Part shown: in pieces, positions 1-64,000 of the stretch
Layout of the letters: every line of letters begins with the position of its first letter
How positions within the stretch are numbered: the stretch's first letter is position 1
Source: Marinitoga aeolica
GTDB taxonomy: Bacteria > Thermotogota > Thermotogae > Petrotogales > Petrotogaceae
Direction of reading: 5' to 3'
Assembly (NCBI RefSeq): GCF_029910535.1
Contig: NZ_CP069362.1
Location: 248,001 to 312,000 of the forward strand
DNA length: 64,000 bases
Notes under the pieces: model-generated
Database searches by the model: none
Told to the model about the DNA's origin: nothing
What the model saw: the letters and a program-made list of their open reading frames with translations, nothing else
Made by a program: the position numbers and the translations under genes

Positions 1-1020
1 ATTTGCAATCCCTTTTTCATTTGTATAATTTGATAGATTTTCTTCAGTAAATAAGTCATACATCATCACACCTAATGTATATATATCTGCTCTTCCATCA
101 AAAGGTAAATTCCTATCTTTTATTTCTGGCGCCATATAACCTGGTGTTCCAACTCCTCTGTTTATAAATTTTCCATTAGGATTTATTATAGCAACTCCTC
201 CTAAATCTATTAATGTAAATGTGTTATTAGGGCTTGCTATTATATTGTCTGGTTTTAAATCTTGATATACAAATTTTGCTCCTTTGCTATTTCCTTTATG
301 CATATCTTTGAATGTTTTTAATAATTGTTTGGCTAATTTTAATACGAACATTTGCCAATAAGGAGATTCCCTATCTATATTGTTATTTTTTATATAATCA
401 GATATAGTATCTCCATCAATATATTGCATTACAATATATGGTTCATCATATGCTAGTTCATTTAAAAATTGTTTTCCAGGAATAATTTTTCCGTCAGGCC
501 AGTTTATTGTTGGTGCGTACCCTTTTACGTAATTACATAGTACAGGTATATTTGGAATATTCATTTTTTTTAATGCTAATAATATAGCTTTTTCTATTTC
601 AATATCTTTTCTTCTTTTTTCTATTATTTCCTTACTATCTAAATTCGTTCTTTTTATTTTGTTTTTATAATTATTAGATTTTATTAATACTTTTCTACCA
701 AATAAAACTTTATCTTCAGCTATTAATATCAATCCAAATCCGCTATTTGCACTTAATATATCTTGAACAATATATCTACCAGAAATCTCAGCAGGAACTA
801 AAAATTCTTTTCCATTTTTTATTATTTTTAATACATTTTCAGCTACTTGTTCTTTTTTGTTTTCATTAACATTCTCATTGAATTCTTGATTATTTTCATT
901 AATATTTGTTGTTATTACATTGTTATTTTTTTCTGATTCTCTTTCATTATTTTCTATAACTTTTTTTTCGTTATTCATTACTGATTTATTATAATTTAAT
1001 AGTTTTTTCAAAAATTCCAC
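1..1020 (-). CDS. Ser/Thr protein kinase, C-terminal part beyond window
   Basis: This reading frame stays open from a GTG at 1020 to the window edge (340 codons), so the C terminus is missing. The GTG follows GGAGGTGATTAA. The first 60 residues are Asn/Glu-rich and low complexity. A eukaryote-like (Hanks) kinase domain then follows: Gly-rich loop near 90-97, candidate ATP lysine K114 (VLIK), catalytic loop YQDLKPDN (252-259, with Y in place of H), metal-binding DLG (272-274) and MAPE (296-299). The catalytic Asp, Asn and DLG Asp are all present, so it should be active and should phosphorylate Ser/Thr with ATP. It starts 11 bp after the CARF gene and is probably translated from the same transcript, which suggests a signalling or effector role tied to the type III CRISPR system. 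The kinase call is firm; the role is inferred. Confidence 0.9.
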   Translation of the reverse strand, partial: MEFLKKLLNYNKSVMNNEKKVIENNERESEKNNNVITTNINENNQEFNENVNENKKEQVAENVLKIIKNGKEFLVPAEISGRYIVQDILSANSGFGLILIAEDKVLFGRKVLIKSNNYKNKIKRTNLDSKEIIEKRRKDIEIEKAILLALKKMNIPNIPVLCNYVKGYAPTINWPDGKIIPGKQFLNELAYDEPYIVMQYIDGDTISDYIKNNNIDRESPYWQMFVLKLAKQLLKTFKDMHKGNSKGAKFVYQDLKPDNIIASPNNTFTLIDLGGVAIINPNGKFINRGVGTPGYMAPEIKDRNLPFDGRADIYTLGVMMYDLFTEENLSNYTNEKGIAN

Positions 1021-1031
1021 TTAATCACCTC

Positions 1032-1454
1032 CTATTTTACTTCTATCCATTCTCCTATTACATATGGATTCTCTTTTTGTTGAAATATATCTCTTTTATC
1101 TACTGCAAAAAAGCTTTTATTTTTCACATTAACTATTTCCTTTATTTTTCCAATTACGTATTGTAAAAATGATGTTCCACCACTTAAATTAAAATATATT
1201 TCTTCAGCATCATTTAAATATTTTTCTACATTTTTTATTTTTTCATCAATTTCTTCAAATCCATAAAAAGGATTATTAAATTTTATTACTTTTATATTTT
1301 TTAAATTAAAATCTGATTTTTCAGCAATTTCACTTATTTTTTCTGCACCTTTTTCTGATGTAACAATAATACATAGATCTGGATTTGTGCTTTTTAAAGC
1401 TGTATAAACAACTCCTGGTGATGTGCCTAATGGTGTAATTAAAATTTTACTCAT
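1032..1454 (-). CDS. Stand-alone CARF-domain protein (cOA sensor or ring nuclease)
   Basis: The 140-residue protein is essentially one Rossmann-like CARF domain. It opens with a beta strand and loop (ILITPLGTSPG, 4-14) and has the second ligand loop NLSGGTSF at 89-96. CARF domains bind cyclic oligoadenylates made by Cas10. No HEPN, nuclease or wHTH domain is fused to it. Proteins of this shape are either ring nucleases that degrade cOA (Crn1-like) or sensors acting through a partner. The adjoining kinase gene starts 11 bp downstream. The start is ATG with GAGGAGG upstream, and a copy of the island's boundary element sits between it and the preceding cas2. The family is confident; whether it cleaves cOA or regulates the kinase cannot be told from sequence. 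Confidence 0.82.
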   Translation of the reverse strand: MSKILITPLGTSPGVVYTALKSTNPDLCIIVTSEKGAEKISEIAEKSDFNLKNIKVIKFNNPFYGFEEIDEKIKNVEKYLNDAEEIYFNLSGGTSFLQYVIGKIKEIVNVKNKSFFAVDKRDIFQQKENPYVIGEWIEVK

Positions 1455-1475
1455 ACTCTAGCCTCCTCTTTAATT

Positions 1476-1500
1476 TTTCAAATTATTACTAGACATTTAT
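1476..1500 (-). repeat. Island boundary element, copy 1
   Basis: Read on the minus strand it is AAATGTCT, two variable bases, then TAATAATTTGAAA. It overlaps the stop codon of the upstream cas2 and leads into the ribosome-binding site of the CARF gene. Confidence 0.8.
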
Positions 1501-1772
1501 TTAATTATTAATCCTTCAAATTTTGTTTTTACTACTCCAAAATCAAGTCTTATAAAGTTTTCTTTTGAATTGAATATATAAAATATAATATTATCTTCTT
1601 CTTTCTTTATAATTTTGTATAAATCCCTTTTTAATTTTTTGAAATTACCCTGAGTTATATATCCTTCAAATGTTGAATTTTGCTGCCAAATTAAATATTT
1701 TTTCATAATTTTATGTATTTTACCTACTCTTTCTTCGTTAACATCATATACACTTATTAAATACATACTCAT
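1497..1772 (-). CDS. cas2: Cas2 (second, divergent copy)
   Basis: This 91-residue protein has the Cas2 ferredoxin-like layout: strand and metal-binding Asp in ISVYDVN (6-12), a helix, the conserved WQQNSTFEG stretch, and a C-terminal strand pair. Cas2 dimers bridge two Cas1 dimers in the spacer-integration complex. The gene overlaps the end of cas1 by 4 bp, so the two are translationally coupled. It differs clearly from the other cas2 at 2774-3040, so this single cas1 is flanked by two cas2 paralogues. The C-terminal portion is less conserved than in the other copy. Confidence 0.9.
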   Translation of the reverse strand: MSMYLISVYDVNEERVGKIHKIMKKYLIWQQNSTFEGYITQGNFKKLKRDLYKIIKKEEDNIIFYIFNSKENFIRLDFGVVKTKFEGLIIK

Positions 1773-2761
1773 AATTTATATGGTTTATATTCCTCCTCTC
1801 CTTTTAAATGTTTTATTAGTTTATAACATTCATATCTAATTAAATTTTTGTATGATATTTTTTGATCTTTATATAATGTAATTTTTGTTTCTAATCTTTT
1901 TTCTATTTCTTCTATTAATTTAATTTGACCAGTTTTTGATAAATAAACACCTTCATTTACTGGAGTAAAATCTTCATCTTTTTTTATTATATTTTTATTT
2001 ATCAAAGTTATAATACTTCTATCCACAATAATTGGTTTAAAAATTTCTGATACATCTAAATTTAGTGAGAATTTTCGCATATTTGGTTCATGTAAAAAAG
2101 AAATTCTAGGTTCTAAAGATGTTTGATATATTTCAGCTAATGTAATATTGTATAATATGACATTTCCAAAACTTATCATTGCGTTTATCTCATCTTTAGG
2201 TGGTTTTTTCGTTCTTTGTTCAAAGGTGAAATTGTTTTTATTTAAGATAATACCTAACCCTTTATAATAATTTTTTCGAATATTTCCTTCTATTGCCATT
2301 ACTGCATTTACATTATTTTGTGAATCAACTGTTTTCTGTAATGATCTCATTAAATTTATTATTTTTTCTAAATCATTATAATTTTTCTTGTAATTTTCCA
2401 AAACTCTTATCATATTTTCTGATGAACCTTCAACAAACTTTTTAGCCACTTTTAATCTTTTATCTTTGTTTATGTAATTTTCATATTGTTTAATCATTGT
2501 TAAGCCTATTTTATTCATTTCTCTAGGATAAAATGCACCTATATAATTTCCATAATAATCATAAAAATACGCGGGTATTTCTTCCTTTGCAAAAAAATGC
2601 AATAATCTTTTGTTTAAAGTAACTTCAGAAAAGAACATTAAAGATGATATGTTTTTTAAAGGAATATGTAATGAATTTTTATTTTTATCTTTTGGTTCTA
2701 TATATAATGTACTATCCTTTCTTTTTAATTCGCCGTCTAAAAATACATAAATAGTATCCAT
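1769..2761 (-). CDS. cas1: Cas1 CRISPR integrase
   Basis: At 330 residues it has normal Cas1 length. The N-terminal beta domain is followed by the helical catalytic domain with the metal ligands E158 (AIEGN), H224 (FLHEP) and E239 (DVSEIFKP). Cas1 inserts new spacers at the leader end of the array. The protein is not fused to a reverse transcriptase, Cas4 or Cas6, and none of those adaptation partners is encoded beside it. It lies between two cas2 genes, with a 12-bp gap upstream and a 4-bp overlap downstream. The array it probably serves begins 9 kb away on the same strand. Confidence 0.97.
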   Translation of the reverse strand: MDTIYVFLDGELKRKDSTLYIEPKDKNKNSLHIPLKNISSLMFFSEVTLNKRLLHFFAKEEIPAYFYDYYGNYIGAFYPREMNKIGLTMIKQYENYINKDKRLKVAKKFVEGSSENMIRVLENYKKNYNDLEKIINLMRSLQKTVDSQNNVNAVMAIEGNIRKNYYKGLGIILNKNNFTFEQRTKKPPKDEINAMISFGNVILYNITLAEIYQTSLEPRISFLHEPNMRKFSLNLDVSEIFKPIIVDRSIITLINKNIIKKDEDFTPVNEGVYLSKTGQIKLIEEIEKRLETKITLYKDQKISYKNLIRYECYKLIKHLKGEEEYKPYKL

Positions 2762-2773
2762 TCTTCACCCCCT

Positions 2774-3040
2774 TTATACAATTATATTTGATGTTTTACC
2801 TTTTGATTCTCCTAATATATAGGTTCTGGGTTTCATAGAATTTTTCATTATATACCAGTATATTGTGTCTACATTTTTATCCAATATTTTTTCTACAGAA
2901 TCTTTTAATATTTTAAAATCTTTTTCGGTAATCTCTCCTTCTAAAACAGAGTTTTGAATCCAATTTAAGTATTTTCTCGACTTTTTCAATACCTTTGCAA
3001 CCTTTTTTGGATTTACATCATATACCATAATTACATACAT
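2774..3040 (-). CDS. cas2: Cas2
   Basis: The 88-residue protein is a canonical Cas2. It has the metal-binding Asp in IMVYDVN (4-10) and the well-conserved WIQNSVLEGEIT stretch, followed by the final strand and a short tail. It starts with ATG 9 bp after the small gene at 3050-3301 and ends 12 bp before cas1, forming one operon with them. It is closer to the family consensus than the cas2 downstream of cas1, and so is the better candidate for the structural partner in integration. Confidence 0.95.
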   Translation of the reverse strand: MYVIMVYDVNPKKVAKVLKKSRKYLNWIQNSVLEGEITEKDFKILKDSVEKILDKNVDTIYWYIMKNSMKPRTYILGESKGKTSNIIV

Positions 3041-3049
3041 CTTTTCCCC

Positions 3050-3301
3050 TCATTTAGAATAAATCTTAAAATTGGCATTTTTAAAGATATCAATAACTAT
3101 ATTATCTTTAGCAAAAACATAAACATTTCTATATTTTTCTAGTACTTTATTGTTTTCTATTTTTCTTTTTGGTATATAAAAAATTGTTGCCCCTCTTTTT
3201 CCTTTAGCTTTTCTTCCATATCTCATAATAATAAAAGCATCATTTTCTCTTAAACCATATTTTGATACTTTTCTTCTTACATTTTCTGATATTTTAATCA
3301 A
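3050..3301 (-). CDS. Small basic protein leading the cas2-cas1-cas2 operon
   Basis: An 83-residue, strongly basic protein of unknown family. It starts at TTG with GGGGTGA just upstream, directly after boundary element copy 2, and is the first gene of the adaptation operon. The layout is a short helix (ENVRRKVSKYGLRENDAFII), a Lys/Arg-rich loop (RYGRKAKGKRG) and two or three beta strands ending in VYVFAKDNIVIDIFK. That pattern is loosely like the DUF4258 or RelE-type small RNase folds, but no catalytic residues can be assigned with confidence. Its position suggests a role in spacer acquisition or a small nucleic-acid-binding toxin. Confidence 0.6.
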   Translation of the reverse strand: MIKISENVRRKVSKYGLRENDAFIIMRYGRKAKGKRGATIFYIPKRKIENNKVLEKYRNVYVFAKDNIVIDIFKNANFKIYSK

Positions 3302-3312
3302 GATATCACCCC

Positions 3313-3337
3313 TTTCAAATTATTAATAGACATTTAA
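3313..3337 (-). repeat. Island boundary element, copy 2
   Basis: The same minus-strand motif as copy 1. It begins at the TAA stop of the membrane-protein gene and runs into the ribosome-binding site of the 83-residue gene. Confidence 0.8.
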
Positions 3338-4140
3338 TTATTATCTTTCTTTTTTATTCCAAAAATCCCTGCAATTAATCCATTTGTTGCAAATAATCTT
3401 TTATGAAAACTCATACTTTTACCTCTAATACCAGAATATGGTTTTACTCTTCCACCAAAAATATTTGCATCCTTAAAAAAATGTAATGAAAGGCCTATCC
3501 AGGCACCATTTACTAATACATCTTCTCTTAAAGAAAGGTTATATATTGTTTTCCAAAATATATTACTAGGTAAATAACCATATTCTTTTGATTTTTGAAC
3601 TAGTTTTAATATAAATCTTAAAGAGAATTCCAAAATAAATCCTATAATAATTGAATGAAAAAATATGTTTCTATGACCACCTATGCCAAAAAGTTTTATA
3701 TCTAAATCGGGCACCCCGCCTTCTAAATCTACTCCACCAGCTGTTATTAATGTCATTAATGAAAATAATAATACATTTACTATTTTTCCTTTTTTTTCTT
3801 TAAAAGTTAAATTATTAAACTCTGTATATTTTTCTTGAATAATCTTTTTTGATTCTGATAAAATATTTTTTGGAATATACAATAATTTTTTAAATTTAAA
3901 TTTTTTTATATCTTCTATTTTTATGCTTTTTAAAAACTCACTCGTTGATTTTATTACTTTTGGAATTGATTTTATTATTTTTATTAATTGATGACCTTTA
4001 TTAGTAAATGTAAAATAAATACTTTCTTTAAAAGAATCTATAAGTATTTCATTAAAATCTGATTCTTTCAAATTATTAATCATTAAAATGAGATCTTCTT
4101 TGATTTCTAAATTAGACATATAGTTTTTCATATATCCCAA
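3334..4140 (-). CDS. Membrane protein with a His/Asp-rich DUF457-like core
   Basis: The 268-residue protein has a soluble, Lys-rich N-terminal half (1-120) and two or three hydrophobic segments in the C-terminal half (near 122-140 and 160-180). Between them lies a loop with conserved-looking polar residues: GGVDLEGGVPDLDI, then GIGGHRNIFFHS, and later LHFFKDANIFGG. The HRxxxHS pattern and the acidic run recall the DUF457/YdjM membrane-bound metal-dependent hydrolases, but the match is only by eye. It starts at TTG, with GGAGGGGG placed correctly for TTG and too far from the ATG three codons on. It forms its own cassette between boundary elements 2 and 3. Membrane proteins are frequent companions of type III systems, so a cOA-linked membrane role is possible but unproven. 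Confidence 0.65.
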   Translation of the reverse strand: MGYMKNYMSNLEIKEDLILMINNLKESDFNEILIDSFKESIYFTFTNKGHQLIKIIKSIPKVIKSTSEFLKSIKIEDIKKFKFKKLLYIPKNILSESKKIIQEKYTEFNNLTFKEKKGKIVNVLLFSLMTLITAGGVDLEGGVPDLDIKLFGIGGHRNIFFHSIIIGFILEFSLRFILKLVQKSKEYGYLPSNIFWKTIYNLSLREDVLVNGAWIGLSLHFFKDANIFGGRVKPYSGIRGKSMSFHKRLFATNGLIAGIFGIKKKDNN

Positions 4141-4166
4141 AACACCCCCTCCTTTGAGAATTATTT

Positions 4167-4192
4167 TTTCAAATTATAATTAGACATTTAAA
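4167..4192 (-). repeat. Island boundary element, copy 3
   Basis: The minus-strand motif lies between the terminator of the CARF-HD gene and the membrane-protein gene. It has one internal difference (TTATAATTTGAAA). Confidence 0.75.
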
Positions 4193-4205
4193 ATAGCAAT
4201 ATAAA

Positions 4206-4229
4206 AAATAGCACCCTAAGGTGCTATTT
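4206..4229 (-). terminator. Intrinsic terminator after the CARF-HD gene
   Basis: A perfect 10-bp stem (AAATAGCACC/GGTGCTATTT) with a 4-nt loop is followed on the minus strand by a T run. It overlaps the stop codon of the gene ending at 4228. Confidence 0.9.
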
Positions 4230-6642
4230 AATAACTTATAATAACTTCTTTTATATTAATATCTTTTGCTAAGTTCGAATTATTAAATTCATCAATAATA
4301 TCTTTTTTTATTTTATCTAATGTAGAATTATCGATTTCTGAAACTTCTATATTTTTTATTAATTTAATATGCAATTTCTTATTATTATCTTTATTTGAAT
4401 ATTCCAACCATTCTGGAATAACTGCTGAAACAGATTTATGTTTATTAAAGTGTCCAAATTGTCTAGCTTTAAATGCTATTTTATCTATTAATTCAAACAT
4501 ATTATTCATATTATCAATATTTTCATATACATAACCTTCTAATTTTTCAGCTTCTTTTTCAACTAATTTCATATCATCAATAAGTTCTTTTTCGTTATTT
4601 ATTTTAGTATGTTTTGATAACTTATCTTTTATTATATTTATTGAATTATAATAATTATCATTTATTTCATAATTGCTTTTTAATTTATCAATCAAATAAA
4701 TGATTTCATTTTTAGTTCTTTCTATCCTGTTTTTATGATAATTTTCTGTAACTACTCTATCAGCTTGTACATCTGTTCCATCAATGAACTTTAACCATTT
4801 TGCTAAATACATTGTTATTCTTTTTAATAATTCATCATCTGGATTAAACACATCTTCTAATTTTCTTATATCTAAATTCATTATTTCTGCAAATTTTTTA
4901 TTATTTGACTCTCTATCAACTCCCAAATATCCTCTATGATATTTACATATCATCTTTATAGAAGAAACGACTTCTAATGTTTTATCTATAAAAATTTTTC
5001 TTAATGATATACCTTCAAAATCATTTTCTATAGCTAATACATCATAATTATAATCTTCAATTAATTGTACCGTTAATTCATTATGCAAATCCCTTACTAA
5101 TGAAGGTAATGAATCTAAATAGAATTTATTTCCATTCCTATCTTTAAATATAGGGTACGTATGTCCTAAATCATGAACATTAATTGATACACCCAATAAA
5201 AAGTAAATTAAATCCTTATAAGTTATATTTTTTGTATATTCTCTATTTAATTCTTCTTCATTAAATGGTTTTAAAAATTCTTCTTCTCCTATTGTATTAA
5301 TTAAATTAACTGTGAATTCCATTAACCTTTTACTATGTCTTTGTGAATGTTCTACTGTTTCCGGTATTTGATCTCCTATCCACATTTGTGACCATTTTTT
5401 TATTATTCCATATTTCAAATAATTTTTTAAATCTTCATTTTCTATTAAATCAAAATATCGTTCTCCATAGCCAAAAGGCATTTCTCTTTTTTCTTTAAAG
5501 CTATTAATTATTTCTCCAATAGGATAAAAAGGTAATATTTCATTATCTCTTATATTTAATATTTCATATAATTCTTTTGGTATATCAATTATTTCTTCAA
5601 AATTTGTATTATTATATGACTTGAAAATAGCATTTAATTCATCGATATAATTATAATCCCAATCTATTCCAAAAGCTGGAATTTTCACTATATCAAATTG
5701 TCTTTCATATTTATAATAAAAACTTTTTCTATCAAATAATGCATATAATGCCATTATTACACCAATATACTTTATTCCTGGAGCTATATCAATTATTACT
5801 TCTTTTTCTTTTTTGAATATCTCATCCAAATACTCCCATATTTCATTTAAAGTATTTTTTGATGTTTCTATATTTTCAGTATCAAAATAAATTTTTCTAT
5901 ACTCAACATCTATTCCAAAAAATTTTTGAATTGCATATTTTAAATAATAATATATTTTATTTAATTCATTTTCATACTCTAAACCTAATTCTTCTACTTC
6001 TTCTTTTGTTATATTATTGAAAGGATAATATATGAATAATATGACTTTTTTTATATTAAATCCCTTATTTTTTAATATTTGAAGTGTTTGAAGTTCTGGA
6101 GATCTATCTATATTTTGGAAAGTAAGATCTTTTAAAAAATCCAATTCCGTTTTATTTATTTTTTTTGATTCCCTATTAATATAATTTTCAAAAGCAATTC
6201 CTACAGGCATAACTACAGTAATATCACCTATTAATTTATTTTCAATAAAATCTATTAGTTCTTTTATTGATTTCATTCCTTCTTTTTTTAGATTTTTAGC
6301 TATATTTTTATTCTTATATTTCAACATTTCTTTTTCGTTTAATTTTTTGAAAGAGTAAATGCCATATTCTTCTAAAGATTCAAAATTGACTTTTTTAGAT
6401 TTTTCTTCAACTTCTAATATATGTTTTTCTTTTTTATCATATTCTAATAAATCTTTTATTTCAAAATATTCATCTAATACTATTTCAGGATCTTTTTTGT
6501 ATATATGCCTTATCTTTAATACTACTGGAGAATCATATAATTTGTGTATATCCTCTTTTTCTGGTAAAAACGTTTTTTCTTCCTCAATTCGTACTTCTGG
6601 ATTAGCTGTTTTTTCTTTAATTGTTTTAGTCCATCTTTTCAT
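4228..6642 (-). CDS. CARF-HD protein with the C-terminal part of a CYTH domain
   Basis: The 804-residue protein has three parts. Residues 1-95 look like the last strands of a CYTH (triphosphate tunnel) domain: RWTKTIKEK, VRIEEEKTF, VLKIRHIYK, ILEVEEKS; the missing first part lies in the ORF just upstream. Residues 138-345 form a CARF-like domain (ITVVMPVGIAFENY, KKVILFIYYPF, EVIIDIAPGIKYIGVIMALYA). Residues 425-630 form an HD-type phosphohydrolase domain with H432, H490-D491 (VHDLGH), H569 (KYHRG) and D621/D624. The rest is helical. HD and CYTH domains both act on phosphorylated nucleotides, so the likely picture is a cOA-gated nucleotide or RNA hydrolase. The ATG at 6642 has only a weak ribosome-binding site, which favours translation continuing from the upstream ORF. 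A terminator follows at once. Confidence 0.8.
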   Translation of the reverse strand: MKRWTKTIKEKTANPEVRIEEEKTFLPEKEDIHKLYDSPVVLKIRHIYKKDPEIVLDEYFEIKDLLEYDKKEKHILEVEEKSKKVNFESLEEYGIYSFKKLNEKEMLKYKNKNIAKNLKKEGMKSIKELIDFIENKLIGDITVVMPVGIAFENYINRESKKINKTELDFLKDLTFQNIDRSPELQTLQILKNKGFNIKKVILFIYYPFNNITKEEVEELGLEYENELNKIYYYLKYAIQKFFGIDVEYRKIYFDTENIETSKNTLNEIWEYLDEIFKKEKEVIIDIAPGIKYIGVIMALYALFDRKSFYYKYERQFDIVKIPAFGIDWDYNYIDELNAIFKSYNNTNFEEIIDIPKELYEILNIRDNEILPFYPIGEIINSFKEKREMPFGYGERYFDLIENEDLKNYLKYGIIKKWSQMWIGDQIPETVEHSQRHSKRLMEFTVNLINTIGEEEFLKPFNEEELNREYTKNITYKDLIYFLLGVSINVHDLGHTYPIFKDRNGNKFYLDSLPSLVRDLHNELTVQLIEDYNYDVLAIENDFEGISLRKIFIDKTLEVVSSIKMICKYHRGYLGVDRESNNKKFAEIMNLDIRKLEDVFNPDDELLKRITMYLAKWLKFIDGTDVQADRVVTENYHKNRIERTKNEIIYLIDKLKSNYEINDNYYNSINIIKDKLSKHTKINNEKELIDDMKLVEKEAEKLEGYVYENIDNMNNMFELIDKIAFKARQFGHFNKHKSVSAVIPEWLEYSNKDNNKKLHIKLIKNIEVSEIDNSTLDKIKKDIIDEFNNSNLAKDINIKEVIISY

Positions 6643-6662
6643 TATTCCAGTTCTTTGAGGAA

Positions 6663-6803
6663 TTAATTCAAGCTAATTCTTTCTTCCTTATTTTCATCAC
6701 TTTTTAAATACCATTGTATAATTCCTATTTTTTTTGAGTTCTCTTTTATTTTACTAATTTCAGTTTCATCTGTAATAAAATATTTCCACTCTTTTTCTAG
6801 CAT
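6663..6803 (-). CDS. N-terminal CYTH fragment, one frame off the CARF-HD gene
   Basis: A 46-codon ORF starting at ATG 6803, with GGAGGGAGG in front of it. The product begins MLEKEWKYF, which contains the CYTH signature ExExK (E3, E5, K7), and continues with IGIIQWYLKS and EERISL, which match the next two CYTH strands. It stops at 6663, while the CYTH strands that should follow are at the start of the 804-residue protein in the -1 frame. A single -1 shift near 6663-6670 would give one continuous CYTH-CARF-HD protein of about 850 residues. This could be a real frameshift, a sequencing error, or programmed frameshifting; no classical slippery heptamer is visible at the site. Confidence 0.65.
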   Translation of the reverse strand: MLEKEWKYFITDETEISKIKENSKKIGIIQWYLKSDENKEERISLN

Positions 6804-6832
6804 AATATCCTCCCTCCATTTTAAATGCTTTA

Positions 6833-7453
6833 TTAAAAATATTTATTTAATAGATATTTATATCTCTTTTTACCTACACCTTTTATTTTCATTATTTCTC
6901 TAAATCTATTTATTTTTATATTGCTTCCAAATAATGGATTAGTTTTAATAATATTTGCATCAGAAAGTTCATATAATGCATTTTCAATACCTGTTTTTTC
7001 TTTTTCGCCAGCTTGAAAATCAAGACAAATTATAATTTCAGCATCTAAATCAAAAAGTTTTTCTACAATTTCTTTTTCCACAATTCTCCAATTTAATCCA
7101 CCAAGTCCTGAACCTAGCATAGGTAATGCTATTTTTTTTATTTTATTTTTTATAATATATTCTTTTAAATCTATTAAACCACTACTAATCCATTCTATTT
7201 TTGAAGGATACTTGTAATCATCTTTGGTAGGAAAATTAGCAATGATTTCTTTGTCTTCCCAAAACCATATTTTACCAGGTTTTATTTCTTTTTTTAAACA
7301 TTTTTCTTTATATTCCTTTTCCATTTCTGGATATCTTAAAGCAAATTCAAAAGCTAAACCTTTTCCCATATATCCCTTTGTGTTTATTGTATTTACTAGA
7401 ATATCTACATCATTTTTAAATTCAAATAATGAAAATGGACTTAGTCTTATCAA
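6833..7453 (-). CDS. darG: Macro-domain protein, DarG-like antitoxin
   Basis: The protein is a macro domain: VDILVNTINTKGYMGKGLAFEFALRYP is the ADP-ribose-binding region, and LPMLGSGLGGLNW is the phosphate loop. DarG removes the ADP-ribose that DarT puts on thymidine in DNA. The frame opens at an ATG at 7483, but the well-placed AAGGAGAG points to the TTG at 7453 as the start, giving 206 residues directly behind darT. The C-terminal 20 residues (IKGVGKKRYKYLL) resemble a helix-hairpin-helix DNA-binding motif. It is shorter than typical DarG, which carries an additional DarT-neutralising domain. The pairing with DarT makes the call firm. Confidence 0.88.
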   Translation of the reverse strand: MIRLSPFSLFEFKNDVDILVNTINTKGYMGKGLAFEFALRYPEMEKEYKEKCLKKEIKPGKIWFWEDKEIIANFPTKDDYKYPSKIEWISSGLIDLKEYIIKNKIKKIALPMLGSGLGGLNWRIVEKEIVEKLFDLDAEIIICLDFQAGEKEKTGIENALYELSDANIIKTNPLFGSNIKINRFREIMKIKGVGKKRYKYLLNKYF

Positions 7454-7469
7454 ATTATCTCTCCTTTCT

Positions 7470-8063
7470 TTATAGTTTTTCAAAGTATATATCTTTTATA
7501 TATGGTGTATTATATGATACATTGGTAAATCTTCTTAAAGATCTATAATTTTTACTTGAATTTACTATTATCCCATCTATATATTTTACACTAATTTTTT
7601 CATACATTAACACTTCTGATTGCATTATTTGTTTTAAATTTTTATTTCCATTCCAATTTTTAGAAAAAATCATTTCTTTTAGTAATTCTAAATCTTTTAT
7701 GTTTTTAGTAAATATAGCATCACCTGCAGAAGCGTTTTTTACAGAAAAAAAATGATCATATATTCTTAATATTTTATTTGAAATTTCTAAAATTACAATA
7801 TCTCTTTTTTCTTTTAAATATCTATATAACATAGCATTTCTTGGATTTATGTATAACGGAACATATTCATATAGCATTTTATTATTTGGCAATATTTTAT
7901 ATCTTCTTCTATTTTGAACATCTCTATCAGAGTAATCTTTTTCAATAACATTTTTTCTTATAGCATATTCTCTTGAATAAATATAACCACTTTTAAATAT
8001 TTTCATAGCATTTTCATATGGAGTTATATAGTAAAATTTTTCAAATATAATTCCACCTCCCAA
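7470..8063 (-). CDS. darT: DarT-like DNA ADP-ribosyltransferase toxin
   Basis: A DUF4433/DarT family protein. Features in order are YYITPYENAMKIFKSGYIYSR (NAD-binding start), VQNRR (49-53), YVPLYINPRNAMLY, a stretch corresponding to the ADP-ribosylating turn-turn loop, and QSEVLMYEKI with the candidate catalytic Glu E150. DarT attaches ADP-ribose to thymine bases of DNA, and DarTG systems abort phage replication. The macro-domain gene follows by 16 bp. The start is unclear: the frame opens at TTG 8063, but the GGGAGGTGG lies inside the frame, so translation may begin a few codons later at a non-standard codon near 8046-8051. A weak start would suit a toxin. An intrinsic terminator lies directly upstream. 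Confidence 0.88.
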   Translation of the reverse strand: MGGGIIFEKFYYITPYENAMKIFKSGYIYSREYAIRKNVIEKDYSDRDVQNRRRYKILPNNKMLYEYVPLYINPRNAMLYRYLKEKRDIVILEISNKILRIYDHFFSVKNASAGDAIFTKNIKDLELLKEMIFSKNWNGNKNLKQIMQSEVLMYEKISVKYIDGIIVNSSKNYRSLRRFTNVSYNTPYIKDIYFEKL

Positions 8064-8065
8064 AG

Positions 8066-8094
8066 AAAATAAGGGGCATTTAACCCCTTATTTT
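8066..8094 (-). terminator. Intrinsic terminator after the RNase H-like gene
   Basis: An 11-bp stem around AAGGGG/CCCCTT is followed on the minus strand by TTTTCTTT. It separates the RNase H-like gene from darT and overlaps the region where darT could start. Confidence 0.85.
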
Positions 8095-8479
8095 AAAATA
8101 CATCAACAAATCTAGCTATTTTATCTGCATATTTTACATTTTCTCTACTTTTCCATATTAATGAAACTTTAGGTAATTGTTTATACAATTTTCTACATTG
8201 ATTTACAATTGCTGTATTTTTTTTACCTTTTGCTTTTCCTGTTATTAATTCATATGAACTTTTACTATCTGTTATTATTGTTACATATTCATCTTTGTAA
8301 TTTCTTTTTGCTAATCTTAAAGCTCTTAATATTGCATTTAATTCAACAATATTACTTCTATTTTTTTCATACAATATTCCAACTTCTTCTTTATCAATTA
8401 TATTTTCCCCTTTAAAAACTGCTACAACATAATATCCTTTTCCTTCTCTTAATCTTCCATCAACAACCATTTTAATCAT
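8093..8479 (-). CDS. RNase H-like protein
   Basis: A 128-residue RNase H fold protein with all four acidic active-site positions: D7 (VVDGR), E46 (VELNAI), D71 (ITDSKSS) and D119 (YADKIAR). It should cut RNA in RNA:DNA hybrids, or a related substrate. It is shorter and more divergent than housekeeping RNase HI: the usual TDGS motif reads VDGR. It is a single-gene cassette, with boundary element 4 and AAGGAGGG directly before its ATG and its own terminator after it. A role with the CRISPR system, such as processing DNA:RNA hybrids, is plausible but not shown. Confidence 0.8.
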   Translation of the reverse strand: MIKMVVDGRLREGKGYYVVAVFKGENIIDKEEVGILYEKNRSNIVELNAILRALRLAKRNYKDEYVTIITDSKSSYELITGKAKGKKNTAIVNQCRKLYKQLPKVSLIWKSRENVKYADKIARFVDVF

Positions 8480-8490
8480 CCTATCCCTCC

Positions 8491-8513
8491 TTTCAAATTA
8501 TTAGCAGACAAAT
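8491..8513 (-). repeat. Island boundary element, copy 4
   Basis: The minus-strand motif, with TTTGTCT in place of AAATGTCT, followed at once by the ribosome-binding site and ATG of the RNase H-like gene. Confidence 0.8.
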
Positions 8514-8519
8514 AAAAAA

Positions 8520-8543
8520 AAGAAGAGATAAATATCTCTTCTT
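8520..8543 (-). terminator. Intrinsic terminator after the JAB-domain gene
   Basis: An 11-bp stem (AAGAAGAGATA/TATCTCTTCTT) is followed on the minus strand by eight Ts, directly upstream of boundary element 4. Confidence 0.9.
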
Positions 8544-8565
8544 AATAAAATTAAAAACTATAATA

Positions 8566-9294
8566 TTATATATATAGTAAATGTTCGTATATATAATTTG
8601 TATCTAATTCTGGTTTATTTCTAACAAGTATAGGTTTTTTCTTTGTAAAATTATATCTTGAATATAATCTCATAATATCATGTTTTAAAAATGAAAATAT
8701 TTTACCTTTACCATCAACAATAATAAAATCAAAAAAATCTATTCCTAAAATTTTCGAAGATATTAATATCGCATCTCTAGTTTCATAATCTGCATTGCTT
8801 GGAATATATTTAGTTAATGGATGATTATGAACAATTATAAAATGCCTTGCTCCTGTTAAAACAAGCGGTTTAAAAATACTCGACGCACTTGTTACAGTTT
8901 TATCTTCTGAACCTAAACTAATATTATGGATACCTATCACATCTAAATCCTGATTTAACGAAATTGCTATCATATTTTCTCTATCTATATTTTTATAATA
9001 TTGACTTAACAAATTTTCTAGTTTCTTATAATTACCCATTAAATTTAATGGTTCAATTTCTTCTTTTATCTCTATTTTTATATCTGAAATAACAGGTTTA
9101 AATAAATCATTAAGTTGTTTAATATTTTCTTTTTCTAGTTTTTTTATATATTTGATTATTTTTTGATATTCATATTCATTAACCTCATAATCCATTGTAT
9201 TTATTTCTTTTAAACTAAGAATCTCTCCAACTAATTTTAAAAACTTAATATTATTAAAATTTCTTTGTTCTGCAATTTCTTTTAATTTAATCAA
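8566..9294 (-). CDS. RadC-like JAB/MPN-domain protein
   Basis: A 242-residue protein. Residues 100-215 match the RadC-type JAB domain: ISLNQDLDVIGIHNISLG, VTSASSIFKPLVLTGARHFIIVHNHP, then SNAD. The JAMM zinc ligands H156, H158 and D169 are all present. The first 100 residues are helical and do not resemble the helix-hairpin-helix part of RadC. JAB proteins near RadC occur in mobile and defence loci, where their activity is mostly unknown. The TTG start overlaps the stop of the 280-residue gene (TTGA), so the two are coupled and probably work together. A terminator ends the operon. Confidence 0.82.
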   Translation of the reverse strand: MIKLKEIAEQRNFNNIKFLKLVGEILSLKEINTMDYEVNEYEYQKIIKYIKKLEKENIKQLNDLFKPVISDIKIEIKEEIEPLNLMGNYKKLENLLSQYYKNIDRENMIAISLNQDLDVIGIHNISLGSEDKTVTSASSIFKPLVLTGARHFIIVHNHPLTKYIPSNADYETRDAILISSKILGIDFFDFIIVDGKGKIFSFLKHDIMRLYSRYNFTKKKPILVRNKPELDTNYIYEHLLYI

Positions 9295-10133
9295 TTTCTC
9301 CCCTCCATTACAATTATTTTTTTTAATTCATATAATGAAACTTTATCTTTATCACCAAAATCTATTTTTAATCCATTTATTTCGTAATCTTTCTCCATCA
9401 TTTTTTTTCTTTGTTTTAATAATTTTAAATATTCCTTTTTGGCTTTTTTATATTTATTATTCCAATATTTATAATATAATTTTTCTTTCTTATTAAATGG
9501 ATTTATATATATTGTTCCTAATAATGTATATCTAGAAACCTTTTCATATATTTTAGGTTTTCTATAATCATATTTACTATATATAATATTAGAAAATATT
9601 TTATCAAATGGTTTTGTTCCATTAATAGCTATATAATTATTATTATACATTTTATTCGGGATAATCTCTCCAAAATCCATTATTTCATAAACCATTGTAA
9701 AAACTGCTTTTTTTATTAAATCTTCATTGTATTCTTTTTTATCGATATTTTCTTTATTTATTACATACTCTATATTAGTATTCTTATTTCTTATCCAAAT
9801 TATGGAATAACTCTTTCCATTTAATAAATTACCTTTATCATTATTTATATATTCTATTTTTTCATATTCTCTTAAAGGTATTTTTAATAAATATTCATCA
9901 TGGGAAACTCTTGATATCTTTACTATTTCATTTTTATTTTTGCTATATTTTTTTTCAAAAAAATATATTTTTCCATTTGCATTTATTTTTTCATTCCATA
10001 TTATATATTCTTTTGACTCAAACCAAACTTTTATATTAGTTTTTATAACTTTAAATTTTCTACCATTTATTAAAGCTTTTGTTCCAGATTTTCTTGTATA
10101 TTGATATCGTAAAAAAGAGTATATTTTATTCAA
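9291..10133 (-). CDS. Unknown basic protein coupled to the JAB-domain gene
   Basis: I do not recognise this 280-residue protein. It is rich in Lys, Tyr, Ile and Asn. The predicted structure is mainly short beta strands (residues 15-130, such as GRKFKVIKTNIKVWFESKEYIIW) and then a long charged helix (about 220-250, KKAKKEYLKLLKQRKKMMEK). No signal peptide or membrane segment is seen. It starts with TTG after AGAGGGGG and its stop overlaps the start of the JAB gene, so the two form a two-gene cassette between elements 4 and 5. The overall charge fits nucleic-acid binding, but that is only a guess. Confidence 0.6.
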   Translation of the reverse strand: MNKIYSFLRYQYTRKSGTKALINGRKFKVIKTNIKVWFESKEYIIWNEKINANGKIYFFEKKYSKNKNEIVKISRVSHDEYLLKIPLREYEKIEYINNDKGNLLNGKSYSIIWIRNKNTNIEYVINKENIDKKEYNEDLIKKAVFTMVYEIMDFGEIIPNKMYNNNYIAINGTKPFDKIFSNIIYSKYDYRKPKIYEKVSRYTLLGTIYINPFNKKEKLYYKYWNNKYKKAKKEYLKLLKQRKKMMEKDYEINGLKIDFGDKDKVSLYELKKIIVMEGRN

Positions 10134-10211
10134 ATACCCACCCCCTCTATATTTTCAATTTTTTTACTCCAACCAATGTTACCTTTCCAATATTTATCTC
10201 ACTTCTCTTTC

Positions 10212-11166
<955 letters not shown>

Positions 11167-11231
11167 TTTTATTGCATCAATAGCAACTTTATTATGTCTT
11201 GACACAAATTTAATAGCATCATCCCCATATT

Positions 11232-11468
11232 TTACTGTGGCATTAACAAAAATGATTCCATATTTTTAGATAATTTTATAAAATCATCCCCATATTTAGA
11301 TATAAATCTTGATAAAGTTTTAGATGATATTTTCATTCCACTTTTTGCTACATCATCACTGTAATTCTTTAATAAATATTTTAATAGATCATCTGCAACA
11401 CTTAAAACATTAGAAAAACTGCTTATAACTAGAGTAATTAATACAATAATCAAAATAATTTTTTTCAT
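11232..11468 (-). CDS. Small exported protein with YGDD repeats, probably frameshifted
   Basis: The 78-residue product starts with a clear signal peptide (MKKIILIIVLITLVISSFS) followed by an amphipathic region. Two related motifs are in frame, NYSDDVAKSG and KYGDDFIKLS. After the stop codon the reading frame +1 continues with a third, KYGDDAIKF, and runs on to 11128. The homology across the stop shows that the gene was once longer and has a frameshift near 11240-11262. Function is unknown. It sits alone between a terminator upstream and a terminator downstream. Confidence 0.6.
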   Translation of the reverse strand: MKKIILIIVLITLVISSFSNVLSVADDLLKYLLKNYSDDVAKSGMKISSKTLSRFISKYGDDFIKLSKNMESFLLMPQ

Positions 11469-11534
11469 AATAATCCCTCCATTCTTTATTTTCTTTAAAA
11501 ATTATAAAAATATATCACCTCCATAATTTGATAT

Positions 11535-11566
11535 TAAAAAAAAGAAGAGATTTCTCTTCTTTTTTG
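11535..11566 (-). terminator. Intrinsic terminator in gene-free stretch
   Basis: A stem of AAAGAAGAG/CTCTTCTTT with T runs on both strands. It lies a few bases after boundary element 7 with no gene between them. The stretch 11469-11799 holds no gene, only this hairpin, elements 7 and 8, and the array terminator. Confidence 0.75.
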
Positions 11567-11575
11567 TTTTATAAT

Positions 11576-11602
11576 ATTCAAATTATTAGCAGACATTTAA
11601 AA
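11576..11602 (-). repeat. Island boundary element, copy 7
   Basis: A near-perfect minus-strand copy of the motif (AAATGTCT, GC, then TAATAATTTGAA). No gene follows before the terminator at 11535-11566. Confidence 0.8.
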
Positions 11603-11660
11603 ATATTTTTTATTCTTTTTTATTTTATTACTTGCAATATACAAAATAATAATTTTACTT

Positions 11661-11687
11661 TCTAAATTAATATTAGACATTTAAAAC
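11661..11687 (-). repeat. Island boundary element, copy 8 (degenerate)
   Basis: A diverged minus-strand copy (AAATGTCT, then AATATTAATTTAGAAAG) about 60 bp from copy 7. It is the copy nearest the CRISPR array. Confidence 0.65.
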
Positions 11688-11770
11688 TAAATTCGCATTT
11701 TATAAAAACTAAAAAGTTTAATTTATCTTTATTTCAAAAATTTCAATAGTAATTACAAACTAAAAAAATT

Positions 11771-11794
11771 CCCTGGATCAATAATGATCCAGGG
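11771..11794 (-). terminator. Intrinsic terminator of the CRISPR array transcript
   Basis: A perfect 10-bp stem (CCCTGGATCA/TGATCCAGGG) with a 4-nt loop is followed on the minus strand by AATTTTTTT. It lies 6 bp beyond the degenerate last repeat and shows that the array is transcribed on the minus strand. Confidence 0.9.
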
Positions 11795-11799
11795 ATATT

Positions 11800-14700
11800 T
11801 ATACCATACCTCATAGGTAGATTAAAAACATTATGAGTTTGTAGCTAATATGCATGATGAATGGCAGTTTCCATACCTCATAGGTAGATTAAAAACGAGA
11901 AAGTATTTGAATTGAGAGAGGAGTAAAATCCTCGTTTCCATACCTCATAGGTAGATTAAAAACTTTTTGTTTCGAAGGATCAGATGAATTTCTCGCACGT
12001 TTCCATACCTCATAGGTAGATTAAAAACATGAGTCAAAAAACAAAGCATTGGCGATAGAAAGGTCTTGTTTCCATACCTCATAGGTAGATTAAAAACAGA
12101 TTTATCGAATCAAAAGGCGCCTCCACAAAATTTGGTTTCCATACCTCATAGGTAGATTAAAAACTTTTACCCAAATTTAACAGAATATTATAAGGTGGTT
12201 GCTGTTTCCATACCTCATAGGTAGATTAAAAACCAACCTGAACCACCAACAAACGACGCTGGAACAAAGGGGATGCGTTTCCATACCTCATAGGTAGATT
12301 AAAAACTTTCAATAAACAAAGGATTTATAAAAAAAATTTAAGGGGGTATGTTTCCATACCTCATAGGTAGATTAAAAACTGTTCATAAGTATATGGTTTA
12401 TAATCCCTGCAATGTTGTTTCCATACCTCATAGGTAGATTAAAAACTGTTCATAAGTATATGGTTTATAATCCCTGCAATGTTGTTTCCATACCTCATAG
12501 GTAGATTAAAAACCTTATTAAAGAAACAATCAGAAATAAAACAAAAAATTAGTTTCCATACCTCATAGGTAGATTAAAAACCTTATTAAAGAAACAATCA
12601 GAAATAAAACAAAAAATTAGTTTCCATACCTCATAGGTAGATTAAAAACTAGTAAAAATAGAAGGAATAGGATACGAAATCGATAAAGTTTCCATACCTC
12701 ATAGGTAGATTAAAAACAAAAGAAAGAGAGAAGGGGATAAAGTTTCCCTCGAGTTTCCATACCTCATAGGTAGATTAAAAACAAATGGAAAATGTTTTCA
12801 AATTCGCCAAATCTCACTACGTTTCCATACCTCATAGGTAGATTAAAAACATATCCAAAAAAGTAGCTGCTGGCGAACTAGAAGCAGCTCAGTTTCCATA
12901 CCTCATAGGTAGATTAAAAACCAGAAAAGATCTTAAGAATAAAAGATTAGCTTTAAACGTTTCCATACCTCATAGGTAGATTAAAAACTGTTTGCAATCA
13001 TTGGTTTTGCCGTTGGTTTAATATATGTTTCCATACCTCATAGGTAGATTAAAAACAAAAAATAAAGTAACAATATACACAGACGGAAGTTGTTTCCATA
13101 CCTCATAGGTAGATTAAAAACGTAAGAAACTCGGCATCAAAAAACCGGGTTATTATGTGTTTCCATACCTCATAGGTAGATTAAAAACCAACAGTAGAAA
13201 TTATTCCAGTAGTCGCAGAAAAATCTAGTTTCCATACCTCATAGGTAGATTAAAAACTTTACACTCATCATATTCACTTAAGTTTTCTTGTAATGTTTCC
13301 ATACCTCATAGGTAGATTAAAAACTATTATAGAATTTCCACCTTACGGTGAAGTTGCTAGGGGTTTCCATACCTCATAGGTAGATTAAAAACGCAAATTC
13401 CTCCTTTTTATTAATTCACATTGTAAATCAAGTTTCCATACCTCATAGGTAGATTAAAAACTTTTTATAAACACCCCGAAAGGGGTGTTTATTACCTTCG
13501 GTTTCCATACCTCATAGGTAGATTAAAAACAATGATTGGGAGGTGTAAAAATGGCCGGCAGAGTTAAATATGCGGTTTCCATACCTCATAGGTAGATTAA
13601 AAACAACGATGGAGCAGTATTAACTTACAACAAAGTTATGACGTTTCCATACCTCATAGGTAGATTAAAAACTATAATATACAATTTTCTACAAACTTAC
13701 CATTTGCTGTTTCCATACCTCATAGGTAGATTAAAAACGGTATTCGCAAAAAGAAAGTTCGGTAGTTTTGTGTAGTTTCCATACCTCATAGGTAGATTAA
13801 AAACTTTATAATAAGTGGTTAATAGTAGAATAGTAAAACAAGGTTTCCATACCTCATAGGTAGATTAAAAACTAAACAAGGTAGCTTTAGAACAAAGGTA
13901 ACAACTGTTTCGTTTCCATACCTCATAGGTAGATTAAAAACACGAACCAAAAAGAAGTCCTAGTTCTGGTATTTGGGAACAGTTTCCATACCTCATAGGT
14001 AGATTAAAAACTGAATACGCAGAAGACAAAATAAAAGAATATGGATTCGTTTCCATACCTCATAGGTAGATTAAAAACTGCAGACAACAAAGCAATAAGA
14101 AACATGTACGCAGACACATGTTTCCATACCTCATAGGTAGATTAAAAACAAAAAACGAAGTTGAAAAGTTCGAAAAGAGTGAGGCGTAGTTTCCATACCT
14201 CATAGGTAGATTAAAAACAAAAGAGTGAGGCGTAAGCCTCGCTCTTTTTTTATGATGTTTCCATACCTCATAGGTAGATTAAAAACGACGGCAAAAAATT
14301 CTACTGGGCCGCAAGCGGCGACCCGTTTCCATACCTCATAGGTAGATTAAAAACACAAATACGAAGTAATGATGTCACAAGATGGAAATCTCGTTTCCAT
14401 ACCTCATAGGTAGATTAAAAACTTTTTATGCAATTAATAAGTATGAAATCATGACGTCGTTTCCATACCTCATAGGTAGATTAAAAACTTATATCAGGAA
14501 ATTATAATCAGGGGGAACACCCCCCTGGTTTCCATACCTCATAGGTAGATTAAAAACGAGTACTATTGATTATAGAGCAAATCAATATAATATGTTTCCA
14601 TACCTCATAGGTAGATTAAAAACAAAGAAAAAATAGAAGAATAGCTAAACAAGCCATCAGTTTCCATACCTCATAGGTAGATTAAAAACCTCGTATTTGA

Positions 14701-16254
14701 TAAATACGGGATATTGAAGTTTTCCTCGTTTCCATACCTCATAGGTAGATTAAAAACACAAGTATCCTCAAAGATAGCGAAATTTACTCAGAAGGTTTCC
14801 ATACCTCATAGGTAGATTAAAAACGCCAACGGTAAGATTAAGGAAATGTCAAGAAACGTTGTTTCCATACCTCATAGGTAGATTAAAAACCTAATGAATT
14901 AGTTAAAAATGTCTTAGATGATTTAAAGTTTCCATACCTCATAGGTAGATTAAAAACCAGCACATCATATGTTGAACATTATATAGACGATACACAGTTT
15001 CCATACCTCATAGGTAGATTAAAAACCAGTGAATTCAAACAAGTTTATTGAGTATTTAAAATCGTTTCCATACCTCATAGGTAGATTAAAAACTTTAACA
15101 GCAAAAGAAATTACAAAAATAGGAGGGGTTAGTTTCCATACCTCATAGGTAGATTAAAAACATTCAACTTTTAAAAGAAAGAGGATTAGAGGCAATAATG
15201 TTTCCATACCTCATAGGTAGATTAAAAACTCTAAAGTTCGTGAAGAAGGTGACACGGGAAAATACCATGTTTCCATACCTCATAGGTAGATTAAAAACAT
15301 AAAACAAAGAATATCAGAAATAGAAGAAGAATTAAAACGTTTCCATACCTCATAGGTAGATTAAAAACTATTTTTAGTGTAATGGAGAGGGTGAAAAATT
15401 TTATTGTAGTTTCCATACCTCATAGGTAGATTAAAAACCAGAAAAATAATGAATTAGATGAAATAGCAATTAGTTTCCATACCTCATAGGTAGATTAAAA
15501 ACTGAATATCTTATGGGAAAAAACAAAGTGGTTGATCGATAGGTTTCCATACCTCATAGGTAGATTAAAAACTATTTTTAGTGTAATGGAGAGGGTGAAA
15601 AATTTTATTGTAGTTTCCATACCTCATAGGTAGATTAAAAACCAGAAAAATAATGAATTAGATGAAATAGCAATTAGTTTCCATACCTCATAGGTAGATT
15701 AAAAACTTGATAAAGCAATAGACAGCGAAAATTTCGATATTTAGTTTCCATACCTCATAGGTAGATTAAAAACTTAAACAAGAAACAAGAGAAAGGTTAA
15801 ATTCAGTATTTGAGTTTCCATACCTCATAGGTAGATTAAAAACGATTTTGAAAAACAAAATTGCAAATTCTGAATTACCCAGTTTCCATACCTCATAGGT
15901 AGATTAAAAACGCTCAAATATTTGCTGGACGTGATGGATTTTTAACGATAGGTTTCCATACCTCATAGGTAGATTAAAAACGAATTGGGAAAAGCAATAA
16001 AAATGGTAGAAAAATGGGTTTCCATACCTCATAGGTAGATTAAAAACCCTTTTAGATTTACAATCATACAACACACTTGAAGAAGTTTCCATACCTCATA
16101 GGTAGATTAAAAACTAGAATTAAAAGTGGCGGTAACGCTTTTGGTATGGGAACAGTTTCCATACCTCATAGGTAGATTAAAAACTTTGAAAGAAAGGAGG
16201 CGAATACCTTGAAACTATCAATACGTTTCCATACCTCATAGGTAGATTAAAAAC
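11800..16254 (-). CRISPR. CRISPR array, 66 repeats of 30 bp and 65 spacers
   Basis: Counting each repeat start by eye gives 66 repeats and 65 spacers of 34-44 nt. On the transcribed minus strand the repeat begins GTTTTTAATC and ends ATGGAAAC, the usual 8-nt crRNA tag of type III systems. Orientation is supported by the degenerate repeat at 11800, the terminator beyond it, and the leader at the other end. Repeats are otherwise almost identical. Duplicated spacers occur at 12380-12416 and 12447-12483, at 12514-12551 and 12582-12619, and as a pair at 15369-15472 and 15573-15676. Most spacers are purine-rich on the plus strand, so most crRNAs would be antisense to mRNA. The repeats form the only array in the window and most likely supply the type III-A complex upstream. 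Confidence 0.98.
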
Positions 16255-16582
16255 ACGTAGAAATACTGATTATTATTATAACACCTTTTCTTTTCATTTC
16301 CTTTATCGTGCGGTTTACTAAATATTAAATTCACTAATGAAGATATTTTTAGAATTTTTTGTGTTTTCCGGATCCCCCTCATTTTTCTTTAATTTTTATG
16401 AATTAACCTGATTGTTACATAGTTACAAAATTGTGATTCACTAATAATAAATATTTTAGACGATTTTTATTTCCCCGGATCTCGGCATATAATTCGTATA
16501 TCAAACTATATTTTATTTAACATTGTTATTTTTTGGTTTAATTTTTGATAATTATTTAATAAATAATCTTTTTTAATAAAAA
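16255..16582 (-). promoter_or_regulatory. CRISPR leader with a tandem imperfect duplication
   Basis: This 328-bp AT-rich stretch has no gene and separates the last csm-operon gene from the newest repeat. It contains two copies of a segment of about 50 bp, spaced exactly 107 bp apart: GATCCGG at 16368-16374 and 16475-16481, and ATTAGTGAAT at 16329-16338 and 16436-16445, with similar sequence between. A TATAAT-like hexamer on the minus strand lies about 30 bp before the first repeat, though no good -35 box is seen. The repeated blocks may be integration or promoter signals. Confidence 0.8.
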
Positions 16583-16602
16583 AGGCCGATTAAATTCGGC
16601 CT
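16583..16602 (-). terminator. Intrinsic terminator of the csm operon
   Basis: A stem of AGGCCGA/TCGGCCT is followed on the minus strand by TTTTTTATT. It overlaps the stop codon of the gene ending at 16590 and isolates the array from the csm operon. Confidence 0.85.
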
Positions 16603-17210
16603 AATTCTCCAAATCCATTTTCAATTTTATTACCTAATCCAAATGTTTCTAAATATAAAAGAAATGGCGAATGCCATAATTCTGAAATCTCAAACTCTAA
16701 TTTCCCCTTCCAATAATTCTCATCATAATTTTTTAAGGAAAAACTTTTTAGATTTGGCAAAATATCTGTTGTTTTTATTTTCATATATTTTTCAAATTCT
16801 TTTCTTTTTTGGTCAAGTTCATAAAAAATATTTTTTTTAAAAATAATAGGTGTAATGGTTTTTAGTGAAATGATTTTTTCATTTATATTTACTTTTTCTA
16901 TTATATAATTTCGAGGATAATTATTATATTCAATTGACCATAATTTAATTTGATTTCCATTATAATCAATATATTTCCTATAATAATTATTTAGGGATAT
17001 AATTATTGTTCTAGCTAAAGGCTTATACATTGTAGCAATTTTTAATCCATACGTTTTTCTACCTTTAAATGGTCCTGTGATTTTTAAATATGGTGGTTTT
17101 AAATCATTGATTTTAAAATTAAAATAATTATATGTAATGTAAGATATCAAATCTTTATTTATTTTTTCTTTTTCTCCTTCAAAATATGTTTCAATTTTTG
17201 CAAAAAACAA
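16590..17210 (-). CDS. Cas6-like RAMP protein at the end of the csm operon
   Basis: The 206-residue protein ends with GLGNKIENGFGELG, the Gly-rich loop typical of the second RRM of Cas6 and other RAMP proteins. The body is a mix of strands and short helices with many aromatic and basic residues. It is distinct from the Cas6 at the head of the operon. It may be a second, divergent Cas6 for pre-crRNA processing or an additional RAMP accessory. It follows csm5 directly and is the last gene before the operon terminator. A catalytic His cannot be assigned. Assignment to the RAMP superfamily is fair; assignment to Cas6 is tentative. Confidence 0.6.
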   Translation of the reverse strand: MFFAKIETYFEGEKEKINKDLISYITYNYFNFKINDLKPPYLKITGPFKGRKTYGLKIATMYKPLARTIIISLNNYYRKYIDYNGNQIKLWSIEYNNYPRNYIIEKVNINEKIISLKTITPIIFKKNIFYELDQKRKEFEKYMKIKTTDILPNLKSFSLKNYDENYWKGKLEFEISELWHSPFLLYLETFGLGNKIENGFGELGRI

Positions 17211-18395
17211 CTATTCCACCTCTATATTATTTATTTTTAACCAACCTAATGGGGAAAATGCATCTTCATTTTTATATACCACTAATTTCCTTGATGCTGG
17301 TGCCGGCAAATCACCATGATCTCTGTATAACCTATTTCTTAAAGCTATTTTATTATTTTCATTTAATAAATTAAATAATGACACATAACTCCATCCTGAG
17401 GAGTTTCCTATTCTTAGATTTCCCATATCTTTTATCATATTTAAAATTGTTTTAAAAGAAGATAGGTACTTTTCGTAGTCTTCAGCTTCATATTCGAATT
17501 TATTGTCAAAGTTATCTTTAAATTTTAGTGTATAACTTTTTTCGGTATAATTCAAAAGATAATCTTGTTGTTTTATATCTTCATAATATGTTTTTATTAT
17601 TTTTTCTATATCTTTTGGAGTTATTAAATTTCCCATTTCATTCGCTAACCATTCATCATATGTAATAGATATTGTGAAATTTATATTTCTAGGTATTGCT
17701 TCTAAAAATATCGGAGCACCTCTTTTTACTTCAAATCTATTATTTGTTAAATGAAAAATTCTAACTCCATATATACTTGCTTCGATATTTTCATCTAAAA
17801 CAATATCTTCAAATCTTAATGTTCTTAAGAAATCTTTATTTTGATTATTGCCTCCAATTTTTTTACTTATTAAATGTTTCTCAATATTTTTATATAAATC
17901 TTTTAATTTGAAATTATTAGACTTTGAAGTTTTTCTTTTTATTTGCCTATTTCTTATAGCTTCTGAAATACAATTATTTAAATCTAATATGAATTTTTTA
18001 TCTTCCTTTAAAAAATAATAATTAATCGCATTTCTAAAAGCACCTTTAATGGACGATCCAGGAATCATTAATTTTCCGTCTATAGTTCTTATATGTGCTC
18101 TTATTGTTCTTGCTCTATTTTCATTAAATCCTAACCCTTTTTTACAAGAATAAATATATTCAGCATCTTTTTTATATTCAGAAATTTTATCTATATATTT
18201 TTCAAAGGCTCTTCCAGATTCTTGCATGTACTTAATATAATACTTTTTATTCATTCTTAATAAATGTATACTGTTTTTCCCTTTAGAATTAACTTCTGAT
18301 TTTTTTGCATACTCACTAATTGGAATTTCTGAATCTGTTCCCCCTATGTAAAGAGGTGTTAGTGTTTTTACGTTAATTTTTATTTTTTTAAACAT
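17211..18395 (-). CDS. csm5: Csm5, type III-A effector subunit
   Basis: A 394-residue RAMP protein with the Csm5 pattern: N-terminal strand and VKTLTPLYIGG, then MIPGSSIKGAFRNAI (the RAMP Gly loop) and C-terminal MGNLRIGNSSGWSYVSL. The final stretch has the LPAPASRKLV block seen near the end of Csm5 proteins. Csm5 caps the 3' end of the crRNA in the Csm complex and recruits processing nucleases. It overlaps csm4 by 8 bp and is followed with no gap by the Cas6-like gene. Confidence 0.92.
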   Translation of the reverse strand: MFKKIKINVKTLTPLYIGGTDSEIPISEYAKKSEVNSKGKNSIHLLRMNKKYYIKYMQESGRAFEKYIDKISEYKKDAEYIYSCKKGLGFNENRARTIRAHIRTIDGKLMIPGSSIKGAFRNAINYYFLKEDKKFILDLNNCISEAIRNRQIKRKTSKSNNFKLKDLYKNIEKHLISKKIGGNNQNKDFLRTLRFEDIVLDENIEASIYGVRIFHLTNNRFEVKRGAPIFLEAIPRNINFTISITYDEWLANEMGNLITPKDIEKIIKTYYEDIKQQDYLLNYTEKSYTLKFKDNFDNKFEYEAEDYEKYLSSFKTILNMIKDMGNLRIGNSSGWSYVSLFNLLNENNKIALRNRLYRDHGDLPAPASRKLVVYKNEDAFSPLGWLKINNIEVE

Positions 18396-19269
18396 TTATA
18401 TCACTCCAATTCACTTTTAAATATATTGGAGTTCCAGAAATAATACTATTGTTTATTGTTGTCTTCACATTTTTCCCTTTTATTTCAAAATCGAATAAAC
18501 TTCCTTCTTCAAAATATTTTACTGTAGGTTTTAAATCGCCACTTCTTGTGTCAAATGATCTATATTCTTTTATTTTATAATAAGATTTGTCTGTAATTTT
18601 GTATATTTCTTCTTTTGTTGGTATATACATTCCTAGGTTTAATATATAATTGTATTTATCGCTATATAAATATTTTTCAAATAATGTATTTTTTGTTTCT
18701 TTAATTTCAAAATCAAATGCGCCGAATCCCCTTGTTTTTCTATATCCGCCCAATCCTTCATCTTCAGAGATTCTTAACGCAATTTCTAGATTATGTTTTT
18801 GTTCTTCTGGTAATTCAATTAGGAAATAAAAAGCATCTTTAATACTCAAAGCACTAACTAAATATAAAGCTGTTGAATTTTCTATTCTGTCTATTGCCAC
18901 CCCTGGTAATATAGTTTTAATTGATTTAAATTCATCTGGTATTTTTGCATTTTTTAACCAATTTTCTAAGTTTGATAAAAATATATATGGGGCTTTTTTT
19001 ATTTTTTTGAATTTTTCTGCTTCAATTTTTTCAGGTAATTTGAATGGTTTAGGAATTAAATATTCGTTTTTTATTTTTGGAAATAATGATGATAATCTTA
19101 TAGAATTAATAAATTCATATGTTTCTTCATCAGGTTTTATTTTATTTAATGAATTCCCTAACATTCCTAATATAGTATTTGAATTTGGTAATTCGGTAGT
19201 TTCATCATCCTTATGCGAAGTTTTATGGATAAACGACTTAAATTTTAATTCTACTATATATACTCCCAT
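18388..19269 (-). CDS. csm4: Csm4, type III-A effector subunit
   Basis: A 293-residue protein with Csm4 features: a short N-terminal strand, SNTILGMLGNSLNKI, LIPKPFKLP, GVAIDRIENSTALY, and the RAMP loop GLGGYRKTRGFGAF. Csm4 binds the 8-nt 5' tag of the crRNA and contacts Cas10. It lies between csm3 (4-bp gap) and csm5 (8-bp overlap) in the expected order. Confidence 0.92.
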   Translation of the reverse strand: MGVYIVELKFKSFIHKTSHKDDETTELPNSNTILGMLGNSLNKIKPDEETYEFINSIRLSSLFPKIKNEYLIPKPFKLPEKIEAEKFKKIKKAPYIFLSNLENWLKNAKIPDEFKSIKTILPGVAIDRIENSTALYLVSALSIKDAFYFLIELPEEQKHNLEIALRISEDEGLGGYRKTRGFGAFDFEIKETKNTLFEKYLYSDKYNYILNLGMYIPTKEEIYKITDKSYYKIKEYRSFDTRSGDLKPTVKYFEEGSLFDFEIKGKNVKTTINNSIISGTPIYLKVNWSDINV

Positions 19270-19273
19270 ATAA

Positions 19274-20029
19274 TCACTCCAGTATTTCTTGGAGTTTATT
19301 TAACATTTCTTTTGGAGATAACCCATATTCTTTTTCAAATAAATTATTTCCATTTATAAAATATTCTCTATCTTTTTTTGCAATTTTTTCTATTGTAAAC
19401 TCAACTTTACCATTACCTCTTGATCCACCTTTACCTAAATAATCTTCTTCTACTAATTCTAATAACTTAAAGATGTTTTCTATATCTTCTTTTTTATGAT
19501 TTTCATTTTCTACATTATATACAATTTCAAACTCAAATTTTGTACCTGCAGGTACTCTTTCTATTTGCCTCGGACTCGCTGCTGCAGTAATTCTATCTAA
19601 TGAATTTTCTGTTTTCCATTCTGTATACGGTAAATCTGTATCTAATTTTTCCAATAATTCTTTACTTTCTTTTGTCAAATATGAGTCTCTTACTATTATT
19701 TTCGATGGAATACTTTTATTTTTGTCAATAGAAGATCCAAAAAGCCTACAAACTTTACAATTTTCATCGTTACATTCGTGTCTTTTTACTTTATTTTTAC
19801 CAGAACCAAATGTTTCAAAATCAACATCTAAAACCTTTTCCAATAATGATCTCATTTTTCCTTTTAATGAACTACCAGGTATATAAGGTTCATTTGTTAA
19901 AGGATTTCTTATTACTGGTGAATCAATACCTCCTATACTAATACCAAAATCTGCTCCTCCTATATGTAAACCACTTTTTAACTCAATTTTCCCTTTTATA
20001 ATTATTTTTTCAATTATTTTCCCCGTCAT
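19274..20029 (-). CDS. csm3: Csm3, backbone and target-RNA nuclease
   Basis: A 251-residue RAMP protein that forms the repeating backbone of the Csm complex. The family motif ELKSGLHIGG is followed by GGIDSPVIRNP, where D36 corresponds to the Asp that cleaves target RNA at 6-nt intervals. The RAMP loop YIPGSSLKGKMRSLLE comes next, and a group of Cys/His residues at about 88-98 (HECNDENCKVCRLFG) should bind zinc. All key residues are present, so target RNA cleavage should be active. The start overlaps the csm2 stop by one base. Confidence 0.96.
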   Translation of the reverse strand: MTGKIIEKIIIKGKIELKSGLHIGGADFGISIGGIDSPVIRNPLTNEPYIPGSSLKGKMRSLLEKVLDVDFETFGSGKNKVKRHECNDENCKVCRLFGSSIDKNKSIPSKIIVRDSYLTKESKELLEKLDTDLPYTEWKTENSLDRITAAASPRQIERVPAGTKFEFEIVYNVENENHKKEDIENIFKLLELVEEDYLGKGGSRGNGKVEFTIEKIAKKDREYFINGNNLFEKEYGLSPKEMLNKLQEILE

Positions 20030-20463
20030 TATCTTTTACCCCCTTTATAATTTACTTTATTATTTTCTTCATAAAATTTAAAATAAGCTACTATTGAATC
20101 ATAAAATTTTTTAAATTTTTCAAACGATTTTATCGATTTTATTTTATCTATAGAAGGATCTAATACTCTTTTTAAATCTGATAAATTTGAATTTCTTACA
20201 GTATTATAAGCTATTAATGGTTTTATAAATAGTATTTCATCTTTAATATCCTGTGGAATAATGTTATCTTCTAAATTCCTTGAAGATACAGCAGAATATA
20301 TTTTTGTTATATGAGTATGTATCTTTCTGATTTGATTTGTTTTAGCTCCATTTTTATGTGCGGTTTCAGCTATTATCTCTGCATCTTTTATCATCTGCTC
20401 GGTATCATAATCTTCAAAAGTTTTTAAATTTTTAATCCTGTTAACAACATTATCAATTGACAT
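20029..20463 (-). CDS. csm2: Csm2, small helical subunit
   Basis: The 144-residue all-helical protein has the usual Csm2 size, charge and position between cas10 and csm3. Helices carry the stretch GAKTNQIRKIHTHITKIYSA, matching the family's most conserved helix. Csm2 subunits line the target RNA along the complex. There is a 13-bp gap to cas10 and a one-base overlap with csm3. Confidence 0.9.
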   Translation of the reverse strand: MSIDNVVNRIKNLKTFEDYDTEQMIKDAEIIAETAHKNGAKTNQIRKIHTHITKIYSAVSSRNLEDNIIPQDIKDEILFIKPLIAYNTVRNSNLSDLKRVLDPSIDKIKSIKSFEKFKKFYDSIVAYFKFYEENNKVNYKGGKR

Positions 20464-20476
20464 TTTTCCGCCCCCT

Positions 20477-22630
20477 TTATTTTCTAATGTATAAATCTAC
20501 TATTTGTATTGTTTTAAATAATTTACTATTTATTTTTTCGTCTAATATACTTCCAATTATTTTTTTATCTTCTTCATTACCTTTTGCATATGTATAATAT
20601 AGTAATGGTTTTTGTAAATTTTCTTCTTCTTCTCTTTCTTGTTCAGAATCTTTTAAAACGACATTCTGAGATATACCAAAAAGTTTATATAATAATGATC
20701 TACTTATATTATTTTTATAATCTTTTATATTAACTTTTTGATTTTCATTACTTATTCTGTCTTCCCCAATTATTTTTCTTATAAGCTTATATATATCTTC
20801 TATATCATTCCAGAAAAAGGTTGAGTTTTTCATAGTAAAGTCTGGCATTAATGTTAATGAATCTTTTTCTTTTCCATCTTTTTTATTTGATTTAGCCATA
20901 TCTTCTGCACTTCCTGAAAATTCCGCCAACCATTTTAATGCAGTCTTATTGTTTTCTAAAACCAAACCACCTGATAGAGTTATATCTGGATTTTTTACAA
21001 AATCATCGAAGATATTTTTTATTTCTAATGAACTTTCAAACACTTCATTCCAAGCTCCAATATAGAACAAATCATCTCCACCAGCATATATTATCATTAC
21101 ATTCCTTTCAGGAGAATTGTTCTCGTTTACATAAAAGATTCTTTTTTCATATTTTTTAGGTATTTTACCGGCACATATTGTAGGTATATATGATGAGAAA
21201 AATCTATTAAGCATTTTTGATAATGTACTTACTTTTTGTAAAGATGGTTGTTCTATATATGTTGAAAATATAGAACCAAGATTATCCACATCTGATCTAA
21301 ATACACCTATTAATTTTCTACCTATAGATTTTTCACTTAATTCCTCTAATGTTGTATGTGATTTAGGAGTATATAATGACAATAAAATTGGGGTTAGTTT
21401 ATTTTGTCTTTTTAAATATTTTCCTAAATTATATATATATCCCTTTTGATCTTTGTTTATTTCTTTAACTACTACATATCTTTTATTAAATATTTCTAAA
21501 TAACCGTATGGATCTTCTATTACCGCATTACCTTCTATTAAATCTTTTCCAAATTCTATCATTGAATCACAAAAATGGCATACTTTTAAATCATTTTTTT
21601 CTATAAGATTTTCTGTATAGACATTACAAACATCACATATTTTATCAGAAGATACTTTTTCATATTTTACTTTAAATAATTCACTTAAGGTTTCAGATGT
21701 ATATGGATGATATTTTTTTTCATTTATTTTTTTTGAACTTCTACTAAATACATTTGCTATATTATCTTTTAATTCCGAAATAGAAAATTCTTCTAAATTT
21801 GTTATTATTTGTAATTCAGGATGATTAGATATTATCCAATTATTAAATTCTGAAATAACTTTTTCTATAATTTTTTTATTTTTTTCAGTATTAGGTAATA
21901 TTAAATAAAAATTGCCACCACCAATAAAATGAATATGAATTCTTGATAGGTCTAATTCCTCTAATAATTTATCAACAAATACTTCTTGTAATAATTGTAA
22001 ATAGACTGAACGAGCTCTTAAAGATTTTAAAGCTCCTTTAGTGTTTATTGTATATATAAATTTTTGTGTTCCAGACATATCTCCGTGTAAAAGAAGGAAT
22101 GGTTTTTCTTTGTTTTCTGCTAATATATATGATGTATAAATCTGAGATTTTACTCTAGAATGTTCATATAATGATATTTCTGTTTCTTCACCTGTTGTTG
22201 CTGGAACGAATGAAAGATGTTTTTCCATTAAAAACAATATCTTTTTTAATGATTGATCTTTTTTAAAATCCTCTTTTAAATTATTTATTATTTCCTCATA
22301 TGTAGTGGTATTTTGGGTATCAGGAAATATTATTTTTTCATAATTATTTTCATATTCAATTATACTTAATGGGAAATAACTTTTAATTTTTTTTGAATTA
22401 TTACTTTTTTTAACTGTTGAAAAAACATTTACTAATTTTTGATTTACATTTTTTTCATTTTCATCTTCTAACTCCAAAAATTTTAATTCACTCATAATTT
22501 CTGGATTATAATCATTTTCTAAACCTAAAAGTTTTTTCACTTCTTCATATGAAAACTTTTTCTTTTCTTTTCTAAAAAAAATACGCCATAATTCCGATGT
22601 TAAATAAGATATAGGTATTTTTTCATCCAC
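20477..22630 (-). CDS. cas10: Cas10 (Csm1) without an HD nuclease domain
   Basis: The 717-residue protein has two palm domains separated by a zinc ribbon. The first palm region has LLHGDMSGTQKFIY and IGGGNFYLILP; the zinc ligands are C332, C335, C351 and C354; the second palm has VFRSDVDNLG and the cyclase motif GGDD at 517-520 (YAGGDDLFYIG). It should therefore make cyclic oligoadenylates from ATP when the complex binds target RNA. The HD motif normally found at the N terminus of Csm1 is absent: the family's SLYxHSR block already occurs at 153-159, leaving no room for a full HD domain. It therefore probably lacks the ssDNase activity. Confidence 0.96.
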   Translation of the reverse strand: MDEKIPISYLTSELWRIFFRKEKKKFSYEEVKKLLGLENDYNPEIMSELKFLELEDENEKNVNQKLVNVFSTVKKSNNSKKIKSYFPLSIIEYENNYEKIIFPDTQNTTTYEEIINNLKEDFKKDQSLKKILFLMEKHLSFVPATTGEETEISLYEHSRVKSQIYTSYILAENKEKPFLLLHGDMSGTQKFIYTINTKGALKSLRARSVYLQLLQEVFVDKLLEELDLSRIHIHFIGGGNFYLILPNTEKNKKIIEKVISEFNNWIISNHPELQIITNLEEFSISELKDNIANVFSRSSKKINEKKYHPYTSETLSELFKVKYEKVSSDKICDVCNVYTENLIEKNDLKVCHFCDSMIEFGKDLIEGNAVIEDPYGYLEIFNKRYVVVKEINKDQKGYIYNLGKYLKRQNKLTPILLSLYTPKSHTTLEELSEKSIGRKLIGVFRSDVDNLGSIFSTYIEQPSLQKVSTLSKMLNRFFSSYIPTICAGKIPKKYEKRIFYVNENNSPERNVMIIYAGGDDLFYIGAWNEVFESSLEIKNIFDDFVKNPDITLSGGLVLENNKTALKWLAEFSGSAEDMAKSNKKDGKEKDSLTLMPDFTMKNSTFFWNDIEDIYKLIRKIIGEDRISNENQKVNIKDYKNNISRSLLYKLFGISQNVVLKDSEQEREEEENLQKPLLYYTYAKGNEEDKKIIGSILDEKINSKLFKTIQIVDLYIRK

Positions 22631-22642
22631 AAATCCACCCCC

Positions 22643-23362
22643 TTATATTTTTTCTATACATCCAAAACCTATTGAATTTTTACTTCCTATACCACTATCA
22701 TATGCAAATTGAAGTAATTCTGGATCGCCTTTTAATTTAAATTGGCCCATCCAACCTTTTATGATTATGTTTTTGTATTTTGAAATTACTTCTTTTGGAT
22801 TTTTTGTTTGCTTAATATAAAAATTATCGCTTTTTGGTTCTTTACCATAAAAAGCTTTATATTTATTTATCAAATTTCTTTTTATTAATTCATTGAATTC
22901 AGTTTCATAAGGAGAGTAATAGTATGTTTTCTTCTTTTTGTCTTTTTCAAATGTAGAGTAAACTGTAATTGCAGATTTTGTTTTTACAAGCAATTCTTCA
23001 GAAGGTATTATAGAAGAATAATCTATTTTCGTTATTTTTATTTTTTGATTTAATAATTCAATTATTGGATTTTTAAACATCTGATCCATTAAATACATCA
23101 TTAATTGATTATCTGCTGAAGATATAATCAATTGTCCTTGATTTTTATATTTCACAAAATTCTTTTTTATTTCATATTCACCGAATATTCTTGAAAATGT
23201 ATACATTTTATATTTTCTTTTTCCATATTCATAACCTTTATCATGTATAAACTCTGCATATTCCTTATTATTTATATATTTTAAAATCATCGCTTGTATA
23301 ATATGATTATAGTGTATTGGTAAATTTAATTCTTCATAATCTAAATATAGTTTTAATCTCAT
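22643..23362 (-). CDS. cas6: Cas6 pre-crRNA endonuclease
   Basis: A Cas6-family protein of 239 residues. It has the N-terminal RRM strand MRLKLYLDY, a His near residue 17-20 (LPIHYNH) and the C-terminal loop GIGSKNSIGFGCIEKI. Cas6 cuts within each repeat to leave the ATGGAAAC tag on crRNAs. An ATG lies five codons upstream at 23377, but AAGGAGG sits 5 nt before the ATG at 23362, which is taken as the start. It is the first gene of the csm operon, behind a strong promoter. Confidence 0.93.
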   Translation of the reverse strand: MRLKLYLDYEELNLPIHYNHIIQAMILKYINNKEYAEFIHDKGYEYGKRKYKMYTFSRIFGEYEIKKNFVKYKNQGQLIISSADNQLMMYLMDQMFKNPIIELLNQKIKITKIDYSSIIPSEELLVKTKSAITVYSTFEKDKKKKTYYYSPYETEFNELIKRNLINKYKAFYGKEPKSDNFYIKQTKNPKEVISKYKNIIIKGWMGQFKLKGDPELLQFAYDSGIGSKNSIGFGCIEKI

Positions 23363-23452
23363 TATATCCTCCTTCATTTCCTTAAAATATTAACATATTA
23401 TTTATGTTATATTCTGTTTATTTTATAAAATTTTTAATTCTATCAATGCTAT

Positions 23453-23481
23453 ATTTTATCATTTTTATTTATTTTTGTCAA
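23453..23481 (-). promoter_or_regulatory. Promoter of the cas6-csm operon
   Basis: On the minus strand a perfect -35 box TTGACA (23476-23481) is followed after 17 bp by TAAAAT (23453-23458). It lies about 90 bp before the cas6 start. Confidence 0.85.
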
Positions 23482-23531
23482 TAAGAATAAATCTCCATTT
23501 AAATCAAAAAAATTGTATTCTTACTTTTTAT

Positions 23532-23576
23532 AAAAACAAAGTGCCTATCCAAAAACTGGATCGGCACTTTGTTTTT
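23532..23576 (-). terminator. Intrinsic terminator of the opp operon
   Basis: A long stem of AAAAACAAAGTGCC/GGCACTTTGTTTTT with an inner ATCC/GGAT pair. T runs lie on both sides. Confidence 0.9.
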
Positions 23577-23588
23577 AGTTTTATATTA

Positions 23589-24770
23589 TTATCCTTTAAA
23601 TTGTCCTGCAAAGTGACAAGCTACCATATGTCCATCACCCATATCTACTAGTGGTGGTTCTTTTTTAGAACAAATGTCTTTTGCTATTGGACATCTTGTA
23701 TGGAATCTACATCCACTTGGAGGATTAATAGGACTTGGAACATCTCCTTGCAAAATGATTCTCTTTTTCTTGTATTCAGGATCTGGTATTGGTATAGCAG
23801 ACATTAATGATACTGTATATGGATGTAATGGATTATCAAATAATGTTTTCTTGTCTGCTAATTCTACTATTTTACCAAGATACATAACTGCAACTCTATC
23901 TGAAATATGTTTAACTACGGCCAAGTCGTGAGCAATAAATACATATGTTAATTTAAATTCTTTTTGTAAATCTTCTAATAAGTTTATTACCTGTGATTGA
24001 ATAGATACATCTAATGCAGAAACAGCTTCATCAGCAACAATTAGTTTTGGGTTTAATGCCAATGCCCTTGCAATACCAATTCTCTGTCTTTGACCACCTG
24101 AGAATTCGTGTGGGAACCTATATATATATTCTGATGATAAACCAACTTTTTCTAATAAATCTTTTATTTTTTCTGTTGCTTCTGCTCCGCTTTTTACAAG
24201 GCCATGTGTAAATAAACCTTCTGCTATTATACTTCTTATTCTTAATCTTGGGTTCAATGAAGAATATGGATCCTGGAATATAATTTGCATGTTTCTTCTA
24301 AACCATTTTCTTTTTTCATTTAAGTTAGATAACATTTCATTATGTAATCCATGATATCCTTTTTCAAAATATATTTTTGCATATTTTTTATCTATTTCAT
24401 CTGAAAGATTTTTTATTACTTCATCTTCTGATTTATATTTATTTTTTAACTCATTAAATCTACTTACATATATTTCATGTATATATTTATTTGCTCTTGT
24501 TTTAGGTAAAAATAAAGGTGTTGTATCCAAACCATCTACAACTATTCTACCTGCTGTAGGATTTAATAATCTTAAAATTGTCATTCCTGTTGTACTTTTA
24601 CCACAACCAGATTCTCCAACTAATCCAATTGTTTCACCTTCATATACTTTAAAAGAAACATCATCAACAGCTTTAACATGAGCTACAACTCTTTTAAAAA
24701 CGCCAGCTCTAACAGGGAAATATTTTTTTAAATTATCTACTTGCAATAATATTTTTTTATCTTGAGACAT
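23589..24770 (-). CDS. oppF: Oligopeptide ABC transporter ATPase (OppF type)
   Basis: A 393-residue ABC ATPase with Walker [11 protein letters not shown]-loop [14 protein letters not shown], signature [15 protein letters not shown], Walker [13 protein letters not shown], and the C-terminal oligopeptide block with [10 protein letters not shown]. It powers peptide uptake together with OppD. An insertion of about 65 residues (roughly 95-160, Lys/Glu-rich) lies between Walker A and the Q-loop, where OppF normally has a short linker. It overlaps oppD by one base and ends the operon. Confidence 0.93.
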
Positions 24771-25780
24771 TATTTTTCACCTACCCTTGATTTCTCTACT
24801 TCTTTTACTAATTCATCTATATAGAAACATCTTGAGTAATGTCCTGGTTCAACTTCCATCAATTCAGGCATTTCATCTTTACATCTTTCTTTTGCTAAGA
24901 AACATCTATTGGAAAATCCACAACCTTTAGGGAATCTTCTTGGGTTAGGAACTGTCCCTGGAATAGACATTAATCTGTCTACTTCTTCGTTTAATTTAGG
25001 TATAGATTGCATTAAACCCCATGTGTATGGATTCTTAGGTCTTTTGAATATAGATACTATATCACCATATTCTACAACTTTTCCAGCATACATAACAGCT
25101 GCTTTATCAGACATTTCTGCAACAACACCTAAATCATGAGTTATAAAGATAATTGCCATACCATATTCTCTTTGCAATTCTTTCATTAATTCTAATATTT
25201 GTGCTTGAATGGTAACATCTAATGCAGTGGTAGGTTCATCAGCAATCAAAACTTTTGGATTACATGATAATGCCATAGCAATCATGGCTCTTTGTCTCAT
25301 ACCACCAGATAATTCATGTGGATATTGGTCAACACGTTTTTCTGGTTCAGGAATACCAACTTTTCTTAATAAGTCTATTGCTCTTTCTCTTGCAGATTTT
25401 TCATCCATTCCCATATGAAGCATTATCATTTCTATTATTTGATCACCTACTGTAAATACTGGATTTAATGCTGTCATTGGTTCCTGGAAAATCATTGCAA
25501 TTTCTTTTCCTCTTATATGTCTCATATCATCTTCTGGAATTTTGCTTATATCTTGACCTTTGTATAATATTTCACCTTCAGCGATTCTTCCATTTTCATC
25601 GAGCAATCTCATAATACTTAATGAGGTTACCGACTTACCCGAACCTGATTCTCCAACTATAGCTAGTGTTTCTCCTTCGTGAACCTCAAAGGATACTCCC
25701 CTAACTGCTCTTACTTCACCATCTTCTGTATTGAAATATGTATGTAAATTATTGACCTTTAATATTGGGTCTTTCATCAT
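24770..25780 (-). CDS. oppD: Oligopeptide ABC transporter ATPase (OppD type)
   Basis: A 336-residue ABC ATPase with Walker [11 protein letters not shown]-loop [11 protein letters not shown], signature [15 protein letters not shown] and Walker [12 protein letters not shown]. The C-terminal tail has [14 protein letters not shown], typical of the Opp/Dpp family. It pairs with OppF on the cytoplasmic side of the OppBC permease. Length is normal. Confidence 0.94.
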
Positions 25781-25794
25781 TAGCCTCCTTTCAA

Positions 25795-27165
25795 CTAACC
25801 ACGTAGTTTCGGATCAAAGATATCTCTTAATGCATCTCCTACTAAGTTCCATGCTAAAACAAATAATACCATTGCTGTACCTGGGAATACTATTGTATAC
25901 CAATATTCAAATGCTCCACCAGTTCCACCTAAAATCCAGTTTCTTGCATAGTTTAAAATTGATCCCCAATCTGCATAACCTTGTGGAGCACCTACACCCA
26001 AGAAACTTAATACTGCTGCTGTAATAACCATTGAACCTATCCTCATTGAAGCCTGGATTAATACAGGGAAAATTGTATTAGGCAAAATATGTTTAACGAT
26101 TATTTTAGAATCTCTTACACCCAATGCTTTAGCAGCTAAAACATATTGGTCATTTTTAGCTTGTAATATATTACCTCTGATTAACCTTGCAGAACCCATC
26201 CATCCAAAAACAATCATGGCAATCATAACTTTATCAAGACCTGTTCCTAAAACTGTAGTTAAAACCATAGCTGATAGCATGAATGGAATGGACATAAAGA
26301 TATCTGTAATTCTCATTAACACTTCATCAACCCATCCGCCAAAGTAAGCTGAGATGGATCCTATAAATAATCCTATTAAAGTTGCTGAAACAACAACAAT
26401 AATACCAATTTTAAAACCTGTCCTTGTTCCCCATACTACACCATAATATATATCTCTACCATTACTTATACCAAAAGGATGACCTTTTGAAGGTGGTTGA
26501 GGTGTATTTTCATATGTTACAATAGGCATCAAGTATGGATCATAGTGTAAATCCTTAATATAATTAGATTTTAAATCTTTAAAGTATTTTTTTGCTGCTG
26601 GTAAAAATTCATCTACTGAATTATTTTTTGAATTTATTTCATCTAACTCTTTTTTCATTTTTTCAGCATTTGTAGCTTTTGCTAAAAAGCTTTTTACACC
26701 ATTTTCTAAATCTTTTAAAGCTGCATTAAATTTCTTTTTATCCTTTAAATTCTTTTGAATATTTTCCAAGTAGGATGTATCCAATACATAATCTTCTGTT
26801 AGAGGAGTTAGTTCATCAATTAATGCTTTTAGATTTTCTTCACTTTTATTAGATTGATAATTTTTTAACGTTTTTTCTAATTTTTTCACATCATTTGCAT
26901 AATCAAGATAAAAGCCATATGTAAAGTCATAATAATCTGAAAATGAGCTTGTTAAATCATCTATTATAGATTTATCTTTTGTTTCTGATAATTTATTTAA
27001 CATAGATTCCATATTTTCTATTTCAGGATCAATTGGAATTTGTGGTGGTGCTAATAATGGTGCAAAAGAAGCTATTAAAATAAAAAATATTAATAATATT
27101 AATCCCAACATTGCTGAAGGGTTCTTATAGAATTTCCTGAGCGCTCTTTTGTATTCTTCGTTCAC
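25795..27165 (-). CDS. oppC: Oligopeptide ABC permease (OppC type) with large insertion
   Basis: A 456-residue permease with the N-terminal OppC segment (FYKNPSAMLGLILLIFFILIASFAP), five more membrane segments and the EAA-type loop around AAKALGVRDSKIIVKHILPN. The usual length is about 300 residues. The excess is a helical, Lys/Asp-rich insertion of about 150 residues (roughly 45-195) after the first membrane segment, which should lie on the outer face of the membrane. It may contact the peptide-binding protein. The gene lies 14 bp before oppD. Confidence 0.92.
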   Translation of the reverse strand: MNEEYKRALRKFYKNPSAMLGLILLIFFILIASFAPLLAPPQIPIDPEIENMESMLNKLSETKDKSIIDDLTSSFSDYYDFTYGFYLDYANDVKKLEKTLKNYQSNKSEENLKALIDELTPLTEDYVLDTSYLENIQKNLKDKKKFNAALKDLENGVKSFLAKATNAEKMKKELDEINSKNNSVDEFLPAAKKYFKDLKSNYIKDLHYDPYLMPIVTYENTPQPPSKGHPFGISNGRDIYYGVVWGTRTGFKIGIIVVVSATLIGLFIGSISAYFGGWVDEVLMRITDIFMSIPFMLSAMVLTTVLGTGLDKVMIAMIVFGWMGSARLIRGNILQAKNDQYVLAAKALGVRDSKIIVKHILPNTIFPVLIQASMRIGSMVITAAVLSFLGVGAPQGYADWGSILNYARNWILGGTGGAFEYWYTIVFPGTAMVLFVLAWNLVGDALRDIFDPKLRG

Positions 27166-27176
27166 TTCAACTCACC

Positions 27177-28214
27177 TCACTCGTATCTAATTCTTGGGTC
27201 TATTAATGCATATGATATATCGATTATTAAGTTTCCAACAATCAATAATAATGATGAGAACAATAACATACCCATTATTGAAGCATAGTCTAATTGTCCT
27301 GCAGCTTTTGCTGCAAAACTTCCAATACCTGGTCTAACAAATATTGTTTCAACTATAATAACGCCCATTATCAATCCAATAATCATAGAACCTGCTACTG
27401 TAGCAACAGGAATTAAAGCATTTCTTTTAGCGTGTTTATTGATAACAACTCTTTCAGATAATCCTTTTGCTCTTGCAGTTCTTACATAATCTTTACTTAA
27501 AACTTCTAACATTGATGATCTTGTAATTCTAATTAAATATGCCCACCATAAGTAAGATAATGTTAAAATAGGACCTATTAAATGCCTGAGCCCATCCCAA
27601 AATACATCTAATCTTCCATTTAATAATCCATCTATTGTAACTAATTTTGTATATTGATGAAAGCCTGGCGAGTTGATTATATTTTCAACCTGCAGACTAA
27701 TTCTTCCAGGGGGGAACCATCCGAGCCAACTATAAAACACCATAAGAATTATTAAACCAAAAACAAAGTCTGGGAACGACCATCCCACTATTGAGAAAAT
27801 TCTTATTAAATGGTCTTGCCACTTATTTCTATGCAGCGCAGCTTGTACTCCAAGCCAAACTCCAACACCTATTATTGGAAATATTGCATATAATGCAAGT
27901 TCTACTGTAGAAGGTAATCTGTGAATAATAGCTTTTGCAACTGGTTCTTTACCAACAATTGACCAACCCAAATCTCCATGAGCTACTGATTCAATCCATT
28001 TTACATATCTTGTAAATGGATCATCATTTAGCCCATATTTTTCTTTAACCATCTCTAATTCTTCTACTGACATTTTGTCTAAAGAATTAGGATCTACATA
28101 TGCAGCTAATAACTGGTCTTCTCCAAGCAGTTGCATCATGGAGAAAACTATTAATGTAACTCCAAAAATTATAAGAGGTAGTAATAGTAACCTCCTAATA
28201 ATATACGCCGTCAT
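27177..28214 (-). CDS. oppB: Oligopeptide ABC permease (OppB type)
   Basis: The 345-residue permease starts MTAYIIRRLLLLPLIIFGV and has six membrane segments and the EAA-type loop near SKDYVRTARAKGLSERVVINKH. The frame is open up to 28274, but GGAGGTG lies correctly before the ATG at 28214. It forms the translocation path with OppC. It is 11 bp from oppC. Confidence 0.93.
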   Translation of the reverse strand: MTAYIIRRLLLLPLIIFGVTLIVFSMMQLLGEDQLLAAYVDPNSLDKMSVEELEMVKEKYGLNDDPFTRYVKWIESVAHGDLGWSIVGKEPVAKAIIHRLPSTVELALYAIFPIIGVGVWLGVQAALHRNKWQDHLIRIFSIVGWSFPDFVFGLIILMVFYSWLGWFPPGRISLQVENIINSPGFHQYTKLVTIDGLLNGRLDVFWDGLRHLIGPILTLSYLWWAYLIRITRSSMLEVLSKDYVRTARAKGLSERVVINKHAKRNALIPVATVAGSMIIGLIMGVIIVETIFVRPGIGSFAAKAAGQLDYASIMGMLLFSSLLLIVGNLIIDISYALIDPRIRYE

Positions 28215-28291
28215 ACAAGCACCTCCATAGATTTTTATTAAAAACCAATATATTATACCATAGAAACATAACATTCAAAAAACAAAAAAAT

Positions 28292-28312
28292 AAGGGGAAG
28301 GACCTTCCCCTC
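28292..28312 (-). terminator. Hairpin between oppA and oppB
   Basis: A GC-rich palindrome (GGGGAAGG/CCTTCCCC) is followed on the minus strand by TTATTTTTTT. It probably gives partial termination, so that the binding protein is made in excess over the permease. Confidence 0.8.
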
Positions 28313-28355
28313 CCCTTTAAAAGAAAATAAAAGTTATTATTTTTAAAAATTTAAA

Positions 28356-30191
28356 TTATTTGTCTGATTTCCAATAGTGATAATAATCGTCACCTGGTCT
28401 GATTGAGTTTGGATACCAACCTTTTAACCATTTTCTGTGTACCCTTACACCAACTGGTTGATATAATGGAACACCTAATCCTTCTCTAATTACGAATTCT
28501 TGTACTTTAATGTATATTTCTTCTCTAGCTTTTGGATCTGTTAATGATGCTGCTTCTTCAATCATTTCATTTAATGATTTTCCGCCAAAGAATGCTTGAG
28601 GTTTGTTTGCAAATTGATCATATTTTTCTCCATAGTAATAACCATAATCACCTTTTGAATCGTAGAATGTGTAAATGAAGTTATTTGGATCTGGATAATC
28701 TGCTAACCAACCTAAGATGTATAATGGCATTTTACCGTTCTTTCTTGCGTCTAAGAATGTTGGCCATTGAACTCCTCTAACTTCTGCTTGGAATTTAGGA
28801 TTGATTTTCTTTAATGAGTCAGCTAATAATTCTGCTGATTTTTGTCTTGCAGCATTTCCTGTGTTGTAAAGAATTGTCATTTTGAAACCTTTTCTCCATA
28901 ATTGACCTCTAAATGCTCTCTTGAAGTATTTTGTTGCTTCTGCTAAATCGAATTTTGGTTTTGGTAAGTTATCATCATAACCTAAGAATCCTTTTGGTAA
29001 TGCTGTAGGTACTAATTCACCATAACCATCTAATACTTCATCGATCATCTTTTTGTAATCAAATGAGTAAATAAATGCTAATCTAACGTTTTTATCAGCA
29101 AAGAAATCTACAGGTATACCTTGTCCATCTAATTTTCCGCTTCCAATATATGGTGAATCTGGTTTTACTTGCCAGTTGAAGTTTAATGTTGTTACTGATA
29201 CTGTTGGTAATCCTTCAATAATTTCTAAATCAGGATTTCCTTTAATTTGGCTTAAGTATTGTGCAGGAACTGCAGCAATATCTGCTTCACCTTTTTCTAA
29301 CATTGCTTTTCTTGTTGACCATTCATCTACTCCCCAAATAACTACATTTTTAACTTTTGCTGGACCTCTCCAGTAACCGTCAAATGCTTTTAATGTAACT
29401 TTTTGTTGTGTTCTATCCCATTCTACTAATTCATATGGACCTGAACCAATTTCTTTTGCGTATAATGGTGAATCTTCTTTTTTCCAGTCATGGAATTTCC
29501 ACCATCCGTCTTTTTTACCATCCCATAATCCTAATCCCATTGCAGCTTTGCTATCTAAAATTGCTCCCCATGATGAACCTTGTGCAATGATATTTAAGAA
29601 ATATACTTTTGGTGCTGCTAAATGGAATACTACATAATCTCCATCTACAGTTACTTTTGAATCAATATATTTATCATAGAAGTCTAATAATATTTGTTTT
29701 GCTTCTGCATTTACAGGTTCTTTTGTTTCTGGATTTACTAATTCTGACCATGAGTGCCCTGTTAATCCTTTAACTGCTGATTTTAAGCTGAAGTAATCTC
29801 CAAAGAATACTTCGTATAACATCCAGATAGGTCCTCCACCAGGATTTCCTATTAATGCTCTTTTGAATGTATATTCTACATCATATGGTGTTAATTCATT
29901 TCCACTGTGGAATTTAACACCTTTTCTAATTTTGAATTTAACTGTGTTTCCATCAATTTCCCATTTTTCTGCTAATCTTGGTAAAAATTCACTTAAGCTT
30001 GAACCTTTGTACTCAATTAAGTTGTCATATACATTAAAAATTACCTCACCACTAGCTTTGTCATATGCTTGATGTGGGTCTAATGTGTCTGGTTCCCCAA
30101 TAGTTACATCTACAATAGTATTGGGGTTCATAACATTTGCAAACGTGAAGATAGAAAATACCAACAATAATGCTACTAAAAGTTTCTTCAT
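28356..30191 (-). CDS. oppA: Oligopeptide-binding protein (OppA type)
   Basis: A 611-residue SBP family 5 protein with a signal peptide (MKKLLVALLLVFSIFTFA) and the family signature VKFKIRKGVKFHSGNELTPYDVEYTF. It captures peptides or possibly oligosaccharides in the periplasm; in Thermotogota, related proteins often bind sugars, so the substrate is uncertain. No lipobox Cys is seen, so it should be soluble in the periplasm. It starts the opp operon after a good promoter and AAGGAGGGG. Confidence 0.92.
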   Translation of the reverse strand: MKKLLVALLLVFSIFTFANVMNPNTIVDVTIGEPDTLDPHQAYDKASGEVIFNVYDNLIEYKGSSLSEFLPRLAEKWEIDGNTVKFKIRKGVKFHSGNELTPYDVEYTFKRALIGNPGGGPIWMLYEVFFGDYFSLKSAVKGLTGHSWSELVNPETKEPVNAEAKQILLDFYDKYIDSKVTVDGDYVVFHLAAPKVYFLNIIAQGSSWGAILDSKAAMGLGLWDGKKDGWWKFHDWKKEDSPLYAKEIGSGPYELVEWDRTQQKVTLKAFDGYWRGPAKVKNVVIWGVDEWSTRKAMLEKGEADIAAVPAQYLSQIKGNPDLEIIEGLPTVSVTTLNFNWQVKPDSPYIGSGKLDGQGIPVDFFADKNVRLAFIYSFDYKKMIDEVLDGYGELVPTALPKGFLGYDDNLPKPKFDLAEATKYFKRAFRGQLWRKGFKMTILYNTGNAARQKSAELLADSLKKINPKFQAEVRGVQWPTFLDARKNGKMPLYILGWLADYPDPNNFIYTFYDSKGDYGYYYGEKYDQFANKPQAFFGGKSLNEMIEEAASLTDPKAREEIYIKVQEFVIREGLGVPLYQPVGVRVHRKWLKGWYPNSIRPGDDYYHYWKSDK

Positions 30192-30227
30192 ACAGTCCCC
30201 TCCTTATATAAAATTTATTCCGGATAT

Positions 30228-30256
30228 ATTTTACCACAAAAAATTTAAAATTACAA
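30228..30256 (-). promoter_or_regulatory. Promoter of the opp operon
   Basis: On the minus strand TTGTAA (30251-30256) and TAAAAT (30228-30233) are separated by 17 bp, about 35 bp before the oppA start. Confidence 0.7.
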
Positions 30257-30424
30257 ATACTTTATCAAAGTTTCTAATTGATTAAGCGCCAACTACATTG
30301 TTATCTTTAATATTTCATTATAATAAATCTAAATATTTCAAAATTTCCTATTATTATGAAAATTCTTTCATATTCTCTCTTTTATTAATTTCTTCTTGTT
30401 AATTCTATGTAAATGAAAAAATAT

Positions 30425-31606
30425 TTATTCATATCTTAGTGCATCAACAGGATTTAATTTTGAAGCTTTTATTGCTGGGTATACTCCAAAAAACAAGCCT
30501 ATTGCTCCAGAAACAACAAATGCCAATACAATTTGGTTTATATCAAAATACGGTGTGATATTAATAAATTTCCCAATTAATTTAGCAAAGTATATTCCAG
30601 AAAAAATTCCTATAGAACCAGCCGTTATAGTTAAAAAAATGGATTCTGTTAAAAATTGCATTAATATATTTCCATTTGTAGCTCCAATAGCTTTTTTTAT
30701 ACCTATTTCTCTTGTTCTTTCTGTAACCGATACAAGCATTATGTTCATAATACCTATACCACCAACAAGAAGTGATATTCCTGCTATTGCTCCTAATGTT
30801 AAATTAAGCATTCCCGTAACTTGATTTATAGTTCCTAATATTTCTTCTTGGCTGATAATAAAATATGCTCTATCATCTTTAAATTTTGTATATAGAAAAT
30901 TATCCAGTTCATTTTTTGCCTCTTCATTTAAATCACTAGATATAGCTTTTGCAAAAAATTGATTCACTACATCAAATTTTGTAACTCTTTTATTCATTGT
31001 TTCATATGGAATAAAAATTGTATTATCTACATTTAAAAATAATTTAGAACCCGTAGGTTTTAACACACCTATTACTGTAAAATTAATGCTTCCTTTATTT
31101 CTGAATAATTTTATAGTTTTACCAATTGGGTCTTCTTCTGCAAACAATTGCTCTGCTACAGAACTACCAATAACAGCTACTTTTAAAATACCTTTATTAT
31201 CTATATCATTTATCATTCTGCCTTTTTCTACTTCTAAACTAAACATTTTTATAAAATCTGGAACAACACCATAATATTGAGCAGAAATTTCATTTGTACC
31301 ATATTTAAAATTGCCTCCACTGGAAAAACTTGGAGTAATATTAGTTAAAAACTGCGCATTCATTTTCAAATCTTCTAAATCTGCAGTGGTTAATTTTGCA
31401 TATCTTGAGCCTTTTGCAATAACATAAAAAATATTTGATCCCATGGATTCTATTTCGCTTTTTACTGAATATGTTGCCCCATTTCCTAAAGACAATACTA
31501 TAATGACTGCTAAAACACCTATTATTATACCAAGCATAGATAAGAAAGATCTCGTTTTATTATGAAATAAAGCTCTTAAAGCTTCTTTTATCATTTCTAT
31601 AATCAT
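30425..31606 (-). CDS. MacB-type ABC permease (FtsX domain)
   Basis: A 393-residue permease with one N-terminal membrane segment (LSMLGIIIGVLAVIIVLSLG), a large periplasmic MacB_PCD domain, and three C-terminal membrane segments with GIMNIMLVSVTERTREIGIKKAIGA, the FtsX signature. It works by mechanotransmission with the ATPase encoded just upstream and the membrane fusion protein to push substrates through a TolC channel. It is split from its ATPase, unlike E. coli MacB. It overlaps the ATPase gene by 4 bp. Confidence 0.92.
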   Translation of the reverse strand: MIIEMIKEALRALFHNKTRSFLSMLGIIIGVLAVIIVLSLGNGATYSVKSEIESMGSNIFYVIAKGSRYAKLTTADLEDLKMNAQFLTNITPSFSSGGNFKYGTNEISAQYYGVVPDFIKMFSLEVEKGRMINDIDNKGILKVAVIGSSVAEQLFAEEDPIGKTIKLFRNKGSINFTVIGVLKPTGSKLFLNVDNTIFIPYETMNKRVTKFDVVNQFFAKAISSDLNEEAKNELDNFLYTKFKDDRAYFIISQEEILGTINQVTGMLNLTLGAIAGISLLVGGIGIMNIMLVSVTERTREIGIKKAIGATNGNILMQFLTESIFLTITAGSIGIFSGIYFAKLIGKFINITPYFDINQIVLAFVVSGAIGLFFGVYPAIKASKLNPVDALRYE

Positions 31607-32289
31607 ACAAAACTCTCCTTTTGTATAAGACCATCTCTTAAGAATATATTATGATTACCAAGATTTTCTAATTCCGGATCATGGGTAACAATTATAACGG
31701 TCATTCCTTCTTCATTTAATTTCTTAAATATTTTTAGAACTTCCTCTCCACTTTTTGTATCTAAATTCCCCGTAGGTTCATCAGCTAATATATAGCTAGG
31801 GTTATTTGCTAAAGCTCTTGCAATAGCAACCCTTTGCATTTGGCCTCCTGATAATTGTGTAGGTCTATGATGGATTCTATCGCCTAATCCTACCAACTCT
31901 AATAATTCTTTTGCTCTCTTTTTTCTTTTATGAGCAGGAATACCTTTATATATCATAGGTAATTCAACATTTTCTAACGCCGTCATTCTTGGCAATAGAT
32001 TGAATTGTTGAAATACAAATCCTATTTTATTTCTTCTTACCTTTGCCAAATTTTTTTCATCTAAATCACTAACTTTAATAGAATCTATATATACTTCACC
32101 TGAGGTTGGAACATCTAAACACCCCATTATATGAAGTGTTGTAGACTTCCCTGAACCAGAAGGTCCCATTATTATCACAAATTCTCCTTTTTTTATTTTA
32201 AAATTTATTCCAGCTAATGCTTTTACTTTTACTTCACCCATATCATATATTTTTTTTACATTTTTCACTTCAAAAACTATATCATTCAT
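31603..32289 (-). CDS. MacB/LolD-type ABC ATPase
   Basis: A 228-residue ATPase with Walker A GPSGSGKST, signature LSGGQMQRVAIARAL, Walker B YILADEPTGNLD and the LPRMTALENVELPMIYKG stretch of the MacB/LolD/FtsE subfamily. It drives the partner FtsX-type permease. It lies between the membrane fusion protein gene (9-bp gap) and the permease (4-bp overlap). Confidence 0.94.
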   Translation of the reverse strand: MNDIVFEVKNVKKIYDMGEVKVKALAGINFKIKKGEFVIIMGPSGSGKSTTLHIMGCLDVPTSGEVYIDSIKVSDLDEKNLAKVRRNKIGFVFQQFNLLPRMTALENVELPMIYKGIPAHKRKKRAKELLELVGLGDRIHHRPTQLSGGQMQRVAIARALANNPSYILADEPTGNLDTKSGEEVLKIFKKLNEEGMTVIIVTHDPELENLGNHNIFLRDGLIQKESFV

Positions 32290-32298
32290 CTAACCACC

Positions 32299-33519
32299 TC
32301 ATTTACCTAAAACCCTACCTGCCGGTATTCTTGTAGGTGATTTTTTTAAGATGGAAATATTTTTTGATGTTGATTTCATTAGCACTATTTCTCCTTCCTT
32401 TAATCCATCCACTATTTCTGCAAAGCTTTCAGTAATTGTTCCTAATTTTATCTCCCTTTCTTCTGGTACAGGATTTCCATTTTCATCGTTTCCCTTTTTT
32501 ACCAATACGTATGTTTTACCATTTTTACTTGTTATTGCAGTTAAAGGTATTTTTAACACATTTTCTTTATTAGTAGAAAAAATTTGACCTTCTGCTGATA
32601 CACCTGCAAATATTTTTAAATTTAATTTTCTAGAAATTCCTATATTCCTTTTATTCATAAATGTTTCTTTTAATTTTTCCCTTTCTTCTGGTGTCATATT
32701 TTTTATTTTTTCTGCTAATGCTTTTCTATTAGGATTATTGAACTGATTATTAATATTAATCGTTTTATCTTCAGAATTAACTACATTTGAATTTTCTTGG
32801 ATCAAATTTGTATCGTCCTTTGGCAATAATAAGTCTGCTTTAATTTCTGCCACTGTTACATTATTCGAAGTTAAATCTCCAGAAGAAAGATAGGTTATAA
32901 TACCAGGAATTTCTTTATCAAAGTATCCGTCAATTGTCAAGGTTAATTTCTGTCCAATTTCTACTTTTGGATAATCAATTAAATCAATATAACCAATAAA
33001 TTCATACGACATATCATCAATTACAACTCCGATTAATGTATTAGTTCCAATTGTATTTCCTAACTCTACATTAAAATTAATTAATTTACCCGAGATAGGT
33101 GCTTTTATGACAGCACTTTCGTAGTCTTTCTTAGCTTTCTCATATTGAGCCTTTTTTATCTCCTCATCTATTGTATTTTGACCTTTTACCGATTCATAAG
33201 CTTGTTTCGCATTTAAATAAGAAATATATAATGATGTATCATCAATTTTTAATATAGGCTCTCCTTTTTTTACGTAATCCCCTTCTTTTTTATATATCTC
33301 GATAACCTTTCCAGAAACACGTGGATATATATATCTATAATTCTTTGGTTTAATATGACCAGATACATCTATAACTTCTGTTAAACTTCCTCTTTGAACG
33401 GGATATTCCACATATTTAACAGTTGAATCTACAACATTATTTTTTTTGTTTTGCATTATAAATAATATAGATACACCTATCGCCACAATAATTAATATAG
33501 AAATAATCCATTTTTTCAT
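32299..33519 (-). CDS. Membrane fusion protein (HlyD/MacA family)
   Basis: The 406-residue protein has a signal anchor (WIISILIIVAIGVSILFIM), a biotinyl-lipoyl-like domain in two halves (VSGKVIEIYKKEGDYVKKGEPILKI and KAPISGKLINFNVELGNTIG), a short coiled-coil hairpin between them, and a beta-barrel domain. It links the inner-membrane pump to the outer-membrane channel. The hairpin is short, as in some MacA relatives of Gram-positives. An Asn/Lys-rich insertion of about 70 residues lies in the beta barrel. It overlaps the TolC-like gene by 4 bp. Confidence 0.9.
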   Translation of the reverse strand: MKKWIISILIIVAIGVSILFIMQNKKNNVVDSTVKYVEYPVQRGSLTEVIDVSGHIKPKNYRYIYPRVSGKVIEIYKKEGDYVKKGEPILKIDDTSLYISYLNAKQAYESVKGQNTIDEEIKKAQYEKAKKDYESAVIKAPISGKLINFNVELGNTIGTNTLIGVVIDDMSYEFIGYIDLIDYPKVEIGQKLTLTIDGYFDKEIPGIITYLSSGDLTSNNVTVAEIKADLLLPKDDTNLIQENSNVVNSEDKTININNQFNNPNRKALAEKIKNMTPEEREKLKETFMNKRNIGISRKLNLKIFAGVSAEGQIFSTNKENVLKIPLTAITSKNGKTYVLVKKGNDENGNPVPEEREIKLGTITESFAEIVDGLKEGEIVLMKSTSKNISILKKSPTRIPAGRVLGK

Positions 33520-34799
33520 TTAAATTCCTCCTCAAATAGGCTGATTAAATCATAGCCTAAAAAACTATATATATTTAATTTTTGAACAAATATGTCAAAT
33601 TTCGCTTTTTCTAAATCTAATTTAGATTGCTTATATTCTAAATATTTTTCATCTAAATCTTTTTCAGATATCAATTTTTTTTGATATTTTTCTTTATAAA
33701 TATCATAATTTAACTTTTTTATTTCCATATCTAATTCTTTGGTTTGTAGAGTTAATGTTAAAGTATTTAATGTTTTTAACATATTATCATATTGGTCTAT
33801 TAAATTTTTTATTTTTTCTTCATAGCTTCTTTTTGACAAATAATAATTATCTTCTTTTTGTTTTGCTTGAAATTCTCTATAACCTTTATCATATAAGTTA
33901 TAATTAAAATTTAAAAATAATGATGTTGTTAATTTTTTTTCATCTGAACGAATAGGATAATTATAATCAAATGTAATACCTGTCGTAATATCAGGTAAAT
34001 ATAATCTGTATATTCTATTATTTTGTATTTTGTTTAATTCTATTTCTAATTGTTCAGCAATTACATCTGACCTATTGTATATTTCACTCGATGATGGAAT
34101 AGTTAATTCTGTAATTTTATAATCGATATTATAATCTTTATATTCTTCATAATTTTTTTTAGCATTTAATAATGCAATTTGTGAATTTAAATAGAATTTT
34201 TTACTATTTAAAAATTCTATATTACTTATTAAACCGCTTTCATATTTTGATTTGTCATTTTTATAATCCTGTTTTTGATATTCAAATAATTTTTCTTGAA
34301 TATTGTATAATTCATTATAATAGTAATTATTAAATCCTTTGTTTAAATATTCTAAAAACAATTGATTTTTGGTATTTAGCAAATTCCACTGCGATTTTAA
34401 CAAATTGATTTTTGCATTTAATAATTCTTCATCTGTTTCAGAAAATATTTCTTTTGAGATAGTTAGCGAATATGTATCTCTCCAATCATCCCATAATTGA
34501 TTGGAAAAATTACCATTTAAACTCACATTAAAATCAAATATTTTCGCATTAATTCTTAATGGTATGATCAATGAAGATGATTCAGAAGAATCTGATTTTG
34601 AATAATTAACATTAGCATTTGAAATCATAATTGAAGGTAAAAATGTATCCTTTAAAAAATAATTTTCTTTTGATTGATTAAAATTATTCAATATATTTAA
34701 ATATTGAGAATCATTATATACATAGCTTTTTATATTATCCAACCAGTTAGAGAAGGATAATATAGGTAATAATAATAGTATTAATAATATTTTTTTCAT
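33516..34799 (-). CDS. TolC-like outer membrane efflux protein
   Basis: A 427-residue protein with a signal peptide (MKKILLILLLLPILSFS) and two long helical regions of the outer-membrane efflux protein (OEP) family, for example LSKRSYEEKIKNLIDQYDN and EKDLDEKYLEYKQSKLDLEKAKFD. The ATG at 34799 has GAGGTG in front and is preferred to the GTG at 34808. It should form the outer channel for the MacAB-type pump. A second OEP-like gene lies directly upstream, so this operon encodes two. Confidence 0.85.
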   Translation of the reverse strand: MKKILLILLLLPILSFSNWLDNIKSYVYNDSQYLNILNNFNQSKENYFLKDTFLPSIMISNANVNYSKSDSSESSSLIIPLRINAKIFDFNVSLNGNFSNQLWDDWRDTYSLTISKEIFSETDEELLNAKINLLKSQWNLLNTKNQLFLEYLNKGFNNYYYNELYNIQEKLFEYQKQDYKNDKSKYESGLISNIEFLNSKKFYLNSQIALLNAKKNYEEYKDYNIDYKITELTIPSSSEIYNRSDVIAEQLEIELNKIQNNRIYRLYLPDITTGITFDYNYPIRSDEKKLTTSLFLNFNYNLYDKGYREFQAKQKEDNYYLSKRSYEEKIKNLIDQYDNMLKTLNTLTLTLQTKELDMEIKKLNYDIYKEKYQKKLISEKDLDEKYLEYKQSKLDLEKAKFDIFVQKLNIYSFLGYDLISLFEEEFK

Positions 34800-34809
34800 T
34801 ACACACACC

Positions 34810-35844
34810 TCATTTTACTTCAATGAGTTCTAATAATTTGTTATTTATATCCTCATTTAAATAGTTGTATAAGTCAATATATTTTAATACTAATCCCATC
34901 TTCTTATTATTAATTTGCATTATTGTTGAAAGGAAGGAGATTTTAGATTGATTAAATTGAGTTTTTTCTATTAAGCCACTATCATATCTTTTTTCTGTAT
35001 CTTTTAAATTTTCTTCCAAATATTGTAGGTTTATTAATGATGAAGATAAATCTAATTTTGCTAAGTTTATGTCATTTATTAATTCTATAATTTCTCTAGT
35101 TTTAGATATTTTTAATTCTTTTAAATTTAATTCTTTCTTTTTTAAATCTATCTCCTTTTTTCTCAAATCAGAACCTGTTAGGATGTCTTTTGTCGCATTA
35201 TATTCATTTAAAGTTATTTGATAAGAGGTTTTTTGTATTAAATAATCGTAATCATTTTCTACAAGACCTGCTACTTTTTCAGGAGTTAGTTCTGGTAATT
35301 CTGGAAAATTTATTACTAAATTATAATTTAAAGTTGCATCATCAGAATTAATAAATATCTTAAAGTCATCAAAATCTTTCATCAAAGATATTTTTGCATT
35401 TTCAAGATTATATTGAGAATTTTTAAAATTATATTCAGAGTTCAATAAATTCGAATGGCTAATTAGATTCTTTTTGTATAAATTTTGAGAGTCATTATAA
35501 TTTTTTTGTGCATTTTCAAAACTCAATTGTTTGATTTGAAGATTAATCTGGTCATTTTTTAAGGTAAATAAATAATTCACTAAATTCTTTATTAAATTAA
35601 TTTTAGTAGTTTCATACCCTTTCATTATTGAATAATAAGTATTTTGAACGTTGAGTTTTGCTGCAGAGCTATCTGCTGTTATTTTTGCATTTTCATAATC
35701 TATCATATTACTTTCATAATTTAGTTCATTTAATAAATAATCTGTATTGTTGATTTTAACAGAGTTTAGTAATTCACCAGTACTTAAAGCAAAAATGTTT
35801 AAAGATATTAATGATACAAAAAATAAAAATATAACCTTTTTCAT
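34810..35844 (-). CDS. Second TolC-like outer membrane protein
   Basis: A 344-residue protein with a signal peptide (MKKVIFLFFVSLISLNIFA) and long helices typical of OEP proteins, such as NAQKNYNDSQNLYKKNLISHS. It is shorter than the neighbour, and sequence between helices (the beta-barrel strands) is reduced. It may form a mixed channel with it or act in the periplasm. It is the first gene of the efflux operon, with GGAGAG before the ATG. Confidence 0.8.
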   Translation of the reverse strand: MKKVIFLFFVSLISLNIFALSTGELLNSVKINNTDYLLNELNYESNMIDYENAKITADSSAAKLNVQNTYYSIMKGYETTKINLIKNLVNYLFTLKNDQINLQIKQLSFENAQKNYNDSQNLYKKNLISHSNLLNSEYNFKNSQYNLENAKISLMKDFDDFKIFINSDDATLNYNLVINFPELPELTPEKVAGLVENDYDYLIQKTSYQITLNEYNATKDILTGSDLRKKEIDLKKKELNLKELKISKTREIIELINDINLAKLDLSSSLINLQYLEENLKDTEKRYDSGLIEKTQFNQSKISFLSTIMQINNKKMGLVLKYIDLYNYLNEDINNKLLELIEVK

Positions 35845-35924
35845 TTTCCCACTCTCCTTTTATTAATTTATATGTTAATTATACATTACTTTTCTTAGAA
35901 TTTCCTTAAAATCTAAAATAAATG

Positions 35925-35950
35925 AAAGGAAGGCAACTTTGCCCTCCTTT
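35925..35950 (-). terminator. Intrinsic terminator after DAHP synthase
   Basis: A stem of AAAGGAGGGC against GCCTTCCTTT on the minus strand with one mismatch, followed by TCATTTATTTT. Confidence 0.75.
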
Positions 35951-36024
35951 AGAATTTGAGATTTTTATAATTTCAAATGTCATATTTCTACAAGTTTTAA
36001 ATATGATATTTCTTGGTTTAATAA

Positions 36025-36864
36025 TCATTTTATTTCAACTTTTAATACATCGGCTAATTCCTTTATCTCTTTTATTGTTTTTTCAAATTCCTTGAATATC
36101 ATACTTTGTTTCCCATCAGACAATGCTTTTTCTGGTTGCGGATGTATTTCAACCATAATCCCATGAGCCCCTATTGCTAAAGAAGCTTTAATCAAATCTG
36201 GTATAATATCCCTTCTTCCTGCTGCATGACTTGGATCTATAATTATTGGCAAATGAGTTTCTTTTTTTAATACAGGAATAGCAGAAATATCAAGTGTATT
36301 TCTGGTTTTTGTTTCAAACGTTCTTATTCCACGTTCACATAATATAATATTTTTATTACCTTCAAAAGCTATATATTCTGCAGAATATAAGAATTCTTCT
36401 ATTGTCATCATAAAACCTCTTTTTAAGAGAACAGGTTTATTTAATTTTCCAACTTTACGCAACAATCCATAATTTTGTGCATTTCTCGACCCTATTTGAA
36501 TAATATCTGCACATTCGTTTACTAATTTCAAAGTATCTTCATCTAATGCCTCAGTTATTATCTTTAGATTATACTTTTCAGCGGCTAATTTTAAATATTC
36601 CAACCCCTTTTTTCCTAAACCTTGAAAGGAATATGGTGAAGTTCGCGGCTTAAAAACTCCTCCACGCATTATTTTTATTCCTAATTCAGAAAGAAAATGT
36701 GCTGTTTCTTCTATTATTTCTTTATTTTCAACTGAACATGGTCCAGCAATTATAGTAAAAAATCCTTCTCCTACTTTTGTATTTTCTAAATCTATTATTG
36801 TATTTTCATTATTTTTTCTTGCAACTAATTTTATGTCCACTTTTAACTCAGCCTCCAAACTCAT
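36025..36864 (-). CDS. aroF: DAHP synthase (type I beta), short form
   Basis: The enzyme condenses phosphoenolpyruvate and erythrose 4-phosphate in the first step of the shikimate pathway. Motifs seen are IAGPCSVEN, MRGGVFKPRTSPYSFQG, KPVLLKRGFMMTIEEF, ILCERGIRTFE and IIDPSHAAGRRD. The N-terminal ferredoxin-like/ACT domain that gives feedback inhibition in Thermotoga maritima is missing: only about 30 residues precede the barrel. The ATG at 36864 has a poor ribosome-binding site, and TTGGAGG inside the frame could serve a GTG at 36840. It is a single gene with its own promoter region and terminator. Confidence 0.93.
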   Translation of the reverse strand: MSLEAELKVDIKLVARKNNENTIIDLENTKVGEGFFTIIAGPCSVENKEIIEETAHFLSELGIKIMRGGVFKPRTSPYSFQGLGKKGLEYLKLAAEKYNLKIITEALDEDTLKLVNECADIIQIGSRNAQNYGLLRKVGKLNKPVLLKRGFMMTIEEFLYSAEYIAFEGNKNIILCERGIRTFETKTRNTLDISAIPVLKKETHLPIIIDPSHAAGRRDIIPDLIKASLAIGAHGIMVEIHPQPEKALSDGKQSMIFKEFEKTIKEIKELADVLKVEIK

Positions 36865-36928
36865 TCCATATACTGATATCTTTATTATAACATTTTTTAT
36901 TAAAAACTTTCATACACTATAATTAAAA

Positions 36929-36952
36929 AAGTCTGCGTATTAACGCAGACTT
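36929..36952 (-). terminator. Intrinsic terminator after the GH13 operon
   Basis: A perfect 10-bp stem (AAGTCTGCGT/ACGCAGACTT) with a 4-nt loop is followed on the minus strand by TTTTTTAAT. Confidence 0.9.
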
Positions 36953-37080
36953 CAAACTGTTGACAAAATAAAACATATATAAATGATACAAGAGAATTTT
37001 TGAAATTTCACAAAAAATATGGATGAAAGCAGATATATTAAATTTTGAAAATACTTTGTATTTTAATATAAAATTTGTCC

Positions 37081-37117
37081 ACAATCTGAGTGTGTATTTT
37101 ATACAGACTCAGATTGT
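37081..37117 (-). other. Long inverted repeat across the GH13 stop codon
   Basis: An 11-bp stem (ACAATCTGAGT/ACTCAGATTGT) extends inward by TGTAT/ATACA after one mismatch, leaving a 3-nt loop. There is no contiguous T run behind it, so it may protect mRNA 3' ends or assist the terminator at 36929. Confidence 0.7.
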
Positions 37118-38758
37118 AAATAATACCCATTTGTATTCATAATGTTTTAATTTCAACTCTTGAACTTTTTTATCTTCAAATAATTCCAATCCTTCTTTTT
37201 TTAAATTTATCTCTTTATTTTCATTAGTTAAATTATGAAACGCCCATAACATCTTATCTTTTATTCTCTTTTTAACTACATATAAAGATTTATCTTTTAC
37301 TGGTATAATTTCTCCTTTTGCTTCAAAGAATTCAATATTTTCATTTCTAATCTTCAACATTTTTTTTATCTCATTGTATACTTTATATTCTTTTGAATTT
37401 TTATCCTTTAATTTATTTTCTACATAATCCCAATTTATAGGTCCTCTATTTAAGAATCTTGAATCTTTGAATCCTGTTTTTTGCGTCATTGTATTATAAA
37501 ATTCATAATCATTTTCAAGTGCTAATTCATCACCATAATAAATTATAGGAGAACCTTCTGTTGTAAATAAGATAGAGAATGATAATAATACTTTTCTAAT
37601 ATCTTTATCCATTAATTCATACAATCTTCCTGATATTCCTTCACCTTTTCTAAATGTCCATAATGGATCTTTTAAATAGTATTGATTCATTTTCTTTCTT
37701 TCTTCTTCTGTTACAAATTCAAGAGTCAATTCATCATGACACCTTAAAAAGGTAAACCATTTACAACTGGCAGGTATTTCTGGTGTATTTTTTTCTTTTA
37801 ATGTTTCATATATATGTGAGTAATCCTTTTCTGCTATTGTTAAGAAAAATTTCGGCATTAAAGGAAAATGATATCCCGCATGGCATTCATCGCCATTACC
37901 GAAATATTGAACAACATCTTTTGGCTTTAAATTTGCTTCAGCCACTAATATAGAGCCTTCTTGCAAATAATCCAATACTAATCTAAACATTTTTAATATT
38001 TTATGTGTTTGTGGTAAGTTTTCGCAATTTGTACCTTCCGCTTTCCATAAAAATGGTGCAGCGTCCATTCTAAAACCATCTACACCCATTTTTTTCCAGA
38101 ATATTAGAACTTTTATCATTTCTATTAATACTTCCGGATTTTTATAATTTAAATCTGGTTGAAATGGATAAAATCTATGAAAATAATAATCTCCTGTTTC
38201 TTTATTATATTCCCAATTACTATCAACCATACCTTTAAATAATAATCTTGCATCCTTATATTTTTCTGTATCTTTATTCCAAATATAATAATCTCTATAA
38301 GGAGAATCTTTTGAGCTTTTGGCTGATTTGAACCACTCATGTTCATCTGATGTGTGATTGATAGCTATATCAAATATAACTTTAATACCCTTTTCATGTG
38401 CTTTATCAAGAAATCTTTTAAAATCTTTATTAGTTCCTAGATCTTCTCTTATTTTATAATAATCTCTAATATCAAATCCCTGATCTTTTAGTGGTGAATC
38501 CAACACTGGCAAAAGCCAAATGGTATTTATTCCCAATTCTGATAGATACTCAATTTTTGAGGTTAAGTTTTTAAAATTACCCGCATATAAATCTACATAT
38601 AATGAATATATTACTGCCTTTTTATACCAATCTTTGTCTGTTTCTTTATCTTCAAAAAATTCTTTTTCTCTTTTTATATAATCAATTAATTTATTTAATT
38701 TATCTTCATTTGTGTTTGAATACACTTCAATCCATAATTCTTTCAATTTTTCCAACAA
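37109..38758 (-). CDS. GH13 alpha-amylase family enzyme
   Basis: A 549-residue (beta/alpha)8 glycoside hydrolase family 13 protein. The four family regions are visible: VIFDIAINHTS, GFRMDAAPF (nucleophile Asp), LVAEANL (acid/base Glu) and RCHDELT (third Asp). The C-terminal beta domain begins after ENIEFFEAKG. The combination WLLPVLDSPLKDQGFDI and the long region with GMVDSNWEY resembles trehalose synthase and alpha-glucosidase-like enzymes rather than secreted amylases. There is no signal peptide, so it acts in the cytoplasm on alpha-glucans or alpha-linked disaccharides. It is the last gene of a four-gene operon. Confidence 0.88.
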   Translation of the reverse strand: MLEKLKELWIEVYSNTNEDKLNKLIDYIKREKEFFEDKETDKDWYKKAVIYSLYVDLYAGNFKNLTSKIEYLSELGINTIWLLPVLDSPLKDQGFDIRDYYKIREDLGTNKDFKRFLDKAHEKGIKVIFDIAINHTSDEHEWFKSAKSSKDSPYRDYYIWNKDTEKYKDARLLFKGMVDSNWEYNKETGDYYFHRFYPFQPDLNYKNPEVLIEMIKVLIFWKKMGVDGFRMDAAPFLWKAEGTNCENLPQTHKILKMFRLVLDYLQEGSILVAEANLKPKDVVQYFGNGDECHAGYHFPLMPKFFLTIAEKDYSHIYETLKEKNTPEIPASCKWFTFLRCHDELTLEFVTEEERKKMNQYYLKDPLWTFRKGEGISGRLYELMDKDIRKVLLSFSILFTTEGSPIIYYGDELALENDYEFYNTMTQKTGFKDSRFLNRGPINWDYVENKLKDKNSKEYKVYNEIKKMLKIRNENIEFFEAKGEIIPVKDKSLYVVKKRIKDKMLWAFHNLTNENKEINLKKEGLELFEDKKVQELKLKHYEYKWVLFTI

Positions 38759-38770
38759 TTAACTCATCTC

Positions 38771-39844
38771 CTATTTAGGAATTTCTATTTTCGAATAATC
38801 CCCTACTACTAATTTTATTGTTTTTGGTTTTCTGTCAGAATGAATAACTGTTGCATTTGCACCTATAACACTTGAATCCAATCTCGTATCAAGATTTGCT
38901 ATGGTAGCCCTATCAAGTATTATTGAATTTTCTATTTCTGCATTTTCAATAGTCACATTAGAACCTATACTGGTATATGGCCCAATATATGCATCAGAAA
39001 TTAATACATTTTCACCTATTATTATTGGTCCTCTAATAACACTGTTTAATATTCTGGTTCCTTTACCTATTATGACATTGCCATGTACAGTCGAATTTTC
39101 ATATATTATTCCCTCATTTGAACTTTCCCTTAATTGTTCTAAAACTTTTCTATTAGCTTCTATTAAATCTTCTGGTTTCCCTGTATCTTTCCACCAACCA
39201 TATACAATATGAGCTCCAACATTTTTTTCATTTTCAAGTAACCACTGGATGGCATCGGTTATTTCCAATTCACCTCTCCATGAAGGTTTTATATTTTTAA
39301 TTGCTTCAAATACTATTGGTTTAAATATATATACACCAATTATAGCTAAATTAGATGGTGGATCTTTTGGTTTCTCCATAACTTTCCTTACCTGACCATC
39401 CTCTATAATTGCTATACCAAATCTTGAAGGATCTTCCACTGGTGTTAATAGGATAAATGAGTCCATATCCTTATTATTAAATTCTTTTACAAACTTCCCC
39501 AGATCAACTGTAACCAAATTATCGCCTAAATACATCAAAAATTCATCGTCTTTTAAAAATTCTTCAGAAATAGCAACTGCATGTGCCAACCCCTTCGGCT
39601 CTTCTTGAACAATGTAGGTAATTTCCAACCCTAATTGTGATCCATTTCCCAAGGTTTCTTCAAAATCTTTTTTGTTATCTGGATTCACTACAATCCCGAC
39701 TTCATTAATTCCTGCTTCTTTTATCATTTCCAGACTATACACAATAGTTGGCTTATTAGCAATAGGAATTAATGGTTTAGCATTTGTAAAAGTTAATGGT
39801 CTTAGTCTCGTTCCTTTACCTGCACACAATATCAAAGCTTTCAC
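38771..39844 (-). CDS. Glucose-1-phosphate thymidylyltransferase-like nucleotidyltransferase
   Basis: A 357-residue sugar nucleotidyltransferase with GTP/dTTP-binding motif ALILCAGKGTRLRPLT, catalytic region EEPKGLAHAV and MYLGDN, followed by a left-handed beta-helix (about 245-330, with hexapeptides such as GNVIIGKGTRIL). This is the long RmlA-type form that makes dTDP-glucose for cell-surface sugars. It may equally use another sugar phosphate. The gene is between the GH13 and inositol-monophosphatase-like genes. Confidence 0.9.
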   Translation of the reverse strand: MKALILCAGKGTRLRPLTFTNAKPLIPIANKPTIVYSLEMIKEAGINEVGIVVNPDNKKDFEETLGNGSQLGLEITYIVQEEPKGLAHAVAISEEFLKDDEFLMYLGDNLVTVDLGKFVKEFNNKDMDSFILLTPVEDPSRFGIAIIEDGQVRKVMEKPKDPPSNLAIIGVYIFKPIVFEAIKNIKPSWRGELEITDAIQWLLENEKNVGAHIVYGWWKDTGKPEDLIEANRKVLEQLRESSNEGIIYENSTVHGNVIIGKGTRILNSVIRGPIIIGENVLISDAYIGPYTSIGSNVTIENAEIENSIILDRATIANLDTRLDSSVIGANATVIHSDRKPKTIKLVVGDYSKIEIPK

Positions 39845-39866
39845 AACTTCACCCCCGTAATAATGT

Positions 39867-40631
39867 TTAGATTTGTATGGTGTTTATAATTTTCATTAAA
39901 TCTTCATGAATATATGGATTTGAATATAAATTTTTTTTGTTGAATATATTAGTAGGATTTCCATAATAATCTGTAATAATTCCACCTGCTTCTTTTACTA
40001 TAATATATCCTGCGGCAACATCCCACGAATTTCCTTTCACAGAAATAAAAGCGTCGAAATGTCCTGTTCCTACATAAGCAATCTGCAAAGCAGCTGTACC
40101 TAATAATCTCAATCTCATCACTTTTGTTTCTAATGCTTCAAAATATTTGTGGGTTTTACCCCTTATATTTCCCATTGAAATCATTGCATCATCTAAAACT
40201 TTTGCCCAATTAGGTGTTATTTTTTCTCCATTTAAAAAAACTCCTTTATTTTCTTCCGCCACAATTACTTGATTCATTACCGGGGCATATATTATACCAT
40301 ATTTTGGTTCATCATTTTCAACATATGCCGCAGATATACAGAACATAGGCAACATTTTAGAAAAATTAACTGTACCATCAATAGGATCTATCACCCAATA
40401 ACCTTTTGTTTCAGGTTTTTTATTCATCCCACTTTCTTCACCTAAAAATCCTATTTCTGGAAATTTCTGAGTTAATGAATTATATAGAAACTCCTGTACT
40501 CTTAAGTCGAGTGATGTAACTAAATCATGTTTGGAACTTTTAGAACTAATTGTAAATTCTTCCTCTCTCCATTTTAAAAGCTTTTTCCCTACTTCTATTA
40601 TTTTCTCATTTAAAAATTCAAACTCTATCAT
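39867..40631 (-). CDS. Inositol monophosphatase family protein
   Basis: The 254-residue protein has the family's metal sites: GEESG (Glu), WVIDPIDGTVNFSK and WDVAAGYIIVKEAGG. Such enzymes remove phosphate from inositol 1-phosphate, or from fructose 1,6-bisphosphate. In Thermotogota they serve di-myo-inositol phosphate synthesis, an osmolyte of thermophiles, or carbon metabolism. It overlaps the radical SAM gene by 4 bp. Confidence 0.92.
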   Translation of the reverse strand: MIEFEFLNEKIIEVGKKLLKWREEEFTISSKSSKHDLVTSLDLRVQEFLYNSLTQKFPEIGFLGEESGMNKKPETKGYWVIDPIDGTVNFSKMLPMFCISAAYVENDEPKYGIIYAPVMNQVIVAEENKGVFLNGEKITPNWAKVLDDAMISMGNIRGKTHKYFEALETKVMRLRLLGTAALQIAYVGTGHFDAFISVKGNSWDVAAGYIIVKEAGGIITDYYGNPTNIFNKKNLYSNPYIHEDLMKIINTIQI

Positions 40632-42427
40632 TTTATCACCTTCGCAAGGTTGTTAGTTAATCCTGTTTTTATACAAACTCCACATAATGTACAAACGCTC
40701 CATCTACAATCATCTATTGTTTTTTCAATCTTTGCATTTTCTATTTCACTATTAAGAAATTCATCTTTAATCAAAATATCAATTATTTTCCAGGGTAAAT
40801 CATTCGTTTCTAATTTCCCAAGATATTTTTGCGTATCTATTTCCAATTCATTTATTTTTCTAGCCCATTTTCTGAAATCAAATTCTTCATCCCATTCATC
40901 AAATATAGCATTTTCTTCTATAGCTACTTTATATATTAATTCCGATATTTTTCTATCTCCTCTGGAAAGTAAAGCTTCAATTAAACTCACATATGGATCA
41001 TGAACTTTTAATTTAGCAAATTTTCTCACTTCATTTAATATTTTTATTTTTTCTTTTATTTCTTTTGGCTGATAAAATCGTTCTTTTTCAAAAGGTGTAT
41101 GTGGTTTTGGTATAAATATAGAAACATTTACAGTAATGTCTTTTATTTTAGTCTGCTTTTTTATTTTTCTTGTTAATTCTACTATTGCTTTAACATCTTC
41201 TTCTGTTTCTGTAGGAAGACCAATCATAAAATATAATTTTATCCTTCGCCAACCAGATTTTTTTGCATATTCAGCTACATCAAGTATTTCTTTTTCTGAA
41301 ATATTTTTATTAATTACATCTCTTAATCTTTGAGAACCAGCTTCTGGAGCAAAGGTTAATCCTGTTTTCCTTGCGCCAGATATTTTACTTCCTATTTCTA
41401 ATCCAAATTTATCAACTCTGCTGGACGGTAAAGATATTGATATTCTATTTTCTTTTAAAAAAGGTTCTAATTCATTTAAAACCGTTTCTAAATCACTATA
41501 ATCTAATGTACTTAATGATAATAATGATAATTCATTATATCCTGTTTTTTCAAGAGTTTCTAAAGATAGTCTAATTATTTCATCAGCTGTTCTTTCACGA
41601 ACAGGACGATAATAAAACCCCGCATGGCAAAATCTGCACCCTCTATTACAACCCCTCATTATTTCTACAATAGCTCTATTGTGTATGGTTTTTATTTTTG
41701 GAACAATTTGCATTGTTGGAAATTCTGCCTTGTTTAGATCCTTTATTTTTCTTATTTTTATACGTTCTTCATATTCTGGAACTATATGTCCTGAATTATT
41801 CATTTTTATCTTATAATATTTTGGCACATAAAACCCTTCTGTATTGTGTAAATTCTTTATTTTTTCTTCTCTATTTAAATTGGATGACAATATATTTATT
41901 AAATCATCTATTACAGCTTCTCCATCACCGTTATAAAAAGCATCAATAAAATCTGCTATTGGTTCTGGATTTGATGCACTTGGCCCACCTGCTATGATTA
42001 TTGGATCATTTTCAGATCTATCTTTTGAATATACTGGTATTTTAGCTAATTTGAGTGCATGAACAATGTTAGTATAAGATAATTCATATTGAAGAGTTAT
42101 TCCAATTAAATCTAAATTTTTTATTGGTGTATATGTTTCCAATGTATATAAAGGTATATTTGCATTTTTCATTTCAGTTATCATATCTTTCCATGGCAAA
42201 AATATTCTTTCTGCAAAAACATTTTCTCTTGAATTAAAAGAATGAAATAATATCTGAAAACCTGTATGTGACATACCAACCTCGTATAAATCTGGAAACA
42301 TTAATCCTACTCTTATTTTATTTTTTGGATTTTTTATAATATCATTATATTCTCCACCAATATACCTTGCTGGTTTTCTAACCCTATGTAACACTCCACT
42401 TGAAAATAACCATTTACTTATATTCAT
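40628..42427 (-). CDS. B12-binding radical SAM protein (TIGR03960 type)
   Basis: A 599-residue protein with an N-terminal cobalamin-binding-like domain (residues about 30-180, ending in IIAGGPSASNPEPIADF) and a radical SAM domain with MRGCNRGCRFCHAGFYYRP. The C-terminal Cys-rich motif CRWSVCTLCGVC is typical of the family. The exact reaction is unknown for most members. In many bacteria it lies beside a TIGR03936 gene that can be fused to it, but none is seen here. The frame opens with TTG at 42442, but GGGAGGAAATTT precedes the ATG at 42427, so that start was chosen. It begins the operon. Confidence 0.9.
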   Translation of the reverse strand: MNISKWLFSSGVLHRVRKPARYIGGEYNDIIKNPKNKIRVGLMFPDLYEVGMSHTGFQILFHSFNSRENVFAERIFLPWKDMITEMKNANIPLYTLETYTPIKNLDLIGITLQYELSYTNIVHALKLAKIPVYSKDRSENDPIIIAGGPSASNPEPIADFIDAFYNGDGEAVIDDLINILSSNLNREEKIKNLHNTEGFYVPKYYKIKMNNSGHIVPEYEERIKIRKIKDLNKAEFPTMQIVPKIKTIHNRAIVEIMRGCNRGCRFCHAGFYYRPVRERTADEIIRLSLETLEKTGYNELSLLSLSTLDYSDLETVLNELEPFLKENRISISLPSSRVDKFGLEIGSKISGARKTGLTFAPEAGSQRLRDVINKNISEKEILDVAEYAKKSGWRRIKLYFMIGLPTETEEDVKAIVELTRKIKKQTKIKDITVNVSIFIPKPHTPFEKERFYQPKEIKEKIKILNEVRKFAKLKVHDPYVSLIEALLSRGDRKISELIYKVAIEENAIFDEWDEEFDFRKWARKINELEIDTQKYLGKLETNDLPWKIIDILIKDEFLNSEIENAKIEKTIDDCRWSVCTLCGVCIKTGLTNNLAKVIK

Positions 42428-42540
42428 TAAATTTCCTCCCAATATATGCTTTTTCTTAGTATATCACAATTGTTTTTATTATATGTAAATTTATATTTAT
42501 AATTAAGTTGTCTAAAGAAATTTATTCTTTTTAATATACT

Positions 42541-42569
42541 ATTAATTTTTATGTAAAATATGATATAAT
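42541..42569 (+). promoter_or_regulatory. Promoter candidate of the sugar ABC operon
   Basis: TATAAT at 42564-42569 on the plus strand has a weak -35 candidate TTAATT at 42542-42547, 16 bp upstream. It is about 35 bp before the binding-protein gene. Confidence 0.55.
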
Positions 42570-42602
42570 ATTTTTGTACAAAACTTTAAGGGGGGAATTT
42601 CT

Positions 42603-43865
42603 ATGAAGAAGTTTATCGTTTTCATTTCATTACTATTGGTTGCATTATTTGCTTTTTCGGAAGAAACTATTACTTTGAACCTTGTTGAAGCATTTTCAAG
42701 TCCGTGGAGAACTCCAACCTTGAATAAAATCATTGAAATGTTTGAAACATTAAATCCTGGTGTTAAAATTAATGTAATCTCTCCACCTTATGAAACTGCT
42801 TATCAAAAAATAAATTTAATGGTTAGTACAGAACAACCTCTTGATATTGTAGAAATAGGCGACTGGAATTTAAGCACATTAGCAGCTATGGGGAAATTAG
42901 AAGATTTAACTCCTTATATTAATTCATGGCCAGAAAAAAATGACTTAATTGATGGGATTTTAGAAGCCGCAAGTATCTATCATAACACACCTTATTTATT
43001 ACCTCATGGTTTATTCGCAAAAGCTTTATTTTATAGGCCTGATGTATTGAAGAAATATGGATTTAATGATTATCCTAAAACTATGAAGGAATTATATGAT
43101 ATGGGTAAAAAATTAACTGAATCTGGAAAAAATCAATATGGTTTTGCTTTCAGAGGAAAAGGCTATCCAACATCATTTATAGATGCTGTTGTAACCTCTT
43201 TCTTTGATGATATTGATCCTAATAATATGTATTTGACTAAATCTGGCAAGATTGTTTTTGAAGATCCAAGAGCTGTTGAGGCTTTAACTTTTTATGTAAA
43301 TATATATAAAGATACCTCACCTAAAGACTCTATTAACTGGGGTTGGGACGAACAAGTTAATGCATTTGTTTCTGGAATAACACCTCTTTTATTCCAGGAT
43401 CCTGATACTACTGGAATGTTAAATGAAATGTTAAAACCAGGACAATATAAAACTGCTCCATTACCTGTAGGTATAAGCGGAAAAGCATATCCTTCATTTG
43501 GTTTTGTTGGTTGGGGAATTCCAACTTATTCTAAACATAAGGATTTAGCTTGGAAATTTATAAAATTTGTAAGTTCTGCTGAGATAAATGGCTATTGGAG
43601 TAAAGCATATGGTGCTTTACCAATTTTAAAATCTGTTTATAAATATGATTCATATTTTAGTTCTTATATCTTTGAAGGATGGACTAAAATGTTTGAAGAT
43701 AAAAAACATTATCAATTTACCCAATATCCTTTAGATAATGAAAATTGGGGAAAATGGAATGAATTCCAGGAAAAAACTATGCAACAAGTTTTGTTGGGAA
43801 AATTATCTGTTGTAAGATGTTTAAAAGAATGGACAGATTTTTGGAAAAAAGCTGGAATTAAATAG
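42603..43865 (+). CDS. Sugar ABC transporter substrate-binding protein
   Basis: A 420-residue family 1 binding protein with a signal peptide (MKKFIVFISLLLVALFAFS). The pattern IIEMFETLNPGVKINV, TAYQKINLMVSTEQPLDIVEIG and FVGWGIPTYSKHKDLAWKFIKFV is typical of proteins for oligosaccharides. No lipobox is present. AAGGGGGG precedes the ATG. It heads a plus-strand operon with two permeases; no ATPase gene is included, so a shared MsmK-like ATPase encoded elsewhere is likely. Confidence 0.92.
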   Translation: MKKFIVFISLLLVALFAFSEETITLNLVEAFSSPWRTPTLNKIIEMFETLNPGVKINVISPPYETAYQKINLMVSTEQPLDIVEIGDWNLSTLAAMGKLEDLTPYINSWPEKNDLIDGILEAASIYHNTPYLLPHGLFAKALFYRPDVLKKYGFNDYPKTMKELYDMGKKLTESGKNQYGFAFRGKGYPTSFIDAVVTSFFDDIDPNNMYLTKSGKIVFEDPRAVEALTFYVNIYKDTSPKDSINWGWDEQVNAFVSGITPLLFQDPDTTGMLNEMLKPGQYKTAPLPVGISGKAYPSFGFVGWGIPTYSKHKDLAWKFIKFVSSAEINGYWSKAYGALPILKSVYKYDSYFSSYIFEGWTKMFEDKKHYQFTQYPLDNENWGKWNEFQEKTMQQVLLGKLSVVRCLKEWTDFWKKAGIK

Positions 43866-43873
43866 GTGATTAG

Positions 43874-44749
43874 ATGAAGCATAATAGATTTATTTTATTT
43901 ATGTTATTACCAACATTACTATTAATTTCTTTTATAATATTATACCCCACTATTAGCGGGGTATTGCTCTCTTTTAAAAATTATTCTGTTTTTAATTTCG
44001 GAAATATAAAATGGATAGGTATGGAAAATTTTAAAGAGATTTTTGGTGATATTTTTTATATGGATGTTGTATGGAATACTATTAAATGGATTTTTTTCTC
44101 TGTAATTTTTCAATTACTTTTTGGTTTTATTTTAGCATTATTAATGAAAGAGCCTTTTAAAGGAAGAGGATTATATGCAGGACTTGTTTTCTACCCATGG
44201 GCTATTTCTGGTTTTGCTATTGGTTTAATATGGTCATGGCTTCTTAATGGTCAGTTTGGAGTTATAAATGATATTTTAATAAAGTTAGGATTTATTAAAG
44301 AAGGCTTTAATTTCCTTTCAGATCCAACTTTAGCTATGTTTTCTGTCATTTTAGTTAATGTGTGGTATGGTATTCCATTTTTTGCTATTATGATTTTAGC
44401 AGCTTTACAATCAATTCCAAATTCTTTATATGAAGCTGCTGAAATCGATGGCGCAGGATATTTTACTAAACTTTTTAAAATTACCATACCATATATTAAA
44501 CCAACTTTAATCAATACCATTTTATTAAGAGTAATATGGGTTATGAATTTTCCAGATATTATTTATGGTATGACACGTGGTGGCCCTGCGGGAAGTACTG
44601 AAATACTATCTGTAAAAATGATAAACACTGTTTTTTATGAATCTAATTACAGTAAGGCTGCTGCACACGGAGTTATTATTGTTTTAATTCTTTTAATTTA
44701 TACAATAATGTATTTAAAATTAACTTCCAAAAAGGAGTTTAGTCTATGA
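43874..44749 (+). CDS. Sugar ABC permease (MalF type)
   Basis: A 291-residue permease with six membrane segments. The EAA loop SLYEAAEIDGAGYFTKLFKITIPYIKP is the contact point for the ATPase. It forms the channel with the next protein. There is an 8-bp gap after the binding protein and a 4-bp overlap (ATGA) with the next permease. Confidence 0.94.
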   Translation: MKHNRFILFMLLPTLLLISFIILYPTISGVLLSFKNYSVFNFGNIKWIGMENFKEIFGDIFYMDVVWNTIKWIFFSVIFQLLFGFILALLMKEPFKGRGLYAGLVFYPWAISGFAIGLIWSWLLNGQFGVINDILIKLGFIKEGFNFLSDPTLAMFSVILVNVWYGIPFFAIMILAALQSIPNSLYEAAEIDGAGYFTKLFKITIPYIKPTLINTILLRVIWVMNFPDIIYGMTRGGPAGSTEILSVKMINTVFYESNYSKAAAHGVIIVLILLIYTIMYLKLTSKKEFSL

Positions 44750-45579
44750 AAAAAAATAAAATCGCAGGAAAAATTATTCGCATTATTCTCTTAATAATAT
44801 TTCTTATTTTTGCTTTATTCCCTTTATATTGGATTGTACTCACATCACTAAAACCAACATATGAACTCTATACTTTTCCAATAAAATATTGGACTATTAA
44901 TCCAACTTTTTATGGTTATAAGAAATTATTTGAATTTGTAAATTTTAAGCAGTATTTTTCTAATAGTATTTTTGTTTCTTTTTTAGCTTCATTTATATCA
45001 ACAATTTTTGCAATGTTAAGTGGATATGTATTATCTCGAAAAGAATTTAAAGGAAGATATGCTGTTATTTTATTCTTGTTTTTTTCACAGATGATTCCAT
45101 CATATTTGATAATGGTTCCACAATATGTTATGTTTTCAAATTTTCATTTGATAAATAAATTAATAAGTATTGTTATTGTTTATAGTGGATTTGGTGCAGC
45201 TTTTAGTACTATAATGGCAAAAGGTTTTTTTGATAGAATTCCAAAAAGTATAGAAGAAGCTGCTTTAATTGACGGGTGTAATGAAATACAATCGTTATTT
45301 AAAATTACCATTCCATTAATGCTACCTGGACTTTCAGCTATTCTTAGTTTTTCTTTTGTAAATAATTGGAATGAACTGTTTACTGCTGTAATGTTTTTAA
45401 ATACATCTAACAAATATACCGTTCCAGTTGGTTTATACTCTATTGTTTCAAAAGCAGGAATACAATGGAATGTGCTAGCTGCAGGAATCGTTGTAGCTCT
45501 TTTGCCAACTATAATAGTATTTGCTGCTGCGCAAAAATATATCATTGCTGGATTAACCCAAGGAAGTCTCAAAGATTAA
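44746..45579 (+). CDS. Sugar ABC permease (MalG type)
   Basis: A 277-residue permease with six membrane segments and the EAA loop SIEEAALIDGCNEIQSLFKITIPLM. The N-terminal LFPLYWIVLTSLKP is typical of the MalG group. It is the last gene of the operon and is followed by a terminator shared with the convergent exporter gene. Confidence 0.94.
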   Translation: MKKNKIAGKIIRIILLIIFLIFALFPLYWIVLTSLKPTYELYTFPIKYWTINPTFYGYKKLFEFVNFKQYFSNSIFVSFLASFISTIFAMLSGYVLSRKEFKGRYAVILFLFFSQMIPSYLIMVPQYVMFSNFHLINKLISIVIVYSGFGAAFSTIMAKGFFDRIPKSIEEAALIDGCNEIQSLFKITIPLMLPGLSAILSFSFVNNWNELFTAVMFLNTSNKYTVPVGLYSIVSKAGIQWNVLAAGIVVALLPTIIVFAAAQKYIIAGLTQGSLKD

Positions 45580-45580
45580 A

Positions 45581-45607
45581 AACCCAATAGCTTATAACTA
45601 TTGGGTT
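45581..45607. terminator. Bidirectional terminator between convergent operons
   Basis: A perfect stem of AACCCAATAG/CTATTGGGTT with a 7-nt loop. It lies across the end of the exporter gene at 45598. Confidence 0.85.
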
Positions 45608-47520
45608 TCGTATTGTAACTTGTATAGATCATAATATATTCCTCTTTTTTGCATCAATTCATTGTGGGTACCTTCTTCTACAACATTACCTTTATGAACT
45701 ACCAATATTCTACTTGCTGTCTTTATCGTAGAAAGTCTATGAGCTATGGATATAATAGTTACTTTTCCTATGAGATTTTCCATGGCTTTTTGTATAAGAT
45801 ATTCTGTTTCAACATCTATATTTGCTGTAGCCTCATCTAATATTATTATTTTAGATCTAAATATTACAGCTCTTGCTAAAGCAATTAATTGTCTTTCACC
45901 AGCAGATAATGTACTCCCTCTTTCCAATATTTTTGTATAATATTTATCTGGAAACTTTTCTATCATTTCATGTGCATGAACCTGCTTTGCTGCCTGAATA
46001 ACTTCCTCTTCAGAAATACTTTCATCAAATATTCTGATATTGTCCAAAATTGTACCGGTAAATAAAAAAACATCCTGTGGAACTACCGCAATTTGCCTCC
46101 TTAATGAATGCAAATCATAATCATTTAAATCTTTTTCATCAATATATATATTTCCTATTTGTGGCTTATATAACCCATTTATTAATTTAATAATAGTTGT
46201 TTTACCTGAGCCTGTTTCACCAACTATTGCTACATTTTCTTTACCAGCTATCTTAAAAGATACATTTTTTAATATATAATTTTCTTTTTCATATGCAAAT
46301 GAAACTTTTTTAAATTCTACACTACCTTTGTTTATATCTTTATATAACCCCTTACCAAAATCTTCTTGTTTTAACTCTTTCAGTCTAAATATTTTTTCAG
46401 CCGAAGCAAATGCATTTTGTAATATATCATATTTTTCCGCTATATCAAATAGTGGTCTAAAAAACATATCTATATAAGAAGTAAATGCTACCAAAATACC
46501 AAAAGATACTACATTCTGTTTAAATAATTTTGCACCAAACCAGAATAATAATGAAAGTGTTATATAATACATCACATTCATTAATGGCCTGAATAACCCA
46601 TTTAATATTATTTGTTGAATTCTTGATCTATATAATTTATAACTTAAATCATAAAATTCTTTTCTTTTTCTATCTTCTTGATTAAAAGCCTTCGTTACAT
46701 TTGCTCCAGCTATATTCTCTGCCAAAAATGAATTTGTTGCTGAAATTCTTGTTCTGGTTCTTGCATATATTTTTCTATCTATAACTCCAAAAACCCATGT
46801 TGATAAAACAATAATTGGAAACATTACTATAACATATGTTGTAAGTTTAAAATTCATATTAAACATAACTATTATTACACCGATTATTATAGCAACATCT
46901 TTTGTTAAACTTGTTAAAACATCTGTAAAAAATTGAGAAAGATTTTGAGTGTCGTTTACTGTTCTTGTAGTAATTTTACCCGTTGGATTTTTAGTAAAAA
47001 AATCCAACGGTACTGCCAGAATATGCGTATATAATTCATTTCTTATATCATAAATAACTTTTTGCCCCATTAAATTAGAAAATATAACCTGTCCATAATT
47101 AAACATTAATTGACTCAAAAACAATAATACAACAAGAATAGAATATTTAGCAATATCATTTAATGATTTTTCTTTTATATGTTTTACATATTCAGATTCT
47201 ACAGATATTTTTTTGTTTTCTTTAGTCATATAATATTTACCATCAATATGCTTTAATACATAGTCTCCTGTAGGAGAAGGAATAAATTTATTATTTTCCA
47301 TCTTGAATTTATATGTTGAATTAATGACATTATCTATCACATATCTCATCACTGAAGGAATTGTTAAATCTATTGCTGTTGATAAAAACAAAAATAAAAA
47401 AGAAAAGATCAGAATAATATAATATTTTTTCATATATTTCCAGAGCATGGAAAATATTTTTATATTAGAAATGCTTCTTTGTTTTTCTTCTTTCAATATA
47501 TCAGTATGGGCAGTTCTCAT
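45598..47520 (-). CDS. Heterodimeric ABC exporter, subunit with canonical ATPase motifs
   Basis: A 640-residue half-transporter with six membrane segments and an ATPase domain: Walker A VGETGSGKTT, Q-loop VVPQD, signature LSAGERQLIALARA and Walker B IIILDEATANID with the catalytic Glu. It corresponds to TM288 of Thermotoga maritima and pairs with the product of the gene at 47522. A loop of about 75 residues (about 55-130, with GDYVLKHIDGKYYMTKENKK) is inserted between the first two membrane segments and should face the periplasm. It probably exports lipids or drugs. Confidence 0.92.
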   Translation of the reverse strand: MRTAHTDILKEEKQRSISNIKIFSMLWKYMKKYYIILIFSFLFLFLSTAIDLTIPSVMRYVIDNVINSTYKFKMENNKFIPSPTGDYVLKHIDGKYYMTKENKKISVESEYVKHIKEKSLNDIAKYSILVVLLFLSQLMFNYGQVIFSNLMGQKVIYDIRNELYTHILAVPLDFFTKNPTGKITTRTVNDTQNLSQFFTDVLTSLTKDVAIIIGVIIVMFNMNFKLTTYVIVMFPIIVLSTWVFGVIDRKIYARTRTRISATNSFLAENIAGANVTKAFNQEDRKRKEFYDLSYKLYRSRIQQIILNGLFRPLMNVMYYITLSLLFWFGAKLFKQNVVSFGILVAFTSYIDMFFRPLFDIAEKYDILQNAFASAEKIFRLKELKQEDFGKGLYKDINKGSVEFKKVSFAYEKENYILKNVSFKIAGKENVAIVGETGSGKTTIIKLINGLYKPQIGNIYIDEKDLNDYDLHSLRRQIAVVPQDVFLFTGTILDNIRIFDESISEEEVIQAAKQVHAHEMIEKFPDKYYTKILERGSTLSAGERQLIALARAVIFRSKIIILDEATANIDVETEYLIQKAMENLIGKVTIISIAHRLSTIKTASRILVVHKGNVVEEGTHNELMQKRGIYYDLYKLQYETQ

Positions 47521-47521
47521 A

Positions 47522-49258
47522 CTATTCCTCCTCTAACTTTTCTTCTATCAACTGTTTCATGTACATTCCATAATACACTCCCTCTAATGCTAATAACTCA
47601 CTATGATTACCCTGTTCAACTATTTTCCCATTATCAAATACATATATTTTATCTGCATTCCTTACTGCCTTTAATCTATGAGAAATAACAATCATCGTTT
47701 TGTTAATAACATTATTTCTTAAATTATTTATTATTGCTTCTTCAGTTTCTGTATCAACAGCCGATAAACAATCATCAAGTATAATAAACGATGCATCTTT
47801 AGCTAATGCTCTAGCTATAGAAACTCTTTGTTTTTGACCACCCGATAATGTAACTCCACGCTCTCCTACCAATGTTTTATATTTTTCTGGTAATTCAAGT
47901 ATATCTTCATGAACATTAGCAATTTTTGCAAATTCTGGAGCTTCTTTAACTCTTTCTGGATGGGCAAAACTAATATTATCTTCAATCGGCATTGAAAATA
48001 AAAATGATTCCTGAGGTACGTAAGATATATTATCTCTAATAAATTTAGAATGTAATTTATTTATATCTTTTCCATCAATAAAAATAGAATTATTTTCCAC
48101 AGGATAAAATTTTAATAATAATTTTGGTAGTGTTGATTTTCCAGAACCAATTTTCCCTACAAACGCCACCATTTCTCCTGGTTTTATTTCCATATTAATA
48201 TCCTGCAATGCATATTTTTCTGAATTCGGGTATTTGAATTTTAAATTTTTAATTTTTATATGACCTTTAAATTCTTTATTTTCATTTTTTAATTCCGGCT
48301 CAGGAACGCTTGATTGAGAATCCATTATTTCCATAAGTCTTTGATATGAAGCTTTACCTCTTTGAATAACATTTACAACCCATCCAACTGCCATCATTGG
48401 CCAAACCAACATTCCTATATATGAGTAAAACATTACTAATTGTCCAAAGGTAATTTCTTCGTTTATAACCATTTTACCTCCAAAATATATTGCTAAAACA
48501 CCTGACATAGATGCAAAAAATTGTATCAAAGGAAACATCAATCCCCATGTTTTTATTAATTTCATCTGGGCATCGTAATATTTTTGAGAACGATCGTTAA
48601 ATCTTTTTTGCATCGTCTTTTCAAGAGAAAAAACCTTTACAACATGTATTCCAGCATAACTTTCTTCAGTGTGATCGGATAAATCTGAAATTGTCTTTTG
48701 TAAATTTTTGAACAATCTTCTAATTAATTTACCGAAAAATAAGGTTATTATTCCTATAACAGGTAATGGAATCAATGATAAAAAAGTTAATTTTGGATTA
48801 ACAAATTTCACCATAGCAACAACAGTAATTGTAGACATAAAAATTGTATCTATCATCATTACAATAGATGGTCCCATTGCCATTCTTACAGAATTCAGAT
48901 CTTCAGTAAACCTGGTCATTAAATCGCCTGTTCTCCATTTATCATAAAAATCATATGATTGATCTAAAATATGGGAAAATATTTTATTTGCCGTCTTAAA
49001 TTCAAATAATCTCGCCGTACCAAAAATAAAAAAACGCCATATAAATCTACCTATCATTATAGAAAAGGCTATAATTAAAATTGAAAATATAGAGGTTTTT
49101 ATTACATCAAAGTTTTCAACCAATTTTAAATCATCCATTATATTTCCAATTTTTTTGGGTATAAATATTTGAAAATAATCAATCATTAAAAGAAAAATTA
49201 TACCTATTAAATATCTCCACCAATTTTTTTTAAAAAATTCTTTAATAATAGTTAGCAC
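47522..49258 (-). CDS. Heterodimeric ABC exporter, degenerate-site subunit
   Basis: A 578-residue half-transporter with six membrane segments, Walker A VGKIGSGKST, signature LSGGQKQRVSIARAL and Walker B IILDDCLSAVD. The catalytic Glu after Walker B is Asp, as in TM287, so one of the two ATP sites of the heterodimer cannot hydrolyse efficiently. Length matches TM287. The gene begins just before a divergent metallo-beta-lactamase gene and is one base from its partner gene. Confidence 0.93.
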   Translation of the reverse strand: MLTIIKEFFKKNWWRYLIGIIFLLMIDYFQIFIPKKIGNIMDDLKLVENFDVIKTSIFSILIIAFSIMIGRFIWRFFIFGTARLFEFKTANKIFSHILDQSYDFYDKWRTGDLMTRFTEDLNSVRMAMGPSIVMMIDTIFMSTITVVAMVKFVNPKLTFLSLIPLPVIGIITLFFGKLIRRLFKNLQKTISDLSDHTEESYAGIHVVKVFSLEKTMQKRFNDRSQKYYDAQMKLIKTWGLMFPLIQFFASMSGVLAIYFGGKMVINEEITFGQLVMFYSYIGMLVWPMMAVGWVVNVIQRGKASYQRLMEIMDSQSSVPEPELKNENKEFKGHIKIKNLKFKYPNSEKYALQDINMEIKPGEMVAFVGKIGSGKSTLPKLLLKFYPVENNSIFIDGKDINKLHSKFIRDNISYVPQESFLFSMPIEDNISFAHPERVKEAPEFAKIANVHEDILELPEKYKTLVGERGVTLSGGQKQRVSIARALAKDASFIILDDCLSAVDTETEEAIINNLRNNVINKTMIVISHRLKAVRNADKIYVFDNGKIVEQGNHSELLALEGVYYGMYMKQLIEEKLEEE

Positions 49259-49361
49259 CCCCCATTTTCGTTTGTATTACAAACTATTTTAACACTTTTA
49301 AGGAAAAAAATCAATATATAAAGAATTATTAAATGAAATAACTTTAAGGAGGAATAATTCA

Positions 49362-50099
49362 ATGCTAGAAGTAATTGATAATAAAGTTTTGGTATTCTGG
49401 TTTGAAAATTTTGCAAGTAATATTACAGCAGTGGAATTAAGTGAAGAAGTAATTTTAATTGATTCTTCATTATATCCAGAAAAACTTAATAAGATTATAG
49501 ACTTAGTTCAATTAAGGACAAAAAAACCTGTAAAAAAAGTTTTTTTAACACACCATCATCCAGACCATTCATTTGGAGCTATTTTTCAGGGAAATCTCGA
49601 AATAATTTTATCAGAAAAAACTCTTATAAAATTATTCGATTATAATGATAATCTTTTAAAAAAAATATCTAAAGAGTCAGAATATGAATTTTCAGACATT
49701 CAAAAAAAATTATCCAGATGTAAGTTTAATGTTTTTAGAAATGATAATTTAAATACATCTTCAAAAACTGTTATTAGTGGTATATCATTAGGAGGTCATA
49801 CAGAAGATTCTACAATTTATAAAATATATCCAGAAAATATTTTAGTAGCAGGAGATCTTATTGTTTCAGGTGTTCATTCTGAATTAAATCAGGCAAATAT
49901 CGATAATTGGATAAAAATACTGGAAGAATTAAAAAAACAAAATATAAAAATAATAATACCAGGTCATGGAAAACCCGGCAACATTCAATTAATCAATAAT
50001 CAGATAAATTATCTAAAAACATTTAAAAAAGAAGGTAAAGAATCTCTGCTAAAAAAATTCAATAAATATAAATATCCAGAGTTACTTTTGAATTTCTAA
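49362..50099 (+). CDS. Metallo-beta-lactamase-fold hydrolase
   Basis: The 245-residue protein has the zinc motif FLTHHHPDHSFGA (HxHxDH), a further ligand group SLGGHTEDST, the bridging Asp in VAGDLIVSGVHSE and a last His in IPGHGKPG. It should be a thiolester or phosphoester hydrolase of the MBL superfamily; the substrate is unknown. It has no signal peptide. It starts with AAGGAGG before the ATG and its 3' end overlaps the end of the convergent LolA-like gene by 18 bp. Confidence 0.9.
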   Translation: MLEVIDNKVLVFWFENFASNITAVELSEEVILIDSSLYPEKLNKIIDLVQLRTKKPVKKVFLTHHHPDHSFGAIFQGNLEIILSEKTLIKLFDYNDNLLKKISKESEYEFSDIQKKLSRCKFNVFRNDNLNTSSKTVISGISLGGHTEDSTIYKIYPENILVAGDLIVSGVHSELNQANIDNWIKILEELKKQNIKIIIPGHGKPGNIQLINNQINYLKTFKKEGKESLLKKFNKYKYPELLLNF

Positions 50100-50714
50100 T
50101 AATTTCTTTTTTATAAAATTCGTATTATAAGGAATAACATTAATTTTTACTTTAACTCTTTTCTTATTATTTGAATTATAAAATTCGATTTCATCTAAAA
50201 AATAATTATTCTTTTCTTCTTTTAAATATATTTTCATTTGAGTATAATCAACCCTTAGAAATTTTAAAGCATTTTTCGATTTGGGATAAAAATAAAATAT
50301 TTTACGCTCTTTGCTTTTCATTTCTTTCACAAAAAATTTATCCGAAGAATACGTTACAGATAATATTCTTATGAAATTTCTAAATATTTCCAGATTATTT
50401 TTTATACCATTGTATTTATCAACCTCTTCTTTAAAATCTGTAAAAAATTCATCGTTATGCAAATCATAGTAGTAATCTATACCGGATAAAATTTTAGGTT
50501 CATTTATTCTAAAATAAAAGTATTTAAAATTATCTACATACATATCCATTAAAACAGAGGTGGGAGTTGCATCCACCTCAAATTTTATATTTAATTCAAT
50601 TTTAAACTCTCCAAGTTTTGAATATCTTGAAAATAAATTATTTAAATCATTAGAAAATATTATATTTGCTAATAATAAAAATATTATTATTATACTTATT
50701 TTTTTCTTTATCAT
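50082..50714 (-). CDS. Exported LolA-like protein
   Basis: The 210-residue protein has a signal peptide ([21 protein letters not shown]) followed by beta strands resembling the outer-membrane lipoprotein carrier family ([25 protein letters not shown], and [20 protein letters not shown]). It may carry lipid-anchored proteins across the periplasm. It is the last gene of the flagellar operon, overlapping fliY by 4 bp. The match is by pattern only. Confidence 0.6.
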
Positions 50715-52051
50715 TTTAATGCTCTCAACCTTTCTTCCAAAGAAACTATTTCTGTTATTCTAACTCCAAAGTTTTCATCTATAACTACTACTTCTCCACG
50801 CGCTATTAATCTACCATTTACATAAATATCAACAGGTTCACCAGCTAATTTATCCAATTGAATCATTGATCCCTGATGAAAATTCAATATATCCCTTAAT
50901 GAATATTTTCTTCTACCTAATTCAACTGATACATTTAAAGGAACATCAAATAAAAGTTGTAATTTTTCAAGGTCTACGTTTTCAGTAGGTTCCATTGGTT
51001 GACCAGATATATTTCCAAAAGTTTTGGGTTGTACATTCACCTGTTGCTCCGGGGGAATATACCCCATCGGTTGTTGTACTGGCATTTGTTGCGGATACCC
51101 CATCGGTTGCTGCATTGGCATTTGTTGCGGATACCCCATCGGTTGCTGCATTGGCATTTGTTGCGGATACCCCATCGGTTGCTGCATTGGCATTTGTTGC
51201 GGATACCCCATCGGTTGCTGCATTGGCATTTGTTGCGGATACCCCATCGGTTGCTGCATTGGCATTTGTTGAGCAGGTTGTTGTTGTTGTGGTTGTGGTT
51301 GTGGTTGAGCTTGCGATGGTTTTTGCTGGATATCAACATTTTGCGCTGCTAATACTTTATCTTTTATATCATTAGCTATATCAATAGGAACAAATTGCCA
51401 CATTTCTCCTTCTTCTAAACCCTGAATTTTCAATTTAAATTTTATTCCTATTATTGTCTCAGCTGCCCCTTCTAACTCAGGTGGAAAAGACACACTAGGA
51501 TCATTAAAATCAAGTACTTCTACCTGTGGAGGTGTAATATCAACTTTAGCATTTAAAAATTCTGATAAAGAGGTTGCCGCAGCTCCCATCATTTGATTAA
51601 TAGCTTCAGCCAATGCACTTATTGATATTTCATCGAATGTTTCTGGAACATTTTCCCCTGTTCCACCCATCATAAGATCAGCTATTACAGAAGATATATT
51701 TGCAGGAAAAAGGAAAAAGTTTGTTCCTTTTAATCCATCTTTATAATTAATCGATATTATTAAATATTTTCCAGAAAATTGATTTTTGATTTCTGATTTT
51801 AATAATGTAATAGGTGTTGGACTGGAAATATCAACCTTTCTTTTTAATAATGTTGATAATGTAGTTGCACCAGCACCCATAGCTATATTTCCAACTTCTC
51901 CTACCAGATCTAATATTATTGAGTCTACATTCTTCTGCGAAGAACTATTTTGTGAAGAAGATGGCTCAGCTTTTTTCTGTGATGTTTCGTCTTGATTTAA
52001 ACCTTGCAATAATGCATCTAATTCTTCCTGAGATAAAAATTCATCTGACAT
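50711..52051 (-). CDS. fliY: Flagellar motor switch phosphatase FliY
   Basis: A 446-residue FliY. It starts with the short FliM-like motif [18 protein letters not shown], then a CheC-type domain with two phosphatase centres ([19 protein letters not shown], and [18 protein letters not shown], each with Glu and Asn), a Pro/Gln-rich linker with six copies of a 12-residue repeat, and a C-terminal FliN domain ([22 protein letters not shown]). It takes the place of FliN in the switch complex and dephosphorylates CheY-P. The frame extends to 52066, but GGAGGTGTATTAC precedes the ATG at 52051. Confidence 0.96.
51061..51276 (-). repeat. 36-bp tandem repeat, six copies, inside fliY
   Basis: Six units of 36 bp encode [12 protein letters not shown]-like repeats in the linker of FliY. 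Inner copies are almost identical, and the two outer ones differ by a few bases. The period is a multiple of three, so copy-number changes keep the frame. Confidence 0.95.
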
Positions 52052-52103
52052 GTAATACACCTCCACTACGGATTAGAGCATACTAATCCTATTACACTAG
52101 TTA

Positions 52104-53132
52104 CTATTGAAGACTTTTTAAATATCTTTCAACTAAAACTTTTTCAAGTAATTCCGGATCTTCTTTCTCAATGTTTATTGCATAATGTCCTTTATAAATT
52201 CCTGGAGTTCCCTTAAAAATCGGAGCATCTTGAACTGTTACACTAATAGGTTCATCGTTAAATGAATTCAATCTAATCACATCACCAATATCAATATTAA
52301 GAAAATCACTTAATTGTATAGTTGTTTCTCCTAAAATTGCTTTTACTTCAGCTTTTGTCATTAGTACTGAATTTTTCAATTTTTCAATCTGTTTTTGTGT
52401 TGTTTTTCTATCTGGAGACCATAATCTTGTTGTTAGTTTTTCATTAATCGGCTCTAATAAAGAAGATGGCCAACAAACATTTATAAATCCCTGTATATCT
52501 TTGAAATTAATAGACAATGTAATTAATACTGTCATTTCATTCGGTGCTGCTATCTGAACAAATTGTGGATTAAATTCTGTTTTCTCTAATATAGTATCAA
52601 ACGGAACAATTGTAGCCCAGGCTTTGCTTAACGCCTTAATCAGGGATAAACCTTCTTTTCTTAAAATAGCAAGTTCCAATTCTGTAGGTGTTCTTAATGT
52701 TTCAAGTGGAATTCCAGGTCCTCCCAATAATTTATCGACCAAAACATATCCTATATCCAATCCCATCTGAAATACGGCACTACCAGGTAATATATCTGTG
52801 GAAAATACAGATATAAAAGTCGGACTTGTCAAAGATTGTTGAAATTCACTAAAAGTTATCTGATCAACACTTGCAAAAGTTACATTTACATATGATCTAG
52901 CACGCGAAGATAAATATGTAGAAACGTCTCGAGCGTAATTTTCATGTATAAGTTGTAAAGTTCTCAATTGTTCTTTAGAGAACTTCATAGGCCTTCGGAA
53001 ATTATATTCCCGAACATTAGCCATTATATCTTCTTCTTCATTAACATTGGAAACTGCTAATGAACCAGCCTCCATAGCATGCAATAACGCATCTATTTCT
53101 TCCTGAGATAAAGTTTCATTATCTGGAGGCAT
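52104..53132 (-). CDS. fliM: Flagellar motor switch protein FliM
   Basis: A 342-residue FliM with the CheY-binding N-terminal motif LSQEEIDALLHAM, the middle domain (YNFRRPMKFSKEQLRTLQLIHENYARD), and the C-terminal SpoA-like domain. It forms the C ring and switches rotation direction on binding CheY-P. It sits between fliL and fliY. Confidence 0.97.
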   Translation of the reverse strand: MPPDNETLSQEEIDALLHAMEAGSLAVSNVNEEEDIMANVREYNFRRPMKFSKEQLRTLQLIHENYARDVSTYLSSRARSYVNVTFASVDQITFSEFQQSLTSPTFISVFSTDILPGSAVFQMGLDIGYVLVDKLLGGPGIPLETLRTPTELELAILRKEGLSLIKALSKAWATIVPFDTILEKTEFNPQFVQIAAPNEMTVLITLSINFKDIQGFINVCWPSSLLEPINEKLTTRLWSPDRKTTQKQIEKLKNSVLMTKAEVKAILGETTIQLSDFLNIDIGDVIRLNSFNDEPISVTVQDAPIFKGTPGIYKGHYAINIEKEDPELLEKVLVERYLKSLQ

Positions 53133-53146
53133 ATTTTCACCACCTT

Positions 53147-53686
53147 TTAATAAGCTGACGTGATTACTACTATATCTATTATAACCTGAATTACTCCAAA
53201 TTTTTCTTTTTCGCCAACAAAACCTGTTATTTCATTAACCGCGTTTTTTATCTGGTTTTTTAATATTTCTCTACCTTCAACTGTTGTTAAATCTTCACGC
53301 GTTTTAGTTATAAATATTAAACCTATTGCTTCTAATATTTCAACATTATATTGCGCAATAGCTGCTCTACATTCATCGCTACCTACTTTTAATTGTAAAG
53401 CGTTAACAATTGCTATTTCATTTCCACCTTTAAGCATGAATTGCCTTTGATGGCCCTCTCTAATAACTTCTGCTAAACCAATCTGAGGAGTTTTTTGAAC
53501 TCCTTGTGCTTGCTGTTGTGCTTGTTGTTGAGCTTGTTGAACTATATTTTTACCAAGAATATTTATTAGAAAAAATGCTCCTCCTACAGATAATACAACG
53601 GAAACCACTACAGCTATTAATAATAACAATATAATATTCGGACCTTTCTTTTCCTCTTTTTCTTCCTGAATTTCCTCTTCAGCCAT
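53147..53686 (-). CDS. fliL: Flagellar basal body protein FliL
   Basis: A 179-residue protein with one membrane segment (ILLLLIAVVVSVVLSVGGAFFLI), a Gln-rich linker, and the FliL domain ending in VIQVIIDIVV. FliL supports the stator units around the motor. It lies 15 bp after motB and 14 bp before fliM. Confidence 0.92.
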   Translation of the reverse strand: MAEEEIQEEKEEKKGPNIILLLLIAVVVSVVLSVGGAFFLINILGKNIVQQAQQQAQQQAQGVQKTPQIGLAEVIREGHQRQFMLKGGNEIAIVNALQLKVGSDECRAAIAQYNVEILEAIGLIFITKTREDLTTVEGREILKNQIKNAVNEITGFVGEKEKFGVIQVIIDIVVITSAY

Positions 53687-53701
53687 TGATATTCCACCTC
53701 G

Positions 53702-54583
53702 CTATCTCAAACGCTGTCTTAATATAAGTAAATCTATTCTTCTATATTTTCTTCTTAGAGTTTCCAAATCTTTTTTATACTTCTCATCTAAATTTTTCTC
53801 TTTTAATTTCATATCTGCAATATTTATTTTCCCCTGTTCAAAATCTTCTTTTAATTTTAATTTCTGAGCTTCAATATTTGATTTTAAATTTAGTATGTCT
53901 TTTTTTATTTCTTTGTCTCCAACAGCTATAGGATAAAATCGCTCTGAATTATAATAATACTCAGGATCAAATTTTCCTTCTTTTACCTCAGCCAATCTTT
54001 CTAATGTCCTTTTTTGTTTCATTTCATCTGCATAAAATCTTGCAACACTTGCCGCTCTTGCGGCTCCTAAATGCCAATTCGAAGGGTATACTGATGTATC
54101 TGTCGGAGGTCTATCATCAGTAAAACCATATATTTCTATCGCATTGTTTGAATGCTCTATAAGAATTATACCTAATTTATATAACAATTCTTTTGCATCC
54201 GCTGTTAATCTAGCACTACCTGGTTCGAAGAAAGCCATGTCTTGCATTTTTATAATAGTCCCTTTATCGTTTTCCTCAATTGTTATTCTCCCTTTATATT
54301 TTGGATTATCCTGAAGTCTAAAAAGTTCAACTCTTATCCCTGGATTAGAAGTAATCAAACTTTCTTCTGACAGACTTCTTCCACCAGTTAATACGCTGGG
54401 TGGAGTTCCACTAAATGGACTTCTAAAACTTACAGCTGCCTGCTGGAATTTACCAGGCGATATAGATGACATTGAAAATAACATAACAAAAAATGTCATT
54501 AATAATGAATTTAAATCACTAAATGTTGCCAGCCATGCTGCTGGTGGTGGTGGCCCTTCATCTTTTTTACATTTATTAGCCAT
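53702..54583 (-). CDS. motB: Flagellar stator protein MotB
   Basis: The 293-residue protein has one N-terminal membrane segment with the proton-channel Asp (ATFSDLNSLLMTFFVML, D23) and an OmpA-like peptidoglycan-binding domain with EIYGFTDDRPP and NWHLGAARAASVARF. A charged coiled-coil insertion (about 205-280) lies inside the OmpA domain or at its end. It anchors the stator to the cell wall. It lies 5 bp downstream of motA. Confidence 0.95.
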   Translation of the reverse strand: MANKCKKDEGPPPPAAWLATFSDLNSLLMTFFVMLFSMSSISPGKFQQAAVSFRSPFSGTPPSVLTGGRSLSEESLITSNPGIRVELFRLQDNPKYKGRITIEENDKGTIIKMQDMAFFEPGSARLTADAKELLYKLGIILIEHSNNAIEIYGFTDDRPPTDTSVYPSNWHLGAARAASVARFYADEMKQKRTLERLAEVKEGKFDPEYYYNSERFYPIAVGDKEIKKDILNLKSNIEAQKLKLKEDFEQGKINIADMKLKEKNLDEKYKKDLETLRRKYRRIDLLILRQRLR

Positions 54584-54588
54584 TTAAA

Positions 54589-55359
54589 TCACCCTTCTTT
54601 TTCTGATTCATATTTCTTTTTATCCTCAATACTTAAAAAGGCTTTTAATTTTTCCTCCATTAATCTTGGGTTTTCACCCGATACAATCGACAGTATTCCT
54701 TCTGTTATCATTCGCAACATATTTACTTGTGCTTTTGTCCTTCTACCTATTTTCTCGGCGATTGGCAATGCAAAAATATTTGCAACCAAAGCTCCATATA
54801 ATGTAGTAATAAGAGCTATAGCCATTTTAGGCCCTATCGTTGTAGGATCATTTAATGTTTTTAACATAAGAACTAATCCAATTAATGTTCCTATCATACC
54901 AAATGCTGGAGCCAATGATCCCCAGGTATTCAATACTCCTGACCATTTCCCTTCTTCTTCTTCGAATAATTCCATTTTTATTTCAAGTATTTTTCTTATT
55001 TCTTCGGGATCTGTTCCATCTACTGCTGCTCTTAATCCGTCTTTCATAAATTCATTATCTAAATTTTCCAAATCTGCTTCTAAAGATATCAACCCTTCTC
55101 TACGTGCTTTTTCTGCAAATGAATATAATGTTTTTAATGTTTCCACTGTATCTATTGTTGGCTGTTTAATTCCTTTTATTATAGCCTGAAAAAACTTAAA
55201 GGATACTTCTTTCGGATTTGCTATAAGCATACCTCCAATTGAACCAACAACTGTTATAAAAAACGAAGGCATATCAATTAATGAACCAAAATCCGAAATT
55301 GCCCCTAATACTATAGCCGCCATTGCAAGGCCAAGTCCCGCTAATGTTGATATATCCAT
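54589..55359 (-). CDS. motA: Flagellar stator protein MotA
   Basis: A 256-residue protein with four membrane segments and the MotA signature GTLIGLVLMLKTL... followed by MAIALITTLYGALVANIFALPIAEKI. It forms the ion channel with MotB. The cytoplasmic loop with charged residues for contact with FliG is present (residues 85-135). It is directly behind flbD. Confidence 0.96.
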   Translation of the reverse strand: MDISTLAGLGLAMAAIVLGAISDFGSLIDMPSFFITVVGSIGGMLIANPKEVSFKFFQAIIKGIKQPTIDTVETLKTLYSFAEKARREGLISLEADLENLDNEFMKDGLRAAVDGTDPEEIRKILEIKMELFEEEEGKWSGVLNTWGSLAPAFGMIGTLIGLVLMLKTLNDPTTIGPKMAIALITTLYGALVANIFALPIAEKIGRRTKAQVNMLRMITEGILSIVSGENPRLMEEKLKAFLSIEDKKKYESEKEG

Positions 55360-55563
55360 CTAATCACCTCTTTTAAAACCAAGAGAAAATATTTTACTTT
55401 TAAATTCTATTATTCTCTGAATAATTTCTTCAACAGATTCTTTTACAACATATATGTGTCCATTATTTAAAATAATTGTTGTATCGGGTCTTTCTTCCAT
55501 TTTCTCAATCATATCTGGATTTATAAAAAATTCTTTACCTCCTAAATTTGTTACTCTAATCAT
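55360..55563 (-). CDS. flbD: FlbD family flagellar protein
   Basis: A 67-residue protein that begins MIRVTNLGGKEFFINPDMIEKME, the FlbD/SwrD signature, and has TIILNNGHIYVVKESVEEII. In Bacillus SwrD raises stator power. It lies next to motA and follows flgE by 11 bp, the usual order in many Thermotogota and Firmicutes. Confidence 0.94.
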   Translation of the reverse strand: MIRVTNLGGKEFFINPDMIEKMEERPDTTIILNNGHIYVVKESVEEIIQRIIEFKSKIFSLGFKRGD

Positions 55564-55574
55564 TTAAATCACCA

Positions 55575-58220
55575 TTATCTCTTTAGATTTACTAATTCAG
55601 TAAGAATTTGATCTGATGTCGTAATTACTCTTGCTGATGCTTGAAAACCTCTTTGTGCTGTAATCATTTTGGTAAATTCTTCCGACAAATCAACATTTGA
55701 CATTTCTAATGCACCTGATACTAATGTTCCTGCTCCTTCTTCTCCAAAAGAACCTATTTTTGCCAATCCACTATTTTCACTTTGTGTAAATAGTGAATTC
55801 CCCATATCAACCAGTCCACCAGGATTTGTAAATTTTGCTACGGCTACCTGAGCAATTAAATCAGATTTCCCATTTGAGAACATTCCTAACACTTCTCCAA
55901 GATCATTAATTGTAAAATTCTGCAATACGCCTTTTGCATTTCCGTCTTGATCAGCAATATTTACTGAATTTGGTGCTGCAAATTGGGTTAAATCATACAT
56001 ATTTAAATTCACTTTTACAGGTCCAGCTGCTGCAACAGAAGATGGAGCTACTCTTTCATTAGGAGCTTCTCCTGTACTTGCAGGATCAAACCAAAATCCT
56101 ATGGAACCATTATCACTATCTGATGTATCATAATCAACATAACCTACCGAATCCAATCTCCATCTTGAAGTTAAATATTGGCCTTTACCATCAAAAGCTA
56201 CAACTCCTTCAGCAGGAGCAGATGTTGTTGTGCCATCCTCAGTTATTTTATATAATGGTTGTCCATCTACAGTTTCTGCTTTCCAATACCAGGTATTATC
56301 AGAAATCTTTGAATATTTTATATTAATATCATAATCATTTCCCAAAGAATCATATACCTTTGTAGATATTACAACATTTGGATTTTCATATTTTGCTATC
56401 TTATAGTTTTGTGAATTTTCTGTATCAATTAATCTTAATTCTCCTGAGACAGGAGTTTGAATAATCTTTTTTGCTGCAACATATCGAACGGTTCCAGCTT
56501 CAGAACTTTCACCACTGGTATTAGTTGTTGTTGATACAAATGTATCTGTAGCATTTGCTTCAATAACAGAAAGACCTGAAATCGTATATTTTCCATCTGC
56601 AGATTTCCATCCACTTTCCATTTTTGAATTAAATTCTTCCACAGTATCAGCTGATGCACTATCACCATCCGCATCACTAAAAGTTACTGTTTTTAATGTT
56701 CCACTTTCTTTAACTTTTAAAGTTATTGTTACATTACCTGTGGCATCTACACTAAAAGATATATCTCTTGGGTCATAGAATACTTCATTATTCTGACCAT
56801 CTTTTAATGATATGCCACCTAAAAACTTTACATTTCTTTGATTAGTTCCATCTGTTAATTGTAATCTATTATCCTCATCCTGATATTTTGGGATTAATTC
56901 TCCTTTGGTATCTGTCATATATATGCCATCTAATCCCCATTCTGCCTTGTCATCCGAACCAGCTTGATATGTTTCAATTGATAATGCATTTGCCTGACCA
57001 ACTGGTAATAAAGCTACAGATTCAGAAACACCGGAATCTAAGATTAAGTTTTTTAATGTTATTTCATTTCCAGCCCCATCGTCCAATGTAACTCCTTGGG
57101 CAAATAATCTATTTAAATCATAAAAAGTTCCATCTGTTGTAATTGTTCCAGTATAAGTTGTTCCTGCACTGTCAGAAACCTGTACTGTCACCTTATTTGG
57201 ATTTGTAGCATCCCTATAAATTAAGATATCTGGTCTATCAGATGAATCTATAGTACCATTTCCATCATCATCGTCTTGAGATAATAATGTCACTGGAGCG
57301 CCATTACTATCTGAAACAGAGATATCTCCATATGCTCTTAATGGCCAATCAATTCCATTTTTACCAAGATCAATTCTAGATCCTGCAGGAAATGATGAAT
57401 TAAAATCATTTGTTGCATTAGCCCTAACAACGTGTCCAGGATAATTAGACCATCGTAATACATTACCTACTTCATCTAACTCAACTTCACCATAATTACT
57501 TCCTCCAAGCAATTCATAATTTTTATCAGGATCAACTGTTTGAGCATGCCATCTATACACTATTCTATCTTTATATTGTTCTGACATTATTCTCTCAAAA
57601 GTAAATTTTACAGGAACAACGTCCCCTGATGAAGATTTTATTGTCATTGTTGTCTCTTTTATTCCAACGTCAGAATTTAAATTGTCAGCTAAATTTAAAA
57701 ATGTTGTTTCTCTTGCTTCCATAACTAAATTCGGAGAAATTGTAATATCTTGTATTGGTTCATTTGAATCTATATATCTTTTTCCAGTATCTGTTACTTT
57801 GGCGTTCCATCCCTGCAATTTCATTCCACTGGACGGATTAACAAAATGCCCTTCAGAATCCAGAGTAAAATTTCCTGCTCTTGAAAAATATTTTGAAAGT
57901 CCATCGGATAAAACAAAAAAACCTTCTCCTTTTATTGCCATATCTGTTTTATTTCCGGTATTTTGCAATGAACCTTGAGTCATTATTTTATCTATCGAAG
58001 CTATTTTTGAACCAAGACCGACTTGAGCAGCATTTATTCCACCAAATTGGCCACTTGCTCCTCTGGATTCAGCCAAAGTTTGAGATAGTGTATTTTGAAA
58101 TGTAACTCTAGATGTTTTATATCCAACGGTATTTACATTTGAAATGTTATTACCTATTACGTCTAATTGAGTTTGGAAATTTTTTAACCCACTTTGACCA
58201 CTGAACATTGCTCTTAACAT
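55575..58220 (-). CDS. flgE: Flagellar hook protein FlgE
   Basis: An 881-residue hook subunit with the N-terminal rod motif MFSGQSGLKNFQTQLDVIGNNISNVNTVGYK and the C-terminal MSNVDLSEEFTKMITAQRGFQASARVITTSDQ. The central region (about 150-750) is much enlarged relative to the roughly 400 residues of enteric FlgE and contains Asp-rich stretches such as DDDDGNGTIDSSDRPD. It makes the flexible joint of the flagellum. Confidence 0.96.
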   Translation of the reverse strand: MLRAMFSGQSGLKNFQTQLDVIGNNISNVNTVGYKTSRVTFQNTLSQTLAESRGASGQFGGINAAQVGLGSKIASIDKIMTQGSLQNTGNKTDMAIKGEGFFVLSDGLSKYFSRAGNFTLDSEGHFVNPSSGMKLQGWNAKVTDTGKRYIDSNEPIQDITISPNLVMEARETTFLNLADNLNSDVGIKETTMTIKSSSGDVVPVKFTFERIMSEQYKDRIVYRWHAQTVDPDKNYELLGGSNYGEVELDEVGNVLRWSNYPGHVVRANATNDFNSSFPAGSRIDLGKNGIDWPLRAYGDISVSDSNGAPVTLLSQDDDDGNGTIDSSDRPDILIYRDATNPNKVTVQVSDSAGTTYTGTITTDGTFYDLNRLFAQGVTLDDGAGNEITLKNLILDSGVSESVALLPVGQANALSIETYQAGSDDKAEWGLDGIYMTDTKGELIPKYQDEDNRLQLTDGTNQRNVKFLGGISLKDGQNNEVFYDPRDISFSVDATGNVTITLKVKESGTLKTVTFSDADGDSASADTVEEFNSKMESGWKSADGKYTISGLSVIEANATDTFVSTTTNTSGESSEAGTVRYVAAKKIIQTPVSGELRLIDTENSQNYKIAKYENPNVVISTKVYDSLGNDYDINIKYSKISDNTWYWKAETVDGQPLYKITEDGTTTSAPAEGVVAFDGKGQYLTSRWRLDSVGYVDYDTSDSDNGSIGFWFDPASTGEAPNERVAPSSVAAAGPVKVNLNMYDLTQFAAPNSVNIADQDGNAKGVLQNFTINDLGEVLGMFSNGKSDLIAQVAVAKFTNPGGLVDMGNSLFTQSENSGLAKIGSFGEEGAGTLVSGALEMSNVDLSEEFTKMITAQRGFQASARVITTSDQILTELVNLKR

Positions 58221-58246
58221 ATAAATCTCCTCCTAATATATTATTT

Positions 58247-58918
58247 TTATATTTCTGATATTTCAATAATATTATCTGTACTATATTTATGACCATTTAC
58301 AAGAACATAGAATTTATTATCTTCAAATTGAACAGCATCTACTTTGCCCCCATCTAAACCACCTATTTTTTCCTTTTTCCCATTTTTATATGTATAAACT
58401 TCATATTTATATTCGCCATCAGGTAAACCTACACCATTTGTTCCTCTTCCATCCCAATTAAATGTTTTCATTCCTTCTTCTTGTATCCCCAAATCTTTTG
58501 TATAAACCAGATTATCTTTATTATCATAAATATCTACATATACTTTAGTTGGTTTTTCAAGATTATAAATAATAGCATCAGAAAATCCACCTGTTAAATT
58601 AATTTTATTGTTCTCTACAACTACATTCTTACCAATTAGATTAGACGTCTGAACTTTAAATAAACTCATTTGAGATGAAACCATTTGCTGAAAGGATTTA
58701 CTCATATTCATAATTTGTTCTGTTGAAGATAATTGAGACATTTGAGCTATAAACTCTTTATCATCCATAGTATTCGTAGGATCCTGATATTTTAGTTGTG
58801 TCATTAAAATTTTTAAAAAAGCATCCTTGTCTAAGTCTTTTTTAGGCTCATTATCCTTTTTTTGTAGTGGATTTATAAAATTTTTTGTATTATTTATTCC
58901 GTTAATCATATTCTTCAC
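58247..58918 (-). CDS. flgD: Flagellar hook assembly protein FlgD
   Basis: A 223-residue FlgD with the N-terminal motif DKDAFLKILMTQLKYQDPTNTMDDKEFIAQMSQ and the Ig-like domain containing TFNWDGRGTNG. It caps the growing hook. It overlaps the start of the downstream gene's upstream partner fliK by 17 bp. Confidence 0.95.
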   Translation of the reverse strand: MKNMINGINNTKNFINPLQKKDNEPKKDLDKDAFLKILMTQLKYQDPTNTMDDKEFIAQMSQLSSTEQIMNMSKSFQQMVSSQMSLFKVQTSNLIGKNVVVENNKINLTGGFSDAIIYNLEKPTKVYVDIYDNKDNLVYTKDLGIQEEGMKTFNWDGRGTNGVGLPDGEYKYEVYTYKNGKKEKIGGLDGGKVDAVQFEDNKFYVLVNGHKYSTDNIIEISEI

Positions 58919-61900
58919 CTCTTAAAAGTTCCCAAAATTGATTTCTCCTATTTTTTCTTTTTTCTTTTTCCTTTGATGTTTCTTCTCTTGAATATTCAGA
59001 TTCATCCTCTGAATTCTTTTCATCTTCATAGTAATTTTCATTTGAATCATTAAACTCTGATTTTACAGAAAATTCCACTTTTTCATATTTTTCTTTTAAA
59101 TTAACGATTAATGGTTCCATTCTTTTTTCAATTTCTTCTTTATTTTTACTATTTTCTAAATTAAATTCTATTTTTAAGTTTTTTTGGGATTTAATAATAG
59201 TTATTTCCAAATTACCTAAATCAGGAGGATTTATTTTTACAACTGTCCTTTCAAAATATTTTGGGGTATTTTGAATTTTTTCTGTTGTTTCATATATTTT
59301 GTTTAATAATTCATTTGCGGAAATCTGTTTTATTTCATAATTTTTTTGAAAATTAACGCTGTTTTGTTTTATTGCTGGATGCAAAAAATTGATATTATTT
59401 TGAATTGCTTTTTTTATGTCCTTTCTAAAAAACATCTCCTGCTTTTTATTAACTAAGATATCGCTACCTTTAACCTGACTATTTTTATTAATTTTATAAA
59501 CTATAGAATCAATATATTTAAACAATTTTCCTGTATTTACTTTAGAATCTTTTTTGTTTAGTATAATGAAAGTATTTTTAGTTATCATTTTCTTTATTTT
59601 TAGTGTATCCGACATTATATTTTTCGATAAATATCCTACCTTTTCCTTTAATTGATTATTTGGTAATTTTTTTGATATTATTAAATCTATTTTTTTATCA
59701 GAATATAGTATTTTTGATTGGTTACTATTTTTTTCAAAATTCTTTATTTTATTTTCAACTATAGTTTTAATATCTTTTGTAATTAAATTTGCATAATTTT
59801 TCGTTTTAATTTTTTCATTTAATTTGAACAATTTTAATTTTGTGTTCTTATTATTATTAACGTAAGCTATTATTCCAGTTTTAAACTTTATTTCCACTAT
59901 TTCTTTATCAACATTTTTACTAACAACAATTTTTGTTTTTTCAATCGCTTTATTATATTTTAAAAATGGCATTCCTCCTTTAATATATACAGGATATTCT
60001 GGTATTTTATAGATATTGTTTTTAGACTTCTTTAGATTTTTTGATTGTAATTTTAACAGTTTCTTTTTTAATTCTTTTACTTTATTTTTTATTTCTTCTG
60101 GTAGTTTCTCTTCTTCTTTTATTATTCCTTTTATTATTTCATTTATCTTTTGGTTTATTTCTTCTGTTTTTCCTTCTTTTTTAGTATTCACTATTATTTC
60201 TTTTTCCGGAACTTTAATTGCTTTATCTTCCTTTTTTACTTCTTTCATCATTACTTTTAATTCTTTTACTTTATTTTTTATTTCTTCTGGTAGCTTCTCT
60301 TCTTCTTTTATTATTCCTTTTATTATTTCATTTATCTTTTGATTTATTTTTTCTGTTTTTCCTTCTTTTTTAGTATTCACTATTATTTCTTTTTTCGGAA
60401 CTTTAATTGCTTTATCTTCTTTTTTGGCTTCTTTCATCATTACTTTTAATTCTTTTACTTTATTTTTTATTTCTTCTGGTAGCTTCTCTTCTTCTTTTAT
60501 TATTCCTTTTATTATTTCATTTATCTTTTGATTTATTTTTTCTGTTTTTCCTTCTTTTTTAGTATTCACTATTATTTCTTTTTTCGGAACTTTAATTGCT
60601 TTATCTTCTTTTTTGGCTTCTTTCATCATTACTTTTAATTCTTTTACTTTATTTTTTATTTCTTCTGGTAGCTTCTCTTCTTCTTTTATTATTCCTTTTA
60701 TTATTTCATTTATCTTTTGGTTTATTTCTTCTGTCTTTCCTTCTTTTTTAATACTTCCAATTAATACTTTTTCACTATTTTTACTTGTTACTTCTTCCTT
60801 TTTTACTTCTTTTATCATTACTTTTAATTCTTTTACTTCCTTTTTTATTTCTTCTGGTAGCTTCTCTTCTTCTTTTATTATTCCTTTTATTATTTCATTT
60901 ATCTTTTGGTTTATTTCTTCTGTCTTTCCTTCTTTTTTAGTATTCACTATTATTTCTTTTTCCGGAACTTTAATTGCTTTATCTTCTTTTTTGGCTTCTT
61001 TCATCATTACTTTTAATTCTTTTACTTTATTTTTTATTTCTTCTGGTAGCTTCTCTTCTTCTTTTATTATTCCTTTTATTATTTCATTTATCTTTTGGTT
61101 TATTTCTTCTGTCTTTCCTTCTTTTTTAATACTTCCAATTAATACTTTTTCACTATTTTTACTTGTTACTTCTTCCTTTTTTACTTCTTTTATCATTACT
61201 TTTAATTCTTTTACTTCCTTTTTTATTTCTTCTGGTAGCTTCTCTTCTTCTTTTATTATTCCTTTTATTATTTCATTTATCTTTTGGTTTATTTCTTCTG
61301 TCTTTCCTTCTTTTTTAGTATTCACTATTATTTCTTTTTCCGGAACTTTAATTGCTTTATCTTCTTTTTTGGCTTCTTTCATCATTACTTTTAATTCTTT
61401 TACTTTATTTTTTATTTCTTCTGGTAGCTTCTCTTCTTCTTTTATTATTCCTTTTATTATTTCATTTATCTTTTGGTTTATTTCTTCTGTCTTTCCTTCT
61501 TTTTTAATACTTCCAATTAATACTTTTTCACTATTTTTACTTGTTACTTCTTCCTTTTTTACTTCTTTTATCATTACTTTTAATTCTTTTACTTCCTTTT
61601 TTATCTTTTCTGGTAGTTTCTCTTCTTCTTTTATTATCCCTTTTATTATTTCATTTATCTTTTGGTTTATTTCTTCTGTTTTTCCTTCTTTTTTAGTATT
61701 CACTATTATTTCTTTTTCCGGAACTTTAATTGCTTTATCTTCTTTTTTGGCTTCTTTCATCATTACTTTTAATTCTTTTACTTTATTTTTTATTTCTTCT
61801 GGTAGCTTCTCTTCTTCTTTTATTATTTTTTTCAGTAATTTGATTTCTCTTTCAATATTTTTATCTGACGCTTTTGCAACAATAGCAAAATTATCCGAAA

Positions 61901-62243
61901 TTTCTTTTTCGGTTTGAATAAACTTAATATCTTTAATTTTTGAGGATTTTAGTTTTTTCATTCTTAATTGGAAAGCGCTTTTAGAAAGCTTAAGAGATTT
62001 TCCAAGATGAGCCTTTTTTATATTTTTATCAGAAGTAAAATGGAAGTGAATACTTTTAACTTTTAATATAAGTTTTTTTATCTGTTTTTGACTATTCAAT
62101 AAATTTCCATTATCATTTTTTATATATATATTATTATAAAAATATTTATTAAAATTACTATTTAATTTTTTCTCTGTTTTTTTTATTCCAAAAAATTTTT
62201 CATATTTCTTATTAAACAAATGAGTTACTACTTTAGTAGTCAT
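58902..62243 (-). CDS. fliK: Flagellar hook-length control protein FliK with internal repeats
   Basis: The 1113-residue protein has a basic N-terminal part, then nine tandem repeats of 63 residues (151-717), a variable part, and a C-terminal FliK domain (residues about 1000-1075: VVKINPPDLGNLEITII and FNLENSKNKEEIEKRMEPLI). FliK works as a ruler in hook-length control and switches export to late substrates. The repeats predict long charged helices and make it far longer than usual FliK (about 400 residues). Their number could vary with hook length. It is transcribed between the motE-like gene and flgD. Confidence 0.88.
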   Translation of the reverse strand: MTTKVVTHLFNKKYEKFFGIKKTEKKLNSNFNKYFYNNIYIKNDNGNLLNSQKQIKKLILKVKSIHFHFTSDKNIKKAHLGKSLKLSKSAFQLRMKKLKSSKIKDIKFIQTEKEISDNFAIVAKASDKNIEREIKLLKKIIKEEEKLPEEIKNKVKELKVMMKEAKKEDKAIKVPEKEIIVNTKKEGKTEEINQKINEIIKGIIKEEEKLPEKIKKEVKELKVMIKEVKKEEVTSKNSEKVLIGSIKKEGKTEEINQKINEIIKGIIKEEEKLPEEIKNKVKELKVMMKEAKKEDKAIKVPEKEIIVNTKKEGKTEEINQKINEIIKGIIKEEEKLPEEIKKEVKELKVMIKEVKKEEVTSKNSEKVLIGSIKKEGKTEEINQKINEIIKGIIKEEEKLPEEIKNKVKELKVMMKEAKKEDKAIKVPEKEIIVNTKKEGKTEEINQKINEIIKGIIKEEEKLPEEIKKEVKELKVMIKEVKKEEVTSKNSEKVLIGSIKKEGKTEEINQKINEIIKGIIKEEEKLPEEIKNKVKELKVMMKEAKKEDKAIKVPKKEIIVNTKKEGKTEKINQKINEIIKGIIKEEEKLPEEIKNKVKELKVMMKEAKKEDKAIKVPKKEIIVNTKKEGKTEKINQKINEIIKGIIKEEEKLPEEIKNKVKELKVMMKEVKKEDKAIKVPEKEIIVNTKKEGKTEEINQKINEIIKGIIKEEEKLPEEIKNKVKELKKKLLKLQSKNLKKSKNNIYKIPEYPVYIKGGMPFLKYNKAIEKTKIVVSKNVDKEIVEIKFKTGIIAYVNNNKNTKLKLFKLNEKIKTKNYANLITKDIKTIVENKIKNFEKNSNQSKILYSDKKIDLIISKKLPNNQLKEKVGYLSKNIMSDTLKIKKMITKNTFIILNKKDSKVNTGKLFKYIDSIVYKINKNSQVKGSDILVNKKQEMFFRKDIKKAIQNNINFLHPAIKQNSVNFQKNYEIKQISANELLNKIYETTEKIQNTPKYFERTVVKINPPDLGNLEITIIKSQKNLKIEFNLENSKNKEEIEKRMEPLIVNLKEKYEKVEFSVKSEFNDSNENYYEDEKNSEDESEYSREETSKEKEKRKNRRNQFWELLRGEEYD
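60093..61793 (-). repeat. 189-bp tandem repeat, nine copies, inside fliK
   Basis: Nine in-frame units of 189 bp (63 codons). Two unit types, A and B, alternate for the first six copies (A-B-A-B-A-B), then three A-type units follow. Type A carries the stretch KAIKVPEKEIIVNT; type B carries VTSKNSEKVLIGSI. The rest of each unit is almost identical. A tenth partial unit follows. Confidence 0.95.
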
Positions 62244-62253
62244 TTTTTCCCTC

Positions 62254-62922
62254 CTATTTACTTTTCACCTCCCCTATTTTTGAAATAACATTAGCTGCTT
62301 TTGTTGGATTAATTTGAGCTAAAGCCTGAATTATTTCAGCTGCTGTATCTGAAGGAAGCATAAGCAATGCATTAACTATTAAATCAATGCTTACTTCATC
62401 CCTTGAAAGTGCTATTGCTATTTGTGCTGGTGTTGAGGAGGCAAACCATTCTGCAAGTTTGTTTATTCTATATTTATAATCTTCAAAGACCTTTTTCTCT
62501 TTTTCAAAGGCTTCTTTTTCTGCGTTAAATTTCTCCTTTTCTGCTGCTAACTGTTTTGATTCATTCTCTATCTGAGAAGAGAGTTTTTTTAATTCATCTA
62601 ATTGACTATTTATTTGTTTTGATTTTAAATCTAATTCTTTTAATCTTTCTTCAATTAATTTTTCTTGTATAGCATAGGCATTTCCTACATCAAGATATTC
62701 ATATTTCACCTTATCTTTTAACGCAGGAACTTTTTGTAATATATATGCAACAAAACTTTTCCAATCTTTTTCAACACTAAGATTAAGAGTTTTTATTCTT
62801 TTAAATTCAAAATTCACATATACTAAAGCAATTATTATTAAAGTTATAAATATTGACCAAAAAAATAAAGAAATTAATCTTTTTAATCTTCCAGGCTTTT
62901 TTTCTTTTTTATCTTTTGCCAT
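62254..62922 (-). CDS. MotE/FlbB-like flagellar membrane protein
   Basis: A 222-residue protein with a membrane segment at 17-38 (FFWSIFITLIIIALVYVNF), a coiled coil (about 85-150), and a C-terminal MgtE_N-like helical domain (STPAQIAIALSRDE, MLPSDTAAEIIQALAQINP). This arrangement matches FlbB and MotE, which bind stator or collar parts of the motor. It is the first gene of the flagellar operon, with AAGGAGTG before the ATG. Confidence 0.8.
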   Translation of the reverse strand: MAKDKKEKKPGRLKRLISLFFWSIFITLIIIALVYVNFEFKRIKTLNLSVEKDWKSFVAYILQKVPALKDKVKYEYLDVGNAYAIQEKLIEERLKELDLKSKQINSQLDELKKLSSQIENESKQLAAEKEKFNAEKEAFEKEKKVFEDYKYRINKLAEWFASSTPAQIAIALSRDEVSIDLIVNALLMLPSDTAAEIIQALAQINPTKAANVISKIGEVKSK

Positions 62923-62958
62923 ATATATTCACTCCTTCTTAATTTTTACCTAACTTAT

Positions 62959-62987
62959 AGTATATCAAATTTTTTCAAAAATTTTAA
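62959..62987 (-). promoter_or_regulatory. Promoter of the flagellar operon
   Basis: On the minus strand TTAAAA (62982-62987) and TATACT (62959-62964) are 17 bp apart and lie about 40 bp before the motE-like gene. Confidence 0.6.
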
Positions 62988-63008
62988 GCGAATTTTCATA
63001 GTAAATAA

Positions 63009-63035
63009 AAAAGAGGCATTCAAAATGCCTCTTTT
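63009..63035 (-). terminator. Intrinsic terminator of the Omp85 gene
   Basis: A stem of AAAAGAGGCAT/ATGCCTCTTTT with T runs on both sides lies directly after the stop codon at 63037. Confidence 0.9.
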
Positions 63036-63036
63036 T

Positions 63037-64000
63037 TTAAAACATCGGGCCAAAACCAAATGTCCATTTAAATTTATTTTGTGTATCGAATACCCCTTCA
63101 AATCTTATAGGGCCAATCATTGGTATGGTCAATTTTATTCCAAAACCATATGACCACAAATAATCTTTCATTAAATCTAAATCACTCGCATTCCCTATAT
63201 CAAAAAAAGCATAAAGATCTACAGGAACATTTTCTTTATTTATTTGATATTGAATTTCGGCATTATTTAAAATCATCATGTTACCTGTTCTTGAAGAAAA
63301 ATCATATCCTCTAATAGTATACATTCCACCCAAATAAAAATCATATAAGTCTGCATCATCTATTACATAACCTGTCTTAAATCTATTTGCAAATGTAAAC
63401 TTATAATACGTATAGAATATTTTATTCTCCAAATACCCACCATAATAGTATTCATTCTTATTTAGTGTATTTAAACCACCAAATAATTGAACAGTATTAT
63501 ACAATCCATTATATGGTCTAAATGGATAGTCTAATCTAGAATATGTATATCCCACACCACTACTAATTTCTTTCTTTAACTTATATGTTTCGGGATTATA
63601 TTTTGTTTCGGAATAACTAAAATTCATATTTAAATTATTAAAATCATCTATATCATAATTAGGAGAAATTGAAAAGGATATTTTATTCGAAACAGTTGCT
63701 ATTCCACTAATATTTTCTTGAGGAATTCCTGCATTTTCATCATATAATCCATAACTTAACTTTGTACTAAATGAGAATTTTGAACCATATAAATTTTTAA
63801 TTCCGTATCCACCATTAAATACATATGTTTTAGACAATGGGTTAATATTTGTAGATAAATTAAATGATTGACCATATCCCCACGGATTTGCCCATTGCAA
63901 TTCCAATTGACCTAAAAAGCCCATATACCACGGAGCATTTTCAGGAATTGTATAAGTTACTCCTCCTATAAATTTACCAGGTTTATTTTTCTCTGTTATA
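63037..64000 (-). CDS. bamA: BamA/Omp85 family outer membrane protein, N-terminal part beyond window
   Basis: The frame runs from its stop at 63037 to the window edge, so only the last 321 residues are seen. They are beta-barrel strands with the family motif TIRGYDF in strand connection L6, alternating aromatic residues and a final GFGPMF ending in Phe, as recognised by the BAM machinery. It should insert beta-barrel proteins into the outer membrane (toga). Related Omp85 proteins such as TamA could look similar in this region. Confidence 0.85.
   Translation of the reverse strand, partial: ITEKNKPGKFIGGVTYTIPENAPWYMGFLGQLELQWANPWGYGQSFNLSTNINPLSKTYVFNGGYGIKNLYGSKFSFSTKLSYGLYDENAGIPQENISGIATVSNKISFSISPNYDIDDFNNLNMNFSYSETKYNPETYKLKKEISSGVGYTYSRLDYPFRPYNGLYNTVQLFGGLNTLNKNEYYYGGYLENKIFYTYYKFTFANRFKTGYVIDDADLYDFYLGGMYTIRGYDFSSRTGNMMILNNAEIQYQINKENVPVDLYAFFDIGNASDLDLMKDYLWSYGFGIKLTIPMIGPIRFEGVFDTQNKFKWTFGFGPMF

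Follow-up and report, generated by a model that had tools for sequence, protein, structure and literature searches.

A catalogued CARF_CYTH_HD protein with a broken CYTH frame beside type III CRISPR genes of Marinitoga aeolica, and the single-chain RNA polymerase that accompanies its relatives

The closest described relatives of the protein considered here belong to CARF7, a name that reportedly follows the classification which Makarova et al. drew up for CARF in 2020 (doi 10.1093/nar/gkaa635). The PADLOC collection lists a model with the same three domains (CARF7--CARF_CYTH_HD, PDLC01929) and a related one (CARF7--CARF_HD, PDLC01933, e.g. Fretibacterium fastidiosum), which is alike in its CARF domain and in an HD domain with the same invariant motif, and differs in having no CYTH domain and in occurring mainly in Synergistota among the genomes searched. 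For the CARF_CYTH_HD family, the literature yielded no experiment or reported function for any member. The Cami1 effector acts on the ribosome (RelE-type). By fold it is the nearest solved CARF effector (8phb, 8phj; a cA4-bound form is known), although it is not an HD protein. The ring nucleases Sis0811 and SSO1393 share the CARF fold and differ as small standalone enzymes that cleave cyclic oligoadenylate (cOA), while NE1496 and other CYTH/TTM triphosphatases share the tunnel fold, the ExExK motif and the charged tunnel residues, and differ as standalone enzymes without CARF or HD. Furthermore, the UAS-58 'two-component RNAPol + CARF' entry of PMC10910872 combines, in the available part of that article, a CARF protein and an RNA polymerase in the vicinity of type III loci, and the legend of its figure also names FleQ, CYTH and HD.

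The stretch of DNA analysed here (hereafter the window) comprises 64,000 nucleotides of Marinitoga aeolica (Thermotogota; contig NZ_CP069362.1, positions 248,001 to 312,000), and the gene of interest lies within it on the minus strand as two open reading frames (ORFs). Going by its sequence, this gene is a member of the known CARF7 family CARF_CYTH_HD: the longer ORF (804 codons, 4228-6642) matches PDLC01929 over the whole protein (E=5.9e-210; residues 38-796 against profile positions 19-700 of 706, i.e. 759 of the 804 residues spanned), the window copy differing by its split CYTH domain. As this model is already listed, the CYTH-CARF-HD architecture is not new, and the view of the initial annotation that the combination was undescribed has to be given up, the more so as PMC10910872, in the legend of its Fig. 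6C, likewise mentions CYTH, HD and CARF.

The shorter ORF (46 codons, 6663-6803, minus strand) starts with MLEKEWK, carries the first CYTH strands with the ExExK motif (EKEWK) and matches the start of intact homologues. The rest of the CYTH domain (6388-6642, approximately residues 1-85 of the 804-aa ORF), the CARF domain (5677-6225, approximately residues 140-322) and the HD domain (4753-5430, approximately residues 405-630) are encoded, all on the minus strand, by the longer ORF in a different frame. The initial annotation had placed both ORFs and their frames at these positions and had located the break in 6655-6680; the frames indeed switch within 6663-6675, where the overlap is no more than 7 nt (6672-6666); the stop of the downstream frame lies at 6675-6673 and that of the upstream frame at 6665-6663. 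The joined reading could be aligned end to end with an unbroken, single-frame 858-aa ORF of a congener (genome G041, locus L011; 89% identity), and also with a CYTH-like protein of 190 aa that stands alone in the window's own genome (L002). Taken together, the alignments indicate that the two ORFs are one gene, encoding a single CYTH-CARF-HD protein whose CYTH frame is broken in the assembly. DNA alignment places the break near 6666-6675, where the window copy lacks one base relative to the congener copy, outside any homopolymer. This one-base deficit, together with the lack of a slippery heptamer and the single frame of intact relatives, points either to a mutation that arose recently or to a sequencing error, as the initial annotation had offered, and away from the programmed frameshifting that it had listed beside them.

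The gene could, on the one hand, be a recent pseudogene with no role left in the present strain, given that the net loss of one base splits the CYTH domain and that the internal ATG at 6642 is preceded by a weak ribosome-binding site. Against this stand the 804-codon ORF, which is free of further stops, the existence of natural CYTH-less CARF-HD proteins, and a dN/dS of 0.16 for the downstream frame in comparison to the congener, a ratio that is unable to date the break and that indicates selection on the protein into the recent past; translation from the internal ATG may still yield the CARF-HD part of the window copy. We consider loss of function a real possibility, if one at well under an even chance. 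On the other hand, the break may be an error of sequencing or assembly in a gene that is really intact, in agreement with the clean reading of the remainder of the gene (and of the other window genes inspected) and with the intact congener copy, yet at odds with a break site that is not a homopolymer and with a genome assembled as a single contig (estimated completeness 100%); this too we hold to be possible, short of probable. The making of two products by programmed frameshifting, for which the overlap of the frames might speak, was rejected as extremely improbable, since the 7-nt overlap holds no X-XXY-YYZ heptamer and the intact relatives (one of them 89% identical) use a single frame.

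While a single-sequence scan of the genome contigs found no relative, an alignment-based scan recovered 12 loci, and a profile of 13 relatives matched the solved CARF protein 3qyf (E=8e-9). An AlphaFold2 (AF2) model of the intact homologue from Athalassotoga saccharophila (locus L032; mean pLDDT 82, pTM 0.82) matched the CARF structures of Cami1, Sis0811 and SSO1393, the CARF comparisons with all three, across this model and that of the window ORF, reaching a Foldseek probability of 1.00; the Pfam Cas_APE2256 match to the effector fell below the cut-off (2e-4). A HEPN nuclease domain, the trait of Csm6/Csx1 ribonucleases, was sought in the effector with Pfam and PADLOC and gave no match.

For the CYTH domain, Pfam and PDB sequence profiles with the CYTH part alone returned nothing, so that a fold comparison was required. 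The L032 model separately matched CYTH structures, i.e. the inorganic triphosphatase NE1496, HpAC1, and the RNA triphosphatases of vaccinia virus and mimivirus. The Pfam CYTH model matched neither the family nor even the standalone 190-aa paralogue, and the assignment consequently rests on fold and motif: in 10 CYTH domains (the paralogue included; numbering of the intact congener protein) E3, E5, K7, R42, R44, K63, E74, K97, R99, D111, E131 and E133 are invariant, and we take these 12 residues to be the charged tunnel of the CYTH/TTM superfamily. The AF2 model of the window's 804-aa ORF recovered the CARF domain and had no CYTH structure among its best 50 Foldseek matches, as expected of a truncated CYTH domain: the frame break at 6663-6675 leaves that of the window copy not intact. 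The domain is also absent from L005, L006, L036 and the Synergistota CARF-HD proteins and degenerate in L010, which argues that CARF-HD forms the constant core and that CYTH is not essential to the family.

Within the HD domain, the columns H432, H436, H490-D491, H494, R517-x-x-H520, Y568-H569-R570, D621 and D624 are invariant or nearly so, and the metal-binding motif proper (H432/H436, H490-D491, H520, H569 and D621/D624, window ORF numbering) is invariant in 11-13 sequences. The Pfam HD-CE match lies just below its curated cut-off (E=6e-6; 26.6 bits against 27). As no HD structure occurs among the top 50 Foldseek matches of either the L032 or the window model, the HD call rests on the motif and on this sub-cut-off match. 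For Synergistota ORFs of approximately 480 aa, the match to the CARF-HD family is confined to its HD part (G144 C11; G146 C17; G158 C1:473388-474701). All in all, the suggestion that CYTH, CARF and HD share one chain was borne out by the 858-aa congener ORF, the PADLOC match and the folds matched to solved structures, both the CYTH and the Rossmann (CARF) fold being predicted in the intact homologue.

The genomic surroundings argue for a strong link of the effector to type III CRISPR, as the initial annotation had supposed: in most of the loci whose flanks are long enough to judge, its homologues adjoin Cmr or Csm genes, a type III-A (Csm) operon lies in the window (16590-23377, minus strand), and a Cmr operon just upstream of it (235.7-241.3 kb of the genome). 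Both Cas10 palms were found by PF22335 and both keep the cyclase motif GGDD, the Csm Cas10 (20477-22630) having no HD start; the names of the Csm genes are our assignment by operon order and recognition. The operon includes a cas6 gene (22643-23377, minus strand), and a CRISPR array (11798 to approximately 16500) holds at least 66 copies of the 30-nt repeat GTTTCCATACCTCATAGGTAGATTAAAAAC. Duplicated repeat-spacer units occur in this array at 12347-12649 and 15339-15712 (two spacers are present twice each, and a 170-nt stretch recurs with 99% identity). The adaptation genes (1497-3040, minus strand) comprise a single, type I-B-like cas1 (Cas1b) flanked by two cas2 genes (1497-1772 and 2774-3040). 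Near the array, a radical-SAM-like protein is encoded at 10233-11153, and relatives with approximately 50% identity to it stand beside cas1/cas2 in two other genomes (L080 6346-7209; L081 4645-5508). A cluster of protein kinase, FHA, vWA and PP2C-like genes (G000, the genome of the window, 241355-249021, minus strand; L004 6355-14021) separates the Cmr operon from the cas1/CARF genes and runs into the window.

The immediate neighbours of the effector are DarG (macro domain) and DarT (6833-8063, minus strand), and the congener has the same order. RNase H-like genes were seen near the effector in the window (8093-8479) and in another CYTH-CARF-HD locus (L030 8986-9456); RNase H linked to adaptation modules is mentioned in the available text of PMC10910872. 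An entry 'pppGpp hydrolase + RelA' in the same partial text suggested a RelA/SpoT partner, a candidate that was rejected: the genome's one RelA-SpoT gene lies far from the effector, and no RelA occurred among the neighbours scanned.

A standalone 140-aa CARF protein (1032-1454, minus strand) has the same domain as the C-terminal CARF that is fused to some CYTH-CARF-HD homologues; identity is 46-50% to this domain in L013 and L014 and to the protein that directly follows CYTH-CARF-HD in L035, and 36% in L031. Across 103 Thermotogota genomes, this type of domain was found fused to Csm6-type CARF-HEPN, fused to CYTH-CARF-HD, or alone, the standalone form occurring in G000, G041 and G027 (all three with CYTH-CARF-HD); in addition, G077 has one ORF of fragment size and G071 a short remnant. 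Moreover, a standalone SAVED protein lies directly downstream of CYTH-CARF-HD in two loci (L030 12938-13606; L046 8491-9288). Both fusion to an effector and a position next to one have been described for ring nucleases (PMC12830947, PMC12409355). By analogy, the 140-aa CARF is probably an off-switch that degrades cOA; more broadly, we propose it as a cOA-degrading or second-sensor partner of the effector.

The strongest new lead is the association with an RNA polymerase. Many relatives of the effector adjoin a three-gene set that encodes a fused beta-beta' RNA polymerase (1230-1560 aa, the catalytic ADFDGD kept in all), a 220-320-aa protein and a sigma54-activator-like AAA protein, in operon-like order with the effector in eight loci (L032, L036, L044, L045, L047, L086, L104 and L105). 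Among 103 Thermotogota genomes, the fused polymerase (called by a clear E gap, 1e-67 or better against a housekeeping level near 1e-35) is present in 20/20 carriers of the HD gene (genomes with a match reaching the HD region) in comparison to 7/83 of the others (p=8.6e-16, with genomes treated as independent, which they are not), and the positives span eight families. Where a clear type III Cas10 palm is present, the figures are 18/18 carriers and 1/31 non-carriers (p=1.6e-12, under the same assumption of independence). The pattern recurs in 151 Synergistota genomes, in which 14 of the 22 CARF-HD carriers have the polymerase as against 2 of the other 129 (p=1.7e-12), the two genes being adjacent in all 14. 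This module and UAS-58 are probably of the same kind, as far as the available part of PMC10910872 describes the latter. In three other genomes DarT-DarG adjoins the fused polymerase (L076 5602-6886; L077 6348-7632; L079 5875-7730).

These associations raise the alternative that CARF-(CYTH)-HD primarily serves as partner to a dedicated single-chain RNA polymerase: here cOA would turn on (or free) an alternative transcription or RNA-synthesis module made up of the polymerase, the 220-320-aa protein and the AAA protein, with CYTH acting on RNA 5' triphosphates and HD on the product or the substrate of the polymerase. The co-occurrence counts, the operon-like loci and the conserved ADFDGD speak for it, as do the RNA triphosphatases among the CYTH fold matches and the presence of the polymerase in the window genome. 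That polymerase, however, lies 47 kb from the effector (201.6-205.7 kb) and has an adjacent CARF of its own, with which its operon at 199.4-205.7 kb begins (L065, outside the window; G000 199411-206781, minus strand: CARF7--CARF_DUF2103, the 1356-aa fused polymerase, a 261-aa protein without a Pfam match and the sigma54-activator-like AAA protein). The gene set of L065 recurs near type III loci. Furthermore, eight of the 22 Synergistota carriers are without polymerase, four of them having CARF-HD directly upstream of Cmr genes instead; the link is therefore not obligate, and the obligate partnership suggested by the Thermotogota counts was downgraded to a usual one. Physical or functional coupling does not follow from gene linkage, and we regard a primary role as polymerase partner as rather unlikely. 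Still more speculative, and in our judgement improbable, is the proposal that CARF-(CYTH)-HD forms the half that receives the signal in a transcription system triggered by CRISPR, in which cOA would activate the single-chain polymerase module and CYTH and HD would process its triphosphate RNA or nucleotides.

Judging from sequence and structural models, the effector is most likely an HD phosphohydrolase that is gated by cOA and has a triphosphate tunnel as an accessory, while a separate CARF would remove the signal. The cas genes suggest that the Csm or Cmr complex would detect foreign RNA and that Cas10 would then make cyclic oligoadenylate; folds, invariant residues and gene fusion suggest the steps that follow. 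The ring would bind to CARF, probably where the two subunits of a dimer meet, and change the conformation, by which the HD metal site would be switched on to hydrolyse a nucleotide or nucleic-acid phosphate, while CYTH may hold or trim a substrate or product that bears a triphosphate (NTP or RNA 5' triphosphate). Finally, the signal would be removed by a second module that binds cyclic nucleotides (in the window a separate CARF, elsewhere a fused domain or SAVED). That the window gene is a catalogued CARF_CYTH_HD member acting by these five steps, in a member of the Thermotogota that has two type III CRISPR systems, is the reading towards which we lean with some confidence.

To our knowledge, the targets of those type III CRISPR effectors that have been characterised are RNA, DNA, NAD, ATP, proteins or membranes. 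If the proposed mechanism is true, an HD hydrolase that is gated by cOA and equipped with a triphosphate tunnel would represent a new chemistry among these effectors. Moreover, the near-obligate polymerase link in Thermotogota, replicated in Synergistota, poses a testable question, namely whether the CRISPR alarm may switch on an alternative transcription machine.
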